The position numbers were made by a program, and so were the translations under genes. 64,000 bases of DNA from Taibaiella chishuiensis (GTDB lineage Bacteria > Bacteroidota > Bacteroidia > Chitinophagales > Chitinophagaceae), in the NCBI RefSeq assembly GCF_003014535.1, contig NZ_PYGD01000006.1, forward strand, positions 1 to 64,000, written 5' to 3'. Below the pieces are notes generated by a model. That model was given only the letters and a program-made list of their open reading frames with translations. It made no database searches and was not told where the DNA came from. Shown piece after piece: positions 1 to 64,000 of the stretch; position 1 is the first letter of the stretch, and the number at the start of each line of letters is the position of its first letter.

Positions 1-100
1 TGGCTTTCTGTGAATTTTGACTTTTTCATTGCTTCAACTTTAAAGTTAGTGTTTTTATCTACTTTTAAACACTACGGTTTTAAGGGAAGCTTACAGTTCC

Positions 101-145
101 TCGCGGCTGTGGGCTTTACGCTGCTATCCTTCACGCGGCGCCCGC
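101..145 (+). repeat. REP-like dispersed repeat, copy 1
   Basis: A GC-rich stretch of about 45 bases in AT-rich surroundings. Its reverse complement matches 2086-2130 at most positions. The shared core reads CCGCGTGA, then GGATAG, AGCG and GCCCACAG, with scattered substitutions and one gap. The two copies are inverted relative to each other and flank the PIN-like gene. The pattern fits a REP-type element or the end of a decayed mobile unit; I cannot tell which. Confidence 0.55.
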
Positions 146-164
146 TCCTGGATGATCCGAATGA

Positions 165-494
165 AAGGAAATTCCCAAAAAAATCGGCTATATAGTAGAA
201 CTAAGTGGCAGAAACACTATCAAACTTGCTGAAGACATTCAAAATGACAATACTTTAGGCAGCATATTAGGCACAGAAGAGAACGGAAAAATGCTTGACG
301 GTATTTGTGACAGAGATCTGCTATTGGAGCTAAATAGCTTTTTAGTAGATGGCAATAGCACCAATTTTAGAAACCGCATATGTCACGGATTAATGTCACC
401 ATTCGAGATAGATTACTACGGTGTCTATTTATGGTGGCTTGTTTTAAAAATGATAAAACAAACTTCTAACTATTTCAAAATATCCGAAACATAA
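165..494 (+). pseudogene. C-terminal remnant of a DUF4209-like protein
   Basis: The frame is open from about 165 to the stop at 492-494, roughly 109 codons, and in-frame stops lie just upstream (153, 162). The first ATG is at 291, inside what looks like conserved sequence. The end contains the motif RNRICHGLM followed by an aromatic stretch with YLWWLVLKM, which resembles the C-terminal RNxxxHG region of DUF4209-type proteins. The rest of such a protein, normally several hundred residues, is absent, and the sequence before 165 is an unrelated GC-rich repeat. I read it as a truncated remnant left by a rearrangement. A genuine small gene starting at 291 (67 aa) is possible but less likely. Confidence 0.45.
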
Positions 495-527
495 AAAATA
501 GAATAAAATACTTGATGAAAAGCGATA

Positions 528-1967
528 CTAACTCTCAGCCTTAATCAGGTAGAGAAGAATTGGCCTGCCTGTTTCTTCGTCCTTTTCGAGTTTGATTAAG
601 CCGTTATTAAATTGCCATGAAAGCTGAACGGGAGCCTCTGCATAAGCAAATTCTTTCTTCTTAGTTTCAATATCCTCTTTGGTATAACTGCCGCCGAAGA
701 ACGTGCATACTTCCTCAACAAGCTTTTCGGTTTCGGTATAATAAATAAATCGTGAGTAGTTTTTAAATGTCCTTTTAAAAACGATCATCACACACTTCTC
801 CTCTTCATAATACTGATAAACTCCATAATTGAAAAAGTCGAAATAGAAAACCGGTAGTTTAGCCACATAGGTCACAAAATTATTTTCTTCAGATGCAGGA
901 AACGTTTCCTCAATATACTCCTTCTTGAAAAAGCTAAACGCTTCACTTATAAAATTATCTGGCGTTGTTCTGACGTGAATTACTTGCTTAATCTGCTGCA
1001 GAAACTCTTCGGGAGTTAATATCGGAACAGGCAAATTAAACTCGTTGTATAATACCTTACTTTTTGTGCGTAGCTTCTTATCAATAGCGACAAAGTAATC
1101 GCAATGGCCACCATAAAAAGAATGTTCGCCATCGGCTTGAATGTTTTGCATGTTATCAGTGGGTTTAGGAAGTCCGTCAGCTTTATATCCCATTATATCA
1201 AGCATCAAATACGCCGTTGTATAAAAGTCGTAATAGGTGTATGATTCTTTCTGGTTTTTGAGGGCTGTTTCAACATATTCCAAGAACGTCATTTTAATAT
1301 TCTTGGATAGGAGAAAATCATCAATGTTTTTTAACACCTGGTCGGCATCCCAATTGCCTGAGTTTGCTTCTAATTTGAAGCCGTATTCTCCCAAAGATTT
1401 CCGGAAGTCTTTATAGTAATTGCCATTATTAAGGAGGTTATTCATGAAAGGGCCAAAGTCTTTCATGAAGTCCCACATAGTAGAGTTGCTATTCAAATTG
1501 GGGAACATTTTTGAAAGCATTTCCTTGTTTTCTTCTGTTACTTCTATACCTGTCGGTTGCAGTTCGAAAAGTGTTTTTATTAGTTGCCCCATATTTCCAA
1601 GTCCCAACTCCTGTGTATCTTCATCCAACTGTGAGAACATTTTTTCAAAATCAAAATCTGCTAAAACGTTAGTCACTTCGTTTTCTTTTTCACCTTCAAA
1701 ATATTCCTGAGGTGTTCCAAATAATGGTTCAATGTTTTCTTTCCCCCAGCGAATTAGGTGTTTGCCAGATAAATAATCCAGCTTTTCTAAATCCATATTG
1801 AAGTAAACGTTCTCTGGTGAGTAGCTTTTCATCAGGTCTTTAAAGTGCGCCGGAGAATAGGGAAATAGTAGCTTTTCTTTATGTTCGGCAATAAAGTCGT
1901 TGAGTTCCTTAAATTCCGGCCTTTTCAAGTTGCTAACTACGTTCCAATCAAGATATATACGAATCAT
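528..1967 (-). CDS. large PIN-like domain protein, unknown role
   Basis: A 479-aa protein I do not recognise as a named family. The N-terminus (IYLDWNVVSNLKR, Asp near residue 7) and the segment HCDYFVAIDKK around residues 292-302 match the first and last acidic motifs of a PIN-like metal-dependent nuclease fold. The long middle part, about residues 60-280, is mostly helical and has no motif I know. The C-terminal 120 residues are aromatic and beta-rich. It stands alone between two inverted REP-like repeats and is AT-rich compared with the repair genes downstream, which fits an accessory or defence-type gene. The role as RNase or effector is inference from the fold only. Confidence 0.6.
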   Translation of the reverse strand: MIRIYLDWNVVSNLKRPEFKELNDFIAEHKEKLLFPYSPAHFKDLMKSYSPENVYFNMDLEKLDYLSGKHLIRWGKENIEPLFGTPQEYFEGEKENEVTNVLADFDFEKMFSQLDEDTQELGLGNMGQLIKTLFELQPTGIEVTEENKEMLSKMFPNLNSNSTMWDFMKDFGPFMNNLLNNGNYYKDFRKSLGEYGFKLEANSGNWDADQVLKNIDDFLLSKNIKMTFLEYVETALKNQKESYTYYDFYTTAYLMLDIMGYKADGLPKPTDNMQNIQADGEHSFYGGHCDYFVAIDKKLRTKSKVLYNEFNLPVPILTPEEFLQQIKQVIHVRTTPDNFISEAFSFFKKEYIEETFPASEENNFVTYVAKLPVFYFDFFNYGVYQYYEEEKCVMIVFKRTFKNYSRFIYYTETEKLVEEVCTFFGGSYTKEDIETKKKEFAYAEAPVQLSWQFNNGLIKLEKDEETGRPILLYLIKAES

Positions 1968-2085
1968 TGTTTTCTCAGTTTGACAGTACGTTATGAATCA
2001 TCAGACTTTTGGATGATATATACTCAAAAATACAAAAATGATTCCAGCCTATTGTTATATTGAAAGACTTATAAATGATGCAATG

Positions 2086-2130
2086 CATTCCCCCGCGTGA
2101 GGGATAGTAGCGGTAGCCCACAGGCCATCC
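2086..2130 (-). repeat. REP-like dispersed repeat, copy 2 (inverted)
   Basis: The inverted partner of 101-145. It shares the CCGCGTGA, GGATAG, AGCG and GCCCACAG blocks in the same order on the opposite strand. It lies between the PIN-like gene and the MazG-like gene. Confidence 0.55.
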
Positions 2131-2132
2131 CA

Positions 2133-2162
2133 TTAGTAACAAATTTATTTGTCTTAAATTTG
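2133..2162 (+). promoter_or_regulatory. possible promoter with inverted repeat for the mazG-like operon
   Basis: TAAATTTG at 2155-2162 is an exact match to the Bacteroidota -7 element TAnnTTTG, 17 bases before the start codon. A weak -33 match (TTAG, 2133-2136) sits 18 bases upstream of it. Between the two is an inverted repeat, ACAAAT-TT-ATTTGT (2139-2152), that could be an operator. The spacing is one base short of the usual 19-21, so this is tentative. Confidence 0.4.
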
Positions 2163-2179
2163 AACCTCAATCACCAACC

Positions 2180-2509
2180 ATGACTGATATTCAAGAACTT
2201 ATTCGTGATCTTACCGCTTTCCGTAATGAAAGAGACTGGAATCAATTTCATAATCCTAAAGACCTGGCACTAGCCATTAACATTGAAGCGGGCGAGTTGC
2301 TGGAGCTGTACCTGTGGAAACATGCCGAAGAGGCTAATGTGGAAAAGGTAAAGGAGGAGCTGGCAGATATTTTATCCTTTGCGCTGCTGCTGGCTGATAA
2401 ATACAAGCTGGATGTAAAGCAGATTGTACAGGATAAAATTAAGAAGAATGGAGAAAAATATCCGGTTGATAAAGCCAAAGGAACGGCTAAGAAGTATGAT
2501 GAACTATGA
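2180..2509 (+). CDS. MazG-like nucleotide pyrophosphohydrolase
   Basis: 109 aa, the usual size of a single-domain MazG-like/dUTPase-related all-alpha pyrophosphohydrolase. The metal-binding pattern is visible: EAGELLELYLW near residues 36-46 and EELADILSFALLLADKY near residues 59-75, that is, the paired ExxE...ExxD helices that hold Mg2+. Such enzymes cleave NTPs or dNTPs to the monophosphate and pyrophosphate. Its TGA overlaps the ATG of the next gene by four bases (ATGA), so the two are almost certainly co-translated. Orphan MazG domains joined to nucleases or ATPases often occur in defence loci; its exact substrate here is unknown. Confidence 0.85.
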   Translation: MTDIQELIRDLTAFRNERDWNQFHNPKDLALAINIEAGELLELYLWKHAEEANVEKVKEELADILSFALLLADKYKLDVKQIVQDKIKKNGEKYPVDKAKGTAKKYDEL

Positions 2510-4716
2510 GCACAGTCTTCCCTGAAGTATTAATAGATATATCGGAGCCTTACTCTTTCAGCAAGGAGGGGCTTGAGCAAATAAAACAAAACCGCTGGGC
2601 CATAAACCAATGGCCGCTTGTGTATTTTATAGATAGCAAAGGGCAAAAAAAGAAATGCTATATTGGTGAATCTACCCATGCTATAACACGCATCGCCAGC
2701 CACCTTGCCAATAAGAAGAAAGCGGTTCTGGACCAGGTACTACTGATTGGTAGCGACTGGTTTAATAAATCAGCTACACTTGATATAGAGTCGACTCTTA
2801 TCCGCTATATGTCGGCCGAAGGAAGCTATGACTTGATGAATGGCAACTATGGACTAAAAACGCATAATTATTACGAGCGCAAAATATACCGCGAAGTATT
2901 TAGCCGGATATGGGAACAGTTGATAGAACGGCAGGTAGTACGCCGCTCCCTGACGGATATTGAAAACTCACAGATATTTAAATACTCTCCTTACAAATCG
3001 CTAAACGAAGATCAATACAGATCATTGCTGGAAATGCTGGACGGCCTTACCACTAAACAGTCCAACAGGATATTTGTAAGCGGAAGCGCAGGTACGGGCA
3101 AAACCATACTGGCTACTTACCTGATGAAGCTGCTGAAATCGGATATCGACCTGTCTGACAACGAGGAAGAGCTGGATAGCAGCAATGGTACTTTGCGGGA
3201 AATACGCTACATCAGGCGATTTCAACAACAATACCCCAATGCCCGGATCGCGTTAGTGATTGCGATGGATTCGCTGCGCGCCACGCTAAAGGATGTATTC
3301 AGCAAGATGCCCAACTTAAATGCGGGCATGGTCATTAGTCCCTCCGATACCTTTAAAGGTCCGAAATACGACCTGCTGATTGTAGACGAAGCACACCGCT
3401 TACGGCAATACAAGAATATTAGCTGGATGGGCGCATTCAAAAAGAACAATGAAAAACTGGGGCTTGACAATACAGGAACTGAGCTGGATTGGATATCAAG
3501 CAATAGCAAGAACCAGATATTCTTTTATGACCGCGACCAGGAAGTACGTCCTTCGGATATAGATGAAAGCCGTTTTCTAGATCTGTTAAAGAATAAGGCG
3601 ACACTAAAGCTAAAGCTCCGTTCGCAGATGCGGGTAATGGGCGGTGCTGACTACATTACTTTTGTAGATGAACTGCTGCGCCTGAAGCGGGAAACAACCG
3701 AACACTTTGAAGTAGACGAATATGAATTGAAAGTGTTCGATTCAATTATTGATATGCAGCATGTGCTACAAGAAAGAGAGCGGAAATATGGCTTATGTCG
3801 TATGATCGCAGGCTACTCCTGGCCCTGGTCTTCCAAGAAAGATAAGAAGGCAATGGACATAGAGATTGAAGGCATTCATTTTCAATGGAACCAGGTAAGT
3901 CGTGACTGGATCAATTCGCTTACGGCTGTAAACGAGATTGGTTGTATTCATACAACGATGGGCTATGATCTAAATTATGGTGCCGTCATATTCGGGCCTG
4001 AGATCAGCTATAACCACGCTAAACAATGTATCGAAGTTGACCCTGATCAGTACTATGATAAATACGGTAAACAGGGAGTGGATGACAAGCAACTAAAAGA
4101 CTATGTCATTAACATCTACAAGAATATGATGTATCGTGGTATCCGCGGTACATTCGTATATGCCTGTGATGCTGCATTACGCGACTACCTGAAAAAACAT
4201 ATACCCACCTTTGGCGCAAAGACTGCTGCAACACCTGCATTCAGAATATTATCGGCGGAAGAGGCGCTTGACAATAGTCGTGCTGTAGCCTTATTAAATA
4301 TAATGGCCGCTGCCGGTAGCTTCAGCGATAACCAACTACCGGAACAGCAGCAATGGATAGAGCTACCCAATGACATAAAAGATATAGATAATCATTTTGT
4401 GTGCAAGGTAGTAGGCGAATCAATGAATAAGATAATCAAAAACGGTTCCTATTGTCTATTCCGGCGCGATACCGGCGGTAGCCGGGAAGGAAAGATCGTA
4501 TTAGTGCAAAGCACGGACATACAGGATGCGGATTTTGGCTCGGGCTACACGATGAAGGAATATCATAGCAGCAAGCAAACTACAGAAGAAGGCTGGCGAC
4601 ATGAATCCATCACTCTAAAGCCTTTGTCAGATGACCATAGCTATAGGGATATTGAGTTGTCGGAAGATGCATTACTGTCTTTGAAAGTGGTTGGTATTTT
4701 TGAGCAGGTATTGTAG
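2506..4716 (+). CDS. GIY-YIG / DUF2075 ATPase / S24 peptidase-like fusion
   Basis: A 736-aa three-part protein. Residues about 35-105 look like a GIY-YIG nuclease (VYFIDSKGQKKKCYIGES, then R and H, later DIEST). Residues about 185-560 are a DUF2075-type superfamily-1 ATPase with Walker A GSAGTGKT near 193-200 and Walker B LLIVDEAHRL near 290. The C-terminal 120 residues resemble LexA/UmuD-type S24 peptidases: GESM (Ser near 638) and a lysine in YTMKEY near 683, the expected Ser-Lys dyad positions. No helix-turn-helix is visible, so it is not a LexA repressor. It is translationally coupled to the MazG-like gene. A damage- or phage-sensing nuclease system is a reasonable inference, but function is not shown by sequence. 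Confidence 0.8.
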   Translation: MSTVFPEVLIDISEPYSFSKEGLEQIKQNRWAINQWPLVYFIDSKGQKKKCYIGESTHAITRIASHLANKKKAVLDQVLLIGSDWFNKSATLDIESTLIRYMSAEGSYDLMNGNYGLKTHNYYERKIYREVFSRIWEQLIERQVVRRSLTDIENSQIFKYSPYKSLNEDQYRSLLEMLDGLTTKQSNRIFVSGSAGTGKTILATYLMKLLKSDIDLSDNEEELDSSNGTLREIRYIRRFQQQYPNARIALVIAMDSLRATLKDVFSKMPNLNAGMVISPSDTFKGPKYDLLIVDEAHRLRQYKNISWMGAFKKNNEKLGLDNTGTELDWISSNSKNQIFFYDRDQEVRPSDIDESRFLDLLKNKATLKLKLRSQMRVMGGADYITFVDELLRLKRETTEHFEVDEYELKVFDSIIDMQHVLQERERKYGLCRMIAGYSWPWSSKKDKKAMDIEIEGIHFQWNQVSRDWINSLTAVNEIGCIHTTMGYDLNYGAVIFGPEISYNHAKQCIEVDPDQYYDKYGKQGVDDKQLKDYVINIYKNMMYRGIRGTFVYACDAALRDYLKKHIPTFGAKTAATPAFRILSAEEALDNSRAVALLNIMAAAGSFSDNQLPEQQQWIELPNDIKDIDNHFVCKVVGESMNKIIKNGSYCLFRRDTGGSREGKIVLVQSTDIQDADFGSGYTMKEYHSSKQTTEEGWRHESITLKPLSDDHSYRDIELSEDALLSLKVVGIFEQVL

Positions 4717-4948
4717 TGCCGTTAATGGTATTCCCCCTGTGTTGGGCTTCGCAGCGACATCCTTTTTTGAAGACCTTCGACAGGCTCGGTACGGGTTGTG
4801 TGAAGCATAAGATATAGCGGATAGCCCGGCCCCGGTTTAGGTTTTGAAATAGGACAGTTATTATGGACGCTAGGCTACAAATTACACCAGCGCTGCATTT
4901 GCCCATCGGCCCTACACCGTGGAGACACCCATACCATAAAAACAGTCC

Positions 4949-7900
4949 TTAATTTTTTTTCAACACCAGCGACGGCAATACGATCTTCGATTCTTTTTGT
5001 TTGGCCTCGTCTTTCCAATACACTATGAAGTTCACCTTGGCTGCGGTAATGCTGAAACCGCCATGGTAGCGCTCCTCCAATGCGGTCTTAAAGCTTTGGG
5101 AGTATTTAAGAATGAGCTCGCCATTTAAATTTTCCAATCCATCAGCTGCCGGCTTTAAGGATGCACCGCTGAAAAGCGGGTCGATCCGGTGTTGTACATA
5201 TTCAAAATAGCCCAGTTGTACATCGCGGTGGGTGAGGTGCAGGGTTATTTGCTGCGGTTCGGGATACGGGGTCTGATCGTCATTGAAGACCAGTCCATCT
5301 ACAGCAAAGGACTGAAGATAGCGGCCATGATAGTGTATAGACAAATTGGATTTAGCCCGGGTAATGGCTACGTAAAACTGCCGCTTGTCCTCGTCGGTAG
5401 CCGGTGTAAAATGCTGCAGCAAAAGGTACACGTTATCAAACTCCTTGCCCTTGGCTTTATGAATGGTAGACACATATACCACATCGGTATTGATGTCCAG
5501 GAAATCCTCGACCTTGGATTCGAACAAGAAAGCCTTCCAGTCGCTTTTATATTTTTTAACGGTATTCACTTCTTCAAAAGCTTTGATGGCGGCATAAGCC
5601 AGGTCTTTCTGGGCGCTGGTATGGATATGCGCCTTTAAGCGACGTTTGGCGTCGGCCCAGTCTTCATCCGTTATCGAAGGACTACCGGTGTTGCCATCGA
5701 TTATATCCGAAAAATAGCGAAGCTCGTACAGGTTACTAAGGATAAACCCATCGTTGGACTGAACCAGCTTTGCCCGCAGACCTTGCTGCAAAAGCAGACC
5801 AGAGAGCAACAGGGCCTCCTCATTTGTTTTGGTAAGCACGCAGGTAGATCCCGATAATGCAGCCTCACCTATCCTACGGGCAAGTGGAACGATGATATTA
5901 CTATGAGCGTACTGTGTTATCTGGACAAGACCATTTTGCCGCTGGCTGGCAAAGCCGGGCTCCGTTTTCAGCCGCGGCCCTATGGTGCCGGCCCATTGGT
6001 TCGCCAGCGATACAATATTGTCTTTGCTCCGGTAGTTCTCAGTTAGTTCGTATTTAACAGCGCCATTACCGGTAATGAGGCGTTGCATATAGGCGCCGTT
6101 GGCGCCGCGGAATCCGTAGATGTTCTGGTCGTCATCACCCACCAGTATGACCCGCATTTCTTCGTTCTGCTGCATCAGGGCCTGTACCAGCGCATACTCA
6201 TCCTGGTTCATGTCCTGGGCTTCATCTACTACTAATACAGATTTAGTAATTCTGAAAGTCTCTATTTCGCCAGCCCGTATTTTCTCTACCGCTGTATGGA
6301 TGATATTTCCGGATTCACCCAGGCTACCTACCTTGCCTAGCACATCGAAGCAATAAGCATGAAAGGTCTTGATCTCGATATAATGGGCCGCATTGCCAAT
6401 TAGTTCCAGCAGGCGTTTTTTAAACTCAGTGGCTGCAGCCCGGGAAAAAGTGAGCATCAGCATTTGCTCGTGTTTTACATCTTCTGCCATGAGTAGTGAA
6501 GCCAGCTTATGTACCAATAGCCTCGTTTTACCGCTCCCTGGCCCGGCGGCTACCACCAGGTACTGGCTGGCAGAGTCATTAATAATCTGCAATTGAGCCG
6601 TTGACAGGGCGCCAAATAATTTCCTGAACTTTTCGGGCGTTAAGGTGCGCTGGATCTCATCCTGGCGGCTGCCCGGAAAGTATTTTGATAAGAAGGAAGA
6701 ATAGTTCAACCTGAAATAGTCGTCTACGAACTGCAGGGCTTCTTTGTAGTTGCGGATCATTTTCTTGGCATACTCCCCTACAATATGGATCTGCTGTACT
6801 TTCTGCTGGTAAAACTGTTTCAGCTTTTCATAATCGCTTTCTTTGTATTGTATACGGTTGTTCTTTTCGATACGCTCGATCGTGAGCCTATTGTGTACAA
6901 CCAGGAAGCCGCCTTCAATTTTTATAGCCGCTATGCGCGAAAGGTAAAACAGGCTATCCTCCACGTCGTCGATAGTGGCTTGTAGCGAAAACATGCCCTG
7001 CTCCTTTTCGATCATTTCTTTCAACTCCTGTACCGAGAACTCTATCAATACCTCTTCCTGTTGTTGATCCGTGGCCGGCAATGCCGCAACCTTCCGGTGC
7101 AGGTAGCCGGTAATCAGCTTCGAGCACAAATGCCGTTTTTCCTGCTTTTCCTTTAAGGCCGTTTTATCAGTCAATAAGCCGATCTGTACATGATTCCCGG
7201 AATGCTTCAAATTGCGGCGCCTGATCCAGTTCTTAATTGCCCAGAAATTAAGAATCGTCTTCAACTGGTTAAGCGAAGCGTCTTTGATGCCGGCCTGAAG
7301 AAACAGCTCGATAATCTCTTTTAAATGATAAGCAGCTTCTCCATCCTGTAAGTACGTCAATAAAAGCACCTCCTGTTGTCTAAAGCTATCGAAGATGGCT
7401 GATGATTTAGCGGCAGATTCTGTCTTCCTGATAAAGGCGGTCAGATCTTTGGTATGGGCCAGTATTTTTTCTTCCCGCATCAATTCTATCACCCGGATCA
7501 CCTGCTCTTTTGCAATGCCTAACTGATCGGACATATAGTCGATCCGGGATTCGGCTGCTTCGTCGGTGGAAAGCCTTTTGCTTTTGCTGGAAAACAGTTT
7601 TTTAATGATCCGTACTGCCTGTTCTTTCTGTATATCGGAAAAACTCCCTGATACATTGATCTTGTCAATAGCCTCCTGCGCATTTTTGCTGAGAATACTC
7701 GTAGCGAAAACACGGGGCGTGTTTTGCGCCCGTTTTAAATAGCCGGCATCTTCGAGGGCGGCAATGGCAGTAGTTACCCGGGTTTCAGTTTCATTGATGC
7801 TATCGTCCCAACCGGCCTTCCTGGCTATCTCCAGCGCCGAACTGGAAGCCCGGTCTCTTGTTCTTGTCAGATCCTTTATGGCTTTCCATACCTGGTTGAT

Positions 7901-9754
7901 CTCTTTGCTGCTGATCTTGGTCTGGTTGAGTAAAATGAAGTGTTTGTCGAGGTCCTCTTCATTAAAGAGTACAAAACAATCGGCATGAATACGCTCATCA
8001 CGACCGGCTCTGCCGGCTTCCTGTACATAGTTCTCCAACGAATCGGAGATGTCGTAGTGTATTACCGCGCCCACATCGCTTTTATCTACGCCCATACCAA
8101 ATGCCGAAGTAGCCACCATAATGTTGACTTCGCCGGACATAAAGGCATCCTGGTTGCCCGATTTTTCCTCCTTATCCATTTTACCATGATAAGGTCTGGC
8201 CACCAAACCATCGCCGGCCAGCCTTTCCGCCAGCTTATACGCCCGTTTTGTACGCGACACATATACGATCGTAGGACAATCCTTTTCTTCGATGATACTG
8301 CGTAGCTGGTTATATTTTTCTTCTTCGTTGTCTTTACGATATACCTGGTAGTGCAAATTGGTCCTGGCGGCATCGGCCCGGAACACCTTTAGATCCAGCT
8401 GCAACTTTTCCCTGAAATACGACCTGATATCTTCTATTACTTTTTGCTTGGCAGTAGCCGTAAAACAGGAAACAGGAATAGTATAGTCCAGGCCTTTCTG
8501 TTGCTGCAGATTTTTGATAAAGTCGCCGATGTATAAGTAATCTACCCTGAAATCCTGTCCCCAGGAAGAAAAGCAGTGCGCCTCATCGATCACGAACCGG
8601 GCTATCTTTCTTTTGAGCAGCAATCGCTCGATGGTAACAGAACGGAGCGATTCCGGTGAAATATATAACAGGCTGGCCAATCCGCTTTCGATCCTTTCGA
8701 CGGCTTTGCCCCGCTCTATGGGATCCAGCAAGCCATTAATGGTAACCGCTTCGGTAATACCTTTCTTTTCCAGGTTATCGACCTGGTCTTTCATCAACGA
8801 CTGTAAGGGCGCGATCACTACGGTAAGGGCTTTTGCATTTTCGCCGCTCATTAAAGCTGGCACCTGGAAGGTAATGGACTTGCCGCCCCCGGTAGGAAAT
8901 ACAGCCAGAATAGATGCTCCATGGATAGCAGCCCTAACGGCATCTTCCTGCAAGGGCTGATCGCCATACTTGCGGAAACCCGGGAAATCAAAATGTTTTT
9001 GCAGGGCACGTACAGGGTCGAGCGCCAACCTGCAATAACTACAGCCGGTTACACAGGGATTATTACGCATCAGGAAGAGCAAACGTTCCACATCGGGGTA
9101 GTTTTTCAGGACCCAGGCCGGCGTTATGGAAAAACGGTCATCGCAATTCAGCAATGCCAACGTATAAGCCAAAGCCACCGGGGTTGTTGCTATAAATGAA
9201 GCGAGATCGCTGTTGTTGCAGATGGTATCCTGAAATCGCGTGCTGATGATAGTTTCCAACTGCGCCTTGCTTGCAGGGCCGGTGTAATTAAGGTACCTGA
9301 AGAAATTGCCAAAGCCTTTTTGATCGTACAAAAGCCCGTATAGAATGGCCTTAAACTCCTTATCCAGCGCCTGGAATGCCGCCACCTCGTCATAAAACAG
9401 GTCCCGCGCTTTACGAGCATCATTTAAAGGATTGTTCAACTCGTCGGTTTGCACCTTGTCGTCTTTAAGCAGGCGGTGATAAGGCTGCTTCGGAAATAGT
9501 AAAGGAGATAAAAGCAAGGTGTCTATTGCCTTGTGATTGCCCCATTCGATATTACCGAAGTGTTTTTGCAGATAGGTCAGATCGTGCGCTACAATGTTGT
9601 GCCCGCAAATGAAATCACATTGCGCTACAAACTGTGCAAATTCCTGCGATTGGTTTTTATGGAAAGCCGAATCGTCTGATAAAACACAACCGATATCGAG
9701 CAATTGCTTACCTGTAGCGCTTACTTCAATATCGAAAAAGGCAATAGCAATCAT
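4949..9754 (-). CDS. exonuclease-RecQ-UvrD fusion helicase
   Basis: A 1601-aa protein with three enzymatic parts. Residues 1-165 are a DEDD 3'-5' exonuclease (FFDIEVS, D8/E10; GHNIVAHDL near 50). Residues about 270-640 are a RecQ-type DNA helicase: Walker A PTGGGKS near 288, DEAHCFSSWGQDFR near 390, and a C-terminal helicase lobe ending in QEAGRAGRD. Residues about 1050-1530 are a UvrD/Rep-type superfamily-1 helicase: AAGPGSGKT near 1070, VVDEAQDMNQDEY near 1175 and VSTIHKAKGKEFD near the end. An exonuclease-plus-RecQ arrangement recalls WRN; addition of a complete UvrD-type motor makes a dual-motor enzyme. It heads away from the ligase-associated cassette after a 269-bp gap and may have its own promoter. 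Family assignments are firm; the biological role (recombination or stalled-fork repair) is inferred. Confidence 0.9.
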   Translation of the reverse strand: MIAIAFFDIEVSATGKQLLDIGCVLSDDSAFHKNQSQEFAQFVAQCDFICGHNIVAHDLTYLQKHFGNIEWGNHKAIDTLLLSPLLFPKQPYHRLLKDDKVQTDELNNPLNDARKARDLFYDEVAAFQALDKEFKAILYGLLYDQKGFGNFFRYLNYTGPASKAQLETIISTRFQDTICNNSDLASFIATTPVALAYTLALLNCDDRFSITPAWVLKNYPDVERLLFLMRNNPCVTGCSYCRLALDPVRALQKHFDFPGFRKYGDQPLQEDAVRAAIHGASILAVFPTGGGKSITFQVPALMSGENAKALTVVIAPLQSLMKDQVDNLEKKGITEAVTINGLLDPIERGKAVERIESGLASLLYISPESLRSVTIERLLLKRKIARFVIDEAHCFSSWGQDFRVDYLYIGDFIKNLQQQKGLDYTIPVSCFTATAKQKVIEDIRSYFREKLQLDLKVFRADAARTNLHYQVYRKDNEEEKYNQLRSIIEEKDCPTIVYVSRTKRAYKLAERLAGDGLVARPYHGKMDKEEKSGNQDAFMSGEVNIMVATSAFGMGVDKSDVGAVIHYDISDSLENYVQEAGRAGRDERIHADCFVLFNEEDLDKHFILLNQTKISSKEINQVWKAIKDLTRTRDRASSSALEIARKAGWDDSINETETRVTTAIAALEDAGYLKRAQNTPRVFATSILSKNAQEAIDKINVSGSFSDIQKEQAVRIIKKLFSSKSKRLSTDEAAESRIDYMSDQLGIAKEQVIRVIELMREEKILAHTKDLTAFIRKTESAAKSSAIFDSFRQQEVLLLTYLQDGEAAYHLKEIIELFLQAGIKDASLNQLKTILNFWAIKNWIRRRNLKHSGNHVQIGLLTDKTALKEKQEKRHLCSKLITGYLHRKVAALPATDQQQEEVLIEFSVQELKEMIEKEQGMFSLQATIDDVEDSLFYLSRIAAIKIEGGFLVVHNRLTIERIEKNNRIQYKESDYEKLKQFYQQKVQQIHIVGEYAKKMIRNYKEALQFVDDYFRLNYSSFLSKYFPGSRQDEIQRTLTPEKFRKLFGALSTAQLQIINDSASQYLVVAAGPGSGKTRLLVHKLASLLMAEDVKHEQMLMLTFSRAAATEFKKRLLELIGNAAHYIEIKTFHAYCFDVLGKVGSLGESGNIIHTAVEKIRAGEIETFRITKSVLVVDEAQDMNQDEYALVQALMQQNEEMRVILVGDDDQNIYGFRGANGAYMQRLITGNGAVKYELTENYRSKDNIVSLANQWAGTIGPRLKTEPGFASQRQNGLVQITQYAHSNIIVPLARRIGEAALSGSTCVLTKTNEEALLLSGLLLQQGLRAKLVQSNDGFILSNLYELRYFSDIIDGNTGSPSITDEDWADAKRRLKAHIHTSAQKDLAYAAIKAFEEVNTVKKYKSDWKAFLFESKVEDFLDINTDVVYVSTIHKAKGKEFDNVYLLLQHFTPATDEDKRQFYVAITRAKSNLSIHYHGRYLQSFAVDGLVFNDDQTPYPEPQQITLHLTHRDVQLGYFEYVQHRIDPLFSGASLKPAADGLENLNGELILKYSQSFKTALEERYHGGFSITAAKVNFIVYWKDEAKQKESKIVLPSLVLKKN

Positions 9755-10023
9755 TTACAGGGCGAATTGGTAAGCACCACTAAAATAAACAAATCATTCC
9801 ATATAAAAATGTTTGCTATTTCACAAAGTCCCCTTTTACCTCGCAGTATCTCTTCACGTCATTGTGAAGCCGGGGCTAGCAGGAATAAACACTACTTTTG
9901 GCAAGCAAAAGCAATCTTTCCCTATGCAAGTTTTTAAGAGGATTAAAGCTTCTTCAGCTGCATACCGGGCAGCCCTTGCCATGCAGGTTAAAAAACAAAT
10001 TACGATAAACCCCGAGGTAGCCA

Positions 10024-10662
10024 TCACACCGCCACTACCCTTTCCGGCAATACGGCAAATACCGATGTCGCACGATCGCGGGACAGCACGTGTAAACCGG
10101 TGAGGCGACCGAATGCCGGGAGTAAAAAAGTCTGACCGCTCAGGTAGAAGCAAGGCAGGGTAAGGCTTTGACGGCCCAGCCCGCGCAACACACAGCCCGG
10201 ATGGATATGGCCCGCAATATTGATGGCGCCCTCCGGTATTTCGGTCATAGGCTCATGGGCAAAAATAAGATCACCGAGCCGGAGTGCACCTTCGACCACC
10301 TGCAGCCCGATCTGCCGGTACTCGCTGTCTTTAAGTATATCATGATTGCCGCGGATGAGGGTAAAACTGATACCCGGGTATTGATCCAGCAGCTGCCCGA
10401 ACTGTTGCCATTCGGAGTTATGCAGGCTATGAAAAAGATCGCCCAGGAAGAAGACCTGGCGCGGCTGGTAGGTCTGGAATAGCCGGTGCAGCATCGTATA
10501 ATCGTCGGCCGCACTGGCCGCAGGCATAAATATACCGGCTTTACGGAAATGCATGGCCTTACCCAGGTGCAGATCGCCCAGCACCAGCAGGCTGTGCTCT
10601 GGCAGGAACAGGGCTTTTTGCGGTAATAACTGTATGATCGTTCCGGCTAGGGTAATTTCCAT
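10024..10662 (-). CDS. pdeM: ligase-associated endonuclease PdeM (metallophosphoesterase)
   Basis: 212 aa, calcineurin-like metallophosphoesterase fold. Metal-binding motifs appear in order: LGDLHLGKA, FLGDLFHSLHNSEW, IRGNHD and AGHIHPG. PdeM-type proteins are the nuclease component of a four-gene DNA damage cassette together with an Lhr-like helicase, an ATP-dependent ligase and an MBL-fold exonuclease. All three partners lie directly upstream on the same strand, the nearest 27 bp away, which is the main reason for this specific name. It is the last gene of that run. Confidence 0.88.
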   Translation of the reverse strand: MEITLAGTIIQLLPQKALFLPEHSLLVLGDLHLGKAMHFRKAGIFMPAASAADDYTMLHRLFQTYQPRQVFFLGDLFHSLHNSEWQQFGQLLDQYPGISFTLIRGNHDILKDSEYRQIGLQVVEGALRLGDLIFAHEPMTEIPEGAINIAGHIHPGCVLRGLGRQSLTLPCFYLSGQTFLLPAFGRLTGLHVLSRDRATSVFAVLPERVVAV

Positions 10663-10689
10663 ATCTGACTCCTTGGTAATCGGCTGGGA

Positions 10690-13113
10690 CTATAATTTTT
10701 CCAGCTGCGCTTTTATCTTGTTCATCCGGTCTTCCAGGCTTTCGTTGCTGAATTTTTCGCGGAACACTTCTGCAAAGATAGGAAAGGCAAAAGGAGTAAG
10801 CGTACCCGGTTCGCGGATAACGATACGATGCGTGCTGATGCGGGTAAAAGCGGCCCGCATACGCACAATTTCCAACTGGAAATCAAACACTTCTTCATAG
10901 GCCTGCCTGAGCAGCAGGTTGTCTGCATCATAATCTTCGAATACTTTGAAGAAGAGTCCCGAATTGGCCTGCAGGTGGCGCGTCTTGACCTGCCTGCCCG
11001 GGTAACCCTGGAACACCAGGCCGGCAATACCGGCAATATCCCTGAATTTTTTACGGGCCATCTCGGTGGTATTAATACTCGCCGTTATATCTGCGCTGAG
11101 TTCGGTGGTATTAAACAAATCCTGTACCAGTGCGGCATCCAGGGGTATATCCTGGTCGCTCAGCAATTCAAAACCATAATCGTTCATGGCGATCGAAAAA
11201 CTGAAAGGTCTGATCTTGCCCAGCCGGTAGGCTATAATGGCGGCCATCCCTTCATGTACAAATTTACCTTCGAAGGGATATACGAATAAATGGCACCCCT
11301 CTTTGGTCTGTATCTTTTCGAGCAGTAACTCGTTTTCGGCCGGCATATAGGAACGTTTTTCCTGCTCGGCAAATAAGGGCTGCAGGAAGTCGATTTCGCG
11401 CTCGCGTTTACCCATCCTGGCCTCCTGCAGCTTATGCCGCAGCGCTTCAGTAAGGTAAGAGGACAGCGGCAAACGGCCGCCCATCCAGGAAGGTACAATC
11501 CCCTTCTTTTTATTAGAACTGCGCACGATGGCCTGTAAATGCTTTACCATAACCAATTCCAGGTTACGGCCGGCAAACCAGAAATGATCGCCGGGTTTAA
11601 GACGGGAAATAAAAGATTCTTCTACACTGCCGATATATTTACCACCCAACATTTTTACCTGCATCATCACATCATTAACGATAGCGCCAATACTCAGCCG
11701 GTGTCTTAAGGCGATCCTTTTGTCGGTAACCTTGTAGAGGCCGTCTTCCAGCACCACTTTATGAAATTCGTCGTAGGCCTCCAGCATACGCCCACCCTGT
11801 ATGATCATCAGGATACAGGCATCAAACTCCGCGCGGGTTACCGACCGGTAGCAATAGGTTTGCCGGATCAGTTCATATACCGGTTCGGCCTTAAAGCCAT
11901 CGGATACCGCCAGGGTAACCAGGAACTGGATCAAAACGTCGAAGGAGCGGATATAAGGAATGCGGCTTTCGATCTTGCCTTCCTTAGCCGCATAACGCAG
12001 GGCTGCACCTTCCAGTATTTCGAGCGAATGCGTGGGCAGGAAATAAATGCGGCTGGTAGCGCCGGGATGATGCCCGCTACGGCCCGCCCGTTGCAGGAAG
12101 CGCGCCACGCCCTTGGGCGAGCCCACCTGGATGACGGTATCTACCGGCCGGAAGTCGACGCCGAGATCGAGACTACTGGTACACACCACGGCCTTCAACA
12201 CCCCGCGATGCAGGGCTTCTTCTACCCATTGCCGGATCTCCTCACCCAGCGAGCCGTGGTGCAAGGCGATCTGCCCGGCCAGGTCGGGTTGCAGCTGTAA
12301 GAGGTGCTGGTACCAGATCTCGGCCTGCGAACGGGTATTGGTAAACAATAAAGTGGAATTGCTCTGGTCGATAATGGGCAATATCTTACCGGCCAACTTC
12401 AGGCCCAGGTGACCGGCCCAGGGAAATTTATCGAGTGTATCGGGCAGGATGGTCTCGATCAGGGTTTTCTTCGCGATCCGAGCGCGGATCAGTGCCGATT
12501 GCTGCCATTGCGCGCCCAGCAATATTTCGCGGGCTTCTTCAATATTGCCGATGGTAGCCGATATGCCCCATATTTTCAAAGCGGGATTGATGTGTTTTAA
12601 TACGGCGAGCGCCAGTTCGACCAGCACGCCCCTTTTGCTGCCCATTAATTCGTGCCATTCGTCGATCACGACAAATTCCAGGTTTTTGAACTGGTCGGCA
12701 TAACCTTTCTGCGCCAGCATCAGGTGCACGCTCTCCGGTGTGGTGACCAGGGCCTCGGGTGGTTTTCTCTTTTGCCGCGCGCGCTCCGCTGCCGCGGTAT
12801 CGCCCGTACGTAATCCTATTTCGTAAGGCAGGTCCAGGTCGTCGCTTACCCGTGTGGTGGCTAAGAGTATTTCTTTGGAAAGCGCCCGTAGCGGCGTGAT
12901 CCAGAGACAGTGCAGGCCTTTCTTCTTTGTGGTTGCGCGGTGACGCAGAAAGTGTTCGAGTACGCCAAACCATATGGCATAGGTCTTACCGCAACCCGTG
13001 GGCGCGTTGAGCAGTCCCGAACTGCCCGCTGCCAGGGCTTTCCAGCATTGCCGCTGGAAAGGATACGGTTTCCATCCTTTAAACTCGAACCAGTCTTCCG
13101 CTATTTTGCTCAT
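10690..13113 (-). CDS. ligase-associated DEXH box helicase (Lhr-like)
   Basis: 807 aa, superfamily-2 helicase of the Lhr type. Walker A APTGCGKT lies near residue 38, the Walker B box is DEWH (VVIDEWHELMGSKRG) as is common in Lhr proteins, and motif VI is QRAGRSGH near 340. A winged-helix and Lhr-core region fills the C-terminal half. It is shorter than the 1400-1500-aa Lhr of actinobacteria because the C-terminal extension is missing, as expected for the ligase-associated subfamily. Its start overlaps the end of the ligase gene by 4 bp, so the two are translationally coupled. It probably unwinds or translocates on single-stranded DNA during repair. Confidence 0.92.
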   Translation of the reverse strand: MSKIAEDWFEFKGWKPYPFQRQCWKALAAGSSGLLNAPTGCGKTYAIWFGVLEHFLRHRATTKKKGLHCLWITPLRALSKEILLATTRVSDDLDLPYEIGLRTGDTAAAERARQKRKPPEALVTTPESVHLMLAQKGYADQFKNLEFVVIDEWHELMGSKRGVLVELALAVLKHINPALKIWGISATIGNIEEAREILLGAQWQQSALIRARIAKKTLIETILPDTLDKFPWAGHLGLKLAGKILPIIDQSNSTLLFTNTRSQAEIWYQHLLQLQPDLAGQIALHHGSLGEEIRQWVEEALHRGVLKAVVCTSSLDLGVDFRPVDTVIQVGSPKGVARFLQRAGRSGHHPGATSRIYFLPTHSLEILEGAALRYAAKEGKIESRIPYIRSFDVLIQFLVTLAVSDGFKAEPVYELIRQTYCYRSVTRAEFDACILMIIQGGRMLEAYDEFHKVVLEDGLYKVTDKRIALRHRLSIGAIVNDVMMQVKMLGGKYIGSVEESFISRLKPGDHFWFAGRNLELVMVKHLQAIVRSSNKKKGIVPSWMGGRLPLSSYLTEALRHKLQEARMGKREREIDFLQPLFAEQEKRSYMPAENELLLEKIQTKEGCHLFVYPFEGKFVHEGMAAIIAYRLGKIRPFSFSIAMNDYGFELLSDQDIPLDAALVQDLFNTTELSADITASINTTEMARKKFRDIAGIAGLVFQGYPGRQVKTRHLQANSGLFFKVFEDYDADNLLLRQAYEEVFDFQLEIVRMRAAFTRISTHRIVIREPGTLTPFAFPIFAEVFREKFSNESLEDRMNKIKAQLEKL

Positions 13114-14705
13114 AGGTTACCCATCGCTATCAGGTCCAGTAAATCTTGTTTGGTATTGGCTTCCGAAGCCGGCTTATCGCGCCGCCAGCGGGTGATGCGT
13201 GGGAAACGCAACGCCACGCCCGACTTATGCCGCGACGACAGGTTAATGCCTTCGAAGGCCAGCTCGAAAACCAGCACCGGCTGCACACTACGCACCGGTC
13301 CGAATTTTTCGAGCGTATGTCTTTTGATCCAGTTGTCGACCTCCAGTAATTCTTTATCCGTAAGCCCCGAATAGGCTTTGGTAAAGGGTACCAGCACATC
13401 GCCATCCCATACGGCAAAGGTATAATCGGTAAGCAGGTTGGCCCTGCGGCCATGCCCTTGTTGTGCATAGATCAGTACGCCGTCTATGGTAAACGGATCG
13501 ACCTTCCACTTCCACCAATTGCCGCGCCTGCGGCCTGTTTCATAGACACTATCCTTCCGTTTCAGCATCAGTCCTTCACAGTTGCGGCTCCTGGAGCCCA
13601 ACCTGGCCTGCCGTACTTCTTCCCAACCGGTACAGAACAGCTCCGGCGACAGGATCAAAGGTACAGGTTCCGGCAATTGCTGCAACAGGGCCGCCAGCGC
13701 ATGCCTGCGTTCCCGGAGGGGCTTATTGCGTATATCTGTTCCGTGCTCTTCCAGTAAATCGTAGCAAACCATCACCAGGGGCGCATCCTGTAAGGCCTTC
13801 CGGGTAATTGCCTTGCGACTGATGCGGGTTTGCATCAGGGCAAAAGGCAGCGGCTGCCCGTCTCTCCAGGGTATGATCTCGCCATCCAGCACGGTACCAT
13901 CGGGCAGTAAACCTGCCAGTGGTGCAAACTCGGGAAACTTATCGGTCAGTAATTCTTCGCCCCGGCTCCAGACAAACAACTGCCCGTCGCGTACGATGAT
14001 CTGTCCGCGTATACCATCGAACTTATCTTCTACCTGCCAGTCGGCAATATTACCCAACATCTCCGGCTCCATATCGAGCTGGTAAGCCAGGAAAAAGGGA
14101 TAGGGTTGATAACTGCGGTCTGTAGTGCCGGCGCCGGAAAGCAGTGCCGGCAAGGTGGTTTCCTGTGGTTGCCATTGTCCCATAAGGCGATGTGCGATCT
14201 CGTTCTCTTCCCGGTCGTAAAAGCGGGCCAGGGCCTTGATGACCAGTTGCCGCGATACGCCCATACGGAAATTGCCGGTGATCAGTTTATTAAATACGAA
14301 GCGTTCGGTGGCCTGCAGTTCCGACCAGCGGCCGGTTACCTGCTGCTTTTTGTCAGCCTCAGACAACGCCGCCAGGTTATGCAGGAACTGGATGGTGTCG
14401 GTAAGGCTGTAATTGCTGGTCGCCAGCGGTTCAGGCAGGCATAAGGTAATCGTTTCGGCGAGGTCGCCCACGATATGATACGACTCTTCGAACAGCCAGA
14501 AGGGAAGGCCCGCCTGCTCTGCAGCCCAAGCCTTAAGCTCGGCCGTTTTTACGGTACGCTTAGGCGTCTTACCGGTAAGGATGGCAATACACCACAACAC
14601 ATCGGGGGCCGGCGCCGTGGCAAAATACTGAACCAGTGCTTCGATCTTTGCATTGGTCTTGGTGGTCTGTTCTATAGCCGTAAATAAGGCGGTGAATGCT
14701 TTCAT
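13110..14705 (-). CDS. ATP-dependent DNA ligase of the damage-response cassette
   Basis: 531 aa. An N-terminal helical DNA-binding domain (about 1-200) precedes the adenylation domain, whose nucleophile motif EDKFDGIRGQ (KxDGxR) lies near residue 230. Further ligase motifs follow (LDGEIIPWRDG, EGLMLKRKDSVYETGRR, WWKWKVDPFTIDGVL), then an OB-fold. It seals nicks using ATP, in addition to the NAD-dependent LigA expected elsewhere on the chromosome. Four-base overlaps with both neighbours (exonuclease and helicase) show tight coupling. The length is normal for the family. Confidence 0.93.
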   Translation of the reverse strand: MKAFTALFTAIEQTTKTNAKIEALVQYFATAPAPDVLWCIAILTGKTPKRTVKTAELKAWAAEQAGLPFWLFEESYHIVGDLAETITLCLPEPLATSNYSLTDTIQFLHNLAALSEADKKQQVTGRWSELQATERFVFNKLITGNFRMGVSRQLVIKALARFYDREENEIAHRLMGQWQPQETTLPALLSGAGTTDRSYQPYPFFLAYQLDMEPEMLGNIADWQVEDKFDGIRGQIIVRDGQLFVWSRGEELLTDKFPEFAPLAGLLPDGTVLDGEIIPWRDGQPLPFALMQTRISRKAITRKALQDAPLVMVCYDLLEEHGTDIRNKPLRERRHALAALLQQLPEPVPLILSPELFCTGWEEVRQARLGSRSRNCEGLMLKRKDSVYETGRRRGNWWKWKVDPFTIDGVLIYAQQGHGRRANLLTDYTFAVWDGDVLVPFTKAYSGLTDKELLEVDNWIKRHTLEKFGPVRSVQPVLVFELAFEGINLSSRHKSGVALRFPRITRWRRDKPASEANTKQDLLDLIAMGNL

Positions 14706-15742
14706 AGTTCGGGGTTTAGATCCTGGTCGCCTGGTCCGGCTGCGCCGGGCACTACATCCTCCTGCCCGCTGTCGTAAAGGGTTTCCACCTCGGCGGCATC
14801 CAGGCCATAGGCTTCGCGCAGCCAGCGGGCGTATACAGGCTTATAGCCATGGGTAACATATACGTGCTCCGCACCGGTGGCCTTTACAGCTTCGTTCAAC
14901 TGGTCCCAATCGGCATGGTCGGATAAGATAAAACCGCGGTCGGCCGAGCGCCTTCGTCTTGTACCCCGCAGCTGCATCCAACCACTACATATGCCGAGGC
15001 TGAACGGCGCGAACCTGTTCATCCAGGATGTACCGATAGCCGAAGGCGGTGCAATGATCATCGCGCCCTGTATATCTTTCTTCTGCATATCGGGCGTCAC
15101 CCTGCGGGCAGGCGGCAATACCAATCCCTGTGCGGCCAGCAGCGTATGGATATTGTCTACGGCGCCATGCGTGTACACCGGACCGGCATCAGGATCGAGA
15201 TGGGCTAAGATACGCTGCGCCTTGCCCAATGCATAACCGATAATAACCGAGTTGATACCGGCTGCGGCATTGTCGCGCCACCAGGTATTGATAGCTTCAT
15301 GCACGGCTGCCGGCTGCGGAAATTTGTATACCGGCAATCCAAAGGTGGATTCGGTAATGAAATGATGACAGCGCAAGGGTTCGAAGGGAACGCTAACACC
15401 ATCGGCCTGCAGTTTATAGTCGCCCGATACCACCCAGACCTCGCCTTTGTACTCCAGCCTGATCTGTGCCGAACCGATGATATGTCCTGCGGGGTGAAGG
15501 CTGATGCGTACACCATTTACCGTAAATACCTCGCCGTACCCTACCCCTTCTACCCGGATATCGGCGCCCAGCCTTAATTTCAGGATGGCCACCGAATCGT
15601 GGTGACAGAGATAGGCCTTACTGCCCGGACGCGCATGGTCGGCATGGGCGTGGGTAATAAGCGCTTTATCTACAGGTTGCCAGGGATCGATATAGAGACC
15701 GGCCTGTTCGCAATAAATACCTTTGGCGTCGAATCGGAGCAT
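14702..15742 (-). CDS. ligase-associated MBL-fold exonuclease
   Basis: 346 aa when started at 15742 (MLRFDAKGIYC). A longer frame to 15886 exists but would run into the preceding gene, and its extra residues look non-conserved. The metallo-beta-lactamase motif THAHADHA lies near residue 31, and later motifs include HPAGHIIGSAQI, SGDYK and ILSDHADW, giving the beta-CASP-like SNM1/Artemis-type nuclease pattern. In the four-gene cassette this protein is the exonuclease that trims ends before ligation. It overlaps the ligase gene by 4 bp. The role in DNA damage tolerance is established for the family, not tested here. Confidence 0.88.
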   Translation of the reverse strand: MLRFDAKGIYCEQAGLYIDPWQPVDKALITHAHADHARPGSKAYLCHHDSVAILKLRLGADIRVEGVGYGEVFTVNGVRISLHPAGHIIGSAQIRLEYKGEVWVVSGDYKLQADGVSVPFEPLRCHHFITESTFGLPVYKFPQPAAVHEAINTWWRDNAAAGINSVIIGYALGKAQRILAHLDPDAGPVYTHGAVDNIHTLLAAQGLVLPPARRVTPDMQKKDIQGAMIIAPPSAIGTSWMNRFAPFSLGICSGWMQLRGTRRRRSADRGFILSDHADWDQLNEAVKATGAEHVYVTHGYKPVYARWLREAYGLDAAEVETLYDSGQEDVVPGAAGPGDQDLNPEL

Positions 15743-15770
15743 AAACGGAAAATGGATCAGCAAAAGGAAG

Positions 15771-16511
15771 TCAGACCTCCAGGATAAAAAAGCCTTCCTG
15801 CACGCCTTCCTTATGCAGTACATGTTTGGCCACATTGAATACCTGTACACCGGATACATTGGCCGAAAGGTGCCCTGCATGGGCATGACCGTGAAAAGCG
15901 GCTACCACCTTGTGCCGGATCAGCGGTTCGGCCAGCCGCGAAGAACCCAGGAAGGGATAGATAACGGCCGGTTCGCCCTTTACCGTTTCGCTGGTGGGGG
16001 AATAATGTAACAAGGCAATCTTCTGGATACCTTCATGTTCCTGGTCGAGGCGCGATAAAGCGCGTTCCAGGTGCAGGGCCTCGTCTACGGCTTCCTGTAC
16101 AAAGGCCTTCATGGCCCCTTCGCCGAACATGGACAACATATAATTGTCGAAGCCGCCGCCAAAACCTTTTACGCCTGCAATACCGATATTACCGATCACC
16201 TTGCTTTCGCCATCCAGTACGGTAACCGCCGGATTACGCTGCAATACCTGGCGGATGAGCTTATGCCGGTTCTTTTCATAATCATGATTGCCCAACACAC
16301 AAACTACCGGTATGGTACAACTCCGCAGTTCTTCGAGCAATACCTCTGCTTCCATCTCGTCGCCGGTATTGGTGAGGTCGCCCGCGATCAGCAGCAGGTC
16401 GGCTGCTTTGGATATCTCTTCAAAATAAGCAGTCCATTTACCTTTATCGGTCTCCTGTACATGAATGTCGCCCACAGCGGCTATCCGCGTTTTTTTTGAT
16501 TCCTGTTCCAT
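15771..16511 (-). CDS. metallophosphoesterase, calcineurin-like
   Basis: 246 aa from the ATG at 16511 (MEQESKKTRIAAVGDIH). A longer frame to 16553 would overlap the preceding gene. Metallophosphoesterase motifs AVGDIHVQ, IAGDLTNTG, VLGNHDYE and FHGHAHAGH are all present, so it should be catalytically competent. The substrate cannot be read from the sequence. It lies 5 bp after the nucleotidyltransferase-like gene and 28 bp before the MBL exonuclease, so it is probably the second gene of the repair operon, which then contains two different metallophosphoesterases. Confidence 0.85.
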   Translation of the reverse strand: MEQESKKTRIAAVGDIHVQETDKGKWTAYFEEISKAADLLLIAGDLTNTGDEMEAEVLLEELRSCTIPVVCVLGNHDYEKNRHKLIRQVLQRNPAVTVLDGESKVIGNIGIAGVKGFGGGFDNYMLSMFGEGAMKAFVQEAVDEALHLERALSRLDQEHEGIQKIALLHYSPTSETVKGEPAVIYPFLGSSRLAEPLIRHKVVAAFHGHAHAGHLSANVSGVQVFNVAKHVLHKEGVQEGFFILEV

Positions 16512-16516
16512 GATTT

Positions 16517-17260
16517 TTAAACCGTTTTTATCGTGTATGATTTGTAGTCCCACTCCTTAATGTCCACCTGGTATTGGGTTTGATCGATAAGCGGCCCACG
16601 GCAGATGCGTTCTACCGGCCTGGGCAGGTCGTACTGTTCCTTAGCACGTTCTATAAGCCTGTCGAAAAGCGGGCGGGGAATAATATCCGCATAATCGGAA
16701 GGATAAACGAACTGGAACAGCAAAAGGTTGGACAGGAGCAAATGCCAGTTGGGTTCCATCAGTTCGCTCAGCCGGCGCCAATCCAGGTCCCGGCCCTGTT
16801 TCAGCAGCAGGTGGTTTACATCGGCGCCATCGTAACGCTCCCGGTTCATAACATACATTTTGCCCCATAACAGCTCCTCGGGACCGATCAGGGTTACTTC
16901 CATATCGCATACCGAAGCCCGACGGCCGTTGGCAAACCAGGTATCGTCGACCTTACAGATATTGTTGACCGTATCGAAGATGATATCGATAAAATGTTTT
17001 TCGGCGTCGAAAACCTTAGCCAGCCAGCGCACATCCGTAAGCTGTGTTTCGTAACCATGAGCAGCAAATAATTTCAGGATCTCCGGGTAGTCAACCGGGC
17101 GGCAATAAATGTCCATATCCTTGGTTTGCCGGAATGTGCCGGTATACTCGAATACGGCAAACGAGCCACCGATCATAAAGTCGATGTCCGACGCCTCCAG
17201 GATAGCCAATACCTTCTGGTAGAATGCTGCGGCATGGTGTATTTGTTCTGTTCCATTCAT
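16517..17260 (-). CDS. nucleotidyltransferase-fold protein
   Basis: 247 aa. The N-terminal part contains the pol-beta-type nucleotidyltransferase signature: FMIGGSFAVFEYTG (GGS motif, near 29-42) followed by TKDMDIY (DxD, near 47-53), with a further acidic residue in FIDIIFD. This is the minimal NTase fold seen in AbiEii-like and housekeeping orphan transferases. The substrate is unknown. It is the first gene of the minus-strand repair run, 320-360 bp from the divergent dinB gene, so the two operons share one control region. Confidence 0.7.
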   Translation of the reverse strand: MNGTEQIHHAAAFYQKVLAILEASDIDFMIGGSFAVFEYTGTFRQTKDMDIYCRPVDYPEILKLFAAHGYETQLTDVRWLAKVFDAEKHFIDIIFDTVNNICKVDDTWFANGRRASVCDMEVTLIGPEELLWGKMYVMNRERYDGADVNHLLLKQGRDLDWRRLSELMEPNWHLLLSNLLLFQFVYPSDYADIIPRPLFDRLIERAKEQYDLPRPVERICRGPLIDQTQYQVDIKEWDYKSYTIKTV

Positions 17261-17544
17261 AGTGATGCTTGTATAAGGGTAACACCGGCAGGGCCAAAAA
17301 GATCAAAACAAAACCCCAAAAACAGGATTTACCTCCTTGTAAAATTGAACCCCGGCAGCATTTGTTACACATTTTCCCCAAACAGGAAAAATAATACACA
17401 TGCAAATAATCACCCTGTATATCAAAGTGCAACAAGAGAACAGCCAGGCAGTTAAGCGCCTGCAATGCCCGGCAAGACAGGCCGGCAGGATGCATATCCG
17501 GGCTTGCCGACCACCTGCAGGTATTGCAGATCAAAAAAAATGAT

Positions 17545-17575
17545 TTTGGCGGCATCCGGAATATTACTACTTTAG
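17545..17575 (+). promoter_or_regulatory. dinB-dnaE promoter (Bacteroidota type)
   Basis: TTTG at 17545-17548 is followed by exactly 19 bases and then TACTTTAG at 17568-17575, one mismatch from TAnnTTTG. This is the consensus layout for the primary sigma factor of Bacteroidota. The predicted transcription start falls a few bases downstream, inside or at the edge of the palindrome at 17581-17611. Confidence 0.7.
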
Positions 17576-17580
17576 GTGTC

Positions 17581-17611
17581 ATAAAAATGACATTATTAAT
17601 GTCATTTTTAT
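17581..17611. promoter_or_regulatory. perfect 31-bp palindromic operator candidate
   Basis: Left arm ATAAAAATGACATTA, a single central T, and right arm TAATGTCATTTTTAT form a perfect 15+1+15 inverted repeat. It starts five bases after the -7 element and ends eight bases before the dinB start codon at 17620. A dimeric repressor bound here would block initiation. It does not follow the E. coli or Gram-positive LexA box. As RNA it could also form a hairpin close to the start codon, but without a T-run beyond the arm it is not a standard terminator. Confidence 0.75.
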
Positions 17612-17619
17612 ATTCACAA

Positions 17620-18834
17620 ATGGAAAGACAAATTGTGCACCTGGACCTGGACGCTTTTTTTGTAAACGTGGAGCGGCTTAAAAACCCGGAGTTGAAACAT
17701 GTACCCGTATTGGTTGGCGGGCACAGCGACCGTGCCGTAGTGGCGGCAGCGAGTTACGAAACCCGGAAGTTTGGCGTGCACTCGGCCATGCCCATGAAGC
17801 TGGCCCGCAGGCTTTGTCCCGAAGCTGTGATCGTAGGCAGCGATATGGAAAGTTATGCGCGGTTCTCGCACCTGGTTACCGATGTGATCGAAGCGAATGT
17901 GCCGGTGTATGAGAAAAGTAGTATCGACGAGTTTTATATCGACATGACCGGCATGGACCGCTTTTTCGGTTGCCGCAAATACGCCGCCGAACTCAAGCAA
18001 ACGATCTATAAAGAAACCGGCCTTATCATTTCGTATGCGCTTGCCTCCAACAAACTGCTGAGTAAGGTGGCCACCAATGAGAAAAAGCCAGAAGCCGCGG
18101 AGTACGTACCTCCCGGCACGGAGAAGGCCTACCTGGCGCCGCTGCGGGTAGACCGTATGCCTATGATCGGTAAAAAAACAGCCGACCTGTTGTTCAGCAT
18201 GGGCGTGGAAACCATAAAGGTGCTGAGCGAGATACCAAGACCGATGCTGGAAAACCTGATGGGCAAGAACGGCGCCGAGCTCTGGAAAAGGGCCAACGGC
18301 ATCGACGATACGCCTATTGTTCCCTACCGCGAACAAAAGAGTATCAGTACCGAAACCACATTCCCCCAGGACACGACCGATATGCTTTTCCTTCGGGCCC
18401 AGTTAACTTACCTGGCCGAGCGTGCAGGGTTTGAACTGCGGCAACAACAGAAGCTGGCCGGTTGCATTACCGTAAAAATAAGATACGCCGACTTCGATAC
18501 GGTGACCCGGCAGGCTACGGTGACCTATACCGCACAAGACCATATTATCCTGCAACAGGTACTCGACCTGTTTAACCGTTTATATGACCGCCGCGTACGG
18601 ATCAGGCTGGTAGGCATCAAACTTACCCGGCTGGTACCGGGCAATTACCAGATCAACCTTTTTGACGATACCAGCGAAATGATCTCCCTGTTCCAATCGA
18701 TGGATACCATAAAAAAACGTTTTGGCCCGCAATACCTCTGCAGGGGCAGCGCCTTTGTAGAAGCGCCGCCGGGCCGCAGCAACAGCCAACATCAGCCAGC
18801 AAAAAAAACCAGCATCCATGTATCTAAATTGTAA
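17620..18834 (+). CDS. dinB: DNA polymerase IV (Y-family)
   Basis: 404 aa from the ATG at 17620 (MERQIVHLDLDAFFV). A longer frame to 17524 would run through the promoter and palindrome, so the shorter start is preferred. Catalytic carboxylates are seen in HLDLDAFFVNVERL and KSSIDEFYIDMTG; the IGKKTADLL helix-hairpin-helix thumb follows, and the C-terminal little finger is complete. It is a translesion polymerase. It overlaps the dnaE-type gene by 17 bp, forming an inducible-mutagenesis-style pair. Unlike ImuB, the active-site acids are retained. No clear C-terminal beta-clamp motif stands out. Confidence 0.92.
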   Translation: MERQIVHLDLDAFFVNVERLKNPELKHVPVLVGGHSDRAVVAAASYETRKFGVHSAMPMKLARRLCPEAVIVGSDMESYARFSHLVTDVIEANVPVYEKSSIDEFYIDMTGMDRFFGCRKYAAELKQTIYKETGLIISYALASNKLLSKVATNEKKPEAAEYVPPGTEKAYLAPLRVDRMPMIGKKTADLLFSMGVETIKVLSEIPRPMLENLMGKNGAELWKRANGIDDTPIVPYREQKSISTETTFPQDTTDMLFLRAQLTYLAERAGFELRQQQKLAGCITVKIRYADFDTVTRQATVTYTAQDHIILQQVLDLFNRLYDRRVRIRLVGIKLTRLVPGNYQINLFDDTSEMISLFQSMDTIKKRFGPQYLCRGSAFVEAPPGRSNSQHQPAKKTSIHVSKL

Positions 18835-21754
18835 AACCCAGTTCAGCTTCCGTTACGGGACCTATAAAACCGAAGACCTGGTGCTTGCTGCCAAAGCGCA
18901 GGGTATTAAAGCGCTTGCGCTTACCAATATCAACAATACTGCCGATATCTGGGACTTCGTACAGTTTTGCGAAGCGCAGGATATAAAACCTATAGCCGGT
19001 ATAGAGATCCGCAACGGCGATACCCTGCTCTACCTGCTGCTGGCCCGTAACAACCAGGGCTTGCTGGCGATGAACCGCTTCCTCAGCCGGCACCTGCAGG
19101 CCGGTACCCCTTTCCCGGCGAGGCCGCCGCAGGATGAGGACTACTGGGTGATCTACCCATTGGGCGCTATCGATCCGGGCGTTTTACAATTGCATGAAAA
19201 AATAGGCGTTCGCGCTGCAGAACTGAATAAACTGTACCGCTACCGCGACCAGGCCTATGCCGATAAATTCGTGATGCGCCAGCCCGTAACCTTCGAAAAC
19301 CAGACCAGCTACAACATACACCGGTTGCTGCAGGCGGTAGATAAAAATATATTGCTCAGCAGGCAGGACCGTGATACCCTTGCCGCGCCCGACGAGACCT
19401 TCGGCTCGCCGGATGCGCTGCTGCAGGCCTTTGCGGCCTACCCCGGCATTATCCTGCAAACCCGTATCGTAACCGACAGCTGCAGCATCGGTATGGATTT
19501 CAGGAAAGACAAAACCAAAAGCAGCTTTAAAGGCAGCGCAGATGCCGACCGCGCTTATCTGCGGCAACTGGCCTTCGACGGCATGCAACAACGTTACGGC
19601 AGCGATCATAAAGAAGCGCAGGCCAGGATCGAAAAAGAGTTGCAGATTATCGACAGCCAGGGTTTTAATGCCTACTTCCTCATTACCTACGATGTGATCC
19701 GGCATGCCCGCCATCGCGGCTTCTACCATGTAGGCCGGGGCAGCGGAGCCAACTCTATCGTGGCTTATTGCCTGCAGATCACCGACGTGGATCCCATCGA
19801 ACTCGATCTTTATTTTGAACGTTTCCTTAACCCCGAAAGGGCCACCCCACCCGACTTTGATATCGATTTTTCCTGGCGCGACCGCGACGAGATTATCCGC
19901 TATTTGTTCGAGACCTATGGCGCCGATCATGTCGCGTTGCTGGGCGCGTTCAGCACCTTCCAACAAAGCGCCCTCACCCGCGAGCTGGGCAAGGTGTTTG
20001 GCCTGCCCAAAGCCGAGATCGACCAATTGGTACACAATCCCTATGCCACTTACGCCGAAGACTCTTACCAGAAACTGATCGCCGGCTACAGCCAGCTGAT
20101 CAAAGACTTTCCCAACCACCTCTCTATCCATGCCGGCGGCGTACTGATCAGCGAGGCGCCCCTTTGCCGGTATACCGCACTGGAACTGCCGCCTAAAGGG
20201 TTTGCTACGACGCAGATCGATATGCACGTGGCAGAAAACATCGGCCTCTATAAACTCGATATCCTGAGTCAGCGCGGCCTGGGGCATATCCGGGATTGTA
20301 TACAACTGGTACGCGAAAACAAAGGGATAGCCATCGATATCCATGCCGTGTCGCAATTCAAAAACGACAAACGGCTTGCCACAAAGCTCCGGGAGGCCGA
20401 AAGCATCGGCTGCTTTTATATCGAAAGCCCGGGTATGCGGCAACTGCTTAAAAAGCTGCGTTGCGACAACTATATTACCCTGGTAGCCGCCAGCTCGATT
20501 ATACGGCCGGGGGTGGCCCAGAGCGGGATGATGCGGCAATATGTATATAACTTTCACCACCAGGACGAGGTAACCTACCTGCATCCCAAAATGGAAGCCC
20601 TGCTCAAAGAAACTTTCGGCATTATGGTGTACCAGGAGGACGTGATCAAGGTAGCACACCAGTTTGCAGGCCTCGACCGCGGCCAGGCCGATATCCTGCG
20701 CAGGGCCATGAGCGGTAAATACCGCGGCGATAAAGAGATGCAGGCCATCAAAACCCGGTTCTTTGCCAATTGCAAAGCCGCTGGTTATCCTGATGCGGTA
20801 AGTAACGAAGTATGGCGGCAGATCGCCAGTTTTGCCGGCTTCTCTTTTTCCAAGGCCCACTCGGCCAGCTTTGCCATCGAAAGCTACCAGAGCTTGTACC
20901 TGAAGACCTATTTCCCTATGGAATTTATGGTGGGCGTGATCAATAACTTCGGCGGCTTCTACAACACGGCCGTATACTTTATGGAGCTGAAACGTACGGG
21001 GGCGCATATCCATGCGCCCTGCGTCAACAACAGCCGGCAACTGACCACGCTGCGGGATAAAGAGGTGTATGTGGGCTTTATCCATATCCAGGGATTGGAA
21101 GACACACTGATCCTGCGTATCGAGAACGAACGCCATCAATACGGCAGCTTTATCAACCTGTATGACTTTATAGAAAGAACCGGCGCCGGTATCGAACAAC
21201 TGAATATCCTGATCCGGATCGGCGCCTTGCGTTTTACCGGCAAATCCAAAAAAGAACTGCTCTGGGAGGCCAATTTCCTGCAGCGCAGGCGACCGCAAAA
21301 GATACCGCTGGCAGCCGGCAGCCTGTTTGAAGAACAGCCTGAAACCCTGACCCTGCCCGAGTTACAGCATCACCCGCTGGACGATGCCATGGATGAACTG
21401 GAATTGCTGGGTTTCGCCCTGGGCAACCCTTTCGACTACGTAGACGATGATATCCGTAAATACCCATTGGCGACCACGTTGGAAGGCAATACCGGCGATA
21501 CCATAACCCTACTCGGCTACCTGGTTACCAAAAAAGATATCTATACGCGGCAAAACGACCGCATGTTTTTCGGCACCTTTATCGATGCCGCAGGCAACTG
21601 GCTGGACACCGTGCATTTCCCGGCCATAGCCCGCCGGTACCCGCTTTCGGGCGAAGGCTTTTACCGCATTACGGGTACCGTTATGGAAGAGTTCGGTACC
21701 TATAGCCTGAACGTAACCCATATGGAAAAAGCCGGCATCAGGAACAGGCGCTAA
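18818..21754 (+). CDS. DNA polymerase III alpha-type (DnaE2-like) polymerase
   Basis: 978 aa, shorter than the replicative DnaE (about 1150-1200) and close to DnaE2-type enzymes. Residues 1-210 are a PHP domain (FRYGTYKTEDLVLAAKAQG). The C-family polymerase core has PPDFDIDFSWRDRDEI near 345-360 with the catalytic DxD, and VGRGSGANSIVAYCL before it. A helix-hairpin-helix region follows, then a C-terminal OB-fold (ITLLGYLVTKKDI). The 17-bp overlap with dinB implies co-expression from the palindrome-controlled promoter. A role in error-prone damage tolerance is inferred from the partner gene; the replicative alpha subunit should be elsewhere in the genome. Confidence 0.88.
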   Translation: MYLNCKTQFSFRYGTYKTEDLVLAAKAQGIKALALTNINNTADIWDFVQFCEAQDIKPIAGIEIRNGDTLLYLLLARNNQGLLAMNRFLSRHLQAGTPFPARPPQDEDYWVIYPLGAIDPGVLQLHEKIGVRAAELNKLYRYRDQAYADKFVMRQPVTFENQTSYNIHRLLQAVDKNILLSRQDRDTLAAPDETFGSPDALLQAFAAYPGIILQTRIVTDSCSIGMDFRKDKTKSSFKGSADADRAYLRQLAFDGMQQRYGSDHKEAQARIEKELQIIDSQGFNAYFLITYDVIRHARHRGFYHVGRGSGANSIVAYCLQITDVDPIELDLYFERFLNPERATPPDFDIDFSWRDRDEIIRYLFETYGADHVALLGAFSTFQQSALTRELGKVFGLPKAEIDQLVHNPYATYAEDSYQKLIAGYSQLIKDFPNHLSIHAGGVLISEAPLCRYTALELPPKGFATTQIDMHVAENIGLYKLDILSQRGLGHIRDCIQLVRENKGIAIDIHAVSQFKNDKRLATKLREAESIGCFYIESPGMRQLLKKLRCDNYITLVAASSIIRPGVAQSGMMRQYVYNFHHQDEVTYLHPKMEALLKETFGIMVYQEDVIKVAHQFAGLDRGQADILRRAMSGKYRGDKEMQAIKTRFFANCKAAGYPDAVSNEVWRQIASFAGFSFSKAHSASFAIESYQSLYLKTYFPMEFMVGVINNFGGFYNTAVYFMELKRTGAHIHAPCVNNSRQLTTLRDKEVYVGFIHIQGLEDTLILRIENERHQYGSFINLYDFIERTGAGIEQLNILIRIGALRFTGKSKKELLWEANFLQRRRPQKIPLAAGSLFEEQPETLTLPELQHHPLDDAMDELELLGFALGNPFDYVDDDIRKYPLATTLEGNTGDTITLLGYLVTKKDIYTRQNDRMFFGTFIDAAGNWLDTVHFPAIARRYPLSGEGFYRITGTVMEEFGTYSLNVTHMEKAGIRNRR

Positions 21755-22046
21755 AGCAAGCCCCGCCTGCTTCTACATCATTTGCTGCCTGACTGTTTAT
21801 AAAAAGATTAACGGTTCTGCTGCGGTCAACCGGGCATAGATTTGAATCTTTGCACAGCACAACCAGGCCTGTTCGCCGTCCGCAACCAGGGATTTTATCC
21901 GGGAAGCATGCTTCCCCTTTCAAGATCGTTAAACGCGGTATACGGCGGGGCCCATGCCTTAGCTGCGGGTTGCTTTTTTGCCTTAACAGGAATAGCAATA
22001 ACGCGGTATGCATGAAAACAGGTTTCCCGGCCAATAACAGCAGCAA

Positions 22047-22727
22047 ATGATGAAGTACAGTACCAAAGCCATGCTGATCCTGATCCTTTGTACAGGTTTT
22101 GCCTGTGTAGGAAAAAACAAACAGGAAGCACCCAACCGCGACAGCGAACAACCCCGGATCGGCTACCGGGATATTACCGACGAAATGGCCGGCTCTTCCT
22201 ACCGGACCAGGGCCCGCAGTTATTTCCTGGTAAGGGGTACCGACACTTCTGCATTTTCCTGTATGCTGTCGGAATCGCGTGCCGACAGCAGCGTGCTGAT
22301 CAGCGTGACCTTCCGCGAATCGCTTACCTACGACGAACAGTTGAACGAATTGAAATTATTATTGCCGGTGGCTGCCACAGATTTCGACCTGAAACGGCTG
22401 GACGGCATAGGCATAGGGCGGCTGATCACTACGGGCGACCTGGCCGTACGTATTACGCAACAGTACCGGGAGCGGTTTGGCGACAATACCACCATCGGCA
22501 GTTATGCCAAGGTAGCTTTATTCCTGAAGCAATCTCCGCTCGGCACCGACTTCAATACGCTGCTGCAACCCTATGGCTACCGGGTAGACGAAATCTCCGT
22601 CGAGAAGGTTTTCTTTTCGGATAAACAGGTGCTGTATAAACAAAGCGTCATCAGCACCGATGCCGATGCCATACCGGAGCGCATACTCGACTGCATGACC
22701 TGGATCCGGGTAGAACCCGCAGCCTGA
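22047..22727 (+). CDS. hypothetical exported protein
   Basis: 226 aa, not recognised. Residues 1-20 are a hydrophobic signal-like segment ending in FAC, which could be lipidated although the lipobox is poor. The rest has no motif I know. A second potential ATG three bases downstream (MKYSTKAML) would serve equally well. It is preceded by 292 bases with no visible gene after dnaE and converges with the lipoprotein gene on the minus strand. Confidence 0.55.
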   Translation: MMKYSTKAMLILILCTGFACVGKNKQEAPNRDSEQPRIGYRDITDEMAGSSYRTRARSYFLVRGTDTSAFSCMLSESRADSSVLISVTFRESLTYDEQLNELKLLLPVAATDFDLKRLDGIGIGRLITTGDLAVRITQQYRERFGDNTTIGSYAKVALFLKQSPLGTDFNTLLQPYGYRVDEISVEKVFFSDKQVLYKQSVISTDADAIPERILDCMTWIRVEPAA

Positions 22728-22744
22728 GCGCTAACCGGTAAAGA

Positions 22745-23437
22745 TTAAGGCTCGATATGATAACTGAGTAAGGAATCGTTGTATTTGCGCGAATAAAGCG
22801 AACCAATCGAAATATCAAAATCAGAACGGATAATACCGATGCCTTTGGCAAACCACATCCGGGCTTTTCCCGCCTTTGCATAGATAGGGGTCAGCTTGGG
22901 TTTGAACTTCAGGGCATTTTCAATCTCCGTTACATCCGTATAGGTAATACCATTCAGTACCATTGTACCGCCGGTAGATTTTACCTCGCCTTCGGTAAGG
23001 AGATCGAAGGGAAAGCCGCCATAACTGAGCGAACCGGTGTTCGACCAGGTCTCCCCTACTGCCGGATTTTCTTTCTGCACCACCACGTTCATATAATTCT
23101 GCTTATTGCCGTTCAGGTCCATATCCACCAGCATCAGGAACTTGTCCTGGTTCTTGCCAAAGTACTCCGGGGTGATGTATTGGGAAGTGGTGTCCGTAGT
23201 TTCGTAATAATTATAAATACGGCCCAGCATGGTAGAATCTTTGCCGGTAGCGCGCCTGATGGTCACCGTACCTTCGTTGGAGCCATACATCCACCAGGAA
23301 TCTGCCCTGGTCGACATAAAATCAGATACGGGATTATTATCGCCATCGAGTTTCTGGTTATCTCCTTTTTTACAGGCCGTAAGGCTCATAGTGGCAAGCA
23401 GGCTCAGCGCCGCAACGGGTAGTATATATTTTCTCAT
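22745..23437 (-). CDS. hypothetical lipoprotein
   Basis: 230 aa from the ATG at 23437. The frame extends further upstream, but the signal peptide MRKYILPVAALSLLATMSL followed by the lipobox LTAC fixes this start. The mature part is beta-rich with several Asp/Asn-Gly turns and no motif I recognise. It is probably exported and anchored by its lipidated Cys. It is convergent with the preceding hypothetical gene (17 bp apart) and divergent from the APC permease. Confidence 0.7.
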   Translation of the reverse strand: MRKYILPVAALSLLATMSLTACKKGDNQKLDGDNNPVSDFMSTRADSWWMYGSNEGTVTIRRATGKDSTMLGRIYNYYETTDTTSQYITPEYFGKNQDKFLMLVDMDLNGNKQNYMNVVVQKENPAVGETWSNTGSLSYGGFPFDLLTEGEVKSTGGTMVLNGITYTDVTEIENALKFKPKLTPIYAKAGKARMWFAKGIGIIRSDFDISIGSLYSRKYNDSLLSYHIEP

Positions 23438-23617
23438 CAAGTATCGGTCAGTTCTTACAAACTTAAGGTTTTTACCTGTTAAATCATAGTCCTGCTGCGC
23501 ATTTTGCCTATACCCGTCCCTTACTCCAGCATCCTTAGGCCTATAAATATTACCAATTGCATAAACCGTTATTAATTGCAATCTTTACCGCCGCTATAAT
23601 AAATCAGGAATACCGAT

Positions 23618-24952
23618 ATGCCGGAACACAATATGGAACGCAAACTGGGACTGGGTCAGGCCACCGCAATTAATATGATCGACATGGTGGGTATCGGTCC
23701 TTTTATTACCCTGCCCATGGTCATCGGTATGATGAACGGCGCTTACTTCCTGTATGCCTGGGTGGCCGGCGCCCTGCTTTCGTTTGTAGATGCCATGATC
23801 TGGAGCGAGCTGGGAGCGGCTTTTCCACGGGCAGGCGGCTCTTACAATTTCCTGAAAGAGGCTTATGGTAAAGACGGTGCCGGCCGGTTTATGAGTTTCC
23901 TGTTCGTATGGCAAACCATGATCCAGGCGCCGCTGGTAATTGCGTCGGCAGCCATAGGCTTTGCCTCTTACTTTACCTACCTGGTACCCTTAAACGGCTG
24001 GCAGGAGAAAATGATGAGCGGCGCAGTAGTGGTATTGATCGTCGTATTGCTGTATCGTAAAATTGAAGCCATCGGTAAGATCAGCGTCCTGTTGTGGTCG
24101 GGGGTGATCATCACCCTGCTCTGGATTATCGGGGGCGGCATTGCCCATGGCAATTTCCTGAGTCCCGTGCGGCATATCAACGACGGGCTAACATTCAATT
24201 ATGCCTTTGTATGTGCAATCGGTTTTGCCAGCGTTAAAACGGTATACAGTTACCTGGGTTATTACAATGTATGCCATCTCGGTGGTGAAATTACCCGCCC
24301 GGAACGCAATATACCCCGCAGTATGTTTATCTCCATTACCGGTATCGCGATCTTGTACCTGGCCATGAATATCAGTGTGGCGAGCGTGGTGCCCTGGCAG
24401 GAAGCCATGCACAGCAAATATGTGCTGAGTGAATTTATGCAGCAACTGATGGGCAGTACTGCCGCTAAGGTCATTACGGTACTGATCCTGTGGGTGGCCT
24501 TTGCTTCGGTATTTTCCGCCACCCTGGGGTATAGCCGTATTCCCTACGCGGCGGCGTCAGACGGTGCTTTTTTCAAAGTGTTTGCCCGCCTGCATCCTAC
24601 CAAAAACTTTCCCTATGTGTCCTTATTGTTCCTGGGCGCCCTGGCCTTTATCTTCAGCCTGCTGTTCAAACTTACCCAGGTCATCAGTGCGATACTGGCC
24701 ATGCGGATCATTATCCAGTTTATCAGCCAGGCCATCGGATTACTGATCCTGCGCCGTAAACGGCCTGCATCCGATTTCCCCTATAAGATGCCCTTCTTCC
24801 CCGTTCCTGTCTATATCGCTATTGCGCTCTGGATCGGTGTATTGCTGTCTACCGGCCGGGATATGGTTATCTCCGGCCTGGTGGTGATTGCTGCCGGAAC
24901 AGTGGTTTACCTGGTAAAAGCCAGGCTGAATAAAGAATGGCCTTTTAAGTAA
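23618..24952 (+). CDS. APC family amino acid permease
   Basis: 444 aa with about 12 hydrophobic segments. The first helix contains MIDMVGIGPFITLPMV, the unwound Gly-rich substrate-binding helix typical of the amino acid-polyamine-organocation superfamily, and SELGAAFPRAGGSYNFLKEAYG after TM2 is the family signature. It transports an amino acid or amine across the inner membrane; the substrate cannot be told. A second Met at residue 6 (MERKLGLGQA) is an alternative start. It appears to be a single-gene unit. Confidence 0.88.
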   Translation: MPEHNMERKLGLGQATAINMIDMVGIGPFITLPMVIGMMNGAYFLYAWVAGALLSFVDAMIWSELGAAFPRAGGSYNFLKEAYGKDGAGRFMSFLFVWQTMIQAPLVIASAAIGFASYFTYLVPLNGWQEKMMSGAVVVLIVVLLYRKIEAIGKISVLLWSGVIITLLWIIGGGIAHGNFLSPVRHINDGLTFNYAFVCAIGFASVKTVYSYLGYYNVCHLGGEITRPERNIPRSMFISITGIAILYLAMNISVASVVPWQEAMHSKYVLSEFMQQLMGSTAAKVITVLILWVAFASVFSATLGYSRIPYAAASDGAFFKVFARLHPTKNFPYVSLLFLGALAFIFSLLFKLTQVISAILAMRIIIQFISQAIGLLILRRKRPASDFPYKMPFFPVPVYIAIALWIGVLLSTGRDMVISGLVVIAAGTVVYLVKARLNKEWPFK

Positions 24953-24963
24953 AGCCCGGGTGT

Positions 24964-25764
24964 TTAACGGCCCAAAGCGTCATTTAATAACGCAGCAAGG
25001 CGGATACCACTTTTCAGCAACTGGTCGTTAAGGTCCTGGGCAAACAGGTAGTTATAGCGATAGCTCAGTTTCGCATCCGGCGGGCTAAGCGCATATATTT
25101 TATCGGAAAGCACATGCGATTCATAAAAACAATCCTCGAGCGGTGTACGCTGCCAGGCAGCCACCTGGTCTTTACCTGCAACATCGAGTACGGTTGCATA
25201 TTCGGTATAACTCCATTGCTGGAAGTCGATAAGGGCCTCGTCCCATAAGGCATGCAGGTTGGTCTTTTTGTCGAACCAATAAACGGTTATCTTATTGCCG
25301 CCCTGGTCATCACTCCTGCCTACGTGCAGGGGCTGCCCCAGGTCGCCTGCCAGGTGTATGAGGAACCGCAACGCGATCTGCCGTTGTTCCAGGGGCAGTT
25401 TTTTATCCGCGAGTTGTGCAGCCATGGCTTTGATCTGGGTATACAGGTTTTCCCCTTTCTTTTCTTTGAGTTGCTGTACAAAATCTGCCTTGCTCAATTG
25501 TCCGGGCAGATCCACGTAATGCCATTGTCCCATGGCCTTCCAACGGCCGGTCGTATCCGATTTGATAAAATCGGGCCAGTTGACCCAGAATGCCAGTTGC
25601 TGATCGCCGATTAATTGCCGGAGCTCGCGCTTTGCCCTGCCCGATAAGTGCCGCTGGGCGATCTCGGCCACAACCCTGTGCCCGGTTACACCCCAGCCAA
25701 AGCCCGTTTGCGCTGTCGCAAGCAACAGGAACAGGAGGAGTAGTTTAGTGATGTTTCTTTTCAT
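24964..25764 (-). CDS. S1/P1 family nuclease
   Basis: 266 aa from the ATG at 25764. An upstream extension of the frame reads through a heptamer array and is rejected. The signal peptide (MKRNITKLLLLFLLL...) ends before WGVTGHRVVAEIA, where the N-terminal Trp and following His are zinc ligands of S1/P1 nucleases. Further zinc ligands are visible in WVNWPDFIKSD, HYVDLPG, IHLAGDLGQPLHVG and NLHALWDEALID. It is a secreted, zinc-dependent single-strand nuclease/3'-nucleotidase, probably for nucleic acid scavenging. Confidence 0.93.
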   Translation of the reverse strand: MKRNITKLLLLFLLLATAQTGFGWGVTGHRVVAEIAQRHLSGRAKRELRQLIGDQQLAFWVNWPDFIKSDTTGRWKAMGQWHYVDLPGQLSKADFVQQLKEKKGENLYTQIKAMAAQLADKKLPLEQRQIALRFLIHLAGDLGQPLHVGRSDDQGGNKITVYWFDKKTNLHALWDEALIDFQQWSYTEYATVLDVAGKDQVAAWQRTPLEDCFYESHVLSDKIYALSPPDAKLSYRYNYLFAQDLNDQLLKSGIRLAALLNDALGR

Positions 25765-26226
25765 AATTGTGGTATGAGATGTGAGATATGAGATGTGAGA
25801 TTTTAGATATGAGGTATCACCCGGGCAAAGGATAAGATTCCTCGCTGCGCTCAGGATGACACGCTCCCTTTGGGTACTTGATGCTTTACACGCCAATAAA
25901 GCCAGCTAACTGATGAGATCCTTCGCTGCGCTCAGGATGACAGACTCCCTCTTGATACTTGCTACTTGATACCTGATACTGAAAAAAAGAGATCCTTCGC
26001 TGCGCTCAGGATGACAATCGTCCTATTGATACTTGATACTTGCTACTTGATACCTGATACTAAAAAAGAGAGCCTTCGCTATGCTCAGGATGACAGACTC
26101 CCTCTTGATCCTCATTCAAAATTCAAAACTCAAAATTCATAACTACTAAAACCCCTCATTCAAAACTCAAAATTCGAAATTCATAACTACAAAAACCCTT
26201 CATTCAAAATTCAAAATTTATAATTA
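25765..26226. repeat. intergenic repeat block A (REP-like hairpins plus heptamer arrays)
   Basis: No gene is visible in these 462 bases. Four copies of a 26-base unit with core CCTTCGCTGCGCTCAGGATG occur at about 25835-25860, 25915-25942, 25989-26016 and 26069-26095. Its ends ATCCT/AGGAT can pair as a short hairpin. Between and around them are tracts with a strict 7-base period: ATRTGAG units (25772-25815), ACTTGAT units (25951-25980 and 26025-26061) and ATTCAAA/ATTCATA units (26113-26220). Confidence 0.85.
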
Positions 26227-27267
26227 CTAAGATTCTTCTTCGAAATAGATCTTGTAGTACTTCCTGCCGTCCTGGTCTACACCCTGTTCGATGAGCTCGC
26301 GGTCGCCATGGATATAGATGTGAAAATTCTTATCGAGTTTTAAAACGCTTTTAAATACACGCGCCTGTTTTTTCAAGGCCTGCGCCGAGATATCGAAATG
26401 ATCGGAAAGCTCGATCTGGTGCTCCTCGCGGTACGATTCGTCGTAGTTATTGAATGCCTCGATCACTTTTTCATCCTGGAATACTTCGGTTACAAACTCT
26501 TCTTTATCGAAGGTTTCATTGTTCTTAAAATAGTTTACCGAACGGTTCAGCAGATCGATCTGGTCGGCCCGTGTAACCTCGAACTCCTCCGCAAACTGTT
26601 TGGTCACGAACTCTTTGGCAATATCCAAAAAGTCCTTGGTATGATGGTAATCGTCGGCACAAGGCTTCAGTTGCAGGAAACTATCCTTCCAGTATTGCGC
26701 CTCCGACTTGTTCGCCTTATCGATTACACATACCTTAAAACCCGTTTCCTGCCCGGCATTGAAGATCAGGCAACCTTTGTCGAGTTTGTCGATATTGATA
26801 CCATCCTCATAATCCAGATCAAAACTGCCCGTACCGGCATTCAGTTTCAGGAACGATTGTTTGTTCTCCGATTTAAAAATGCCCAATGCTTCTACCGCAC
26901 GGCCTTCCATAACGATATTGGAAAAATGGGCGATAAACAGGTCGCCGGGTTTGATCTGCGGATGCACCGAAATTTCGTACAGGTGACGGGCAATATCCGC
27001 ACCGGTATCCTGTAATACACCGGCATCTTCAAAGATCCTCGAAGCATAGATATAAAGCGGGTTCAGGGTAAAATCGCCGTTGGAAAACGTAAAACTGTGA
27101 AATTCCGGGTTGGCAAATGGTGTCAGGAAAAAACGCGACAATAAGGCGTCCAGGGTCTTATCCGTATCCAGCAGGCTTTTGGAAAGCACCAGCTCTTCTT
27201 CATTCGTTTTATTGCCCACATGGTGCACACTTACCCGCTCCAGCAAACTTTCTGTATAATCCATCAT
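26227..27267 (-). CDS. nucleoid-associated protein (NdpA/YejK-like)
   Basis: 346 aa. The sequence resembles the NA37/NdpA family: an N-terminal domain with LSRFFLTPFANPEFHSF, an internal KPGDLFIAHFSNI motif, and a C-terminal region of paired helices and beta strands ending in GRKYYKIYFEEES. Family members bind DNA and associate with the nucleoid; some are linked to conjugation or defence, and the role here is not known. It stands alone between repeat block A and the endonuclease V gene, transcribed away from the latter. Confidence 0.75.
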   Translation of the reverse strand: MMDYTESLLERVSVHHVGNKTNEEELVLSKSLLDTDKTLDALLSRFFLTPFANPEFHSFTFSNGDFTLNPLYIYASRIFEDAGVLQDTGADIARHLYEISVHPQIKPGDLFIAHFSNIVMEGRAVEALGIFKSENKQSFLKLNAGTGSFDLDYEDGINIDKLDKGCLIFNAGQETGFKVCVIDKANKSEAQYWKDSFLQLKPCADDYHHTKDFLDIAKEFVTKQFAEEFEVTRADQIDLLNRSVNYFKNNETFDKEEFVTEVFQDEKVIEAFNNYDESYREEHQIELSDHFDISAQALKKQARVFKSVLKLDKNFHIYIHGDRELIEQGVDQDGRKYYKIYFEEES

Positions 27268-27459
27268 AACCGTTACTAAAGTATTTACGGACCCGGAGGC
27301 CCTTTTTGAGGCTGCAAAATTGGGAAAAATTTGTGTACAATTTCAATTATACTTGCATTACGCAACCCGGTTTCCCTCCAGATGCCGGCAGTACCGGTCG
27401 CAAACACAGGCCGGGCCCGGTCAACCGGTATTTACAGCACCATTTAAACGCCGCCTAGT

Positions 27460-28176
27460 ATGTCTACAACGCCAGCCGCCTACGATACACTTACCGTTCC
27501 GGAAGCCACACTGATCCAGAAAGAACTCCGGGCCCAGCTCGATCTTAGCCCATTAAGCAAACCGCCGCAGTACATTGCCGGCGCCGACATATCGCTTAAC
27601 CGGTTCAGCGAGGTGATCTATGCGGGTCTCGTATTGCTGCGCTACAGCGACCTGCAGCCTGTCGCCTGTTCGCTGGTGCAGAGCATTACCCGATTTCCCT
27701 ATGTGCCGGGTTACCTGGCCTTCCGCGAGGTGCCTGCATTGGTGCAGGCCCTGGAACAGATGCCGGTACGGCCCGATGTGATCATGCTGGACGGGCATGG
27801 CATCGCGCATCCGCGCCGGATGGGCATTGCCGCTCATTTTGGTACGCTTACCCAAATGGCAACCATGGGCTGCGCCAAAAAGAAACTATTTGGAAAGTAT
27901 GAAGAACCCGGACCGGCAAAGGGCGATTACAGCCCGATCATGGATAAGGAAGAAACGATCGGTTATGCCCTGCGTAGCAAAAATAAAGTGCTGCCCGTGT
28001 TTATTTCCCCCGGCAACAGGATGAGCCTCGACGACAGCCTGCGTATCGCGTTACATTGCTGCGGCAACTATCGCCTGCCCGAGCCCACCCGTAAGGCCCA
28101 CGAATTCGTGAACCTGTTCCGCACCGGGCAGTTACAATCCGGGTACCACGAAATCGGCTCTGGCAGCCTTTTCTGA
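27460..28176 (+). CDS. nfi: endonuclease V
   Basis: 238 aa, normal family length. Catalytic motifs are present: IAGADISL (first Asp near 43), PGYLAFREVP, and the substrate-pocket/metal motif MLDGHGIAHPRRMGIAAHFG near 107-126. Later LRSKNKVLPVFISPGNRMS contributes the conserved lysine and wall of the hypoxanthine pocket. It nicks DNA near deaminated adenine (inosine). It lies just ahead of topoisomerase IB, on the same strand with a 69-bp gap, in a chromosome stretch rich in repair and DNA-topology genes. Confidence 0.93.
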   Translation: MSTTPAAYDTLTVPEATLIQKELRAQLDLSPLSKPPQYIAGADISLNRFSEVIYAGLVLLRYSDLQPVACSLVQSITRFPYVPGYLAFREVPALVQALEQMPVRPDVIMLDGHGIAHPRRMGIAAHFGTLTQMATMGCAKKKLFGKYEEPGPAKGDYSPIMDKEETIGYALRSKNKVLPVFISPGNRMSLDDSLRIALHCCGNYRLPEPTRKAHEFVNLFRTGQLQSGYHEIGSGSLF

Positions 28177-28245
28177 GGCCTCATCTACCTGTATACAACT
28201 TTTATTGCCCTGCACCTGTTATAGCTACAACCCTAAGATTGACAG

Positions 28246-29286
28246 ATGACAGAGATACAGGTAAGCTACCGCGAACTGGCCAGGAGTGCAAAACTGAGGT
28301 ATGTATATGCCGGCAGAAGCGGCTATAGCAGGCAGAAAAAAGGTAAACGCTTCATTTATCTTGACACAACAGGAAAGATCATTGCCGACCAGGAAGAACT
28401 GGACCGTATAACCGGCCTGGTACTGCCCCCGGCCTGGACTTCGGTATGGATCTGCCCTTTTGCCAATGGCCACTTACAGGCTACCGGCCTCGATGTTGCC
28501 GGTCGCAAACAATACCGCTATCATGCACGCTGGTCAAAAGTCAGGAACGAAAATAAGTTCGATAATATGTACGCCTTCGGCAAAAAGCTGCCGGGGCTGC
28601 GTCGCCGTATCCGCAGGGATATCAGGAAGAGAACCCTGCAACGGGAGAAAGTAAGCGCTATTGCGCTAAACGTGATGGATGCCACCTTTATCCGCGCCGG
28701 CAATACTGCTTACGAAAAAGCATATGGCTCCTACGGTCTTACCACGCTTAAGAACCGGCATGTGGCGATAACCGGCAGTGGTGTGCTGTTTAAATTTAAA
28801 GGCAAAAAAGGTGTACCGCAACAGATTGCACTAAAAAATGCTTCGCTGGCCCGCCTGCTGCAACACGTCAAAGAACTGCCCGGGCAGGAGCTGTTTCAAT
28901 ACTACGACGATAATGAGGAGTTGCACCAGCTGGGTTCGGCCGATATCAACGACTACCTGAAAACCAATATGGGCGCTGAGTTCACTTGTAAGGACTTTCG
29001 CACCTGGGCGGGCTGTATCGTAGCATTGCAATTGATGGCCGATACCCTGGTCGTAGAAAACGCCCTGAGTAAAAACGGGATCAATACCATTATCGATGGC
29101 GTAGCCGCAAGGCTGGGCAATACGCGTGCCGTATGCCGGAAGTATTATATCCATCCGGGCCTGCTCCAGGCCTATAGCGCAGGCAAGCTCGATCCGCTGC
29201 TGCAACAACTGCTCCGTTATAAACAGGATAAAAATTATAACCAGAAAACCGAACTGCTGTTGCTCCGGTTCCTGAAAACCAAGTAA
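28246..29286 (+). CDS. DNA topoisomerase IB (poxvirus type)
   Basis: 346 aa, the size of bacterial type IB enzymes. The N-terminal domain (LPPAWTSVWICPFANGHLQATGLDVAGRKQYRYH) and the catalytic domain with TFIRAGNTAYEKAYGSYGLTTL and FRTWAGCIVAL match the family. The nucleophilic tyrosine is expected in KYYIHP near residue 300. It relaxes supercoils by transient nicking through a 3'-phosphotyrosine link. It is followed after 36 bp by an oxidoreductase on the same strand. Confidence 0.93.
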   Translation: MTEIQVSYRELARSAKLRYVYAGRSGYSRQKKGKRFIYLDTTGKIIADQEELDRITGLVLPPAWTSVWICPFANGHLQATGLDVAGRKQYRYHARWSKVRNENKFDNMYAFGKKLPGLRRRIRRDIRKRTLQREKVSAIALNVMDATFIRAGNTAYEKAYGSYGLTTLKNRHVAITGSGVLFKFKGKKGVPQQIALKNASLARLLQHVKELPGQELFQYYDDNEELHQLGSADINDYLKTNMGAEFTCKDFRTWAGCIVALQLMADTLVVENALSKNGINTIIDGVAARLGNTRAVCRKYYIHPGLLQAYSAGKLDPLLQQLLRYKQDKNYNQKTELLLLRFLKTK

Positions 29287-29322
29287 TCAAAACCAAGTCA
29301 TCATTTCCACTCAGAAGCGCCT

Positions 29323-30531
29323 ATGGACCTGTATTCCGGTTACCCTTACTGGCTGATCAAAAACCCGCTGTACAACCATATACACGAATTGCGGGAATCC
29401 ATAAATACCGATACGGTGATTATTGGTTCCGGTATCACCGGCGCACTGGTGGCCCACGAGTTATGCAGCCATGGCCTGCCTTGCGTTATCGTTGATAAAA
29501 GGGCCCTTGCTACCGGCAGTACCGCCGCAAGCACGGCCCAGCTGCAATACGAGATCGATGTGCCCTTATCGGAACTGGTAAAAAAATTACAGGTAACAAC
29601 CGCGGTAACCGCCTACCAGGCCAGCCTGCAGGCGATCAGCGATGTGGAGCAGGTATTTTTGAAAACCGGGCTGGACGCTGACTTCGAACGTAAATCGAGC
29701 CTCTACCTTGCCAGCAATAATAAAGCCCTGCAGGAACTCGAAGAAGAACTGGCCATACGGCAACGTTACGGGTTGCCGGTAACCGGCCTGGGCGCCACAG
29801 CATTGCAACAACGTTACGGCATCAGCAGGCCCGGGGCGCTGTACAACGATGCCGCTGCGCAGATAGACACTTATAAAGCTACTACCGGCTTACTGCATTA
29901 TCACCACGGGCAGGGCGGCCTGCAGCTGTTTCCCTATACGGAAGTTACCAGGCACCAGGCCACACGCGATGGTTATGAGCTGCTTACCGGCAATGGCAAA
30001 ATCATAAAATGCCGGAACCTGGTTATCGCCTCGGGTTATGAAGCCGGCACTTTTCTACCCGAAAAAGTAATGGACCTCGTCAGTACCTATGCCCTGGTAA
30101 CGGAACCGGTGCCCCCTTCGGCGATATGGCCGGAAGCCAGCCTGATCTGGGAGACGGCAAGACCTTATTTCTACCTGCGCACCACGGGCGATAACCGCAT
30201 TATGATGGGTGGCGAAGACATTCCCTTCCGCAACGAGCAGTTGCGGGACCTGTTGCTGAAAAGAAAAACAAACCGGCTGCTAAAGACCTTCCGGCAACTG
30301 TTTCCCGGCATCGACATAAAATGCGAAATGACCTGGTGCGGCACCTTCAGTTCCACCAAAGACGGCCTGCCTTTTATCGGTTGCTACCCCGGCCTGGAAC
30401 GTATGTATTTCGCCCTGGGTTACGGTGGTAATGGCATTACCTTCAGTATGATTGCCGCGCAACTGATCTGTAAACACTTGCTGGGCCAAACCGATGATCG
30501 CGCCGCCGTGTTCGGCTTCGAACGCAGGTAA
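29323..30531 (+). CDS. FAD-dependent oxidoreductase (DAO type)
   Basis: 402 aa. The dinucleotide-binding motif VIIGSGITGALVAHEL lies at about residues 33-48, followed by VIVDKRALATGSTAASTAQLQYE, the typical DAO-family FAD contact. A C-terminal FSSTKDGLPFIGCYPG...FALGYGGNGITF closes the FAD site. Many relatives of this type carry a C-terminal Rieske domain; none is present here. Substrate unknown; amine or amino acid oxidation is typical of the fold. Confidence 0.85.
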   Translation: MDLYSGYPYWLIKNPLYNHIHELRESINTDTVIIGSGITGALVAHELCSHGLPCVIVDKRALATGSTAASTAQLQYEIDVPLSELVKKLQVTTAVTAYQASLQAISDVEQVFLKTGLDADFERKSSLYLASNNKALQELEEELAIRQRYGLPVTGLGATALQQRYGISRPGALYNDAAAQIDTYKATTGLLHYHHGQGGLQLFPYTEVTRHQATRDGYELLTGNGKIIKCRNLVIASGYEAGTFLPEKVMDLVSTYALVTEPVPPSAIWPEASLIWETARPYFYLRTTGDNRIMMGGEDIPFRNEQLRDLLLKRKTNRLLKTFRQLFPGIDIKCEMTWCGTFSSTKDGLPFIGCYPGLERMYFALGYGGNGITFSMIAAQLICKHLLGQTDDRAAVFGFERR

Positions 30532-30833
30532 AGCTGCCGGTTTCCTGATTGTCAACACCATGACCATCTCTACAATTTAACCGGGAACAATTACCGGACA
30601 GGCTCGTCATTTAACATTTATTGAAGCTTTAAACCACTGGTTACAAGCCCGTTTTAACACGACCTTACCACTTCATTTTTACCTTTCATATATATTAAAC
30701 GCCAAGCATAACGCTTTGCTGGAATACACTATCGGCAAGGCTTTCGGCCGGCTATTACGAAAAGCGTCCAACATTTCGGGCACAAATTTGTTTATAAACG
30801 GACCATAGCCAATAGACCGGCAAAACCAGTATT
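30532..30833. other. intergenic region before the trehalose gene
   Basis: 302 bases with no gene. Two abutting short palindromes, ACAAATTTGT (30782-30791) and GTTTATAAAC (30790-30799), lie 35-52 bases before the start codon at 30834 and are candidate promoter or operator elements. I see no full promoter consensus. Confidence 0.4.
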
Positions 30834-33068
30834 ATGAAAGATAGAAAGACTATTATTGTATCTAATCGCCTGCCCGTAAGAGTCGAGATCAAAGATGAGG
30901 AATGGAATTATCATCAGAGCGAAGGCGGATTAGCAACGGGCCTGGGCAGTATGTTTAAAGAAGGTAACAATGTATGGATCGGCTGGCCCGGCGCTTCTAT
31001 ACCCGACCAACGCATCCGGCAGATCATTACCCGCGACTTCAGGGCACAACACCTTTATCCCGTCATGTTATCGCCCGAAGAAATAGAGCACTACTACGAC
31101 GGCTTCTCCAACGACACACTCTGGCCCTTATTCCACTACTTTCCCAGTTATGCCAATTACGATCCCGAAGACTGGGAATATTACCAGGCCGTCAACCAGA
31201 AATTTGCAGACGCCGTACTCGATATTGCCGAACCCGGCGACATTATCTGGATCCAGGACTACCAGCTGATGCTGGTACCGGAAATGGTGCGCCGCGCCAA
31301 CCCCGGTGTAACCGTCGGCTTTTTCCAGCATATCCCCTTCCCTTCTTACGAGGTATTCCGCCTGCTGCCCTGGCGCGACGCATTGCTGAAAGGATTGATG
31401 GGCGCAGATCTTATCGGATTCCATACCTTCGACGATGTACGCCATTTTATGAGCGCGGCCATGCGGATCGCCAATACGCAATCCAATGCCAACGAGATCG
31501 TGCTCGACGACCGCTCCGTGGTGGTCGATGCCTTCCCGATGGGGATCGATTATGAAAAGTACCGCGACAATGTGCTCAATAGTAAGACCAAAAGAAACGA
31601 GCATAAGCTGCACCAGCTGATGGGCGATAAAAAACTGATGATCGCCATCGACAGGCTCGACTATAGCAAAGGCATACCCCAGCGGCTTGAGGCATTCGAA
31701 CTCTTTCTCAGGGATAACCCGCAATTCCGCGAACAGGTCATCTTCCTGCAGTTGGTCGTGCCTTCCCGCGATACGGTAAAACAGTATGCCACGCTCAAGG
31801 AAGAGATTAACCGGCTGGTATCCGAGATCAATGCGAAATACGGCAGCCTGAGCTGGCAACCGATCCATTATTTTTACCGCTCCTTCCCCATCGAAATGTT
31901 ATCCGCCCTGTACGCCTCGGCGGATATAGCGCTGGTAACCCCGGTGCGCGATGGCATGAACCTGGTCTGCAAAGAATATATCGCCAGCCGTCTCGATAAG
32001 ACCGGCGTACTGATCCTGAGCGAAATGGCCGGCGCATCCAAAGAACTATATGAGGCGCTGCAGATCAATCCGACCGATAAACAAGCCGTTGCCGCCGCCA
32101 TCCGCGAGGCGCTCCTGATGCCCGAAGCAGAGCAGATCAGGCGTATGGAAGCCCTGCAGCAAACGGTAGAACGATTTAATATTCATCATTGGGTAAGCAA
32201 CTTTATGGAAAAACTGAACGAAGTAAAGCACAAACAGGAACAATTGAGCACAAGGATCATCACCCCGCAATTTGAACAACATATAAAAAGCCAATACGAC
32301 AGCGCAACACAACGGCTGATCTTCCTGGACTACGACGGCACCCTGATGCCTTTCCACGACGATCCGCTGAAAGTGGCTCCGGACGAGGATCTGATCAACC
32401 TGCTCAAAGATCTTTACGAAGACGAGCATAATAAGGTCGTGGTGATCAGCGGCCGGAAAAAAGAAACCCTGGAGCAATGGATCGGCTACCTGCCTATAGA
32501 TATCATTGCCGAACACGGCGCCTGGTTCCGCAAAAACGGCGGCAGCTGGGAGCTGGCCAACGACCTGAGCAAAGACTGGAAACATGAATTTTATCCCCTG
32601 CTGAAACAGTTTGAAATGCGCACCCCGGGCTCGTTTGTGGAAGAGAAAGACTACTCGCTCGCCTGGCATTACCGCCGGGTAGATAAAGCATGGGGCGAAG
32701 TAAGGGCCAAAGAAATGATCAACAACCTGAAATACGCCGCCGCCGACCTCGGCCTGCAATTGCTTGAAGGCAATAAAGTGATCGAGATCAAAAGCGCCAA
32801 TATCAATAAAGGTAATGCAGCTAAAGAATGGCTGAAACAATACCCCGCCGACTTTATCGTAACCATAGGCGACGACCAGACCGACGAAGACACCTTTAAA
32901 GCCATGCCAGAAGGCGCTTTCACCATAAAAGTGGGCGCCGGTATCTCTTCGGCAACCTATTACCTGAAAAACCCGGCAGAGGTCCGGTCTTTTCTCAGGA
33001 GGCTGATCGACAGGGATTCCCGGCGCCACGAGGACGAGGGCATTACGACCTCGCTTATAAAAAATTAG
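30834..33068 (+). CDS. otsAB: bifunctional trehalose-6-phosphate synthase/phosphatase
   Basis: 744 aa. Residues 1 to about 465 are a GT20 trehalose-6-phosphate synthase: SNRLPVRVE, SEGGLATGLGSMF, IWIQDYQLMLVPEMV, IDRLDYSKGIPQRLEAFE and VRDGMNLVCKEYIA. Residues about 490-735 are a HAD-fold phosphatase with FLDYDGTLMPF near 495-505 (nucleophile Asp) and GDDQTDEDTFKAMP near the end. The fusion makes and dephosphorylates trehalose-6-phosphate from UDP-glucose and glucose-6-phosphate. It converges on and overlaps by 14 bp the GH15 gene. Confidence 0.95.
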   Translation: MKDRKTIIVSNRLPVRVEIKDEEWNYHQSEGGLATGLGSMFKEGNNVWIGWPGASIPDQRIRQIITRDFRAQHLYPVMLSPEEIEHYYDGFSNDTLWPLFHYFPSYANYDPEDWEYYQAVNQKFADAVLDIAEPGDIIWIQDYQLMLVPEMVRRANPGVTVGFFQHIPFPSYEVFRLLPWRDALLKGLMGADLIGFHTFDDVRHFMSAAMRIANTQSNANEIVLDDRSVVVDAFPMGIDYEKYRDNVLNSKTKRNEHKLHQLMGDKKLMIAIDRLDYSKGIPQRLEAFELFLRDNPQFREQVIFLQLVVPSRDTVKQYATLKEEINRLVSEINAKYGSLSWQPIHYFYRSFPIEMLSALYASADIALVTPVRDGMNLVCKEYIASRLDKTGVLILSEMAGASKELYEALQINPTDKQAVAAAIREALLMPEAEQIRRMEALQQTVERFNIHHWVSNFMEKLNEVKHKQEQLSTRIITPQFEQHIKSQYDSATQRLIFLDYDGTLMPFHDDPLKVAPDEDLINLLKDLYEDEHNKVVVISGRKKETLEQWIGYLPIDIIAEHGAWFRKNGGSWELANDLSKDWKHEFYPLLKQFEMRTPGSFVEEKDYSLAWHYRRVDKAWGEVRAKEMINNLKYAAADLGLQLLEGNKVIEIKSANINKGNAAKEWLKQYPADFIVTIGDDQTDEDTFKAMPEGAFTIKVGAGISSATYYLKNPAEVRSFLRRLIDRDSRRHEDEGITTSLIKN

Positions 33069-34839
33069 GCATATCCATCTTCTTCGATATACGGTAAGCA
33101 GCATTCATCAGGCCTACGTGACTGTAGGCCTGGGGAAAGTTGCCCCACTGGCTGCCCGAGCCGGCATCTACATCTTCGCTTAAGAGGCCCAGGTGATTGG
33201 TGTAAGTAAGCAATTGTTCGAATCGTTGTCTTGCCTCATCGATCCTGCCTGCACAGGCCAATGCCTCTACATGCCAGAATGCCGTGATCAGGAAAGTCGA
33301 TTGCGGTTTGCCGAAATCATCTTCATGTTTATACCGGTAAAACAAGCCGCCGGGAGCTGCCAGTGCGGCTTCTACCACTTTTAAATGGTCCTGCGCCCTT
33401 GCCGAGGCCGGATCGAGGTAACCCATCATGATCAGCTGCAGCGTGCTGGCATCCAGGTACGGCGAGTCTACCGCATGCTGGTACACTTTACGTTCAGCAT
33501 CGTAGCAGGACTCGATCCGGTCGGCCGCTTTCTGCGCCAGCTTTTGCGCCCAGCGTTCCAGCTTTTTATCCCGGATACGTTGCGCGATCTTTATCGCCGC
33601 TTTACAACCCGCCCAGTGAAAGAGATAGGTATAACAGAAGTAACCGGCAATATCCCGGAACTCCCATAGTCCTGCATCGGGCTCGTCGATCACCATCTCT
33701 ATCTTTTTCAGCAGCGAGGAGATCCAGGCCGAGGAGTCGGAGCGTTCTTCCACCACGAAACGCTCATCGGTATACAGGGGTAATAAAGAGATCAGCACCT
33801 GGCCGTATACATCGTTCTGGATATGTTCGCTGGCCTGGTTACCGATGCGTACTGGTTTATTGCCCAGGTAACCATTCAGCGCGATCTCGCGTTCTTTCAG
33901 ATAACGTTCGCCGGTAACGCTGTATAACGGCTGGTAACGCCCTTCTTCTTTTACCGATATATTGGCGATAAAATTAAAATAGCCTTCCATTTCCTCGAAG
34001 TGGCCGATATGGTTAAAGGCCTGCAGAATATAGTAGGCATCGCGCAGCCAGCAATACCGGTAGTCCCAGTTGCGGCCGCTGCCGGGATGTTCGGGCAGGC
34101 TGGTCGTGCTCGCGGCAATAATGGCGCCGGTATCTTCGTACTGGTGTATTTTTAATACGAGCGCACTACGGATCACCGGGTCCTGGTAGAGGTTGCCGAT
34201 ACTCGTTTTCTTGATCCATTGCTGCCAGTAGGTCTTGGTACGCATCAGGAAATCCTCTACGGTATTGGAAAGCGGCGCTTCGAGCGGGGTACCGTAAGTC
34301 AGTACCAGGTATTTCGTTTCGTTCAGTACGGCAAACTGCTCGTCGAGGATATGATTGATCGAAAAATTAGTGGTTAGCCGTATAGGGCTGTCCGCACCGA
34401 AGAAGTCGATGTGGTTGCTTGCCGGGAAAGCCTGCAGTGGGCGTTCTCCATAGTCCGTAACAGGTTTGCAGGTGATCTTTACCCGCGGGCTGCCGCTGAG
34501 CGGTTCTATCTTGCGGATCAGCATCAGGGGTTTGAAATAGCGTTCGTACAAGCTGAACCGGGGCGCGAAATCGGTTACGCGGTACCGGCCCGACTTGCCT
34601 TCGATCTCCGTACACAGGATATTGGTATTTTCAATATAGTACTGCTTCGTGGAAAAGGTGCTGTCGGGCAGGATCGAAAATTCGCCGCCGCGCTGCTGGT
34701 CCAGCAGGCTTCCGAATATAAAGCTGCTGTCGAACCTGGGCATACAAAGCCAGCTTACATTAGTGCTCGTGTCGATATGTGCGATAAAAGAACAATTACC
34801 CACAATACCGGAATGATAAACATGTTTCTTTTTGGCCAT
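33055..34839 (-). CDS. glycoside hydrolase family 15 (glucoamylase/trehalase-like)
   Basis: 594 aa. The (alpha/alpha)6 signature HPGSGRNWDYRYCWLRDAYYILQAF lies near 250-275, and an N-terminal beta-sandwich begins with NCSFIAHIDTSTNVSWLCMPRFDSS. Catalytic glutamates fit SEHIQNDVYGQ and the C-terminal GLLSEDVDAGSGSQWGNFPQAYSH. Family 15 hydrolases release glucose from alpha-glucans, and bacterial members of this non-secreted type can be trehalases. No signal peptide is seen. The convergent 3' overlap with otsAB suggests a trehalose function, as inference. Confidence 0.88.
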   Translation of the reverse strand: MAKKKHVYHSGIVGNCSFIAHIDTSTNVSWLCMPRFDSSFIFGSLLDQQRGGEFSILPDSTFSTKQYYIENTNILCTEIEGKSGRYRVTDFAPRFSLYERYFKPLMLIRKIEPLSGSPRVKITCKPVTDYGERPLQAFPASNHIDFFGADSPIRLTTNFSINHILDEQFAVLNETKYLVLTYGTPLEAPLSNTVEDFLMRTKTYWQQWIKKTSIGNLYQDPVIRSALVLKIHQYEDTGAIIAASTTSLPEHPGSGRNWDYRYCWLRDAYYILQAFNHIGHFEEMEGYFNFIANISVKEEGRYQPLYSVTGERYLKEREIALNGYLGNKPVRIGNQASEHIQNDVYGQVLISLLPLYTDERFVVEERSDSSAWISSLLKKIEMVIDEPDAGLWEFRDIAGYFCYTYLFHWAGCKAAIKIAQRIRDKKLERWAQKLAQKAADRIESCYDAERKVYQHAVDSPYLDASTLQLIMMGYLDPASARAQDHLKVVEAALAAPGGLFYRYKHEDDFGKPQSTFLITAFWHVEALACAGRIDEARQRFEQLLTYTNHLGLLSEDVDAGSGSQWGNFPQAYSHVGLMNAAYRISKKMDMPNFL

Positions 34840-35066
34840 TACAGAATCGGTTATGATGAATACCCTTTTATAAAAAATTTGAGGCCAAAAGGTTCGGCAC
34901 GAATAGAAATTGCCGGGGCACAGGCCGGGCGCCGGTCGTTAAAAACAGCTTAATTTGGAAGCGGCCCGGTATAAATCACCGGATGATTGTACATTTGCTG
35001 CAATACGGTATCTTGTTCAAAACAACAAGGGTATACGTTCCTTATTAAGTTCAACTTTAGAAACCT

Positions 35067-36182
35067 ATGGCAAAAAAAGAACAGAAAAAAGAGCAGAAGC
35101 ATATCCCGGTGGTCAATAAGAAATCACTGGCTTTTTTTGAAAAATACATCAATAATGCCGCCCCTACCGGTTTTGAGGCCGAAGGACAGAAATTGTGGCT
35201 GGACTATATCAAACCGTATATCGATACCCATTACGTCGACAGCTATGGCACCGCAGTCGGTATTATCAACCCCGAAGCCGAGTACAAAGTCGTGATCGAG
35301 GCCCATGCCGACGAAATTTCCTGGTTCGTTAATTATATCACCAGCGACGGGCTTATCTACGTGATCCGCAACGGCGGTTCCGACCACCAGATCGCCCCGT
35401 CTAAAAGAGTAAATATCCATACCGATAAAGGCATCGTGAAAGCGGTGTTTGGCTGGCCGGCTATCCATACCCGCAGCGGGGAAAAAGAGCAGTCGCCCAC
35501 CCTCAAGAATATTTTCCTGGATTGCGGATGCACCTCTAAAGAAGAAGTAGAAGCAATGGGTATCCACGTAGGTTGCGTAATCACCTACGAGGATGAATTT
35601 ATGGTGCTGAACGACCGGTATTATGTAGGCCGTGCGCTGGATAACCGTGCCGGTGGGTTCATGATCGCCGAAGTAGCACGCCTCTTACACGAAAACAAAA
35701 AGAAACTGCCTTTCGGCCTGTACATCGTCAACTCGGTACAGGAAGAGATCGGGCTGCGCGGCGCCGAAATGATTGCGGATCATATCAAACCCAATGTAGC
35801 CATCGTAACCGACGTTACCCACGATACCTCTACCCCGATGATCAATAAGATCACCCAGGGCGACCTGGCCTGCGGCCGCGGTCCGGTAGTATCGTACGCC
35901 CCGGCGGTGCAGAACAACCTGAACCGGCTGATCATTAAAGCGGCAGAGGATAACAATATCCCCTTCCAGCGCCAGGCCTGCTCGCGTTCTACCGGCACCG
36001 ATACTGATGCCTTTGCCTATTCCAACGGTGGCGTACCTTCGGCACTGATATCACTGCCCCTGCGTTATATGCACACTACGGTAGAAATGATCCATAAAGA
36101 AGACGTAGACAATGTGATCCATATAATCTATCATGCCTTGCTCAGCATCAAAAACGGGCAGGATTTCCGGTATATCCGGTAA
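35067..36182 (+). CDS. M42 family metallopeptidase (glutamyl aminopeptidase type)
   Basis: 371 aa. Metal ligands and catalytic residues of the M42 family are visible: VIEAHADEISWF (His/Asp), RALDNRAGGF (bridging Asp), NSVQEEIGLRGAEM (catalytic and binding Glu pair) and TDVTHDTSTP, with a final LRYMHTTVEMIHKED (His). It is a dinuclear-metal aminopeptidase forming large oligomers and is cytoplasmic, with no signal peptide. The Lys-rich N-terminal 20 residues are an unusual extension. Confidence 0.9.
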   Translation: MAKKEQKKEQKHIPVVNKKSLAFFEKYINNAAPTGFEAEGQKLWLDYIKPYIDTHYVDSYGTAVGIINPEAEYKVVIEAHADEISWFVNYITSDGLIYVIRNGGSDHQIAPSKRVNIHTDKGIVKAVFGWPAIHTRSGEKEQSPTLKNIFLDCGCTSKEEVEAMGIHVGCVITYEDEFMVLNDRYYVGRALDNRAGGFMIAEVARLLHENKKKLPFGLYIVNSVQEEIGLRGAEMIADHIKPNVAIVTDVTHDTSTPMINKITQGDLACGRGPVVSYAPAVQNNLNRLIIKAAEDNNIPFQRQACSRSTGTDTDAFAYSNGGVPSALISLPLRYMHTTVEMIHKEDVDNVIHIIYHALLSIKNGQDFRYIR

Positions 36183-36220
36183 TTTATTTTTTACCACCCC
36201 ACGGGGTAAAACCAAACGTA

Positions 36221-36796
36221 ATGACACAAGATATTTTCTGGCAGCTGATCGATAAAGCCAGGGCCAAAACCAACATCAACTTCGAGACGCAGTGCGTAAC
36301 GCTTACCGAATTGCTTACTCCTTACAACAAGGAAGACATTATCGATTTCGAACATATACTGCGTGAAAAAATTGAAGAAGCCTCCTCCTTCCCGATCATG
36401 GCGGCCACCTTCCTGGTATGTAGTTTTATTTCGGACGATACCTACGAAGACTTCCGAGCCTGGCTCATTGGCCAGGGTAAGGACAATTTCTATAAAGCGC
36501 TTAAAAACCCCGACGATATCGCCGATATGCTGAGCAAAAAGCAGGCGCAGAACCTGGGCGGGGAATTCATGCTGTTTGTAGCCGTTAACGCCTACCTCGA
36601 AAAAACCGGTAGCGACGACGACGAAGCCTTCTACCAGCTGATCGAGCACCCCGAGGAAAAAGAAATCAAACAACAATGGCCCGAAAGCAAAGCCGACTAC
36701 CGCAAAATATTGCCCAGGCTTTTTGATAAATTCTGGGATGAAGACCGGATCGCTGCCAAGCTGCAGGAAGCCGAAGAGAACGGCGAAGACGATTAA
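36221..36796 (+). CDS. DUF4240-like protein
   Basis: 191 aa, acidic. The start FWQLIDKARAKT and the central FLVCSFISDDTYEDFRAWLIGQGKDNF match the DUF4240 pattern (a helical cytoplasmic protein with a conserved FRxWLIxxG stretch). The C-terminal end is highly charged (EAEENGEDD). No catalytic motif is evident. It follows the M42 peptidase after 38 bp and could share its transcript; it ends before a strong terminator. Confidence 0.75.
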   Translation: MTQDIFWQLIDKARAKTNINFETQCVTLTELLTPYNKEDIIDFEHILREKIEEASSFPIMAATFLVCSFISDDTYEDFRAWLIGQGKDNFYKALKNPDDIADMLSKKQAQNLGGEFMLFVAVNAYLEKTGSDDDEAFYQLIEHPEEKEIKQQWPESKADYRKILPRLFDKFWDEDRIAAKLQEAEENGEDD

Positions 36797-36814
36797 TGAT
36801 CTTTTCAACGAACA

Positions 36815-36850
36815 CAGCCGCCTGCTACAAACCAGGCGGCTGTTTCTTTT
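36815..36850 (+). terminator. rho-independent terminator
   Basis: CAGCCGCCTG and CAGGCGGCTG form a 10-bp perfect stem around an 8-base loop and are followed by TTTCTTTT. It lies just after the DUF4240-like gene. Confidence 0.85.
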
Positions 36851-36925
36851 AAGGGGTTTTGCGAATATCCCCGAAAAACACCATTACATCTGCGCCGGGC
36901 ATAGTAATATTGCAGCCGTTTACTT

Positions 36926-37489
36926 ATGCGACAAAAAATAAAACGGACCTTCCGCGTTGCCCGTTACATCGTGTACCGCGAAACGCTCGTAGATAAAAAA
37001 GATATTTTCTGGTCCTTTACAGGTGCATTTACCGGTATCGGGCTCATCGGGCTGATCCACCAGTACTGGCTTTCGGCCAGCGATAACCTCTTCCTGGTCG
37101 GCTCTTTCGGCGCCTCCGCCGTATTAATCTACGGTCATACGCAAAGCCCGCTGGCACAACCCCGTAACCTGGTGGGCGGTCATATCCTGAGTGCACTGGT
37201 CGGTATCAGTATCCGTTTCCTTATCCCGCAACCCGAATTACAATGGCTGGCCTGTTCGCTGGCTGTGGCCCTGGCCATCGTAGTGATGCAGGTTACCCGT
37301 ACCATACATCCACCGGGCGGCGCTACCTCCCTGCTGGCCATTATCGGCAGCAGCCAGATCCGCGATCTCGGTTACCTGTATGCCTTGTCGCCCGTGGCCA
37401 GCGGTGTCGCCATTATGTTGCTCATCGCCTGGATCGTCAATAATATTCCGGGCAACCGGCGTTACCCGGCCCATGGCAAATGGTGGTAA
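36926..37489 (+). CDS. HPP family membrane protein
   Basis: 187 aa with four or five hydrophobic segments. The family signature is explicit: VGSFGASAVLIYG followed by QPRNLVGGHILSALVG, and later TIHPPGGATSLLAIIG containing the HPPGGA motif. HPP proteins are integral membrane proteins; some plant and cyanobacterial members transport nitrite. The substrate here is not known. The N-terminal 25 residues are basic (RQKIKRTFRVARYI). Confidence 0.9.
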   Translation: MRQKIKRTFRVARYIVYRETLVDKKDIFWSFTGAFTGIGLIGLIHQYWLSASDNLFLVGSFGASAVLIYGHTQSPLAQPRNLVGGHILSALVGISIRFLIPQPELQWLACSLAVALAIVVMQVTRTIHPPGGATSLLAIIGSSQIRDLGYLYALSPVASGVAIMLLIAWIVNNIPGNRRYPAHGKWW

Positions 37490-37539
37490 GCCATTCCTTT
37501 TCTTTATGCGGGCATAATCCGGGCAATAGGGTACTTTCC

Positions 37540-37547
37540 TATCTTTG
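37540..37547 (+). promoter_or_regulatory. -7 promoter element of the AraC-type gene
   Basis: TATCTTTG is an exact TAnnTTTG match only six bases before the ATG at 37554. Transcription would begin at or next to the start codon, suggesting a leaderless or near-leaderless mRNA. A matching TTTG at the -33 position is not seen. Confidence 0.4.
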
Positions 37548-37553
37548 TGACCG

Positions 37554-38003
37554 ATGAGCATACCTAAAGACATACAGACCGTCATCCAGGCTCCCGGCAA
37601 CCGCAACGAGGAGATCACCAGGGATTACCTGGCTTTTCTTGATCAGCATATCGGGGAACTGCTCGAAGGCCGCGAAACAGAGATGTTACATATCAACGAA
37701 ATCGCGCAAAAACTCTTTATCTCACCGGTTCACCTCAGCAATACCGTAAAGCTGGTTACCGGCCGCCATCCCTGTTATTACTTCGACCTCAAGATTATAC
37801 AACAGGCCAATCATTTGCTGGCACATACTGCCTTATCGGCTTCGGAAGTAGCCCGCAGGCTTACGTTCGACCCTTCCAACTTCCTGAAGTTTTATAAAAA
37901 GCTCACCGGGCTTACCCCCACCGAATTCCGCGAAGGCAAAGGCGGCGATCCGAGCACTACCCTGCTCTTCGTTATGGATATGCATGCCAGAGCGCACCAG
38001 TAG
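37554..38003 (+). CDS. AraC-type transcriptional regulator, DNA-binding domain only
   Basis: 149 aa, much shorter than the usual 250-300. The double helix-turn-helix of the AraC family fills residues 40-125 (IAQKLFISPVHLSNTVKLVTG and SEVARRLTFDPSNFLKFYKKLTGLTPTEFR). No N-terminal effector domain is present, only about 35 residues. The SDR gene on the same strand 208 bp downstream is a plausible target. The short gap before it and the possibly leaderless start are noted separately. Confidence 0.85.
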   Translation: MSIPKDIQTVIQAPGNRNEEITRDYLAFLDQHIGELLEGRETEMLHINEIAQKLFISPVHLSNTVKLVTGRHPCYYFDLKIIQQANHLLAHTALSASEVARRLTFDPSNFLKFYKKLTGLTPTEFREGKGGDPSTTLLFVMDMHARAHQ

Positions 38004-38211
38004 CCCGTTCTTTTCAACAAGACCTGTTCCTGAGAATAGACCATAACCTGTAACCAGGCCGGTAACTTTTGTGCCCGGGTGCAAGCGTGCAGAGTCCTGT
38101 TTTCTCCCTAATTCTGAACGCCTCACCATGGTAATGCTGAAAATTCTGAAGCTATCACCATGACCGGTTGACCGGGGCTATGGACCTTTGTATCGTAAAA
38201 ACAAATAAACA

Positions 38212-38973
38212 ATGCATACAAAGAAAATAGCCCTTATAACCGGCGGCAGCCGTGGTTTGGGTAAGAACAGCGCCCTGGCGCTGGCCGGTAAAGGCCTCGA
38301 TGTAATCCTTACCTACCATACCCGCAAAGAAGATGCGGACGATACCGTACAGGCCATCGCTGCCAAAGGCGCCAAAGCCAGCGCATTGCAGCTGGATACC
38401 AGTAATACAGCGGGTTTCGAAGCCTTTGCCCAACAACTCGCAACCGTGTTAAAAGAAGAATGGCAACGCGACACGTTCGACTTCCTCGTCAACAACGCCG
38501 GTACCGGTTTACACCAGGCCTTTGCCGATACCTCCGAAACCGAATTCGACAGCCTGATGAATATCCATTTCAAAGGGGTGTTCTTCCTGACCCAACGCTT
38601 ATTGCCGTTGATCGCCGATGGCGGTAGTATCATTAACCTCAGTTCCGGCCTGGCCCGCTTTGCTACACCGGGTTACAGCGCTTATGCCGCTATGAAAGGC
38701 GCTATCGAAACGCTGACCCGATACCAGGCCAAAGAACTCGGCAGCAGGGGCATACGGGTTAATGTAGTGGCCCCGGGCGCTATCGAAACCGATTTTACCA
38801 AACCGGCCATGACGCACAATCCCGGTATGAAAGACTTTATCGGCTCGCAAACGGCGCTGGGCCGTATGGGTGTACCCGACGATATCGGCGGACTGATCGC
38901 CGCATTGTGCAACCCGGAACTATCCTGGGTTAATGCACAGCGTATAGAAGCATCCGGCGGTATGTTCCTGTAA
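38212..38973 (+). CDS. SDR family oxidoreductase
   Basis: 253 aa. Classical short-chain dehydrogenase: the NAD(P) motif TGGSRGLGKNSAL near residues 9-21 (TGxxxGxG), NNAG near 95, catalytic YSAYAAMKGA (YxxxK) and the upstream catalytic Ser in INLSSGL. NVVAPGAIETDF follows. Substrate unknown; sugar, fatty acid or xenobiotic reduction is typical. It ends at a bidirectional terminator facing the universal stress protein gene. Confidence 0.93.
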   Translation: MHTKKIALITGGSRGLGKNSALALAGKGLDVILTYHTRKEDADDTVQAIAAKGAKASALQLDTSNTAGFEAFAQQLATVLKEEWQRDTFDFLVNNAGTGLHQAFADTSETEFDSLMNIHFKGVFFLTQRLLPLIADGGSIINLSSGLARFATPGYSAYAAMKGAIETLTRYQAKELGSRGIRVNVVAPGAIETDFTKPAMTHNPGMKDFIGSQTALGRMGVPDDIGGLIAALCNPELSWVNAQRIEASGGMFL

Positions 38974-38994
38974 GCATTAGCGATAAACCAAAAA

Positions 38995-39032
38995 CGCCTG
39001 CCTGTGTCTTTGCAACACAGGCAGGCGTTTTT
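38995..39032. terminator. bidirectional rho-independent terminator
   Basis: CGCCTGCCTGTG and CACAGGCAGGCG form a perfect 12-bp stem with a 9-base loop, flanked by AAAAA on the left and TTTTT on the right. It serves the convergent SDR and universal stress protein genes. Confidence 0.9.
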
Positions 39033-39048
39033 AATTCCGGTCATTCGA

Positions 39049-39864
39049 TTAATCGTGCAAGGCAAGCATCGGCAGGTAGTTGAGCCGGGCCAGGCGGCGG
39101 GTATGGCTCTGTTTAAAAATGGTGTCCCAGATACCGTAACGGTGCGGGATCACGATAAGCAGATCCAGGTTATAGTCTTTCGCAAAACCGGATATGGCCG
39201 GGATCACATGCGGGTCCTCGATATTGTGATAATCAGGGTTAACCTCCAGTAAGAGCTCCTGCATCAGGGCCTCGTTTTCCTGCCGTGCTTTCGGGTCGTG
39301 CGGGTTGCCGCGGGTTATATGCACCACATGCAACCTGGCACCGGTATACTCCACCAGCCATTTAATGAAACGGATCTGCGCGGCATTACGGTTTTTGTAA
39401 TCGCAGGCAAAACCGATATTCCTCAGCGGTTGATAGGTAACATGCCCGGGTACTACCAGCACCGGGGCATCCAGGTCCTGCAAGGTGCTCAGCAGATCAT
39501 TATCCCAGGTCCAGAGGTCGTCGTAATCCGTGAGCGCGCCGATCAGGATAAGTTGTGGCGCTGTGGCCTCGATCTCGTCCCGGAGCGCATCCATCATGGT
39601 GGCTACTACAGCTTTCGTCCTGACCTGTACACCCGGAAAGTTATCGACCGCCCATTGCTTTTCCTCCTGCAGTTGTTCCTCCGCGTTGATAAAAGCATCG
39701 CCCATAGCCGCCAGGGCTACGCCCTCGGTAGTATAAGTTACCGGCATGGCATAGGCATGCAACAGCAGGATCGTAAACGCTTCGTTCCCGAACAGGCCGC
39801 AGGCATAAGCCAGCGTATTGCGTGAAGATGCAGAGAAATCGGTAGTTACCAATATTGTATTCAT
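39049..39864 (-). CDS. universal stress protein, tandem UspA domains
   Basis: 271 aa, two UspA-type domains. The first begins MNTILVTTDFSASSRNTLAYACGLF and the second starts around residue 150 (IGFACDYKNRNAAQIRFIKWLVEY). The ATP-binding GxxG-type loop is weak in both halves. In Bacteroidota, tandem UspA proteins of this length are common, and their ligands and triggers vary. It is monocistronic. Confidence 0.88.
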   Translation of the reverse strand: MNTILVTTDFSASSRNTLAYACGLFGNEAFTILLLHAYAMPVTYTTEGVALAAMGDAFINAEEQLQEEKQWAVDNFPGVQVRTKAVVATMMDALRDEIEATAPQLILIGALTDYDDLWTWDNDLLSTLQDLDAPVLVVPGHVTYQPLRNIGFACDYKNRNAAQIRFIKWLVEYTGARLHVVHITRGNPHDPKARQENEALMQELLLEVNPDYHNIEDPHVIPAISGFAKDYNLDLLIVIPHRYGIWDTIFKQSHTRRLARLNYLPMLALHD

Positions 39865-39978
39865 AAAAAAACTGGTTTTGTTTATCGGGAGAAAAGGACA
39901 TCAACCAGCCTTCGCCGGCTTTCCATCCTATTTATTAAATAACAAACAGTAAAGTATTTAACTAATTATGCAAATTTT

Positions 39979-40440
39979 TTAATCCGCCGCCTTCCGTAAA
40001 TTTTCGCTCATATTGCCCAGTACGCGGATACAAACGCCCAATTGGTCGGCAGTAACGTTTTTATTCACCACGGCGTACATTTCCGTAATCCAGGGCTGGA
40101 TCTGCTGTTCCATATCTTTTCCTTTTTCTGTCAGGAAGATCAGCTTGTTGCGCCGGTCCTTTTCATCTTCCAGGCGGTATACGAGTTTACGTGCGGTCAG
40201 GTTATCGATCAGGTAGGTCATACTGGCCTTATCCTTTACGGTAATGTTAGACACCTCCTGCTGGTTGATGCCATCCTGTTTCCAGAGACAGGCCATTACC
40301 TGCAACATTTCGAAGGTAAGATCGATATCATGCAGGCGGAATTTGGCCTGCAGGTATTGCTTCAGCGCCAGGTTCACTTTGGTGATCTCCCGCGTAAACT
40401 CGGTCGTCATTTCCTGCTTCGATCGGCTTGCTTTCGTCAT
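39979..40440 (-). CDS. MarR family transcriptional regulator
   Basis: 153 aa from the ATG at 40440; an upstream TTG start would add two residues. The winged helix matches MarR: LTFEMLQVMACLWKQDGINQQEVSNITVKDKASMTYLIDNLTARKLVYRLEDEKDRRNKLIFLTEKG, quoted only by its position at about residues 45-110, with the DxRxxxxxLTxxG wing (DRRNKLIFLTEKG). It has no same-strand partner nearby, so its regulon is unknown. Confidence 0.88.
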   Translation of the reverse strand: MTKASRSKQEMTTEFTREITKVNLALKQYLQAKFRLHDIDLTFEMLQVMACLWKQDGINQQEVSNITVKDKASMTYLIDNLTARKLVYRLEDEKDRRNKLIFLTEKGKDMEQQIQPWITEMYAVVNKNVTADQLGVCIRVLGNMSENLRKAAD

Positions 40441-41185
40441 ACACAATAAAGTTAGGAACTTAATAGTAAAGCATCAAACTAATTTTTGGATGAGAGGTGT
40501 GAGGGTGTGGGGGGTGTGCTAACCCTGAACAAAGCCGGCTATGGGATGAGATCCTTCGCTGTGCTCAGGATGACAGGCTTCCTCTTGCCACTTGATACCT
40601 GATACTTGATTCTAAAAAATGAGATCCTTCGCTACGCTTAGGATGACAGCTAATCCCTTTAAAGTTAAGTGCATTTAGCATGCCTGGGGCAGCATTTGCT
40701 GTTGCTTCATCTGGGGTTAGCCTTTTGTCATGCTGAGCCTGGCGAAGCATCTTATCGGCGTTAGCTCATGCGGCACAGGTGCGGCTGCATTGCTAAACGC
40801 TTAATACTAAAAAAGCCGGCCATCCCCAATTGGAATGACCGGCGCTTTTATAGGTTCAGGTACCGCCGCTTATCGAGGTGCGACCTCCCTTCAGTAAGAT
40901 CCTTCGCTGTGCTCAGGATGACACCCGGCTTAACCCATAGTAAAGCCAGCTAATGGATGAGATCCTTCGCTACGCTCAGGATGACAACGCAACTCTACTA
41001 CAGCTACTCCGGAGAAGCCAGCTAATGGGTGAGCTCCTTCGCTGCGCTCAGGATGACAACGCAACTCTGATACAGCCACTCCGGAGAAGCCAGCTAATGG
41101 ATGAGATCCTTCGCTGCGCTCAGGATGACACCCGACTTTCTCTAACATCTAATACCTAACATCTAATATCTAACATTTAATCTCC
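40441..41185. repeat. intergenic repeat block B, including a 72-bp tandem repeat
   Basis: No gene is supported in these 745 bases. The 26-base REP-like unit seen in block A recurs at about 40553-40576, 40621-40648, 40898-40922, 40959-40985, 41031-41058 and 41105-41131, with a degenerate inverted copy near 40726-40750. A 72-bp tandem repeat (units starting at 40944, 41016 and 41088) carries three of these. ACTTGAT-type heptamers lie at 40584-40613 and ATCTAAY-type heptamers at 41140-41182. Short frames through this block translate the repeat and are not genes. Confidence 0.85.
40809..40850. terminator. imperfect terminator-like hairpin
   Basis: AAAAAAGCCGG...CCGGCGCTTTTA forms an imperfect stem (GCCGG-CAT-CC against GG-ATG-CCGGC with bulges) with A-runs on the left and T-runs on the right. 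It sits between the MarR and M13 peptidase genes, both of which point away from or towards it, so its partner gene is unclear. Confidence 0.5.
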
Positions 41186-43231
41186 CTACCAAATCCTTAC
41201 ACGCAGGCTGTCGGCGATATACATACCATCGCCGGGTTTTACTTTAAATACCTCGTAAAAGGCATCCACATCGGAGAACGGACCGTTAACCCTGTATTTG
41301 GCAGGCGAATGCACATCCGTCAGGATCTGCTGTGCCAACGACTCCTTACGGGTATTGTACAACCAACCCAGCGAGTAACCCAGGAAGAAGCGTTGCCCGG
41401 GGTTGAGGCCCGCGATCTTTTCGCCTTTCTTATACTGCTCTTTCTTTACAAAGGCATCCCAACCCAGCAGTACACCACCCAGGTCGGCGATGTTCTCCCC
41501 TACCGTGGCTTTACCGTTAACGTGCAGATCGTCTACAGCAATATACTTATTGAACTGGTTGATCATAACTTCCGTACGCGCTTTAAAGTTCTTTTCATCG
41601 TCTTTGGTCCACCAGTTTTTCAGGTTACCTTCGGCATCGTACTGTGCGCCCTGGTCGTCGAAACCATGCGTAATTTCGTGACCAATGGTAGATGCAGCGG
41701 CATAACCATATACCAGGGCATCATCCAGCTCTTCGTCCCTTTTACCCGGTACGGTAAAGATACCAGCCGGCAATACGATCTCGTTGTTAGAAGGATTGTA
41801 ATAAGCGTTATACGTTTGCGGGGTCATGCTCCACTCCTCGCGGTCTACCGGTTTGCCCAGCTTCGCGATCTCGTAATTGTACCACCATTCCCTTGCAGCG
41901 ATCACATTGCGCACATAACTCTGCGCTTTGATATTCATCGCAGAAAAATCCTTCCATTTATCCGGGTAACCTACCTTTTTACGCATCTTCGCCAGTTTGT
42001 CCAGCGCTTTAGCCTTCGTGGGCTCGCTCATCCAGGTCAGTTTTTTGATCCTGTCTTTCAGGGCCTCGCGGATATCTTCAACCATATCATTATAGCGCTT
42101 CTTGGCTTTTTCGTTAAAGTACTCTTTCACGAATAACTGGCCCAGCGCTTCGCCCATGGCATCTTCTTCTTCATCCAAAACCCTTTTCCAGCGCGGCTTC
42201 TGCTTCTTCACACCACTCAGTGTTTTTCCATAGAAATCGAAACGGGCGTCTTCCAGCTGCGGGTTGAGGAAGGGCGCCGTAGAACGGATCACCTGCCATT
42301 TGAGGTAATCTTTCCAGGTATCGATACTTTCGGTTTTCAATGCATTATTGATCGCTGTAAAAAACTCGGGCTGTCCTACAATCACGGTATCCAGGTTATT
42401 GATCCCGGCTTCGGTCAGCCATTTTTTCCAATCGATATCGGCAGTCAGTTTTTGCAAACCGGATACTGCATATTTATTATAGTTCTTATACGGGTCGCGC
42501 AGGTCTTCCAGTTTCCGGCTTACTTTGGCCAGGCTGGTTTCCAGCTTGAAGATCGCCGCGCTTTTGTTTTTGCCATCGGCAATACCGGCCAGACCCAGCA
42601 TGGTTTCGATATGCGCCGGGTAAGCCTCCCGTATTTTCCGGGTACGTTCGTCGGTATTGAAATAATAGTCGCGGTTGGGCAGTCCCAATCCGCCCTGGTG
42701 CAGGTTGAAGGCCATTTTTTCGCTGTTCATATCGTCCTGCGCCACATACCCGTTAAACAGCGGCGAAAAGCCTTTGCGGTTCAGCTGGGCGATAACGTTC
42801 AACACATCTTCTTTCGTCTTGATATTGTCGATCAGCTGCATCTCGGGCTGCAATTGTTCTACCCCCTGTTGTTTCAGGGCAACGGTATCCATACCGCTGC
42901 TCCAGAATGCCGCTATTTTTTTGGCGATAGCGTTATCCGCTTGTTTCAGTGCCTGTTCGTTGATGGTCTTTAAGCGGTTGTACAGGTCTTCCTGCACCAG
43001 GTAGGCAATGCCCCAGCTTTTCTGTTCGTCGGGGATCGGGTTGCTTTTAATCCAGCCGCCATTGGCGTAATCGAAGAAATCCTGCGCCGGGTTGACAGTG
43101 GTATCGAGGTTAGCCGCGAGGATATCGGGACCGGCGGCAGTTCCTTTTTGTCCGCCTTCGGAAGTGTTGTTGCCACAGGACCAGGCCAGTAAGGACAAAG
43201 CGCTGCCGACCAGTATTCCGGAATATTTCAT
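41186..43231 (-). CDS. M13 family metallopeptidase (neprilysin/PepO-like lipoprotein)
   Basis: 681 aa, full family length. The zinc site is GHEITHGFDD (HExxH) near residue 545, with the third ligand in ENIADLGG near 605. The conserved substrate-binding NAYYNPSNNEIVLPAGI precedes it. The N-terminus MKYSGILVGSALSLLAWSC ends in a plausible lipobox, so the enzyme is exported and anchored. It cleaves oligopeptides. Its 3' end abuts the repeat block. Confidence 0.95.
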   Translation of the reverse strand: MKYSGILVGSALSLLAWSCGNNTSEGGQKGTAAGPDILAANLDTTVNPAQDFFDYANGGWIKSNPIPDEQKSWGIAYLVQEDLYNRLKTINEQALKQADNAIAKKIAAFWSSGMDTVALKQQGVEQLQPEMQLIDNIKTKEDVLNVIAQLNRKGFSPLFNGYVAQDDMNSEKMAFNLHQGGLGLPNRDYYFNTDERTRKIREAYPAHIETMLGLAGIADGKNKSAAIFKLETSLAKVSRKLEDLRDPYKNYNKYAVSGLQKLTADIDWKKWLTEAGINNLDTVIVGQPEFFTAINNALKTESIDTWKDYLKWQVIRSTAPFLNPQLEDARFDFYGKTLSGVKKQKPRWKRVLDEEEDAMGEALGQLFVKEYFNEKAKKRYNDMVEDIREALKDRIKKLTWMSEPTKAKALDKLAKMRKKVGYPDKWKDFSAMNIKAQSYVRNVIAAREWWYNYEIAKLGKPVDREEWSMTPQTYNAYYNPSNNEIVLPAGIFTVPGKRDEELDDALVYGYAAASTIGHEITHGFDDQGAQYDAEGNLKNWWTKDDEKNFKARTEVMINQFNKYIAVDDLHVNGKATVGENIADLGGVLLGWDAFVKKEQYKKGEKIAGLNPGQRFFLGYSLGWLYNTRKESLAQQILTDVHSPAKYRVNGPFSDVDAFYEVFKVKPGDGMYIADSLRVRIW

Positions 43232-43408
43232 AGAGGTATATTTTTTTGAATAAAACCAGGCATTTATATTAAAATGATGGCGTCAAAGATAATGGAAAAG
43301 GGGCAGTACCATCTCCCCCCTGCGGAGGTAAAATTTGCTGTTAATTAATCGCGTTGAAAATCTGCGGTAAGTAATTCTGTGGTACTTTCGCATTCGAAAA
43401 CCAGCTGT

Positions 43409-44155
43409 ATGCAATCCAGATTTTATGCGCTCCTTCTGTTGCTGGCGCTGAGCTTTACCGCCTGCAAAACCCAACAGCACTTCATAGATAGTTACCAGAC
43501 GTCCTTTACCCCCATCGATTCTACACGGCCGCATGACAGCAGTATGGATAAAATGCTGGAGCCCTACCGGGTAAAAATGCATGAGGCCATGGACCAGGTA
43601 ATCGGTTACAGCGAAGTACCTATGTCCAAGGCGCAACCCGAATGCACCCTTGGTAATTTTATGGCCGATGCCCAGCTGGCAATCGCCCGTAAAACGGACC
43701 CGGCCACACAGGTATCTATTATGAATTACGGCGGCATACGCATTCCCTATGTGAGTCCCGGTGCTATTTCCAAAGGGAAAATATATGAAATGATGCCCTT
43801 TGACAATAAACTGACTATTGTAGAAGTACCGGGTAAGGTGATGCGCCAGTTATGCGACCTGATGGCCGCATGGGGCGGATGGCCGGTAAGCGGTATCACT
43901 TTCCGTATTAAAGATAAAAAGGCTGTAGACATTATGGTAGACGGTAAACCGCTGAACGACCAGCTGATCTATATTACTGCCATGTCGGATTATATTGCCA
44001 ACGGTGGCGACAATTGTGCCTTCCTGGCAGATTGCAAAAAACATTTTCTGAATATTTTTGTCCGCGACATGCTTATCGAGTATGTAACGGATCTGCAGGC
44101 CCGGGGCCGCAAACTCAACCCGCAACTTGAAAAAAGAATCAGTTATGCAGAATAG
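43409..44155 (+). CDS. 5'-nucleotidase C-terminal domain lipoprotein
   Basis: 248 aa from the ATG at 43409, chosen because MQSRFYALLLLLALSFTAC is a signal peptide with lipobox. The mature protein corresponds to the substrate-specificity domain of UshA-type 5'-nucleotidases (ECTLGNFMADAQLAIA, IMNYGGIRIPYVSPGAI, YEMMPFDNKLTIVEVPG). It contains no metallophosphoesterase motif. That catalytic domain is encoded by the next gene, whose start lies 11 bases inside this one. The two halves of the normal enzyme are therefore split and in reversed order. Confidence 0.9.
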   Translation: MQSRFYALLLLLALSFTACKTQQHFIDSYQTSFTPIDSTRPHDSSMDKMLEPYRVKMHEAMDQVIGYSEVPMSKAQPECTLGNFMADAQLAIARKTDPATQVSIMNYGGIRIPYVSPGAISKGKIYEMMPFDNKLTIVEVPGKVMRQLCDLMAAWGGWPVSGITFRIKDKKAVDIMVDGKPLNDQLIYITAMSDYIANGGDNCAFLADCKKHFLNIFVRDMLIEYVTDLQARGRKLNPQLEKRISYAE

Positions 44156-45077
44156 GAGAAATTTTATCAAACAGGGCATGATCGGCGGCGGACTGCTGGC
44201 AGCAGGCGGTTTTCCCTTTTCTGCATTTGCCGCTACCGGCGCCACCCGCATCACGATCCTGCATACTAATGATGTACACAGCAGGCTCGATCCCTTCCCG
44301 ATGGACGGATCCAAATTCCAGGGCATGGGCGGCGTGGCTGCGCGCGCCGAACTGATCCGCCAGATCAGGACCGAGGAAGAACATGTACTGCTGCTCGATG
44401 CCGGCGATATATTCCAGGGTACGCCTTACTTTAACCTGTATAAAGGTGAACCCGAAATAAAGGCTATGAGTATGATGGAATACGACGCTGCGACGATGGG
44501 TAACCACGACTTCGACGCCGGTGTGGAGGGCTTTGCCAAACAGCTGCCGCATGCCAGTTTCCCGATCCTGGTAGCCAATTACGACTTCCGCGATACCGAG
44601 CTGGCAGATAAAACACAACCTTATAAAATATTCACGAAAGGTGGTATAAAAATTGGTATATTCGGGTTAGGAATTCAATTGCTCGGATTGGTGCCGCAAG
44701 ACGCCTATGGCAAGACAAAATTCCTGGATCCTTTGCCTATAGCGATTGCTACGAGCGATATGCTCAAAAACAAAAAAAAGTGTGATATGGTCATCTGTTT
44801 ATCCCACCTGGGCTACGAATATAAAAGCGATAAAATAAGTGACTGTGTATTAGCCGCCAATACCGAGCATATAGACCTGATTATCGGCGGTCATACCCAC
44901 ACCTTCCTCGATAAGCCTACACTGATAAAAAACAAGGCTGGCAAGGAAGTTATCATTAACCAGGTGGGTTGGGCCGGCATACGGCTCGGCAAACTGGACT
45001 TCGTTTTCGACAGCAAAAAAAGTGCAAAACTCTCCAATGCCCAAACTGTAATTCTAAGGAAACAAACAATAGGTTGA
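44145..45077 (+). CDS. 5'-nucleotidase metallophosphatase domain protein, Tat-exported
   Basis: 310 aa from the ATG at 44145 (MQNRRNFIKQG); the frame runs a few codons further upstream. NRRNFIKQG followed by a hydrophobic run is a twin-arginine signal. The catalytic domain shows ILHTNDVHSRLDPF, LLLDAGDIFQGTPYFN, TMGNHDFDAGVEG, CLSHLGYE and IIGGHTHTF, the complete metal set of UshA/CpdB enzymes. It lacks the C-terminal nucleotide-binding domain supplied by the preceding overlapping gene. The pair probably works as a two-subunit periplasmic nucleotidase. Confidence 0.92.
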   Translation: MQNRRNFIKQGMIGGGLLAAGGFPFSAFAATGATRITILHTNDVHSRLDPFPMDGSKFQGMGGVAARAELIRQIRTEEEHVLLLDAGDIFQGTPYFNLYKGEPEIKAMSMMEYDAATMGNHDFDAGVEGFAKQLPHASFPILVANYDFRDTELADKTQPYKIFTKGGIKIGIFGLGIQLLGLVPQDAYGKTKFLDPLPIAIATSDMLKNKKKCDMVICLSHLGYEYKSDKISDCVLAANTEHIDLIIGGHTHTFLDKPTLIKNKAGKEVIINQVGWAGIRLGKLDFVFDSKKSAKLSNAQTVILRKQTIG

Positions 45078-45352
45078 CAATTTTTTTTTTCAACAAAATG
45101 TTGAGAATTTCGTGCTCTGGTTGAGAGAAAAAACCAACATTTTTTTTAACACAGAAGTACACTGCAGCGAGCGCAAGACGGAATATTCCATTCGTGAGGT
45201 AATTACAAAATAATTAACAAGAGATTTTTTAGACACGGATTGTTTGGATTACTTTTTGATACAAACACCATCCGTAGGGGGGCTTGACGGCGATAGTAAC
45301 GGAGACATTCACATTTTTTGAAAACAAACAAGGACAACAGGAGACGAACAAT
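45078..45352. promoter_or_regulatory. dnaA upstream region
   Basis: 275 bases without a gene before dnaA. It begins with a long T-run followed by the inverted repeat TCAACA-AAA-TGTTGA (45090-45104) and a second weak one (TGGTT...AACCA), and is AT-rich. I see no convincing DnaA boxes, so it is not called oriC. Confidence 0.4.
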
Positions 45353-46825
45353 ATGATTCCAAACCAACCCATACCATCTTCATCACCAACGGAAGCAGTT
45401 GTAGCATGGGAAAAATGCCTTGCCATTATTAAGGACAATGTGAACTGGCGTGCATTTCAAACATGGTTCGAGCCGATCAAGGCTGCTGCATTAACCAATA
45501 GTGTACTGACCATCCAGGTACCGAGTCAGTTTTTTTACGAATGGCTTGAAGAGCATTATGTGGAGTTGTTAGGAAAAACGATTAAAAGGATACTGGGCCG
45601 CGAAGGCCGCCTGGAATACCGTATCCAGATGGAAAACGCGGGGCAACGCCAGCCTGCTACCATGCAGCTGCCGGGTAGCGCCCACCCCAAGCCTTCCAAG
45701 GAGAGCAATTATGTGAATATGGACTATGTGATGGAGGATCCTTTAAAAATTAAGAACCCGTTTGTAATACCGGGTATGAAGCGCGTGCAGATCGACCCGC
45801 AGCTCAATCCCAATCTTACTTTTGATAACTATATAGAAGGTGAATGCAACAGGCTTTCCCGCACTGCCGGTATCCATATCGCTCAGAAACCGGGCGCTAC
45901 AGCGTTTAACCCTTTGATGATATTTGGTGGAACAGGTTGTGGTAAAACACATTTGCTGCAAGCCATCGGTAACGAGGTGCGCAGGCTGCATCCCAATAAG
46001 TCGGTATTATATGTAAGCACCGAAAAATTCATCAACCAGTTTATCGACCATTCGAAAAACCAGGAAGTAAATGACTTTATTCACTTCTACCAGTTGATCG
46101 ATGTATTGCTGCTCGATGATATTCATTTATTCGTAAGCGCATCCAAAACACAGGATGTATTTTTCGCGATATTCAATCACCTGCATCAAAACGGCAAACA
46201 GATCGTATTGAGCAGCGATACGCCGCCCAAAGACCTGGAAGGCATGCAGGAAAGGCTTTTGAGCCGTTTCCGTTGGGGATTGCATGCAGAGATCTCTGCG
46301 CCCGACTACGAAACCCGTAAGGCCATTCTCGAAATGAAGATGCGCAACGAAGGACTTGAAATTCCGGAAGAAGTGGTACAATACGTTGCCTATAATGTAC
46401 AGAACAATGTAAGAGACCTGGAAGGCACCGTTATTTCTCTGTTTGCACAGGCTACCCTCAACAAGAAAGAGATAGACCTCGAACTGGCTAAGCGTGTACT
46501 GAAGAACTTTGTCAAGACATCGTTCAAAGAACTCAGCATCGACGACATCCAGAAAATGGTCTGCAACTTCTATAACGTTCCTTACAATGACCTGCTGACC
46601 AAGACCCGCAAACGGGAAATCGTACAGGCCCGCCAGATTACCATGTACTTGGCCAAGAAGTTTACAAGAAGCTCTTTAAAAACGATCGGCGAACACTTTA
46701 CCGGTAAGGATCACACTACGGTAATACACTCCTGCCAGACCGTAGAAAACCTGATGGAAACTGATACAAGCTATCGTGAAAAACTGCTTGAAATCCAACA
46801 GAAAGTGCAATTGGCAGCGATGTAG
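45353..46825 (+). CDS. dnaA: chromosomal replication initiator DnaA
   Basis: 490 aa from the ATG at 45353 (MIPNQPIPSSSP). The frame continues upstream to 45284, but that extension is poorly conserved in character. Domain I (about 15-85) starts EKCLAIIKDNVNWRAFQTWFEP; a short linker follows. The AAA+ core has NPLMIFGGTGCGKTHLLQAI near 185-205, Walker B LLLDDIHLF and the arginine finger LLSRFRWGL. The C-terminal DnaA box-binding helix-turn-helix ends KDHTTVIHSC. No dnaN or other replication gene adjoins it. Confidence 0.97.
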   Translation: MIPNQPIPSSSPTEAVVAWEKCLAIIKDNVNWRAFQTWFEPIKAAALTNSVLTIQVPSQFFYEWLEEHYVELLGKTIKRILGREGRLEYRIQMENAGQRQPATMQLPGSAHPKPSKESNYVNMDYVMEDPLKIKNPFVIPGMKRVQIDPQLNPNLTFDNYIEGECNRLSRTAGIHIAQKPGATAFNPLMIFGGTGCGKTHLLQAIGNEVRRLHPNKSVLYVSTEKFINQFIDHSKNQEVNDFIHFYQLIDVLLLDDIHLFVSASKTQDVFFAIFNHLHQNGKQIVLSSDTPPKDLEGMQERLLSRFRWGLHAEISAPDYETRKAILEMKMRNEGLEIPEEVVQYVAYNVQNNVRDLEGTVISLFAQATLNKKEIDLELAKRVLKNFVKTSFKELSIDDIQKMVCNFYNVPYNDLLTKTRKREIVQARQITMYLAKKFTRSSLKTIGEHFTGKDHTTVIHSCQTVENLMETDTSYREKLLEIQQKVQLAAM

Positions 46826-46854
46826 AAAAAAAGCAAAAAAAAGTATCCAGATAA

Positions 46855-46886
46855 TTTCATTTTTCGAAAAGTTGTCATTACCTTTG
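46855..46886 (+). promoter_or_regulatory. tRNA-Ser promoter
   Basis: TTTC (46855-46858), 20 bases, then TACCTTTG (46879-46886), an exact TAnnTTTG -7 element. It lies about 43 bases before the tRNA-Ser gene and probably drives both tRNAs. Confidence 0.6.
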
Positions 46887-46928
46887 CACTCCCTTAACGG
46901 GGCAACGGAAGTTCTTCAAAACAAATAC

Positions 46929-47017
46929 GGTGAGGTGGATGAGTGGCTGAAATCAGTAGTTTGCTAAACTGCCGTACGGGTCAAACTGTACCGCGGGTTC
47001 GAATCCCGCCCTCACCG
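46929..47017 (+). tRNA. tRNA-Ser (GCU)
   Basis: 89 bases. The acceptor stem GGTGAGG pairs with CCTCACC followed by discriminator G; the T-loop reads GGTTCGAATCC. The anticodon loop TTGCTAA carries GCT at 46963-46965, with a five-pair stem GTAGT/ACTGC. A long variable arm, typical of type II serine tRNAs, precedes the T-arm. CCA is not encoded. Confidence 0.95.
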
Positions 47018-47027
47018 CTGAAAATTT

Positions 47028-48647
47028 TCACTCATAATTTTCGGCAAGAATTTCCACCGGGAAGTAGCGCAGGCCGGTAGCGCACCTGGTTTGGGACCAG
47101 GGGGTCGCAGGTTCGAATCCTGTCTTCCCGACTTGAAAGGACAAAACAGATTCACTTCTGTTTTGTCCTTTTTTATTTGGGCTTAATTGGCTATCCAATA
47201 GATAGATAAGTCTTGCCGCTTCATTTACCCTGCCGGTTCGAACAGCACTATTTTCAAAATGTAGTTTTTCCGGGAACATCGAACTTATGATTTCCCTCTT
47301 CTTTTCTACTTCTGCGGTTTCATAAACGGAGCCTACCTTTAAAAGATTAGCTAATCCCTCATCCAGTAGGGTTTTCAAATCTACAGTATTGCTACTGTTG
47401 GCATCTTCCTTAACTCTTAGCCGTTGCAACTGTTCGGTATAATCAGCTTTCATCTCCCGGTAATCTTCCGGTTCTATCTGCTTTGATACTAACAGCTCTC
47501 TCAGGTAAGCCAGCTTTCCTTCTGTTTCCTTAATCTTGTTGGCAACCTGCTTGCGGTCGTCCTTTATTGCGCCGGTCTGCTCCTGCCATTCCTCTAATAG
47601 AACGGCCTTATAGATTTCCAGCATTTCGGGTTTTGGTATATACTGCTTAAGTATCCTTTCAAATTGGTTGTTGGCTTCATCTGCCCTGAACCTGAATTTA
47701 CATCCGCCGTAGCAATGGTAATAGGCATAATACTTGGTGTTGCCTTTCGAGGCGCTGCCTGTAAGTAATTTGCCACAGGACGGACAGGTCAGAAAGCCTC
47801 TTAACGGCAATGATGCAGCAGAAACAACTTTAAGCCGGTAGGTACCTCTTTTCCTCCCGTCCAATACATCTTGCACCTCGTAATAAAGCTCCTCTGTTAT
47901 AATCGGCTCATGCAAACCTTTTACAAACCTGCTTTCTTCGTCTTTGTATTTATTGATAAAAATCTTCCCGCAATAGATGGGATTACGGATGGCAAACCAG
48001 AACAGGCTTTTGGTGCCGGTAAATCCCCGCTGTTTTGCCATTTTAAAAATCTGCTCTGTGTTATATACACCTTTGGCTATTTCTTCAAAAGCCCATACCA
48101 GGATTACAGAATTTTTGCCGTCTGGTGTTATATACTTCCTGCCGCTTTCATCGGTTTTATTTACGTAGCCAACGGGCGCTAATCCCATATAACGGCCTTC
48201 CTTTCTAGCCCTGCGCATACCAACGATTACGTTCAAAGCCCTCCTGTCGTTTTCCACTTCAGGGGCTGCCAAATAAAACGCCAACATCATTTTGTTCTCA
48301 GGAATAGATAAGTCCAATGGCTGTTCGATGGCTTGCGGTTCCACGCCCAGTTTTCGAAGCGTGTTGATCATTTGATAGGCATCGCCCGCATTACGACTAA
48401 AACGGTCCCATTTAAGGAACAATACGAAATCGCTTTTGCCCTTATGCCTTTTGAGGTCCAGCAAATAGGCTTTCCATTCAGGGCGATTGAAAGTCTTCGC
48501 AGAATGATCTTCATAAATAACTTTTCTTACGCTGATCTTATTGAGGTCACAGTATTTACGCAATAACTCTTCCTGTCCCCGTTGGGAGTAGCCCTTATCT
48601 GCCTGTTCATCTGTACTTACCCGGATATATAAGTCTGCAATCTTCAT
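47028..48647 (-). CDS. large serine recombinase (integrase) of the island
   Basis: 539 aa. Residues 1-150 are the resolvase catalytic domain with nucleophile Ser in LYIRVSTDEQ near residue 10; the recombinase domain follows, then a zinc ribbon (RGFLTCPSCGKLL...YHCYGGCKF) near 290-320 and a coiled coil near 380-430. The last 30 or so residues (GFEPATPWSQTRCATGL and beyond) are simply the antisense translation of the tRNA-Pro gene and its terminator. The gene therefore ends inside its own attachment site, which marks the left boundary of the element. It mediates insertion and excision of the island. Confidence 0.93.
   Translation of the reverse strand: MKIADLYIRVSTDEQADKGYSQRGQEELLRKYCDLNKISVRKVIYEDHSAKTFNRPEWKAYLLDLKRHKGKSDFVLFLKWDRFSRNAGDAYQMINTLRKLGVEPQAIEQPLDLSIPENKMMLAFYLAAPEVENDRRALNVIVGMRRARKEGRYMGLAPVGYVNKTDESGRKYITPDGKNSVILVWAFEEIAKGVYNTEQIFKMAKQRGFTGTKSLFWFAIRNPIYCGKIFINKYKDEESRFVKGLHEPIITEELYYEVQDVLDGRKRGTYRLKVVSAASLPLRGFLTCPSCGKLLTGSASKGNTKYYAYYHCYGGCKFRFRADEANNQFERILKQYIPKPEMLEIYKAVLLEEWQEQTGAIKDDRKQVANKIKETEGKLAYLRELLVSKQIEPEDYREMKADYTEQLQRLRVKEDANSSNTVDLKTLLDEGLANLLKVGSVYETAEVEKKREIISSMFPEKLHFENSAVRTGRVNEAARLIYLLDSQLSPNKKGQNRSESVLSFQVGKTGFEPATPWSQTRCATGLRYFPVEILAENYE
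47058..47131 (+). tRNA. tRNA-Pro (UGG), integration site of the island
   Basis: 74 bases. The acceptor stem CGGGAAG pairs with CTTCCCG plus discriminator A. The anticodon loop TTTGGGA carries TGG at 47092-47094 in a five-pair CCTGG/CCAGG stem, and the T-loop is GGTTCGAATCC. The gene is intact although the recombinase gene overlaps it on the opposite strand. CCA is not encoded. Confidence 0.95.
47136..47174 (+). terminator. terminator of the tRNA pair
   Basis: AAAGGACAAAACAGA and TCTGTTTTGTCCTTT form a perfect 15-bp stem with loop TTCACT, followed by Ts. It follows the tRNA-Pro gene by four bases and lies inside the antisense recombinase frame. Confidence 0.9.
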
Positions 48648-48662
48648 AGTTCAAAGGTTTTT

Positions 48663-48806
48663 CTAGTTATTATTCAGATGCCGCCCAATGACAGACCTGG
48701 CTAAAATCTTCATAAATTCCAATATCTGCGTAGCCTGCTGAACAGATATTTCGCATTTTTTTGCACGTAAAATTTCCCTCACCTTCTCTGGTGTTAGCTT
48801 CTCCAT
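48663..48806 (-). CDS. small helical protein upstream of the recombinase
   Basis: 47 aa, running ATG at 48806 to TAG at 48663-48665, 15 bases before the recombinase start. It begins MEKLTPEKVREILRAKKCEI and continues as helix-forming charged sequence with QQATQILEFMKILA. It looks like the short conserved protein often found next to integrases on Bacteroidota mobile elements; that resemblance is from memory and unverified. It is probably co-transcribed with the recombinase. Confidence 0.55.
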   Translation of the reverse strand: MEKLTPEKVREILRAKKCEISVQQATQILEFMKILARSVIGRHLNNN

Positions 48807-48965
48807 ATAATCCCATCTTTACAATCTCCACAATTCCCTATATGGGTTTCACCTAGCTAAAATAAAAAATAGTTTTGATAAAATGTAAATTACACAAACT
48901 TTTATTTATTTTTGACCAGGATCTATCCTTTAAGAAAGGGTGATCCTCTCTTAAAATAATACGAC

Positions 48966-49709
48966 ATGCAGCGTCCTTATAAAATAACATACAAAACGTA
49001 CTTCAACGACAGGCTAAAAGAAGTGGATTTCCACGGAGAACAAACATATCCCTTGTACATTCAGGTTACCTACCGGAAAAAAACTATTTTTTTTAAAAGT
49101 TATTATTTCGATCTGCTTTCCCAAGAACGATATGCATATAAAATTGGCAGAAAGGTAATTGCCCCGAAACTTAAGGACGTTATCGGCTTTGAATTAAAGC
49201 TTATCCAATTAATTGTTGAGCAGCTCGGAGATGCTATAACATTAGAAGCATTTAAAGAAGCATATAACTTTTATGGTCAGGACCTCTGTTCGTATGCGGA
49301 GAAAATGCTCGTCCCTAATCTATTTTTATATTTTAAGGATATTGATTGCTCCTCTTTTGCCTGGGCGGTGGCCGCCTTCAATCAAAAGAAAAACGTGCTG
49401 TATGATTTATTGCTGGATATGAAGAAGCTCTTTACGGATGATGCATGGAAAAGGTTGATTCAATATGGCGATAGCGTTACTATTGCCTATTTGGAAATGT
49501 ATGCATTTGTCATATCCAAACGCAAGAAACCCTATTGGCTCTTAACGGTGATGGAATGGGAAAAAGAAGAAGTTGCAGAAGAATTTAGAGCTTATCTATC
49601 AGGTGTTGAAATAAGAGGGGAAGAGCAGGATCGAATACTTAAAAGTATGAATAAACTGATTGCTTATGTAAAGGAGGAAGTTGCTAATGGGACGCTCAAC
49701 ATTCATTGA
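48966..49709 (+). CDS. hypothetical protein next to the recombinase
   Basis: 247 aa, not recognised. The N-terminal 50 residues (YPLYIQVTYRKKTIFFKSYYF) are beta-rich and recall the arm-type DNA-binding domain of Bacteroides tyrosine integrases, but no catalytic domain follows; the remainder is helical and acidic. It is divergent from the small protein and recombinase, and may be an accessory DNA-binding factor of the element. That role is a guess. Confidence 0.5.
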   Translation: MQRPYKITYKTYFNDRLKEVDFHGEQTYPLYIQVTYRKKTIFFKSYYFDLLSQERYAYKIGRKVIAPKLKDVIGFELKLIQLIVEQLGDAITLEAFKEAYNFYGQDLCSYAEKMLVPNLFLYFKDIDCSSFAWAVAAFNQKKNVLYDLLLDMKKLFTDDAWKRLIQYGDSVTIAYLEMYAFVISKRKKPYWLLTVMEWEKEEVAEEFRAYLSGVEIRGEEQDRILKSMNKLIAYVKEEVANGTLNIH

Positions 49710-49734
49710 TATTTTTTATTATAAATTCTTTACG

Positions 49735-49755
49735 TCACAAATCGGTGTTTTGTGA
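49735..49755. promoter_or_regulatory. inverted repeat before the PD-(D/E)XK-like gene
   Basis: TCACAAA and TTTGTGA form a 7-bp stem around TCGGTGT, 20 bases before the ATG at 49776 and shortly after the preceding gene. It could be an operator or a weak terminator. Confidence 0.4.
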
Positions 49756-49775
49756 TAATTACTTAATTTTATTCA

Positions 49776-50426
49776 ATGGGATATCATGTTATTACGAGTA
49801 CAGATAATAAGCTCACTGCTCATTATATAAAAGATATAAGGGGGTTGGTGTACTTGGAAGATATAAACGAAAAAACTTTAATCTATGAGGGCAAAGAGTC
49901 CGACAGACCCTTCCTGCTAAAAGATTATGATCCTGCCAATAAATATTTTACGCAGATAGCAAGAATAGGAGCTATGGGAGAAGATCTTTTCAAAAACCAA
50001 GCCGAAGACAATGCTTTTGTAGTTCAAGTTATAGAACAAGGCAAAGAAAAGATGTTACATTTTACAAAAGCTATGGGCAAAATAAAAAGACCTGATTTTT
50101 GTGTTCTCAATGCAAATGCTGATGTAGAAGTTAAGTGCATTAAAATATATGGTGGGCAAATACAATATTTTTATTTAAGCATAAGTGAGATAAGAAAGCT
50201 AAATACATATTCTCAGAATTCCGGAAGACCAGTAGTATTTGCTGTATATGAACAGAAGAACTTTAAACCCCTTAAAGACAATTTATATATGATAAAGCTT
50301 ATCGATATCGTAGAGATAAATAAAAAAGACCCCTTTGAACAAAAGGATAATGCATATATAATTCCATTGTCTTTTTGCGAACAGGGATTTGAAATATTAA
50401 AAAAAATAAAAAGACATTCGAATTAG
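49776..50426 (+). CDS. PD-(D/E)XK-like nuclease, single gene
   Basis: 216 aa, not assigned to a named family. A nuclease-like core is visible: GEDLF (possible first Glu) near 70, then RPDFCVLNANADVEVKC near 107-123, which fits the D...ExK catalytic signature, and a following strand-helix with LSISEIRKL and RPVVFAVYE. This is the layout of small PD-(D/E)XK folds such as Holliday junction resolvase-like or defence nucleases. It stands alone between the recombinase module and the sensor kinase gene. Confidence 0.55.
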   Translation: MGYHVITSTDNKLTAHYIKDIRGLVYLEDINEKTLIYEGKESDRPFLLKDYDPANKYFTQIARIGAMGEDLFKNQAEDNAFVVQVIEQGKEKMLHFTKAMGKIKRPDFCVLNANADVEVKCIKIYGGQIQYFYLSISEIRKLNTYSQNSGRPVVFAVYEQKNFKPLKDNLYMIKLIDIVEINKKDPFEQKDNAYIIPLSFCEQGFEILKKIKRHSN

Positions 50427-50439
50427 AATTCGGAATTTG

Positions 50440-52464
50440 CTAAATCGTAGACATAACTTGTACCATTTCAACACGGTTGGAAACCTCCAGTTTTTCGTAA
50501 ATCTTCCTCGTATGAGCATTTACCGTTCGCTCTGAAATGAACTTCACTACGGCAATTTCCCTTGCTGAGCTTCCTGTAATCAATAGTTGGGCTATTTCTA
50601 TCTCTCTAACGGTTAAACCATATTTCCGACAATTAAATTCGAAAGGAGTTCCCTTGTCCTGATTGTTGGATTTATTTTTAACAGGCTCAATCTGTTGTTG
50701 TAAAGGATGCTTTCTTAGGGATTTCATAGTGCGATAGGCATCCTCGTAAAGTTTCATTTCCTGCTTCCGGGTATAAGACAGTATTGCCTCTGCCTTAAGG
50801 ACAAGTTCTTCCGGTTCAAAGGGCTTTAAAATATAATCAATTGCCCCCAAATCGAGCCCCCGTCTTCGGTCTTCGTTTGTTATTCGAGCTGTCACGAATA
50901 TTATTGGTATATGGCATAAATCCGGATCATTCTGTATTATCTCCGCCAACTCAAAGCCGTCCATTTCATCCATCATCACATCAGTGATAAGCAAATCCGG
51001 AACCTGTTGCTTAATCTTTTTTAATGCCTCCCTTCCATTTAAGGCGTAGTTGACGTTGTAGCGTGTAGAAAACTTTTGAATAAGAAAACTGTTCATTTTG
51101 CGATTGTCTTCAACAATCAGAATACTCGATATGTCATCGGCTAAGTAAATATCTTTAAGTTCATCTTCCTGGAGCATAGGATGGTCTGGAAGATTAAGAT
51201 CCGGGATACTCGCTTCTGATTCGGACTTTTTAAAAGTCACTTTAACGATAGTTCCCTGCCCTTCTTTACTTTGCAGATCTATATGACCATCAAGCGAGTC
51301 AATTATATTTTTGACCAGGGGAAGCCCTAGTCCCATACCTTGAATGTTACGCTTGGGTGCATTTAGCAGTTGGTACGGCTTGAAAACTTCTTTGATTTCC
51401 TCTGTTGAGATTCCTGCCCCTTGATCTTCAACCGTAAAAATGATTTCGTTACCATTCGCGGAAAGGTCAATTGAAATTACACTATCGTTGAATGAGTATC
51501 TTACTGCATTTTCCAGTAAATTGTTTATGACCCTGTTGATCGCAAGCGGGTCGGCCTGAATACAAAGTCCAGACTGAATAGATTTGACAAGCCCGATGCT
51601 CTTTTGACTACAATAAGCTTCAAATGCGTTGCAGGCATGTTGAACAAGCTTAGACATTTCAAAGACTTGATTGTGATCGAACATCTGAACCCCTTTTGAA
51701 AACCGTTCAATATCGAAAAGGTCAGTTATATCCTGACTTAACTTGGATACTGTTGATTTTACATTAATGAGTTCAGGGGAAGCACCGTTCTTTTGAATGT
51801 GTTCGCTTATGTAGTTATTTATTAAAGCAATCGGGGTTTTTGTTTCATGCACCAGGTTTATAAATGTGGATTCTCGCTGATCATATAATTGTCGTATGCT
51901 TTTTGCCTTTTCTTCATTGATCTCCTGAATATGCAGGATTTTCTCCTTCCTGATGTTCTCCTCCAATGCGCTACGTAGCTCTTTTTCTTTTTTCATGAAT
52001 CTGACAACAAAAAAATAGGCTAACGCTTTCGCGAAAAATTCCCATAGCCAAAAGGAAGCCATCACTAATTCTTGCTTAAGGATCAGCTTTTCCTGCTCAT
52101 AGCCTCGCGCCCGATCCATGTAAGGGAAAACATAGAAATTTAGCGAAAATCGCAAGAGAAGGAAAACAGCTACTAACGTGAGTAATGTGGCGATACTTAT
52201 AAGTATGCGTCTTAGTGACCGGACAGAAAAGGTGCTTAGGAAATAAACAAAGGCGTAAAAGAGGTAAAAAGGATGGCTAAGCACCAGTAAAACTTCTTTC
52301 GAGAAATAATACGACTTTCCATACATTATCTGGTCCGTGATGTAGCAGTACAGCAGATATAACGGCCAGAAAACGAAATGCCATTTGTATTTTAGAATCC
52401 AGCTAACAACTTTTTGATCGGCTATAGCCTTCTTGGTTTCATGGTACAAGCTTTCTTCACTCAT
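50440..52464 (-). CDS. hybrid histidine kinase-response regulator with LuxR-type HTH
   Basis: 674 aa. Four or five transmembrane helices lie in residues 25-165, followed by a coiled linker. The HisKA motif INLVHETKTPIALI has its His near 208; ATPase boxes NRVINNLLENAVRYSF and VEDQGAGIS...GMGLGLPLVKNI follow. A receiver domain has DVMMDEMDGFE with Asp near 492. A C-terminal LuxR/NarL-type helix-turn-helix (LTVREIEIAQLLITGSSAREIA...ISERTVNAHTRKIYEKL) ends the protein. Kinase, receiver and DNA-binding domain in one membrane-attached protein is a one-component version of a two-component system. It overlaps the S41 peptidase gene by 8 bp, so the two are an operon. Confidence 0.9.
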   Translation of the reverse strand: MSEESLYHETKKAIADQKVVSWILKYKWHFVFWPLYLLYCYITDQIMYGKSYYFSKEVLLVLSHPFYLFYAFVYFLSTFSVRSLRRILISIATLLTLVAVFLLLRFSLNFYVFPYMDRARGYEQEKLILKQELVMASFWLWEFFAKALAYFFVVRFMKKEKELRSALEENIRKEKILHIQEINEEKAKSIRQLYDQRESTFINLVHETKTPIALINNYISEHIQKNGASPELINVKSTVSKLSQDITDLFDIERFSKGVQMFDHNQVFEMSKLVQHACNAFEAYCSQKSIGLVKSIQSGLCIQADPLAINRVINNLLENAVRYSFNDSVISIDLSANGNEIIFTVEDQGAGISTEEIKEVFKPYQLLNAPKRNIQGMGLGLPLVKNIIDSLDGHIDLQSKEGQGTIVKVTFKKSESEASIPDLNLPDHPMLQEDELKDIYLADDISSILIVEDNRKMNSFLIQKFSTRYNVNYALNGREALKKIKQQVPDLLITDVMMDEMDGFELAEIIQNDPDLCHIPIIFVTARITNEDRRRGLDLGAIDYILKPFEPEELVLKAEAILSYTRKQEMKLYEDAYRTMKSLRKHPLQQQIEPVKNKSNNQDKGTPFEFNCRKYGLTVREIEIAQLLITGSSAREIAVVKFISERTVNAHTRKIYEKLEVSNRVEMVQVMSTI

Positions 52465-53857
52465 AGTATTTTTTTACAAACTCAACCCAATTTTCCTGCA
52501 GAGTAGGTATTGTAACATCAGGTGTTATTCCGATAGAATCTATTGTTTTTTTCCCTTTGGGTATTTCTCTTTTAAATGTGGGCAAGGTCATCATGTACTG
52601 TCCGGAAGGTAAGGTGAAAGAAATTGCGTTCAGGTAATCGACCGCACCAAGTGTATTTTCTCCAAAGACTTTAACCTTTTTGCTCTGCTTAAAATCAAGG
52701 ACCATCAACTCCGCAGCACTTTGTACAGCGAAGTTTGTTATTATAGCCACATTTTTAGGCATGGGCATTGTACCGTCATACTTTAGCGTGTCGCCCGGCT
52801 CAAAAACAAATTTCCCGAGATTGTTATAAATTTTAGACGAATCCTTTACAAGTTCGGACAGCTTGGCAGTATCCACTTCTTTCCGTTTTAGCAATTCGGC
52901 AATCTGTGATCTTCTATGCTGTAACAGGTCAGCACTACAGTATTTGTAGCCGGCAACGGGAATAATAGGACGAGTTGCAATGTATGGAACCAACGTCCTA
53001 TACGTACTTACAGTACCGCCAAGATTATTTCTGATGTCAAGAATTAGCGTCTTTGATTTCTTTATCTTGTCACTGTCAGCTTTAACGATACTGTCAACCA
53101 ATGAGATGTTAGGTCCGGTAAAGTCAGGGAGGGTTAGTAAGTAATTATCATTGTCCAACACCTTCCCGCTAGTGGTGGAAATAGGAGCAGCAACAGTGTT
53201 CGGAAAGTCGAACTTTGCGTTTGTCGCCATCTTCCTCCAAATTGTAAAATCACCAGTTACTAATGTACTGTCATTCCGAAAGGTCGAGCGAAGAAAAAAA
53301 CGTGTATTTACCCTTGGGGATTGAAAATCCATTAGATATCTGCCTGACGGCAGCTTTTCAATACAACCAATCTTAAATCCAGGAGGAACCAAAGCGGTTC
53401 TTGCAGTCTGATAATATATGTCATAAAAGTCTCGCTTCGATTTATTCCGAACAATAGCGATTATAGTACTCTTCACGTCGTTTATCCAATAACCCTCATA
53501 TTTATCCTTCCGAATTGCTTTATCTCTGAAATACCCAGAAAGTCGGTTCTGTAAACTTTGACATTTAAAGCTGTCAAAAGCCAATTCCGCAGGGGGGCTA
53601 AGCTTAAATACCTGGAGGTGATGATCATCAAAATAAGCCGCAACCTTTCCAAGCATTCGAAACGTATCAGTTTCCTCTTCTTCCGCAACCTTGTGAGCAA
53701 ACTTGTCAAACAGGATCTTGTCATTTTTAGTCAATCCTGGGTATCCGGCATAGGCATTTCTAATTTTTTCAATCAAGAAATCAATGTCGTTACCCTGGGC
53801 GTATCCATTCGATACGCATTGAATCAATAATAAACAGAACAAGGCCGTTAGTTTCAC
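52457..53857 (-). CDS. secreted S41 family peptidase
   Basis: 466 aa. A signal peptide (MKLTALFCLLLIQCVSNGYAQ) is followed by a helical region and the S41/tail-specific protease core: LILDIRNNLGGTVS near 270-285, and the nucleophile region TNFAVQSAAELMVLDF with Ser near 380. The GENTLGAVDYLN strand that follows has no lysine where the classical CtpA Ser-Lys dyad would have one, so a tricorn-type Ser-Glu arrangement is more likely. It is placed between the kinase gene and the lanthipeptide-like precursor, on the same strand. It could process a peptide signal or precursor, as inference. Confidence 0.85.
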   Translation of the reverse strand: MKLTALFCLLLIQCVSNGYAQGNDIDFLIEKIRNAYAGYPGLTKNDKILFDKFAHKVAEEEETDTFRMLGKVAAYFDDHHLQVFKLSPPAELAFDSFKCQSLQNRLSGYFRDKAIRKDKYEGYWINDVKSTIIAIVRNKSKRDFYDIYYQTARTALVPPGFKIGCIEKLPSGRYLMDFQSPRVNTRFFLRSTFRNDSTLVTGDFTIWRKMATNAKFDFPNTVAAPISTTSGKVLDNDNYLLTLPDFTGPNISLVDSIVKADSDKIKKSKTLILDIRNNLGGTVSTYRTLVPYIATRPIIPVAGYKYCSADLLQHRRSQIAELLKRKEVDTAKLSELVKDSSKIYNNLGKFVFEPGDTLKYDGTMPMPKNVAIITNFAVQSAAELMVLDFKQSKKVKVFGENTLGAVDYLNAISFTLPSGQYMMTLPTFKREIPKGKKTIDSIGITPDVTIPTLQENWVEFVKKYYE

Positions 53858-53959
53858 TGTATTAGTATTTCATTAAAGGAAGAGTAGCCCTTAATTAAAG
53901 CGTACCTGGTACCGCCAATTAAGGGCCAAATAAGAATTTCTGAAAACTTTTGTTCGCGC

Positions 53960-54172
53960 TTATTTAAGTGTGCAGGTGGTATACGTCTGTGGTCTTAGAC
54001 CGCTGCAGTCATCGATATAAGATGCACCAGATGGTTTGCAACCACCCCCAATAACGGTTATGCAGTCGCTTGACGTTCCGGCACCAATTACATTCTTAAT
54101 AAATGCAGGGGATAAGGTTGTTATGCTAACTTTTCTAAGAGATAACTTCTTTACTGAGGTGTTTTTTTTCAT
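53960..54172 (-). CDS. class I lanthipeptide-like precursor peptide
   Basis: 70 aa. Residues 1-32 are a basic leader containing KKLSLRKVSITTLSP, which fits the LxLxKxxIxxL leader signature of Bacteroidota class I lanthipeptides, and end in IGAG. The core of about 38 residues is rich in Ser/Thr and has four Cys (SSDCITVIGGGC, IDDC, TTCTLK) with Gly-rich spacers. No LanB/LanC genes are in the window, so either it is modified by enzymes elsewhere, or the resemblance is to the leader only. It lies 102 bp upstream of the S41 peptidase and on the same strand. Confidence 0.65.
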   Translation of the reverse strand: MKKNTSVKKLSLRKVSITTLSPAFIKNVIGAGTSSDCITVIGGGCKPSGASYIDDCSGLRPQTYTTCTLK

Positions 54173-54230
54173 TTTTTAAGATTTGTATTTAAAGATAGTT
54201 TGTTATCTTGACTAGTATTGCCTAACCTAA

Positions 54231-54458
54231 TGGGGAAGCAGCAAACGTATTTACTTTTATCCAATAAGCCAAACAACATTTATCAGTATTTTAGATTATG
54301 AAATTTCTTATCCTGTCTCCGAATTATTTGGCAAAACACTATTAAGAATACAGAGAGAGAATTCGACACTGTTCAAAGTTTTAGGATATTTATTCTTTTT
54401 AATTTTTGCGATTTTTTTTGCCGTCTGGTTTGTATACGGAAGGGAACTGATTCAGTAA
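54231..54458 (+). pseudogene. possible remnant of a small membrane protein gene
   Basis: A frame open from 54231 to the stop at 54456-54458, without an ATG. It encodes a segment with a hydrophilic start and a clear transmembrane helix (LGYLFFLIFAIFFAVWFVYG) close to the end. The absence of a start codon and lack of neighbours suggest either a truncated gene or a non-ATG start. It could also be chance in AT-rich DNA. Confidence 0.3.
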
Positions 54459-54527
54459 TTAAGTGACTACAACTAAGGATACATTTTTATAAAAATAGGA
54501 TTAAAATGTTGATAGTTAGTGATAAAT

Positions 54528-54565
54528 AGGCAGAATTGCCTATAAAAACAGGCAGGATTGCCTAT
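54528..54565. promoter_or_regulatory. paired operator-like repeats before the grasp-with-spasm operon
   Basis: AGGCAGAATTGCCTAT (54528-54543) and AGGCAGGATTGCCTAT (54550-54565) are near-identical direct repeats, each a small palindrome (AGGCA...TGCCT). Their starts are 22 bases apart, two turns of the DNA helix, so two dimers would bind on the same face. They lie about 275 bases upstream of the peptide gene. The LuxR-type regulator encoded next door is a candidate binder. Confidence 0.6.
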
Positions 54566-54839
54566 TGTTAGGCCCTCATTCCGCCTCTAAATTTGCCTTA
54601 TCAATTGATGGTTATTCCAGGTGTGATGGAATAGCAAGTTTACCAAAGACGATCACACGGTTTTTGGTAGACCAAATCAGGTGAAAGCTACACCTGAGAT
54701 TTCAAAATAAATTGTAACCTTAAAATTGATCTTCCGGAAAAGTACACTTCGGATCAAAAAGTTGGTAGCGATTTACAGTATCGATCTGATGAGCTGAAAG
54801 GTTAAAAAATTATCACTAACATTTAAAAAAAGAACAAAA

Positions 54840-55040
54840 ATGAAAGTTCAATCATTGAATTTCCCAGCAATTGAAGCGCTTCCTAAAAGCGGTATGCAAA
54901 AAATAAACGGCGGAGCAATGTCTCGCAGAGAGACATCCGCAGGTGTTCTTAACGGCATGGAGTATGAATGTGACTCCGCTCTTTACGACGATGGAGTGTA
55001 CCAGAACACCACATATACCTTTAAAAAGAGGGTAAACTAA
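54840..55040 (+). CDS. grasp-with-spasm precursor peptide
   Basis: 66 aa. The leader (MKVQSLNFPAIEALPKSGMQ) ends in KINGG, a double-glycine-type processing site near residues 24-25. The 41-residue core is rich in Glu/Asp and Thr/Ser/Tyr (RRETSAG, EYECDSALYDDG, NTTYTF), the donors and acceptors expected for ester or amide cross-links made by an ATP-grasp ligase. It directly precedes the maturase genes, so the assignment rests on context as well as the GG motif. Confidence 0.75.
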   Translation: MKVQSLNFPAIEALPKSGMQKINGGAMSRRETSAGVLNGMEYECDSALYDDGVYQNTTYTFKKRVN

Positions 55041-55054
55041 AGAAAACAGAAAAG

Positions 55055-55089
55055 ATCGGTTTAAGGCAGTGTTGCTGCCTTAAACCGAT
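55055..55089 (+). promoter_or_regulatory. intercistronic stem-loop after the precursor gene
   Basis: ATCGGTTTAAGGCAG and CTGCCTTAAACCGAT form a perfect 15-bp stem with loop TGTTG, 14 bases after the peptide stop codon. It is not followed by a T-run, so it looks like a partial terminator or an mRNA-stabilising element that raises the precursor-to-enzyme ratio. Confidence 0.75.
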
Positions 55090-55107
55090 ACCTTAAACCC
55101 ATTTATA

Positions 55108-56217
55108 ATGACCAGACTCATCCTATTAATACTTCTTTTTGCAAGCAATGTTGCTTTTGCAACAGATAATAAGATTAAAGCTTATTTGACATTAGTTAAT
55201 GAAGCGGAACTACTCGTTTGCAATGAAAAATTAAGCGAGGCAATACAACATTATGACAAAGCTTTCTCGCTTAAGCCCTCACCACTCGGCAAAGATTTAT
55301 TAAACGCTCTATTGTGTGCTTATCAATTAGATGATACCGGAAGATTTAAATTATATGCCGCCAAGCTGGTAAAAAATGGCGCCTTCTCTAATATCAGTAA
55401 TTTAAGAAGATATATTTCGAAAGTTCCTATCGGCCCGAATAAAGAAAAGTATGGAAAGATATGGGATGATCTGAGTGGCAAGGTAGTAGTTGGATTAGAT
55501 ACTGTTTATCGCAACCAGCTGATCAAACTGGTGCAGGATGATCAGGATGTCAGGCATTACTTTGTAGAAAAATACCACGGAGATTATAATAACGGTGGGA
55601 AGGATTCATTAAACGTTTTTGACTCCCTTAATGTAATCAAACTTCAAAACTTATTCGCTACAAAAGGATTTCCTACGGAGAATAAAGTCGGTTATGACCA
55701 TAATTTTCCAGGCAATCCTCCTTTATACGAATTAATTATCCGGCACGATAGATCCTGGACGAATAGGAAAACGCTGGATTCGGTTTTCTATTTCGCAGTC
55801 ATAAATGGCGATTTCCCGGCACTGACCTATGGCTATTGGAAAGACCAAAGTTATGGTAATACGCGCGACACTGTCGCTTCCTATCAAAAAGAATCCTATT
55901 CCCGATTTGGAACGGATGATCTTATTGTAATAGATGATGTGCTGTATGTCGATCGCTTCAGCGAATTAGATAAAAGTAAGATTAATAGGGCAAGGGCAGC
56001 TATATATATGAACTCGCTAGAAGAGGAAGCCGTAAAGGCCAGGTTTCAGATGAAACACAAATACTACCGTTTCCTTGATGGAACAACTTTTCTTCAATGG
56101 GACGGCATGTCCCCAGAAGACCTGCAAAAGGTGAAAGACAAGTCCTATAACGATAGCGATATATCGTCTTTTAATGTTATATCAAACAGAAAATGTGAAT
56201 ATGGCCTTGAACATTAA
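55108..56217 (+). CDS. exported TPR-like protein of the RiPP cluster
   Basis: 369 aa. A signal peptide (MTRLILLILLFASNVAFA) is followed by a TPR-like helix pair (YLTLVNEAELLVCNEKLSEAIQHYDKAFSLKP) near 20-60 and a tryptophan/tyrosine-rich region of unknown fold. It is not an enzyme I recognise. It sits between the precursor and the ATP-grasp gene (11 bp from the latter), so it is part of the same operon; a periplasmic role in handling or sensing the product is a guess. Confidence 0.6.
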   Translation: MTRLILLILLFASNVAFATDNKIKAYLTLVNEAELLVCNEKLSEAIQHYDKAFSLKPSPLGKDLLNALLCAYQLDDTGRFKLYAAKLVKNGAFSNISNLRRYISKVPIGPNKEKYGKIWDDLSGKVVVGLDTVYRNQLIKLVQDDQDVRHYFVEKYHGDYNNGGKDSLNVFDSLNVIKLQNLFATKGFPTENKVGYDHNFPGNPPLYELIIRHDRSWTNRKTLDSVFYFAVINGDFPALTYGYWKDQSYGNTRDTVASYQKESYSRFGTDDLIVIDDVLYVDRFSELDKSKINRARAAIYMNSLEEEAVKARFQMKHKYYRFLDGTTFLQWDGMSPEDLQKVKDKSYNDSDISSFNVISNRKCEYGLEH

Positions 56218-56228
56218 ATCAAACCAGT

Positions 56229-57203
56229 ATGATCGTTATACACTCTCAGCAGGACGAATCCACAACCGATGACGTGCTGGATTGGTTGTATTATTTCGGT
56301 ATGGAGCAAGTAAAACGTGTTAATGGAACCAATCCCATCAATGCAAAAGCCCTTCGAATTAACAACCATACGCAACATTCGAACCTGTTTGATGATGCGG
56401 AAAGTTCCGCTATAAATGCCTATTGGTACAGACGGGGACATTTAGCATGCGAAATTAGTGAACCTATTAAACTGGGTTATTCCGGTTTTGTAACCTATTT
56501 CGAAAAAGAATATGATCACCTTACAAAAGGTATTAGCCAGGTATTCAAACAGTATCGAAATATCAACTCATTCGAAGATACCGGTACCAATAAGCTTACT
56601 AATCTTGCCGTTGCTGCGGGCGTTGACTTGTTGATACCGGATACCTTAGTCACCGCCGATGTAAAAGCAATAAAAGCCTTCTCCGCTATATATCCCAGGA
56701 TTATAACCAAGGCCATTGGGCACAATCGTATAACGGCAACGATTGACGACAATAGCTATATAAACATTGCTGTCGATACCGCTATTTTTGACCAGGATAA
56801 GATCAATGCACTTCCTGAAGAAAACAACTTTTTGCCTGCCGTTTTCCAGGAATACCTGGAGAAAAAATATGAGCTAAGGATATTCTATTTCCACGGCCAG
56901 GTCTACAGTATGGCCATATTTTCACAGTTGAATGAAGCGACCAAAGTTGACTTTAGAAAGCATGATACGGAAACGCCCAACCGTTGTGTTCCCTATCAGT
57001 TGCCGGAAGATATTGAAAAGAAACTGGGAAGATTTATGCAGCATATAGCTATGAATAGTGGCTCTATTGACATGGTTGTAACCCCTTCCGGTGAGCATGT
57101 ATTTTTAGAAGTCAACCCTGTCGGTCAACTGCAATGGTTGTCGGCAAATTGTAACTATCCTATTGAACGGGAAATCGCTAAATTTTTATTGCATGATAGC
57201 TAG
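56229..57203 (+). CDS. ATP-grasp peptide maturase (grasp-with-spasm type)
   Basis: 324 aa. The middle and C-terminal parts carry ATP-grasp features: VTADVKAIKAFSAIYPRIITKAIG (lysine of the ATP-binding lobe), FQEYLEKKYELRIFYFHGQVYSMAIFSQ (EKxxELR loop), and GSIDMVVTPSGEHVFLEVNPVGQ near the end, with the metal-binding E-N pair in FLEVNP. This is the signature of the MvdD/RimK-like ligases that form ester or amide bonds in graspetide-type RiPPs. It overlaps the following small gene by 11 bp. Confidence 0.88.
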   Translation: MIVIHSQQDESTTDDVLDWLYYFGMEQVKRVNGTNPINAKALRINNHTQHSNLFDDAESSAINAYWYRRGHLACEISEPIKLGYSGFVTYFEKEYDHLTKGISQVFKQYRNINSFEDTGTNKLTNLAVAAGVDLLIPDTLVTADVKAIKAFSAIYPRIITKAIGHNRITATIDDNSYINIAVDTAIFDQDKINALPEENNFLPAVFQEYLEKKYELRIFYFHGQVYSMAIFSQLNEATKVDFRKHDTETPNRCVPYQLPEDIEKKLGRFMQHIAMNSGSIDMVVTPSGEHVFLEVNPVGQLQWLSANCNYPIEREIAKFLLHDS

Positions 57204-57420
57204 ATCGGAAAGCGAAAGACAGAAAACCATCAATGAATTCCTGGATTGGTTGGATGCACATCGCGAAAACTTACCTGTAAATGCAGCAACCTGGACCTTT
57301 CAGTACATAGAGCAACAAGCGGTTCCGGAGCATGAGCTGGTTTCATTGGGAAAATATAATGCTCGAAAAGCAGCCTCCATTTCCTTTTATAAACCCTATT
57401 CCAAGATCTGCAAATTCTGA
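57193..57420 (+). CDS. small operon protein between the two maturases
   Basis: 75 aa from the ATG at 57193 (MIARSESERQKTINEF). It overlaps the ATP-grasp gene end by 11 bp and stops one base before the SPASM gene start codon, so translation is likely coupled. It is helical, begins SESERQKTINEFLDWLDAHREN and ends SKICKF. I do not recognise a family. A role as a recognition or carrier subunit for either maturase is plausible but unproven. The frame also extends upstream to 57163. Confidence 0.6.
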   Translation: MIARSESERQKTINEFLDWLDAHRENLPVNAATWTFQYIEQQAVPEHELVSLGKYNARKAASISFYKPYSKICKF

Positions 57421-57421
57421 C

Positions 57422-58507
57422 ATGGATTATTTTTTGTTGTATAGTAATTGCGTCCTGGTTAAAGGGGCGCATCGTGCTACCCTATGCGATCTGCAAAAGG
57501 GAGCGGTTTATTTTATTCCTAAACCGCTTGCGGATCTATTCCTGGAAGATCAGGCTGTAGATCTTGTTCAATTAAGGGAGAAAACGGAGGGTGATATGGT
57601 TCTATTTCTTATGGAGATTATCGACTCTTTAGTGGAGAATCAACTTGGGTTTTATACCAATCAACAGGAATGGAAACGCTTTCCAGCCTTAAATAAGGAA
57701 TGGCTGTTTCCCGCCCATATATCTCATTGTATTTTGGATACGGCAACCGGTCGATTGGATTATTTTACAGAATCCTTCGTAGAGCAGCTGAGTAAACTAT
57801 GTTGCAATTTCGTACAACTTCGTTTTTTTGGAATACCTCCAATAGAGCATTTAGAAAACATATTAAGGCTTATAACCGGCTCCCAAATTAAGTCTGTAGA
57901 AATCCTGATGCCCTGGAATACAGCTTATGAAAGTGGCTGTACTTATGGAAAATGGATCAATGATTATAAAAAAATAAGTAGCCTGGTATGTTGGGGAGCC
58001 CCATCAACCTGTGTAGTAAAAGAGGGCGCTAGAGCTATGGGGTATCTTTTGTATACCAGCGAACAAATCAATGCAGCAACACATTGCGGTATTATCGACC
58101 AGGGAATGTTTTCAACGAATATAACCACCTATACAGAATCGCTTAATTTCAATAGCTGTTTAAACAGGAAGATAAGTATAGACATACAGGGGGACGTAAA
58201 AAATTGTCCTTCGATGAAGGAAAGTTATGGCAATATCGGCGACACCACCTTGGTTGAAGCGATAGGAAAACCGGGGTTTAAAAAGTACTGGAACATTACC
58301 AAAGACCAGGTTTCTATCTGTAAAGATTGTGAATTCCGGCATGTTTGCACTGACTGCCGGGCTTACCTGGAAGATCCAGGAGATGTTTACAGCAAGCCTT
58401 TAAAATGTGGTTATGACCCCTACATTTGTGAATGGGCCGAATGGAGTACGCATCCATTGAAACAGAAAGGTATTAATTTTTACGGTCTCGAAAAACCAGC
58501 TTTTTAG
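57422..58507 (+). CDS. SPASM-domain peptide maturase (grasp-with-spasm type)
   Basis: 361 aa from the ATG at 57422 (MDYFLLYSNCVLVKGA). The frame extends to 57332, but that would overlap the previous gene almost entirely. The C-terminus has a SPASM-type cluster of six or more cysteines: CKDCEFRHVCTDC and LKCGYDPYICEW, near 300-345. No radical SAM CxxxCxxC motif is seen in the N-terminal half, which instead has the LRFFGIPP and VEILMPWNT strands of the barrel. It may bind only auxiliary iron-sulfur clusters, and its reaction is unknown. It closes the RiPP operon. Confidence 0.82.
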   Translation: MDYFLLYSNCVLVKGAHRATLCDLQKGAVYFIPKPLADLFLEDQAVDLVQLREKTEGDMVLFLMEIIDSLVENQLGFYTNQQEWKRFPALNKEWLFPAHISHCILDTATGRLDYFTESFVEQLSKLCCNFVQLRFFGIPPIEHLENILRLITGSQIKSVEILMPWNTAYESGCTYGKWINDYKKISSLVCWGAPSTCVVKEGARAMGYLLYTSEQINAATHCGIIDQGMFSTNITTYTESLNFNSCLNRKISIDIQGDVKNCPSMKESYGNIGDTTLVEAIGKPGFKKYWNITKDQVSICKDCEFRHVCTDCRAYLEDPGDVYSKPLKCGYDPYICEWAEWSTHPLKQKGINFYGLEKPAF

Positions 58508-59365
58508 AACCAAAGATAGTCTGATAGCACCGTTGGCAGATTAGATGTTTAGCTCGTCCAATATTGAATTTGAACAACATAATCGTAAGTAATTTACTAG
58601 TCAATTCGCCGGTCCATTATGTTTTTTGATACTACTGCTTTAAGCAAATAATTCATATCTGCAAGCCTTACAACAGCCATTTTCTGCGCGTGATATGCTA
58701 TGTTTTTTATAGGATTTCATCTTCGCTATTAAAAAAAATCAATCACTTAAGGCTAAGGCCTACGACTCCGGAGTAAAGGCCCTCCATAAGCTCGTTGTGA
58801 AACAACGATACATCTGGCCGATCACGGAGCAACAGGTGATCGGTCCGCCTCAAGGTCAGATACTACGCTATATCGTCAAAGCCGAAAACCTGCAGATAGG
58901 GAAGGCTCAGGGACATGCTTGGAGTCTCAACCACATCCTTAAGCTAGCACCGCTCAAAATCCTGTTGTGTTGCCCTGTTCCTAAAAATATTTTTAAAAGA
59001 AAAACGGAAAAAAGAAAGCAATGGAATCGTACGTCCAAAGCGACGGCGCAAAAAATACTTGGTTTAATGGGGGGACCCTTTGGGGGGAGGCCGTTCATCC
59101 AAGTATTTTTTGTGGGCTTTTGTGCTGGGGTTGGACGTACGATATTTGCTGCCCTTTTTTTGTCTTTTGTTACCATGCCTACTCCCGATTTCACTAAGAA
59201 TAATTCGTCACTAGCACAGCCAATTCCATTTTTAGTTTTTAATGTCTGTTGTGATACAATAGCAATTTATAAAAAGTTTTTACAGAAATTAATTTAGCAA
59301 AACTTTCATCTACTTTACTTGACATTCCTTTGGGAGATTCGTAAATTTGAAAAAAACTATTTATT
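58508..59365. other. 858-bp region with a decayed reading frame and a large inverted repeat
   Basis: No confident gene. The frame from 58713 to about 58985 is open, is slightly more GC-rich than its surroundings and gives a protein-like sequence (YIWPITEQQVIGPP), but has no ATG start and runs into the inverted repeat; I treat it as a possible relic. The inverted repeat is listed separately. Confidence 0.4.
59026..59143. repeat. 118-bp imperfect inverted repeat
   Basis: The outer arms ATCGTACGTCCAA (59026-59038) and TTGGACGTACGAT (59131-59143) are exact complements. The inner arms AAAAAATACTTGG (59050-59062) and CCAAGTATTTTTT (59099-59111) are exact too. They are separated by mismatched internal segments and a G-rich centre (GGGGGGACCC, then GGGGGGAGG). 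Flanking AAAA/TTTT tracts also pair weakly. It may be a MITE-like element, a recombination site, or encode a structured RNA. Confidence 0.65.
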
Positions 59366-59725
59366 ATGTCATTACAGATTATCATGAGTGAAGATGGAGA
59401 ACGTGCAGAAGGCGTGTTAATTCCTGTAAAGGACTGGAAGACTTTGGAACCTTTTGTAGATAAGGAAAGCGAATTATATTCCTTAATGGAAAGGCTAACC
59501 AAGAAGCCTCCTTTCGAAATGACGGATAAGGAGCTTATAGATCATTTAATGCCTGCTGCCGAGCAGGCGAAACAAAAGTCGCGTGAAATAGGGCTCCCGG
59601 AAATCTATAAAAACGAGGACTGTTACGGTTTTGATCAATTTATACGTGAGTATCCCAATGGCCGGAAAGAGTTGGTGTCACTCGACATTACTAACCGCAC
59701 TTTTACCATCCTGAAAACTTTATAA
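59366..59725 (+). CDS. antitoxin of the zeta-type module
   Basis: 119 aa, acidic and mostly helical, not recognised by family name. The gene stops one base before the start of the zeta toxin gene, in the order and size usual for antitoxins of this group. DKELIDHLMPAAEQAKQKSRE is a likely helical interaction segment; the C-terminal YPNGRKELVSLDITNRTF is beta-like. The antitoxin call depends on position. Confidence 0.65.
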   Translation: MSLQIIMSEDGERAEGVLIPVKDWKTLEPFVDKESELYSLMERLTKKPPFEMTDKELIDHLMPAAEQAKQKSREIGLPEIYKNEDCYGFDQFIREYPNGRKELVSLDITNRTFTILKTL

Positions 59726-59726
59726 C

Positions 59727-60386
59727 ATGAGCCAGCCTAATCTATATGTGATAGCCGGTCCCAACGGCTCAGGGAAAAGTACGTTCTCTCGTAGCCTGAC
59801 CCTTCTTGATAAAGTAATAGATCCGGATGTGGAATTGAATTTGCGCCGCCTACAATTTCCGGATATCAGTAGCGCAAATTTATTGGAAGCCATGAATGAC
59901 AATTGGTTCCCCAACATGGTTCATGAAGCCATCGAAAAAAGAAAGGATTTCGCATTTGAGACAAACTTTAGGTCTGCATCCCTGATGGAAGTAGTAAAAC
60001 AATTCGAAGAAGCAGGATATCTTACTCATTTGTTTTTCATAGGTCTTCCCTCACTACAACTGAGTATAAAGAGGGTGATGTTGCGGGTAAGCAAAGGAGG
60101 GCACGACGTCGACAATGCAGACATCGAAATCAATTATAAAGCAAGCCTGGAGAACCTGGAAAAATATGGTGCTTCTTTTGATAGAACCTGGCTTCTTCAT
60201 AGTTCAGAGTATGGCAAGCAGTTGACCTTGCCTTACATGGTCTGCAAAGCGGAAAAAGGGCAGTTGTTGAAAGAACAAATTCATATTCCAAAATGGGCAG
60301 AGCATTTTGTTCGTACACTCGACAGGACCAGGTTAGAAATTGAACAGAAACAATCTTTGAGTAAGAGGCGTGGGCGTCGTTTGTAA
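59727..60386 (+). CDS. zeta toxin family kinase
   Basis: 219 aa. Walker A GPNGSGKST near residues 12-20 opens a P-loop kinase fold; FAFETNFRS near 75-83 and RVMLRVSKGGHDV near 112-124 are the conserved substrate and arginine motifs of the zeta/PezT superfamily. Related enzymes phosphorylate UDP-N-acetylglucosamine and block cell wall synthesis. The C-terminus is basic (SKRRGRRL). It forms a toxin-antitoxin pair with the preceding gene and probably helps keep the island in the population. Confidence 0.85.
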   Translation: MSQPNLYVIAGPNGSGKSTFSRSLTLLDKVIDPDVELNLRRLQFPDISSANLLEAMNDNWFPNMVHEAIEKRKDFAFETNFRSASLMEVVKQFEEAGYLTHLFFIGLPSLQLSIKRVMLRVSKGGHDVDNADIEINYKASLENLEKYGASFDRTWLLHSSEYGKQLTLPYMVCKAEKGQLLKEQIHIPKWAEHFVRTLDRTRLEIEQKQSLSKRRGRRL

Positions 60387-60696
60387 TTACTCAGTGGATT
60401 AATTATCTGTTGGGTATATAAAGTGTTCCTGGTCCTAGTTATCTGTCCGTTGAAATCAAATTAAATTCTGATAGTATTTCATGTATCAAACTATGCTCCG
60501 TATACTTTACCGATTTTTTTAAATTCAATTAAGCATACGCCAGGTAATGGCGTAAATATCCCTCAAATTTGTATTCCAATATAATCACAATAAAATAACA
60601 GATAAAAACCTGAAAACAACCAGGGGAAAACACCTGATTATGGTGATTATCTTGTTTAGATAAATTTATCGCTTTACTTTGTTACAAAAAAAAATT
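60387..60696. promoter_or_regulatory. control region of the three-gene operon
   Basis: 310 bases without a gene. Near its end a possible promoter reads CTTG, 19 bases, TTACTTTG, each element one base from consensus. Between them lies a perfect palindrome, GATAAATTTATC (60659-60670), an operator candidate. Confidence 0.45.
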
Positions 60697-61641
60697 ATGG
60701 ATATTATTGAAGAACAGACAAGTACGATTCGAAAGTTGTTGTTCTGCGAGATTGAAATAGAGTTTAGAGATACTTATACTCCCAACGATGCTGATTTATT
60801 TAGATCCTTTTTTAGCCGTATTACGAAACTTTCAGAAGATAAGGATAGCTTAAGATACCAGAAATTTGGAGATAAAGTCTTATTCATGAAAGACGTAATT
60901 TTTGATGTTACCGACAAATTTATTACAGGAAAGTTTTTTTGCATACGAACTGACGTCTTTCCTCAAATAATCAATATGAACAGCGATGAGTTAACTGACA
61001 TTGTCGCTGGTGAACAAGATGGAATTGCAGAAACGTCACATTTTGTTATAGATTACCGCAGCGAGATAATTAAAATGTCGATAGAATATAATCATTCAGG
61101 GGCGAAGATTTCAGATTTTAATAATTATTGTGGCCTATTAGGCATTAAATTTGAAGCTACTTCAAAGTTTAATGTGCTGATGATTTCTGCGAGTGAGAAT
61201 CATCTTAAGGCTCTTGAAGATAAGCGAACTAATATTTCCGAGTTTAAAATCCGAATCCTTCAATCAAATCTTAGTTTAATCCAGAATGCGGATCAAGGGT
61301 TATACTCTGCTCTAAGGAATACCTTCGATTTATTTGATCCTAAATATGCAGAACTAAAATTGAAATTTGATTATAAAAAGCAAGCAATTCCGAAGGCAAA
61401 AGATATGATAAGTAATGTGGTAAAATCTATCAAAAGTGACTTGGCCGCTAGGAAAGCAATTGACACATTAAGTGTTCGAGCAGAAAATCCCGATAAAAAT
61501 TTTAAGATGGAATTATATGATCTACTAGTAGAGAAGCTAAAGACTGAAATAACTGTGAAAAGAAAAGCTCGCTCACGTGCAATCGTTTCTGAGGACATAC
61601 TTCCCAAAATGAGAGAAGAATTAATTAAGATTAAAATTTAG
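60697..61641 (+). CDS. unrecognised soluble protein, first gene of the three-gene operon
   Basis: 314 aa from the ATG at 60697; the TTG at 60679 is the alternative. I do not recognise the family. The N-terminal two thirds are mixed alpha/beta (ETSHFVIDYRSEIIKMSIEYN, a short region near residue 110), the final 120 residues are strongly helical and basic (KLKTEITVKRKARSRA). No signal peptide or transmembrane segment. Only 5 bp separate it from the membrane protein gene. Its codon use is very AT-rich, which fits recent transfer. Confidence 0.6.
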   Translation: MDIIEEQTSTIRKLLFCEIEIEFRDTYTPNDADLFRSFFSRITKLSEDKDSLRYQKFGDKVLFMKDVIFDVTDKFITGKFFCIRTDVFPQIINMNSDELTDIVAGEQDGIAETSHFVIDYRSEIIKMSIEYNHSGAKISDFNNYCGLLGIKFEATSKFNVLMISASENHLKALEDKRTNISEFKIRILQSNLSLIQNADQGLYSALRNTFDLFDPKYAELKLKFDYKKQAIPKAKDMISNVVKSIKSDLAARKAIDTLSVRAENPDKNFKMELYDLLVEKLKTEITVKRKARSRAIVSEDILPKMREELIKIKI

Positions 61642-61646
61642 AATGT

Positions 61647-62153
61647 ATGTACGCCAAAATAATGGACCGATACTTTAATCATGCTATTACCGCCGATTTA
61701 TTTGTCGCGTGCCTGTTTTTTTTAGCGGATTATAAATTTGGCGTGTTCTCATTTGCATATTTAGACAAGCCATCCGCCATGGACTTTATTTCGAATCTCA
61801 TAGGTACTTGCATATCATTAGCGGGCTTTATTTTGGCAGCTTTAACCATAATCGTTTCATTTAAATCAAATATTAAAGCTCGAAGGGATTATCATAACAT
61901 AGAGTCAGCATTAGAACTTTTTTTGAATACGAAAAACTATGAAAGAGTGGTTAAATTTTTCAAGAAAGCTATTGTTGAATTTATAATAATTGTCATGTTG
62001 TTGTATGGCATTTGGTTATCTTCTGCAAATCTTGATTCCAATATAATTAGTATGGTGCTGTTTTCTGCAGTTACAATGGTAGTACTTACTATTTGGAGAA
62101 GTTTGGATGTCTTATTCAAAGTAATGAAAACTGAAAATTTAAACAGACAGTGA
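61647..62153 (+). CDS. four-helix membrane protein, second gene of the operon
   Basis: 168 aa, four predicted transmembrane segments (about 14-34, 46-72, 110-125 and 135-155), including GFILAALTIIVSFKS. There is a short cytoplasmic loop (NIKARRDYHNIESAL) in the middle. I recognise no family. Small multi-pass membrane proteins beside nucleases often serve as effectors or anchors in defence operons, so that is a hypothesis here. It is separated from the third gene by 46 bp. Confidence 0.6.
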   Translation: MYAKIMDRYFNHAITADLFVACLFFLADYKFGVFSFAYLDKPSAMDFISNLIGTCISLAGFILAALTIIVSFKSNIKARRDYHNIESALELFLNTKNYERVVKFFKKAIVEFIIIVMLLYGIWLSSANLDSNIISMVLFSAVTMVVLTIWRSLDVLFKVMKTENLNRQ

Positions 62154-62199
62154 TTAATATTTATGTGAAGAAATATAGAAAGGAGATAACATAAAAAAA

Positions 62200-63561
62200 A
62201 TGATTGAAATTATTAATTGCTATGCCAGAATTGATCTTAGCTCGCAAGATTTTACAAGAGTTATTAAGGGGATGAACGATGCAGGGTATAAATCTGCAAT
62301 TTGGCAATCCAAATTAACTCTGCTTTCCACGGTTGGCATTACAAAGTTAAATACAGATGTTTTAGATTGGTTAAGCTACTATAATATCCAAGGCAGAGAT
62401 TCTTTTGTCTATAGGGCGGACATTTTTCTAGAGCATACCGACCTCGTCTATGTTATAAACCGGGGTTCCGGTTGGACTGGGGAATCTAAAGTCGAAATAG
62501 GAGTTATCGGTGTTCATATTGGCGGTGCATCCAAACTTCTGGCGAAATATGCCAACAGTTTTATCAATGCATTGAAAACAAATATTGATGGCCGCAAAGT
62601 GCGTCACATGAATTTGAGATGGTATAAGCTTTCCCAAAATAACAAAATTGACTCTAAGGTCTCATTCGAAAAAGGTTTTACTTATGCATCATTGCAAGAG
62701 GATGAAGTCAAAGGCGCAGTTTTACTTTCAGATGCCCAAAATAGAGAAATCCTGCTAAGAATAGCAGAGACAGGGTCAATAAAAAAAATTGACTTTAAAG
62801 GCGAGAAAATGGACTTCTATCTAGAGAAAATCGAGATGCTTACAAATCTTGGTTTAGTAGACAAAATGTACACCGTTACATGCCGCAAGAAGTCTACTCC
62901 AATCGCAATGATTCGATCAATGGACGAGTTAACACTCTCTAGCAAGGACATACTAAGCTGTCCCCATTGTGCGAGAAGTTTTGAAGATGAGTTATTGCAA
63001 GAAAGCTTTTCACTAACTACGATGGGTAGGAAATTAACTTTGAGTAGTCATTGGATGACAATTTTAGTTACCCAAGTACTTGTTGAAAATGGCATTCCAG
63101 AAAAAAGTATTATTTGGAGTTTGGAAGTTGACGGAGAAGAAGTTGACTGCGTTGTTCAGTTCAAGGATAAAATATGGATCTTAGAGCTCAAAGACAGAAA
63201 CTTCGAGGCAGGCGATGCACATCCACTGGCGTATAGAAGCATTAAGTACAAGGCTGACAAAACAATAATAATTACAACTGGTAAGGTTAGTAAGAACGCG
63301 AGAAAAGTTTTTGAAGACTTGTCCACTCGTAGAGGCGAAAAAAATGGACATCCATTGTATATAGAAGGTCTCTCTCTTCTAAAAAGCTCTGTAGCAACAT
63401 TAATAAAAAATGAAGCCCTTCTCCACGTTCGTGAAAAGACAAAGGAGATAAGTAAGGCTGCCTACATCGAATTATCCCCAGTATTCTCTAAATTATTTGG
63501 CAGCTATACGCTTGAACATAAGGGGGAGTTTAAGGAAGGGGTTAATATTTTTAGATATTGA
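62200..63561 (+). CDS. PD-(D/E)XK nuclease-like protein, third gene of the operon
   Basis: 453 aa. Residues about 310-345 carry VDCVVQFKDKIWILELKDR, fitting the D...ExK catalytic core of PD-(D/E)XK nucleases, followed by a helix and strand (IKYKADKTIIITTG). A CPHC pair near 253 suggests half of a zinc-binding site, although the partner cysteines are not obvious. The N-terminal 250 residues are unrecognised. A restriction- or CARF-linked nuclease is possible. No similarity to a named system is recalled. Confidence 0.6.
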   Translation: MIEIINCYARIDLSSQDFTRVIKGMNDAGYKSAIWQSKLTLLSTVGITKLNTDVLDWLSYYNIQGRDSFVYRADIFLEHTDLVYVINRGSGWTGESKVEIGVIGVHIGGASKLLAKYANSFINALKTNIDGRKVRHMNLRWYKLSQNNKIDSKVSFEKGFTYASLQEDEVKGAVLLSDAQNREILLRIAETGSIKKIDFKGEKMDFYLEKIEMLTNLGLVDKMYTVTCRKKSTPIAMIRSMDELTLSSKDILSCPHCARSFEDELLQESFSLTTMGRKLTLSSHWMTILVTQVLVENGIPEKSIIWSLEVDGEEVDCVVQFKDKIWILELKDRNFEAGDAHPLAYRSIKYKADKTIIITTGKVSKNARKVFEDLSTRRGEKNGHPLYIEGLSLLKSSVATLIKNEALLHVREKTKEISKAAYIELSPVFSKLFGSYTLEHKGEFKEGVNIFRY

Positions 63562-63759
63562 ATCATACGTTTTAAAAGAAAGATGATAACAAATCTCCAT
63601 TCTGTTTCCTTGTTTCTAAATAGTTATTAGTTGTGTTGTTGTGTTCGCGTGACGTCCTCCCTAAAAACCGAAGCGTTGTAAAATAGAAAAACGGAGTAAT
63701 TGAGTTGACTTTGAAATGATTTTGTATTAAGGGAATTAAAGTTTACGTAAAACAAATGA

Positions 63760-64000
63760 ATGATGAAATTTATTGTAAAAATAAACACTGGAGATACTAT
63801 CGTTGCAGATTATCTAAACTCAGTAATATTACGATATGTTGATTGGAATGATTATGGATTTAATACATTGTATCGTGTGACATATATAGATGGGAAAGGA
63901 CGTCCTCAAAAAATTGGAGATGTTAGAATAGGCCGGGTGGGGCAAGCTTCAGAAGATATACGACAATTAAAGGAAGATACTGTATTTAATAAATTGGATG
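63760..64000 (+). CDS. N-terminal part of an unrecognised protein (cut by window end)
   Basis: The frame opens at the ATG at 63760, with a second ATG in the next codon (MMKFIVKINTGDT), and stays open to the window end, 80 codons. VILRYVDWNDYGFNTLYRVTYIDGKG is a beta-rich N-terminus that recalls the first domain of some large Bacteroidota ATPases of defence-type operons, from memory and unverified. It follows the nuclease-like gene by about 200 bp on the same strand, so it may be part of the same system. Confidence 0.5.
   Translation, partial: MMKFIVKINTGDTIVADYLNSVILRYVDWNDYGFNTLYRVTYIDGKGRPQKIGDVRIGRVGQASEDIRQLKEDTVFNKLD

Follow-up and report, generated by a model that had tools for sequence, protein, structure and literature searches.

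Phage lambda's RexAB was the first abortive-infection system to be described, but what triggers it has yet to be found. According to the current view, infection causes a sensor that binds DNA to open a pore in the cell membrane. As of January 2026, only five RexAB-like systems had been counted, according to the accessible part of PMC12894663. A survey from 2022 found RexAB in Proteobacteria only, and limited detection is given as one possible reason in its accessible text (PMC9090908). In the literature that we searched, which mostly excludes subscription papers, no title or opening of an abstract describes RexAB in Bacteroidota; the available text of one review (PMC12926258) contains both words.

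Here we describe two genes from Taibaiella chishuiensis that resemble lambda RexAB and may be a remote relative that has escaped recognition until now. We analyzed positions 1–64,000 of contig NZ_PYGD01000006.1 (the window).

An AT-rich gene cluster on a mobile island

Three co-directional open reading frames (genes 1, 2, and 3) lie on the + strand at 60679/60697–63561, and a fourth starts at 63760 and is cut by the window's end at 64000. The GC content is 0.348 over 60659–63561, compared to 0.50 in the flanking chromosome. These coordinates and composition bear out the preliminary description of an AT-rich stretch with three closely packed genes plus a truncated fourth. Genes 2 and 3 are just 46 bp apart, and with all three genes on the same strand, co-transcription is possible.

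The cluster was also said to be on a mobile island, which we can confirm. A large serine recombinase (47028..48647, − strand; Pfam Resolvase and Recombinase) marks the island's left end at tRNA-Pro (47058..47132, + strand), which forms the border, and the insertion spans contig positions ~47133–66331. Among the two same-genus genomes that we compared, we found the empty site in one (G101, not G001).

A toxin-antitoxin pair had been proposed upstream of gene 1. The toxin is supported: a zeta-toxin-like kinase of 219 amino acids (59727..60386, + strand) matches Pfam's Zeta_toxin (E = 4.4e-10). Its partner, a 119-amino-acid protein (59366..59725, + strand), has no match in Pfam and is a putative antitoxin by its position only. 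The perfect 12-bp palindrome that was noted in a promoter-like element is present (60659..60670) but uninformative: the window contains 27 such palindromes, 317 of 2,000 shuffles of 60387–60697 contain at least one, and none of eight relatives has one within 150 bp upstream. We therefore gave it no weight and rejected it as a control element.

Reading past position 64000, a check that had been suggested for the fourth gene, completes it as a PtuA-like ATPase of 507 amino acids (63760 to contig position 65283, + strand). It is followed by a PtuB-like gene (gene 5; contig positions 65285–66166; 293 amino acids). PADLOC models match both proteins at full length (PDC-M01A, E = 8.6e-180; PtuA1, E = 1.6e-161; PDC-M01B, E = 6.5e-98), and NCBIfam's PtuA model gives gene 4 a score of 53.6 bits, below the cut-off of 500. 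Besides the lack of a Pfam HNH match in the PtuB-like protein, we noticed no difference from Septu / PDC-M01. Judging from these model matches, genes 4 and 5 are a separate PtuAB/PDC-M01 (Septu-type) defence system.

Genes 1 and 2 form a conserved pair

Gene 1 (60697..61641, + strand) encodes 314 amino acids if translation begins at the ATG, or 320 if it begins at the TTG at 60679. Gene 2 (61647..62153, + strand) encodes 168 amino acids. A crude scan found no hydrophobic segments in the product of gene 1, while hydropathy identifies four in the product of gene 2, in agreement with the preliminary description of a soluble protein and a four-helix membrane protein. By a crude count, 13 members of the gene-2 family have 3 to 5 hydrophobic segments.

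In all 14 loci that we counted, the window's included, gene 2 is directly downstream of gene 1. Co-occurrence in other genomes had been proposed as one of the checks on this cluster, and genes 1 and 2 pass it. The 14 loci do not include L018, which has a fragment of gene 1 at the end of a contig. In L015, gene 1 is broken in frame, and just its downstream piece was used (in the alignment of clade A9).

Some relatives of the pair are in prophage-like settings, and in one of these (G430) the pair adjoins a repressor gene. There is no repressor beside the pair in the window. Adjacency to a repressor is not strictly defining, because strict adjacency is also missing in Sbash and others, according to the accessible text of PMC11077077.

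Gene 1 is similar to RexA and gene 2 has a weak profile match to RexB

RexA is the top structural match of gene 1 (the rmsd of the alignment is 14.0), and gene 1 has the split two-domain RdgC-like fold that is seen in RexA. Foldseek against the PDB alone gave nothing at E ≤ 0.001. Against viral models, of 1,000 matches at E ≤ 10, six passed the E ≤ 0.001 threshold, namely five unnamed phage proteins and RdgC from a Serratia phage.

The family profile of gene 1 scored 46.6 against RexA, with shuffles scoring up to 21.0, and the hhalign probability was 82%. This argues for homology to RexA. The fold alignment and the family profile were built without gene 1 of L015 and L018, and on the RexA side we left out a fragment (L047) and the near-identical or close lambda RexA loci L027–L037. 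Parts of the family did not exceed their shuffles: clade A9 alone scored 16.5 (up to 20.2 in 60 shuffles) and the L022 and L064 subfamily alone scored 18.4 (up to 23.2 in 60 shuffles). Also, single RexA sequences scored no better against the gene-1 profile than the best of 70 decoys (20.2): lambda RexA scored 20.1 and three others scored 14.2–14.8. The window's gene 1 product has a net charge of 0, which also weighs against a RexAB-type reading.

For gene 2, the profile match to RexB is weak (it scores 24.9 where shuffles reach 17.6, and hhalign gives it a probability of 11%), and the single lambda RexB sequence scored 18.7 against a best of 19.6 for 18 membrane decoys. PADLOC's candidate model PDC-M53B has weak matches to the gene-2 relatives in L019 (E = 0.011), L012 (E = 0.1), and L013 (E = 2.3e-4).

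The curated models of RexA and RexB (Pfam PF15969 and PF15968; PADLOC RexA and RexB) match the lambda and plasmid controls but not this family. In the narrow sense of those models, the window's pair is not RexAB. Searches with gene 1 gave no useful match in plasmids and just three weak partial matches in phages (best E = 0.04). Nothing useful was found with the distant gene 1 of L017 in plasmids, with those of L022 and L021 in viral contigs, or with that of L022 in phages. A match to gene 1 in G140 (E = 2.4e-4) lies inside a histidine-kinase-like open reading frame, and we judged it to be due to chance.

Could the pair instead be Kiwa-like, combining a KwaA-type protein of four membrane helices with a DNA-binding protein of the KwaB type? 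The PADLOC and Pfam libraries presumably contain Kiwa models, and none of these is among the matches of genes 1 and 2 or their relatives. Also, RexA leads the fold list of gene 1, and Kiwa's gene order is kwaA-kwaB, which is the reverse of the order in the window. We consider this identity extremely unlikely, even though Kiwa has similar general parts, namely one protein in the membrane and a soluble one that binds DNA without cutting it (accessible text of PMC12904381).

Another alternative is that the pair serves a mobile element without being a defence system, for instance in RdgC-like regulation of recombination with a membrane anchor. RdgC shares the fold of gene 1 and acts in recombination, as the available part of PMC11077077 describes, and the prophage-like settings of some relatives would suit such a role. 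However, the constant presence of a small membrane partner agrees with RexAB, as does the gene order beside a repressor in G430, and the window's pair adjoins a PtuAB-type defence system. A non-defence use seems very improbable.

Gene 3 is an orphan

Gene 3 (62200..63561, + strand; 453 amino acids) contains a D...ELK motif, and four stretches of the protein fit a loose PD-(D/E)XK pattern. It has sub-threshold HMM matches to Pfam's Mrr_cat (E = 0.045) and NA-iREase1 (E = 0.067) and to PDC-S01 (E = 0.0073). The single-sequence AF2 model was unusable (mean pLDDT of 34.8). A nuclease fold had been made a second condition for the preliminary reading, and this model neither confirmed nor excluded one. 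Gene 3 is a possible PD-(D/E)XK restriction-type nuclease.

The preliminary description combined a sensor, a membrane effector, and a nuclease in a defence-type arrangement. The same-strand order, the 46-bp gap between genes 2 and 3, and the PD-(D/E)XK-like motif are what a three-gene system would have. However, we found no relative of gene 3 in any of the 13 other loci with genes 1 and 2, where we searched between 3.7 and 16.9 kb per locus, so here the co-occurrence check fails. Relatives are also absent from 194 of 195 and from 394 of 395 genomes, with the window's own genome as the exception, and searches of genome contigs, plasmids, viral contigs, and phages found none. Gene 3 is a separate orphan outside the conserved unit, and a single system of all three genes is very unlikely. 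The part of the proposal that stands is the soluble protein and four-segment membrane protein on an island, which is a defence-type arrangement.

A probable RexAB-type module in Bacteroidota

We estimate a probability of roughly 75% that genes 1 and 2 make up a phage-exclusion (abortive-infection) module of the RexAB type, from a Bacteroidota branch. This reading is based on the pairing, the fold match, the profile match, the hydrophobic segments, and the mobile context, all of which are computed; the role in defence is by analogy. It had been stated that none of these genes matches a defence system that can be named. This no longer holds, given the RexAB-type structure and profile of genes 1 and 2 and the matches of genes 4 and 5 to PDC-M01 and PtuA.

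By analogy to described RexAB systems, the RexA-like protein, with its RdgC-type fold, would bind DNA as a dimer and might sense an intermediate that is made by the infecting phage. Once triggered, it would act on (gate) the gene 2 protein, which would then permeabilise or depolarise the membrane, so that growth stops and phage production is aborted. The module would travel with prophages and, here, on the tRNA-Pro island.

The roles could also be reversed: the soluble protein would be the antiphage effector, restrained by its membrane partner. This was described for one Rex-like pair, gp30/gp31 of mycobacteriophage Butters, and our sequence data fit both models equally well. However, the RexB-type protein is the effector in three described systems besides lambda (both points are from the accessible text of PMC12894663), so we view the reversed logic as unlikely for the window's pair.

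Bacteroidota probably have a RexAB branch of their own, which prophages and recombinase islands have spread and which current models for finding defence systems miss. RexAB would then be an old, phylum-crossing device in which an RdgC-like DNA clamp gates a membrane pore, and it could also serve the host as an independent defence, next to a Septu-type system and without a phage repressor as a neighbour. A divergent paired family in 14 loci supports limited detection as a reason that RexAB appeared to be confined to Proteobacteria, and it provides an alignment for building better RexAB models. Also, the copies outside of prophages could be used to look for the trigger of RexAB where no resident phage repressor is involved.

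Comparison with known RexAB systems

RexAB from Pseudomonas putida (PP_5643-5644) has laboratory tests behind it (accessible text of PMC12894663), whereas the window's pair is a prediction from sequence. The Rex-like pairs of the actinobacteriophages CarolAnn (gp44/gp43) and Sbash (gp30/gp31) consist of a soluble protein and then a four-segment membrane protein of 165–178 amino acids, much like the window's pair (accessible text of PMC6426606). CarolAnn's genes come after the repressor gene, and by the same method, CarolAnn gp44 gave no sequence signal to either the window's family or the lambda RexA profile.

Compared to lambda RexAB (RexA, 279 amino acids; RexB, 144 amino acids), the window's proteins are longer, are not recognized by the RexA and RexB models, and are from Bacteroidota, and their genes are on a recombinase island with no adjoining repressor. 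What they share with lambda is a soluble protein followed by a small membrane protein in the same order and on the same strand, RexA as the best structural match, profile-level similarity for both proteins (weak for the gene 2 protein), and, in the relative from G430, the repressor-adjacent order.

Genes 1 and 2 form a unit

Three open reading frames lie in the same direction on the forward strand near the end of the window (C6:1-64000, from a genome of 5.8 Mb): gene 1 (60697-61641), which encodes a soluble protein; gene 2 (61647-62153), which encodes a small membrane protein; and gene 3 (62200-63561). A fourth, also forward, starts at 63760 and runs past the window end, as the preliminary description had it.

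Searches with single proteins or profiles found relatives of gene 1 in Bacteroidota genomes and in one viral contig. The next gene is visible at 14 distinct loci (the window, L008, L010-L017, L019, L021, L022, and L064), and at all 14 it encodes a small membrane protein on the same strand. The two genes overlap by 1 to 4 bp at 11/14 loci and are 3, 5, or 12 bp apart at the other three. At 9/14 loci (L011-L017, L019, and L064), gene 2 was detected by a profile that did not contain that copy (E = 4.2e-10 for L064). Gene 2 of L008 and L010 (or their copies L007 and L005), L021, and L022 was assigned by position first and then put in the alignments; the copies from L021 and L022 are 20% and 16% identical to the window's. 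At L015 (7795-8774), gene 1 is broken into ORFs of 80 and 247 aa next to an intact gene 2, so that either this copy has decayed or the sequence contains an error.

With a single protein as the query, gene 1 was found in 3/195 genomes from the family (one of which we judged to be a chance match) and 2/395 from the phylum; with the profile, it was found in 4/296 from the phylum and 3/208 from the order. These counts include the source genome, and the samples overlap. The gene-2 profile matched the identical 4 of the 296 phylum genomes. All four had supplied profile rows, and the informative part is the other 292, none of which had a gene-2 match without gene 1. Conservation of the gene neighborhood, which had been proposed as a check, thus holds for genes 1 and 2: they form a unit.

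Gene 3 and the genes that follow

Gene 3 had been described as part of the same unit, which our searches do not support. We detected no relative of it at any of the 13 other gene 1-2 loci (stretches of 3.7 to 16.9 kb), in plasmids or phages, or in 194/195 and 394/395 genomes, where the sole match was its own genome. Judging from these comparisons, gene 3 is outside the gene 1-2 unit. It is a candidate nuclease on two grounds: a D...ELK motif, and matches that stay below threshold to Pfam's Mrr_cat (E = 0.045) and NA-iREase1 (E = 0.067) and PADLOC's PDC-S01 (E = 0.0073). Its single-sequence structure prediction has a mean pLDDT of 34.8, too low for a usable model.

Reading past 64000, as had been suggested, completes gene 4 at 507 aa; a 293-aa gene starts 1 bp later. 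Gene 4 matches the PADLOC models PDC-M01A (E = 8.6e-180) and PtuA1 (E = 1.6e-161), and the 293-aa protein matches PDC-M01B (E = 6.5e-98), all nearly full length. Because of these near-full-length matches, we assign gene 4 to a Septu-type system. The 293-aa protein gave no HNH match in Pfam, and the 14 locus stretches searched contained no relatives of these PtuAB-like genes.

The palindrome noted in a promoter-like element upstream of gene 1 is indeed present (60659-60670), but we give it no weight: it is one of 27 12-bp palindromes in the window, one arises in 317/2000 shuffles of the local sequence, and none of the 8 relatives examined has it before gene 1.

A genomic island at tRNA-Pro

A large serine recombinase (47028-48647, reverse strand) lies at a tRNA-Pro (47058-47132). 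In the same-genus genome G101, the end of this tRNA directly abuts sequence matching contig positions 66332-66495 (84.6% over 169 columns). The T. chishuiensis contig therefore carries an insertion of about 19.2 kb (47133 to about 66331). A second same-genus genome (G001) has different sequence at that site. GC content is 0.379 over 47131-66482 and 0.502 (17-47 kb) and 0.492 (66.5-96 kb) in the flanks, and positions 66482-66495 repeat 14 bp from the end of the tRNA. Immediately right of the island, outside the window, a short stretch at about 66617-66641 matches a recombinase-end-like ORF by the tRNA-Pro of G101 (L057 11935-12282). The match suggests that this tRNA has received insertions more than once.

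The island also encodes two short peptides (53960-54172, reverse; 54840-55040, forward), an ORF (56229-57203) that weakly matches ATP-grasp models (R2K_2, E = 0.011; MvdD, E = 0.026; both Pfam), and a cysteine-rich ORF without a Pfam match (57332-58507). We take this group (53960-58507) to resemble a grasp-with-spasm peptide cluster.

Similarity to RexA and RexB

We compared genes 1 and 2 with alignments of RexA (n = 10, from lambda, from phages of Klebsiella, Hafnia, and Salmonella, and from plasmids) and RexB (n = 6). The 12-row gene-1 profile scored 37.6 against RexA (P = 2.3e-4; 150 column shuffles averaged 14.0, maximum 23.2). Adding the distant L064 raised this to 46.6 (P = 1.1e-5, probability 82%, 217 columns; shuffles ≤21.0), although all rows were realigned in another MAFFT mode, which may account for part of the gain. 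The gene-2 profile scored 20.4 against RexB (shuffles ≤17.8) and 24.9 in a second profile run (P = 0.0027, probability 11%; shuffles ≤17.6). The crossed controls (gene 1 versus RexB and gene 2 versus RexA) both scored 12.1.

Against RexA, the main clade alone (7 rows) scored 31.9. Two subsets count against the RexA reading: clade A9, which includes the downstream piece from L015 (16.5; 60 shuffles reach 20.2), and L022 with L064 (18.4; 60 shuffles reach 23.2). Comparisons with single sequences count against it as well: the 12-row profile did not outscore the decoys (lambda RexA, 20.1; three other RexA, 14.2-14.8; 70 decoys, ≤20.2), nor did the gene-2 profile against lambda RexB (18.7; 18 membrane decoys, ≤19.6). 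The RexA and RexB models of Pfam and PADLOC match the lambda and plasmid controls but not genes 1 and 2 or the scanned relatives. Low scores are compatible with membership, because CarolAnn gp44, a tested Rex-like protein, itself gives no signal when compared in this way with the RexA profile (11.1; 60 shuffles ≤19.6).

Five unnamed phage proteins in BFVD (A0A8S5S8L2, A0A8S5MSR5, A0A8S5QGP5, A0A6J5Q1Z2, and A0A8S5PCY0) match the gene-1 model (Foldseek E = 1.4e-15 to 2.7e-7) and are likely further members of this predicted fold family. The PADLOC candidate PDC-M53B weakly matches gene-2 relatives at L013 (8903-9397, E = 2.3e-4), L019 (8906-9412, E = 0.011), and L012 (8768-9322, E = 0.1), and PDC-M53 may contain further Rex-like pairs.

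Genomic setting of the relatives

Neighboring genes were identified by database match for G430, L010/G126, L011, L012, L013, and L019, and by eye at most for the other loci. In genome G430, genes 1 and 2 come directly after the gene for a phage-type repressor of 132 aa (phrog_4, E = 1.9e-10), an arrangement that resembles the cI-rexA-rexB order of lambda. Nearby are matches to phage transposition proteins (phrog_310 and phrog_296) and a CII-like regulator; we read this element as Mu-like. Near L012 are matches to an endolysin (phrog_315) and, weakly, a head-decoration protein (phrog_2973), and a resolvase; L019, an IMG/VR contig, encodes a DnaB-like helicase together with a Rha/KilAC antirepressor. 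At L013, a repressor-like gene lies at a distance of about 1.5 kb, L011 is near an MmeI-type restriction enzyme, and L010/G126 is near an IS1595-type transposase.

Adjoining RexA-like and RexB-like genes, annotated as hypothetical proteins, are also found on plasmids of 3.3 kb (NZ_AP022250; L043 1102-2383) and 5.2 kb (NZ_CP098700; L045 458-1716). The former pair matches both PADLOC models, and by sequence we consider these to be rexAB outside prophages in Enterobacterales.

Proposed action and comparison with known systems

RexAB-type action is most likely for genes 1 and 2. By analogy with the RexAB systems of lambda and P. putida, as described in PMC12894663, gene 1 would encode a dimeric DNA-binding protein that reacts to a phage intermediate and then activates gene 2; the membrane protein would in turn permeabilize the membrane and halt growth. 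The main rival is the reversed logic of mycobacteriophage Butters, described in the same paper, in which the soluble protein is the antiphage effector and the membrane protein restrains it. Net charge does not help with gene 1's mode of action: the window's protein is neutral (pI 6.9), its relatives range from 6.1 to 9.3, and RexA proteins range from 5.3 to 8.7.

Our search of open papers, by title or abstract start, found no description of RexAB in Bacteroidota. PMC12894663 counts five RexAB-like systems, including P. putida's own, and the DefenseFinder paper (PMC9090908) places RexAB in Proteobacteria only, which it says may reflect limited detection or a bias in the database.
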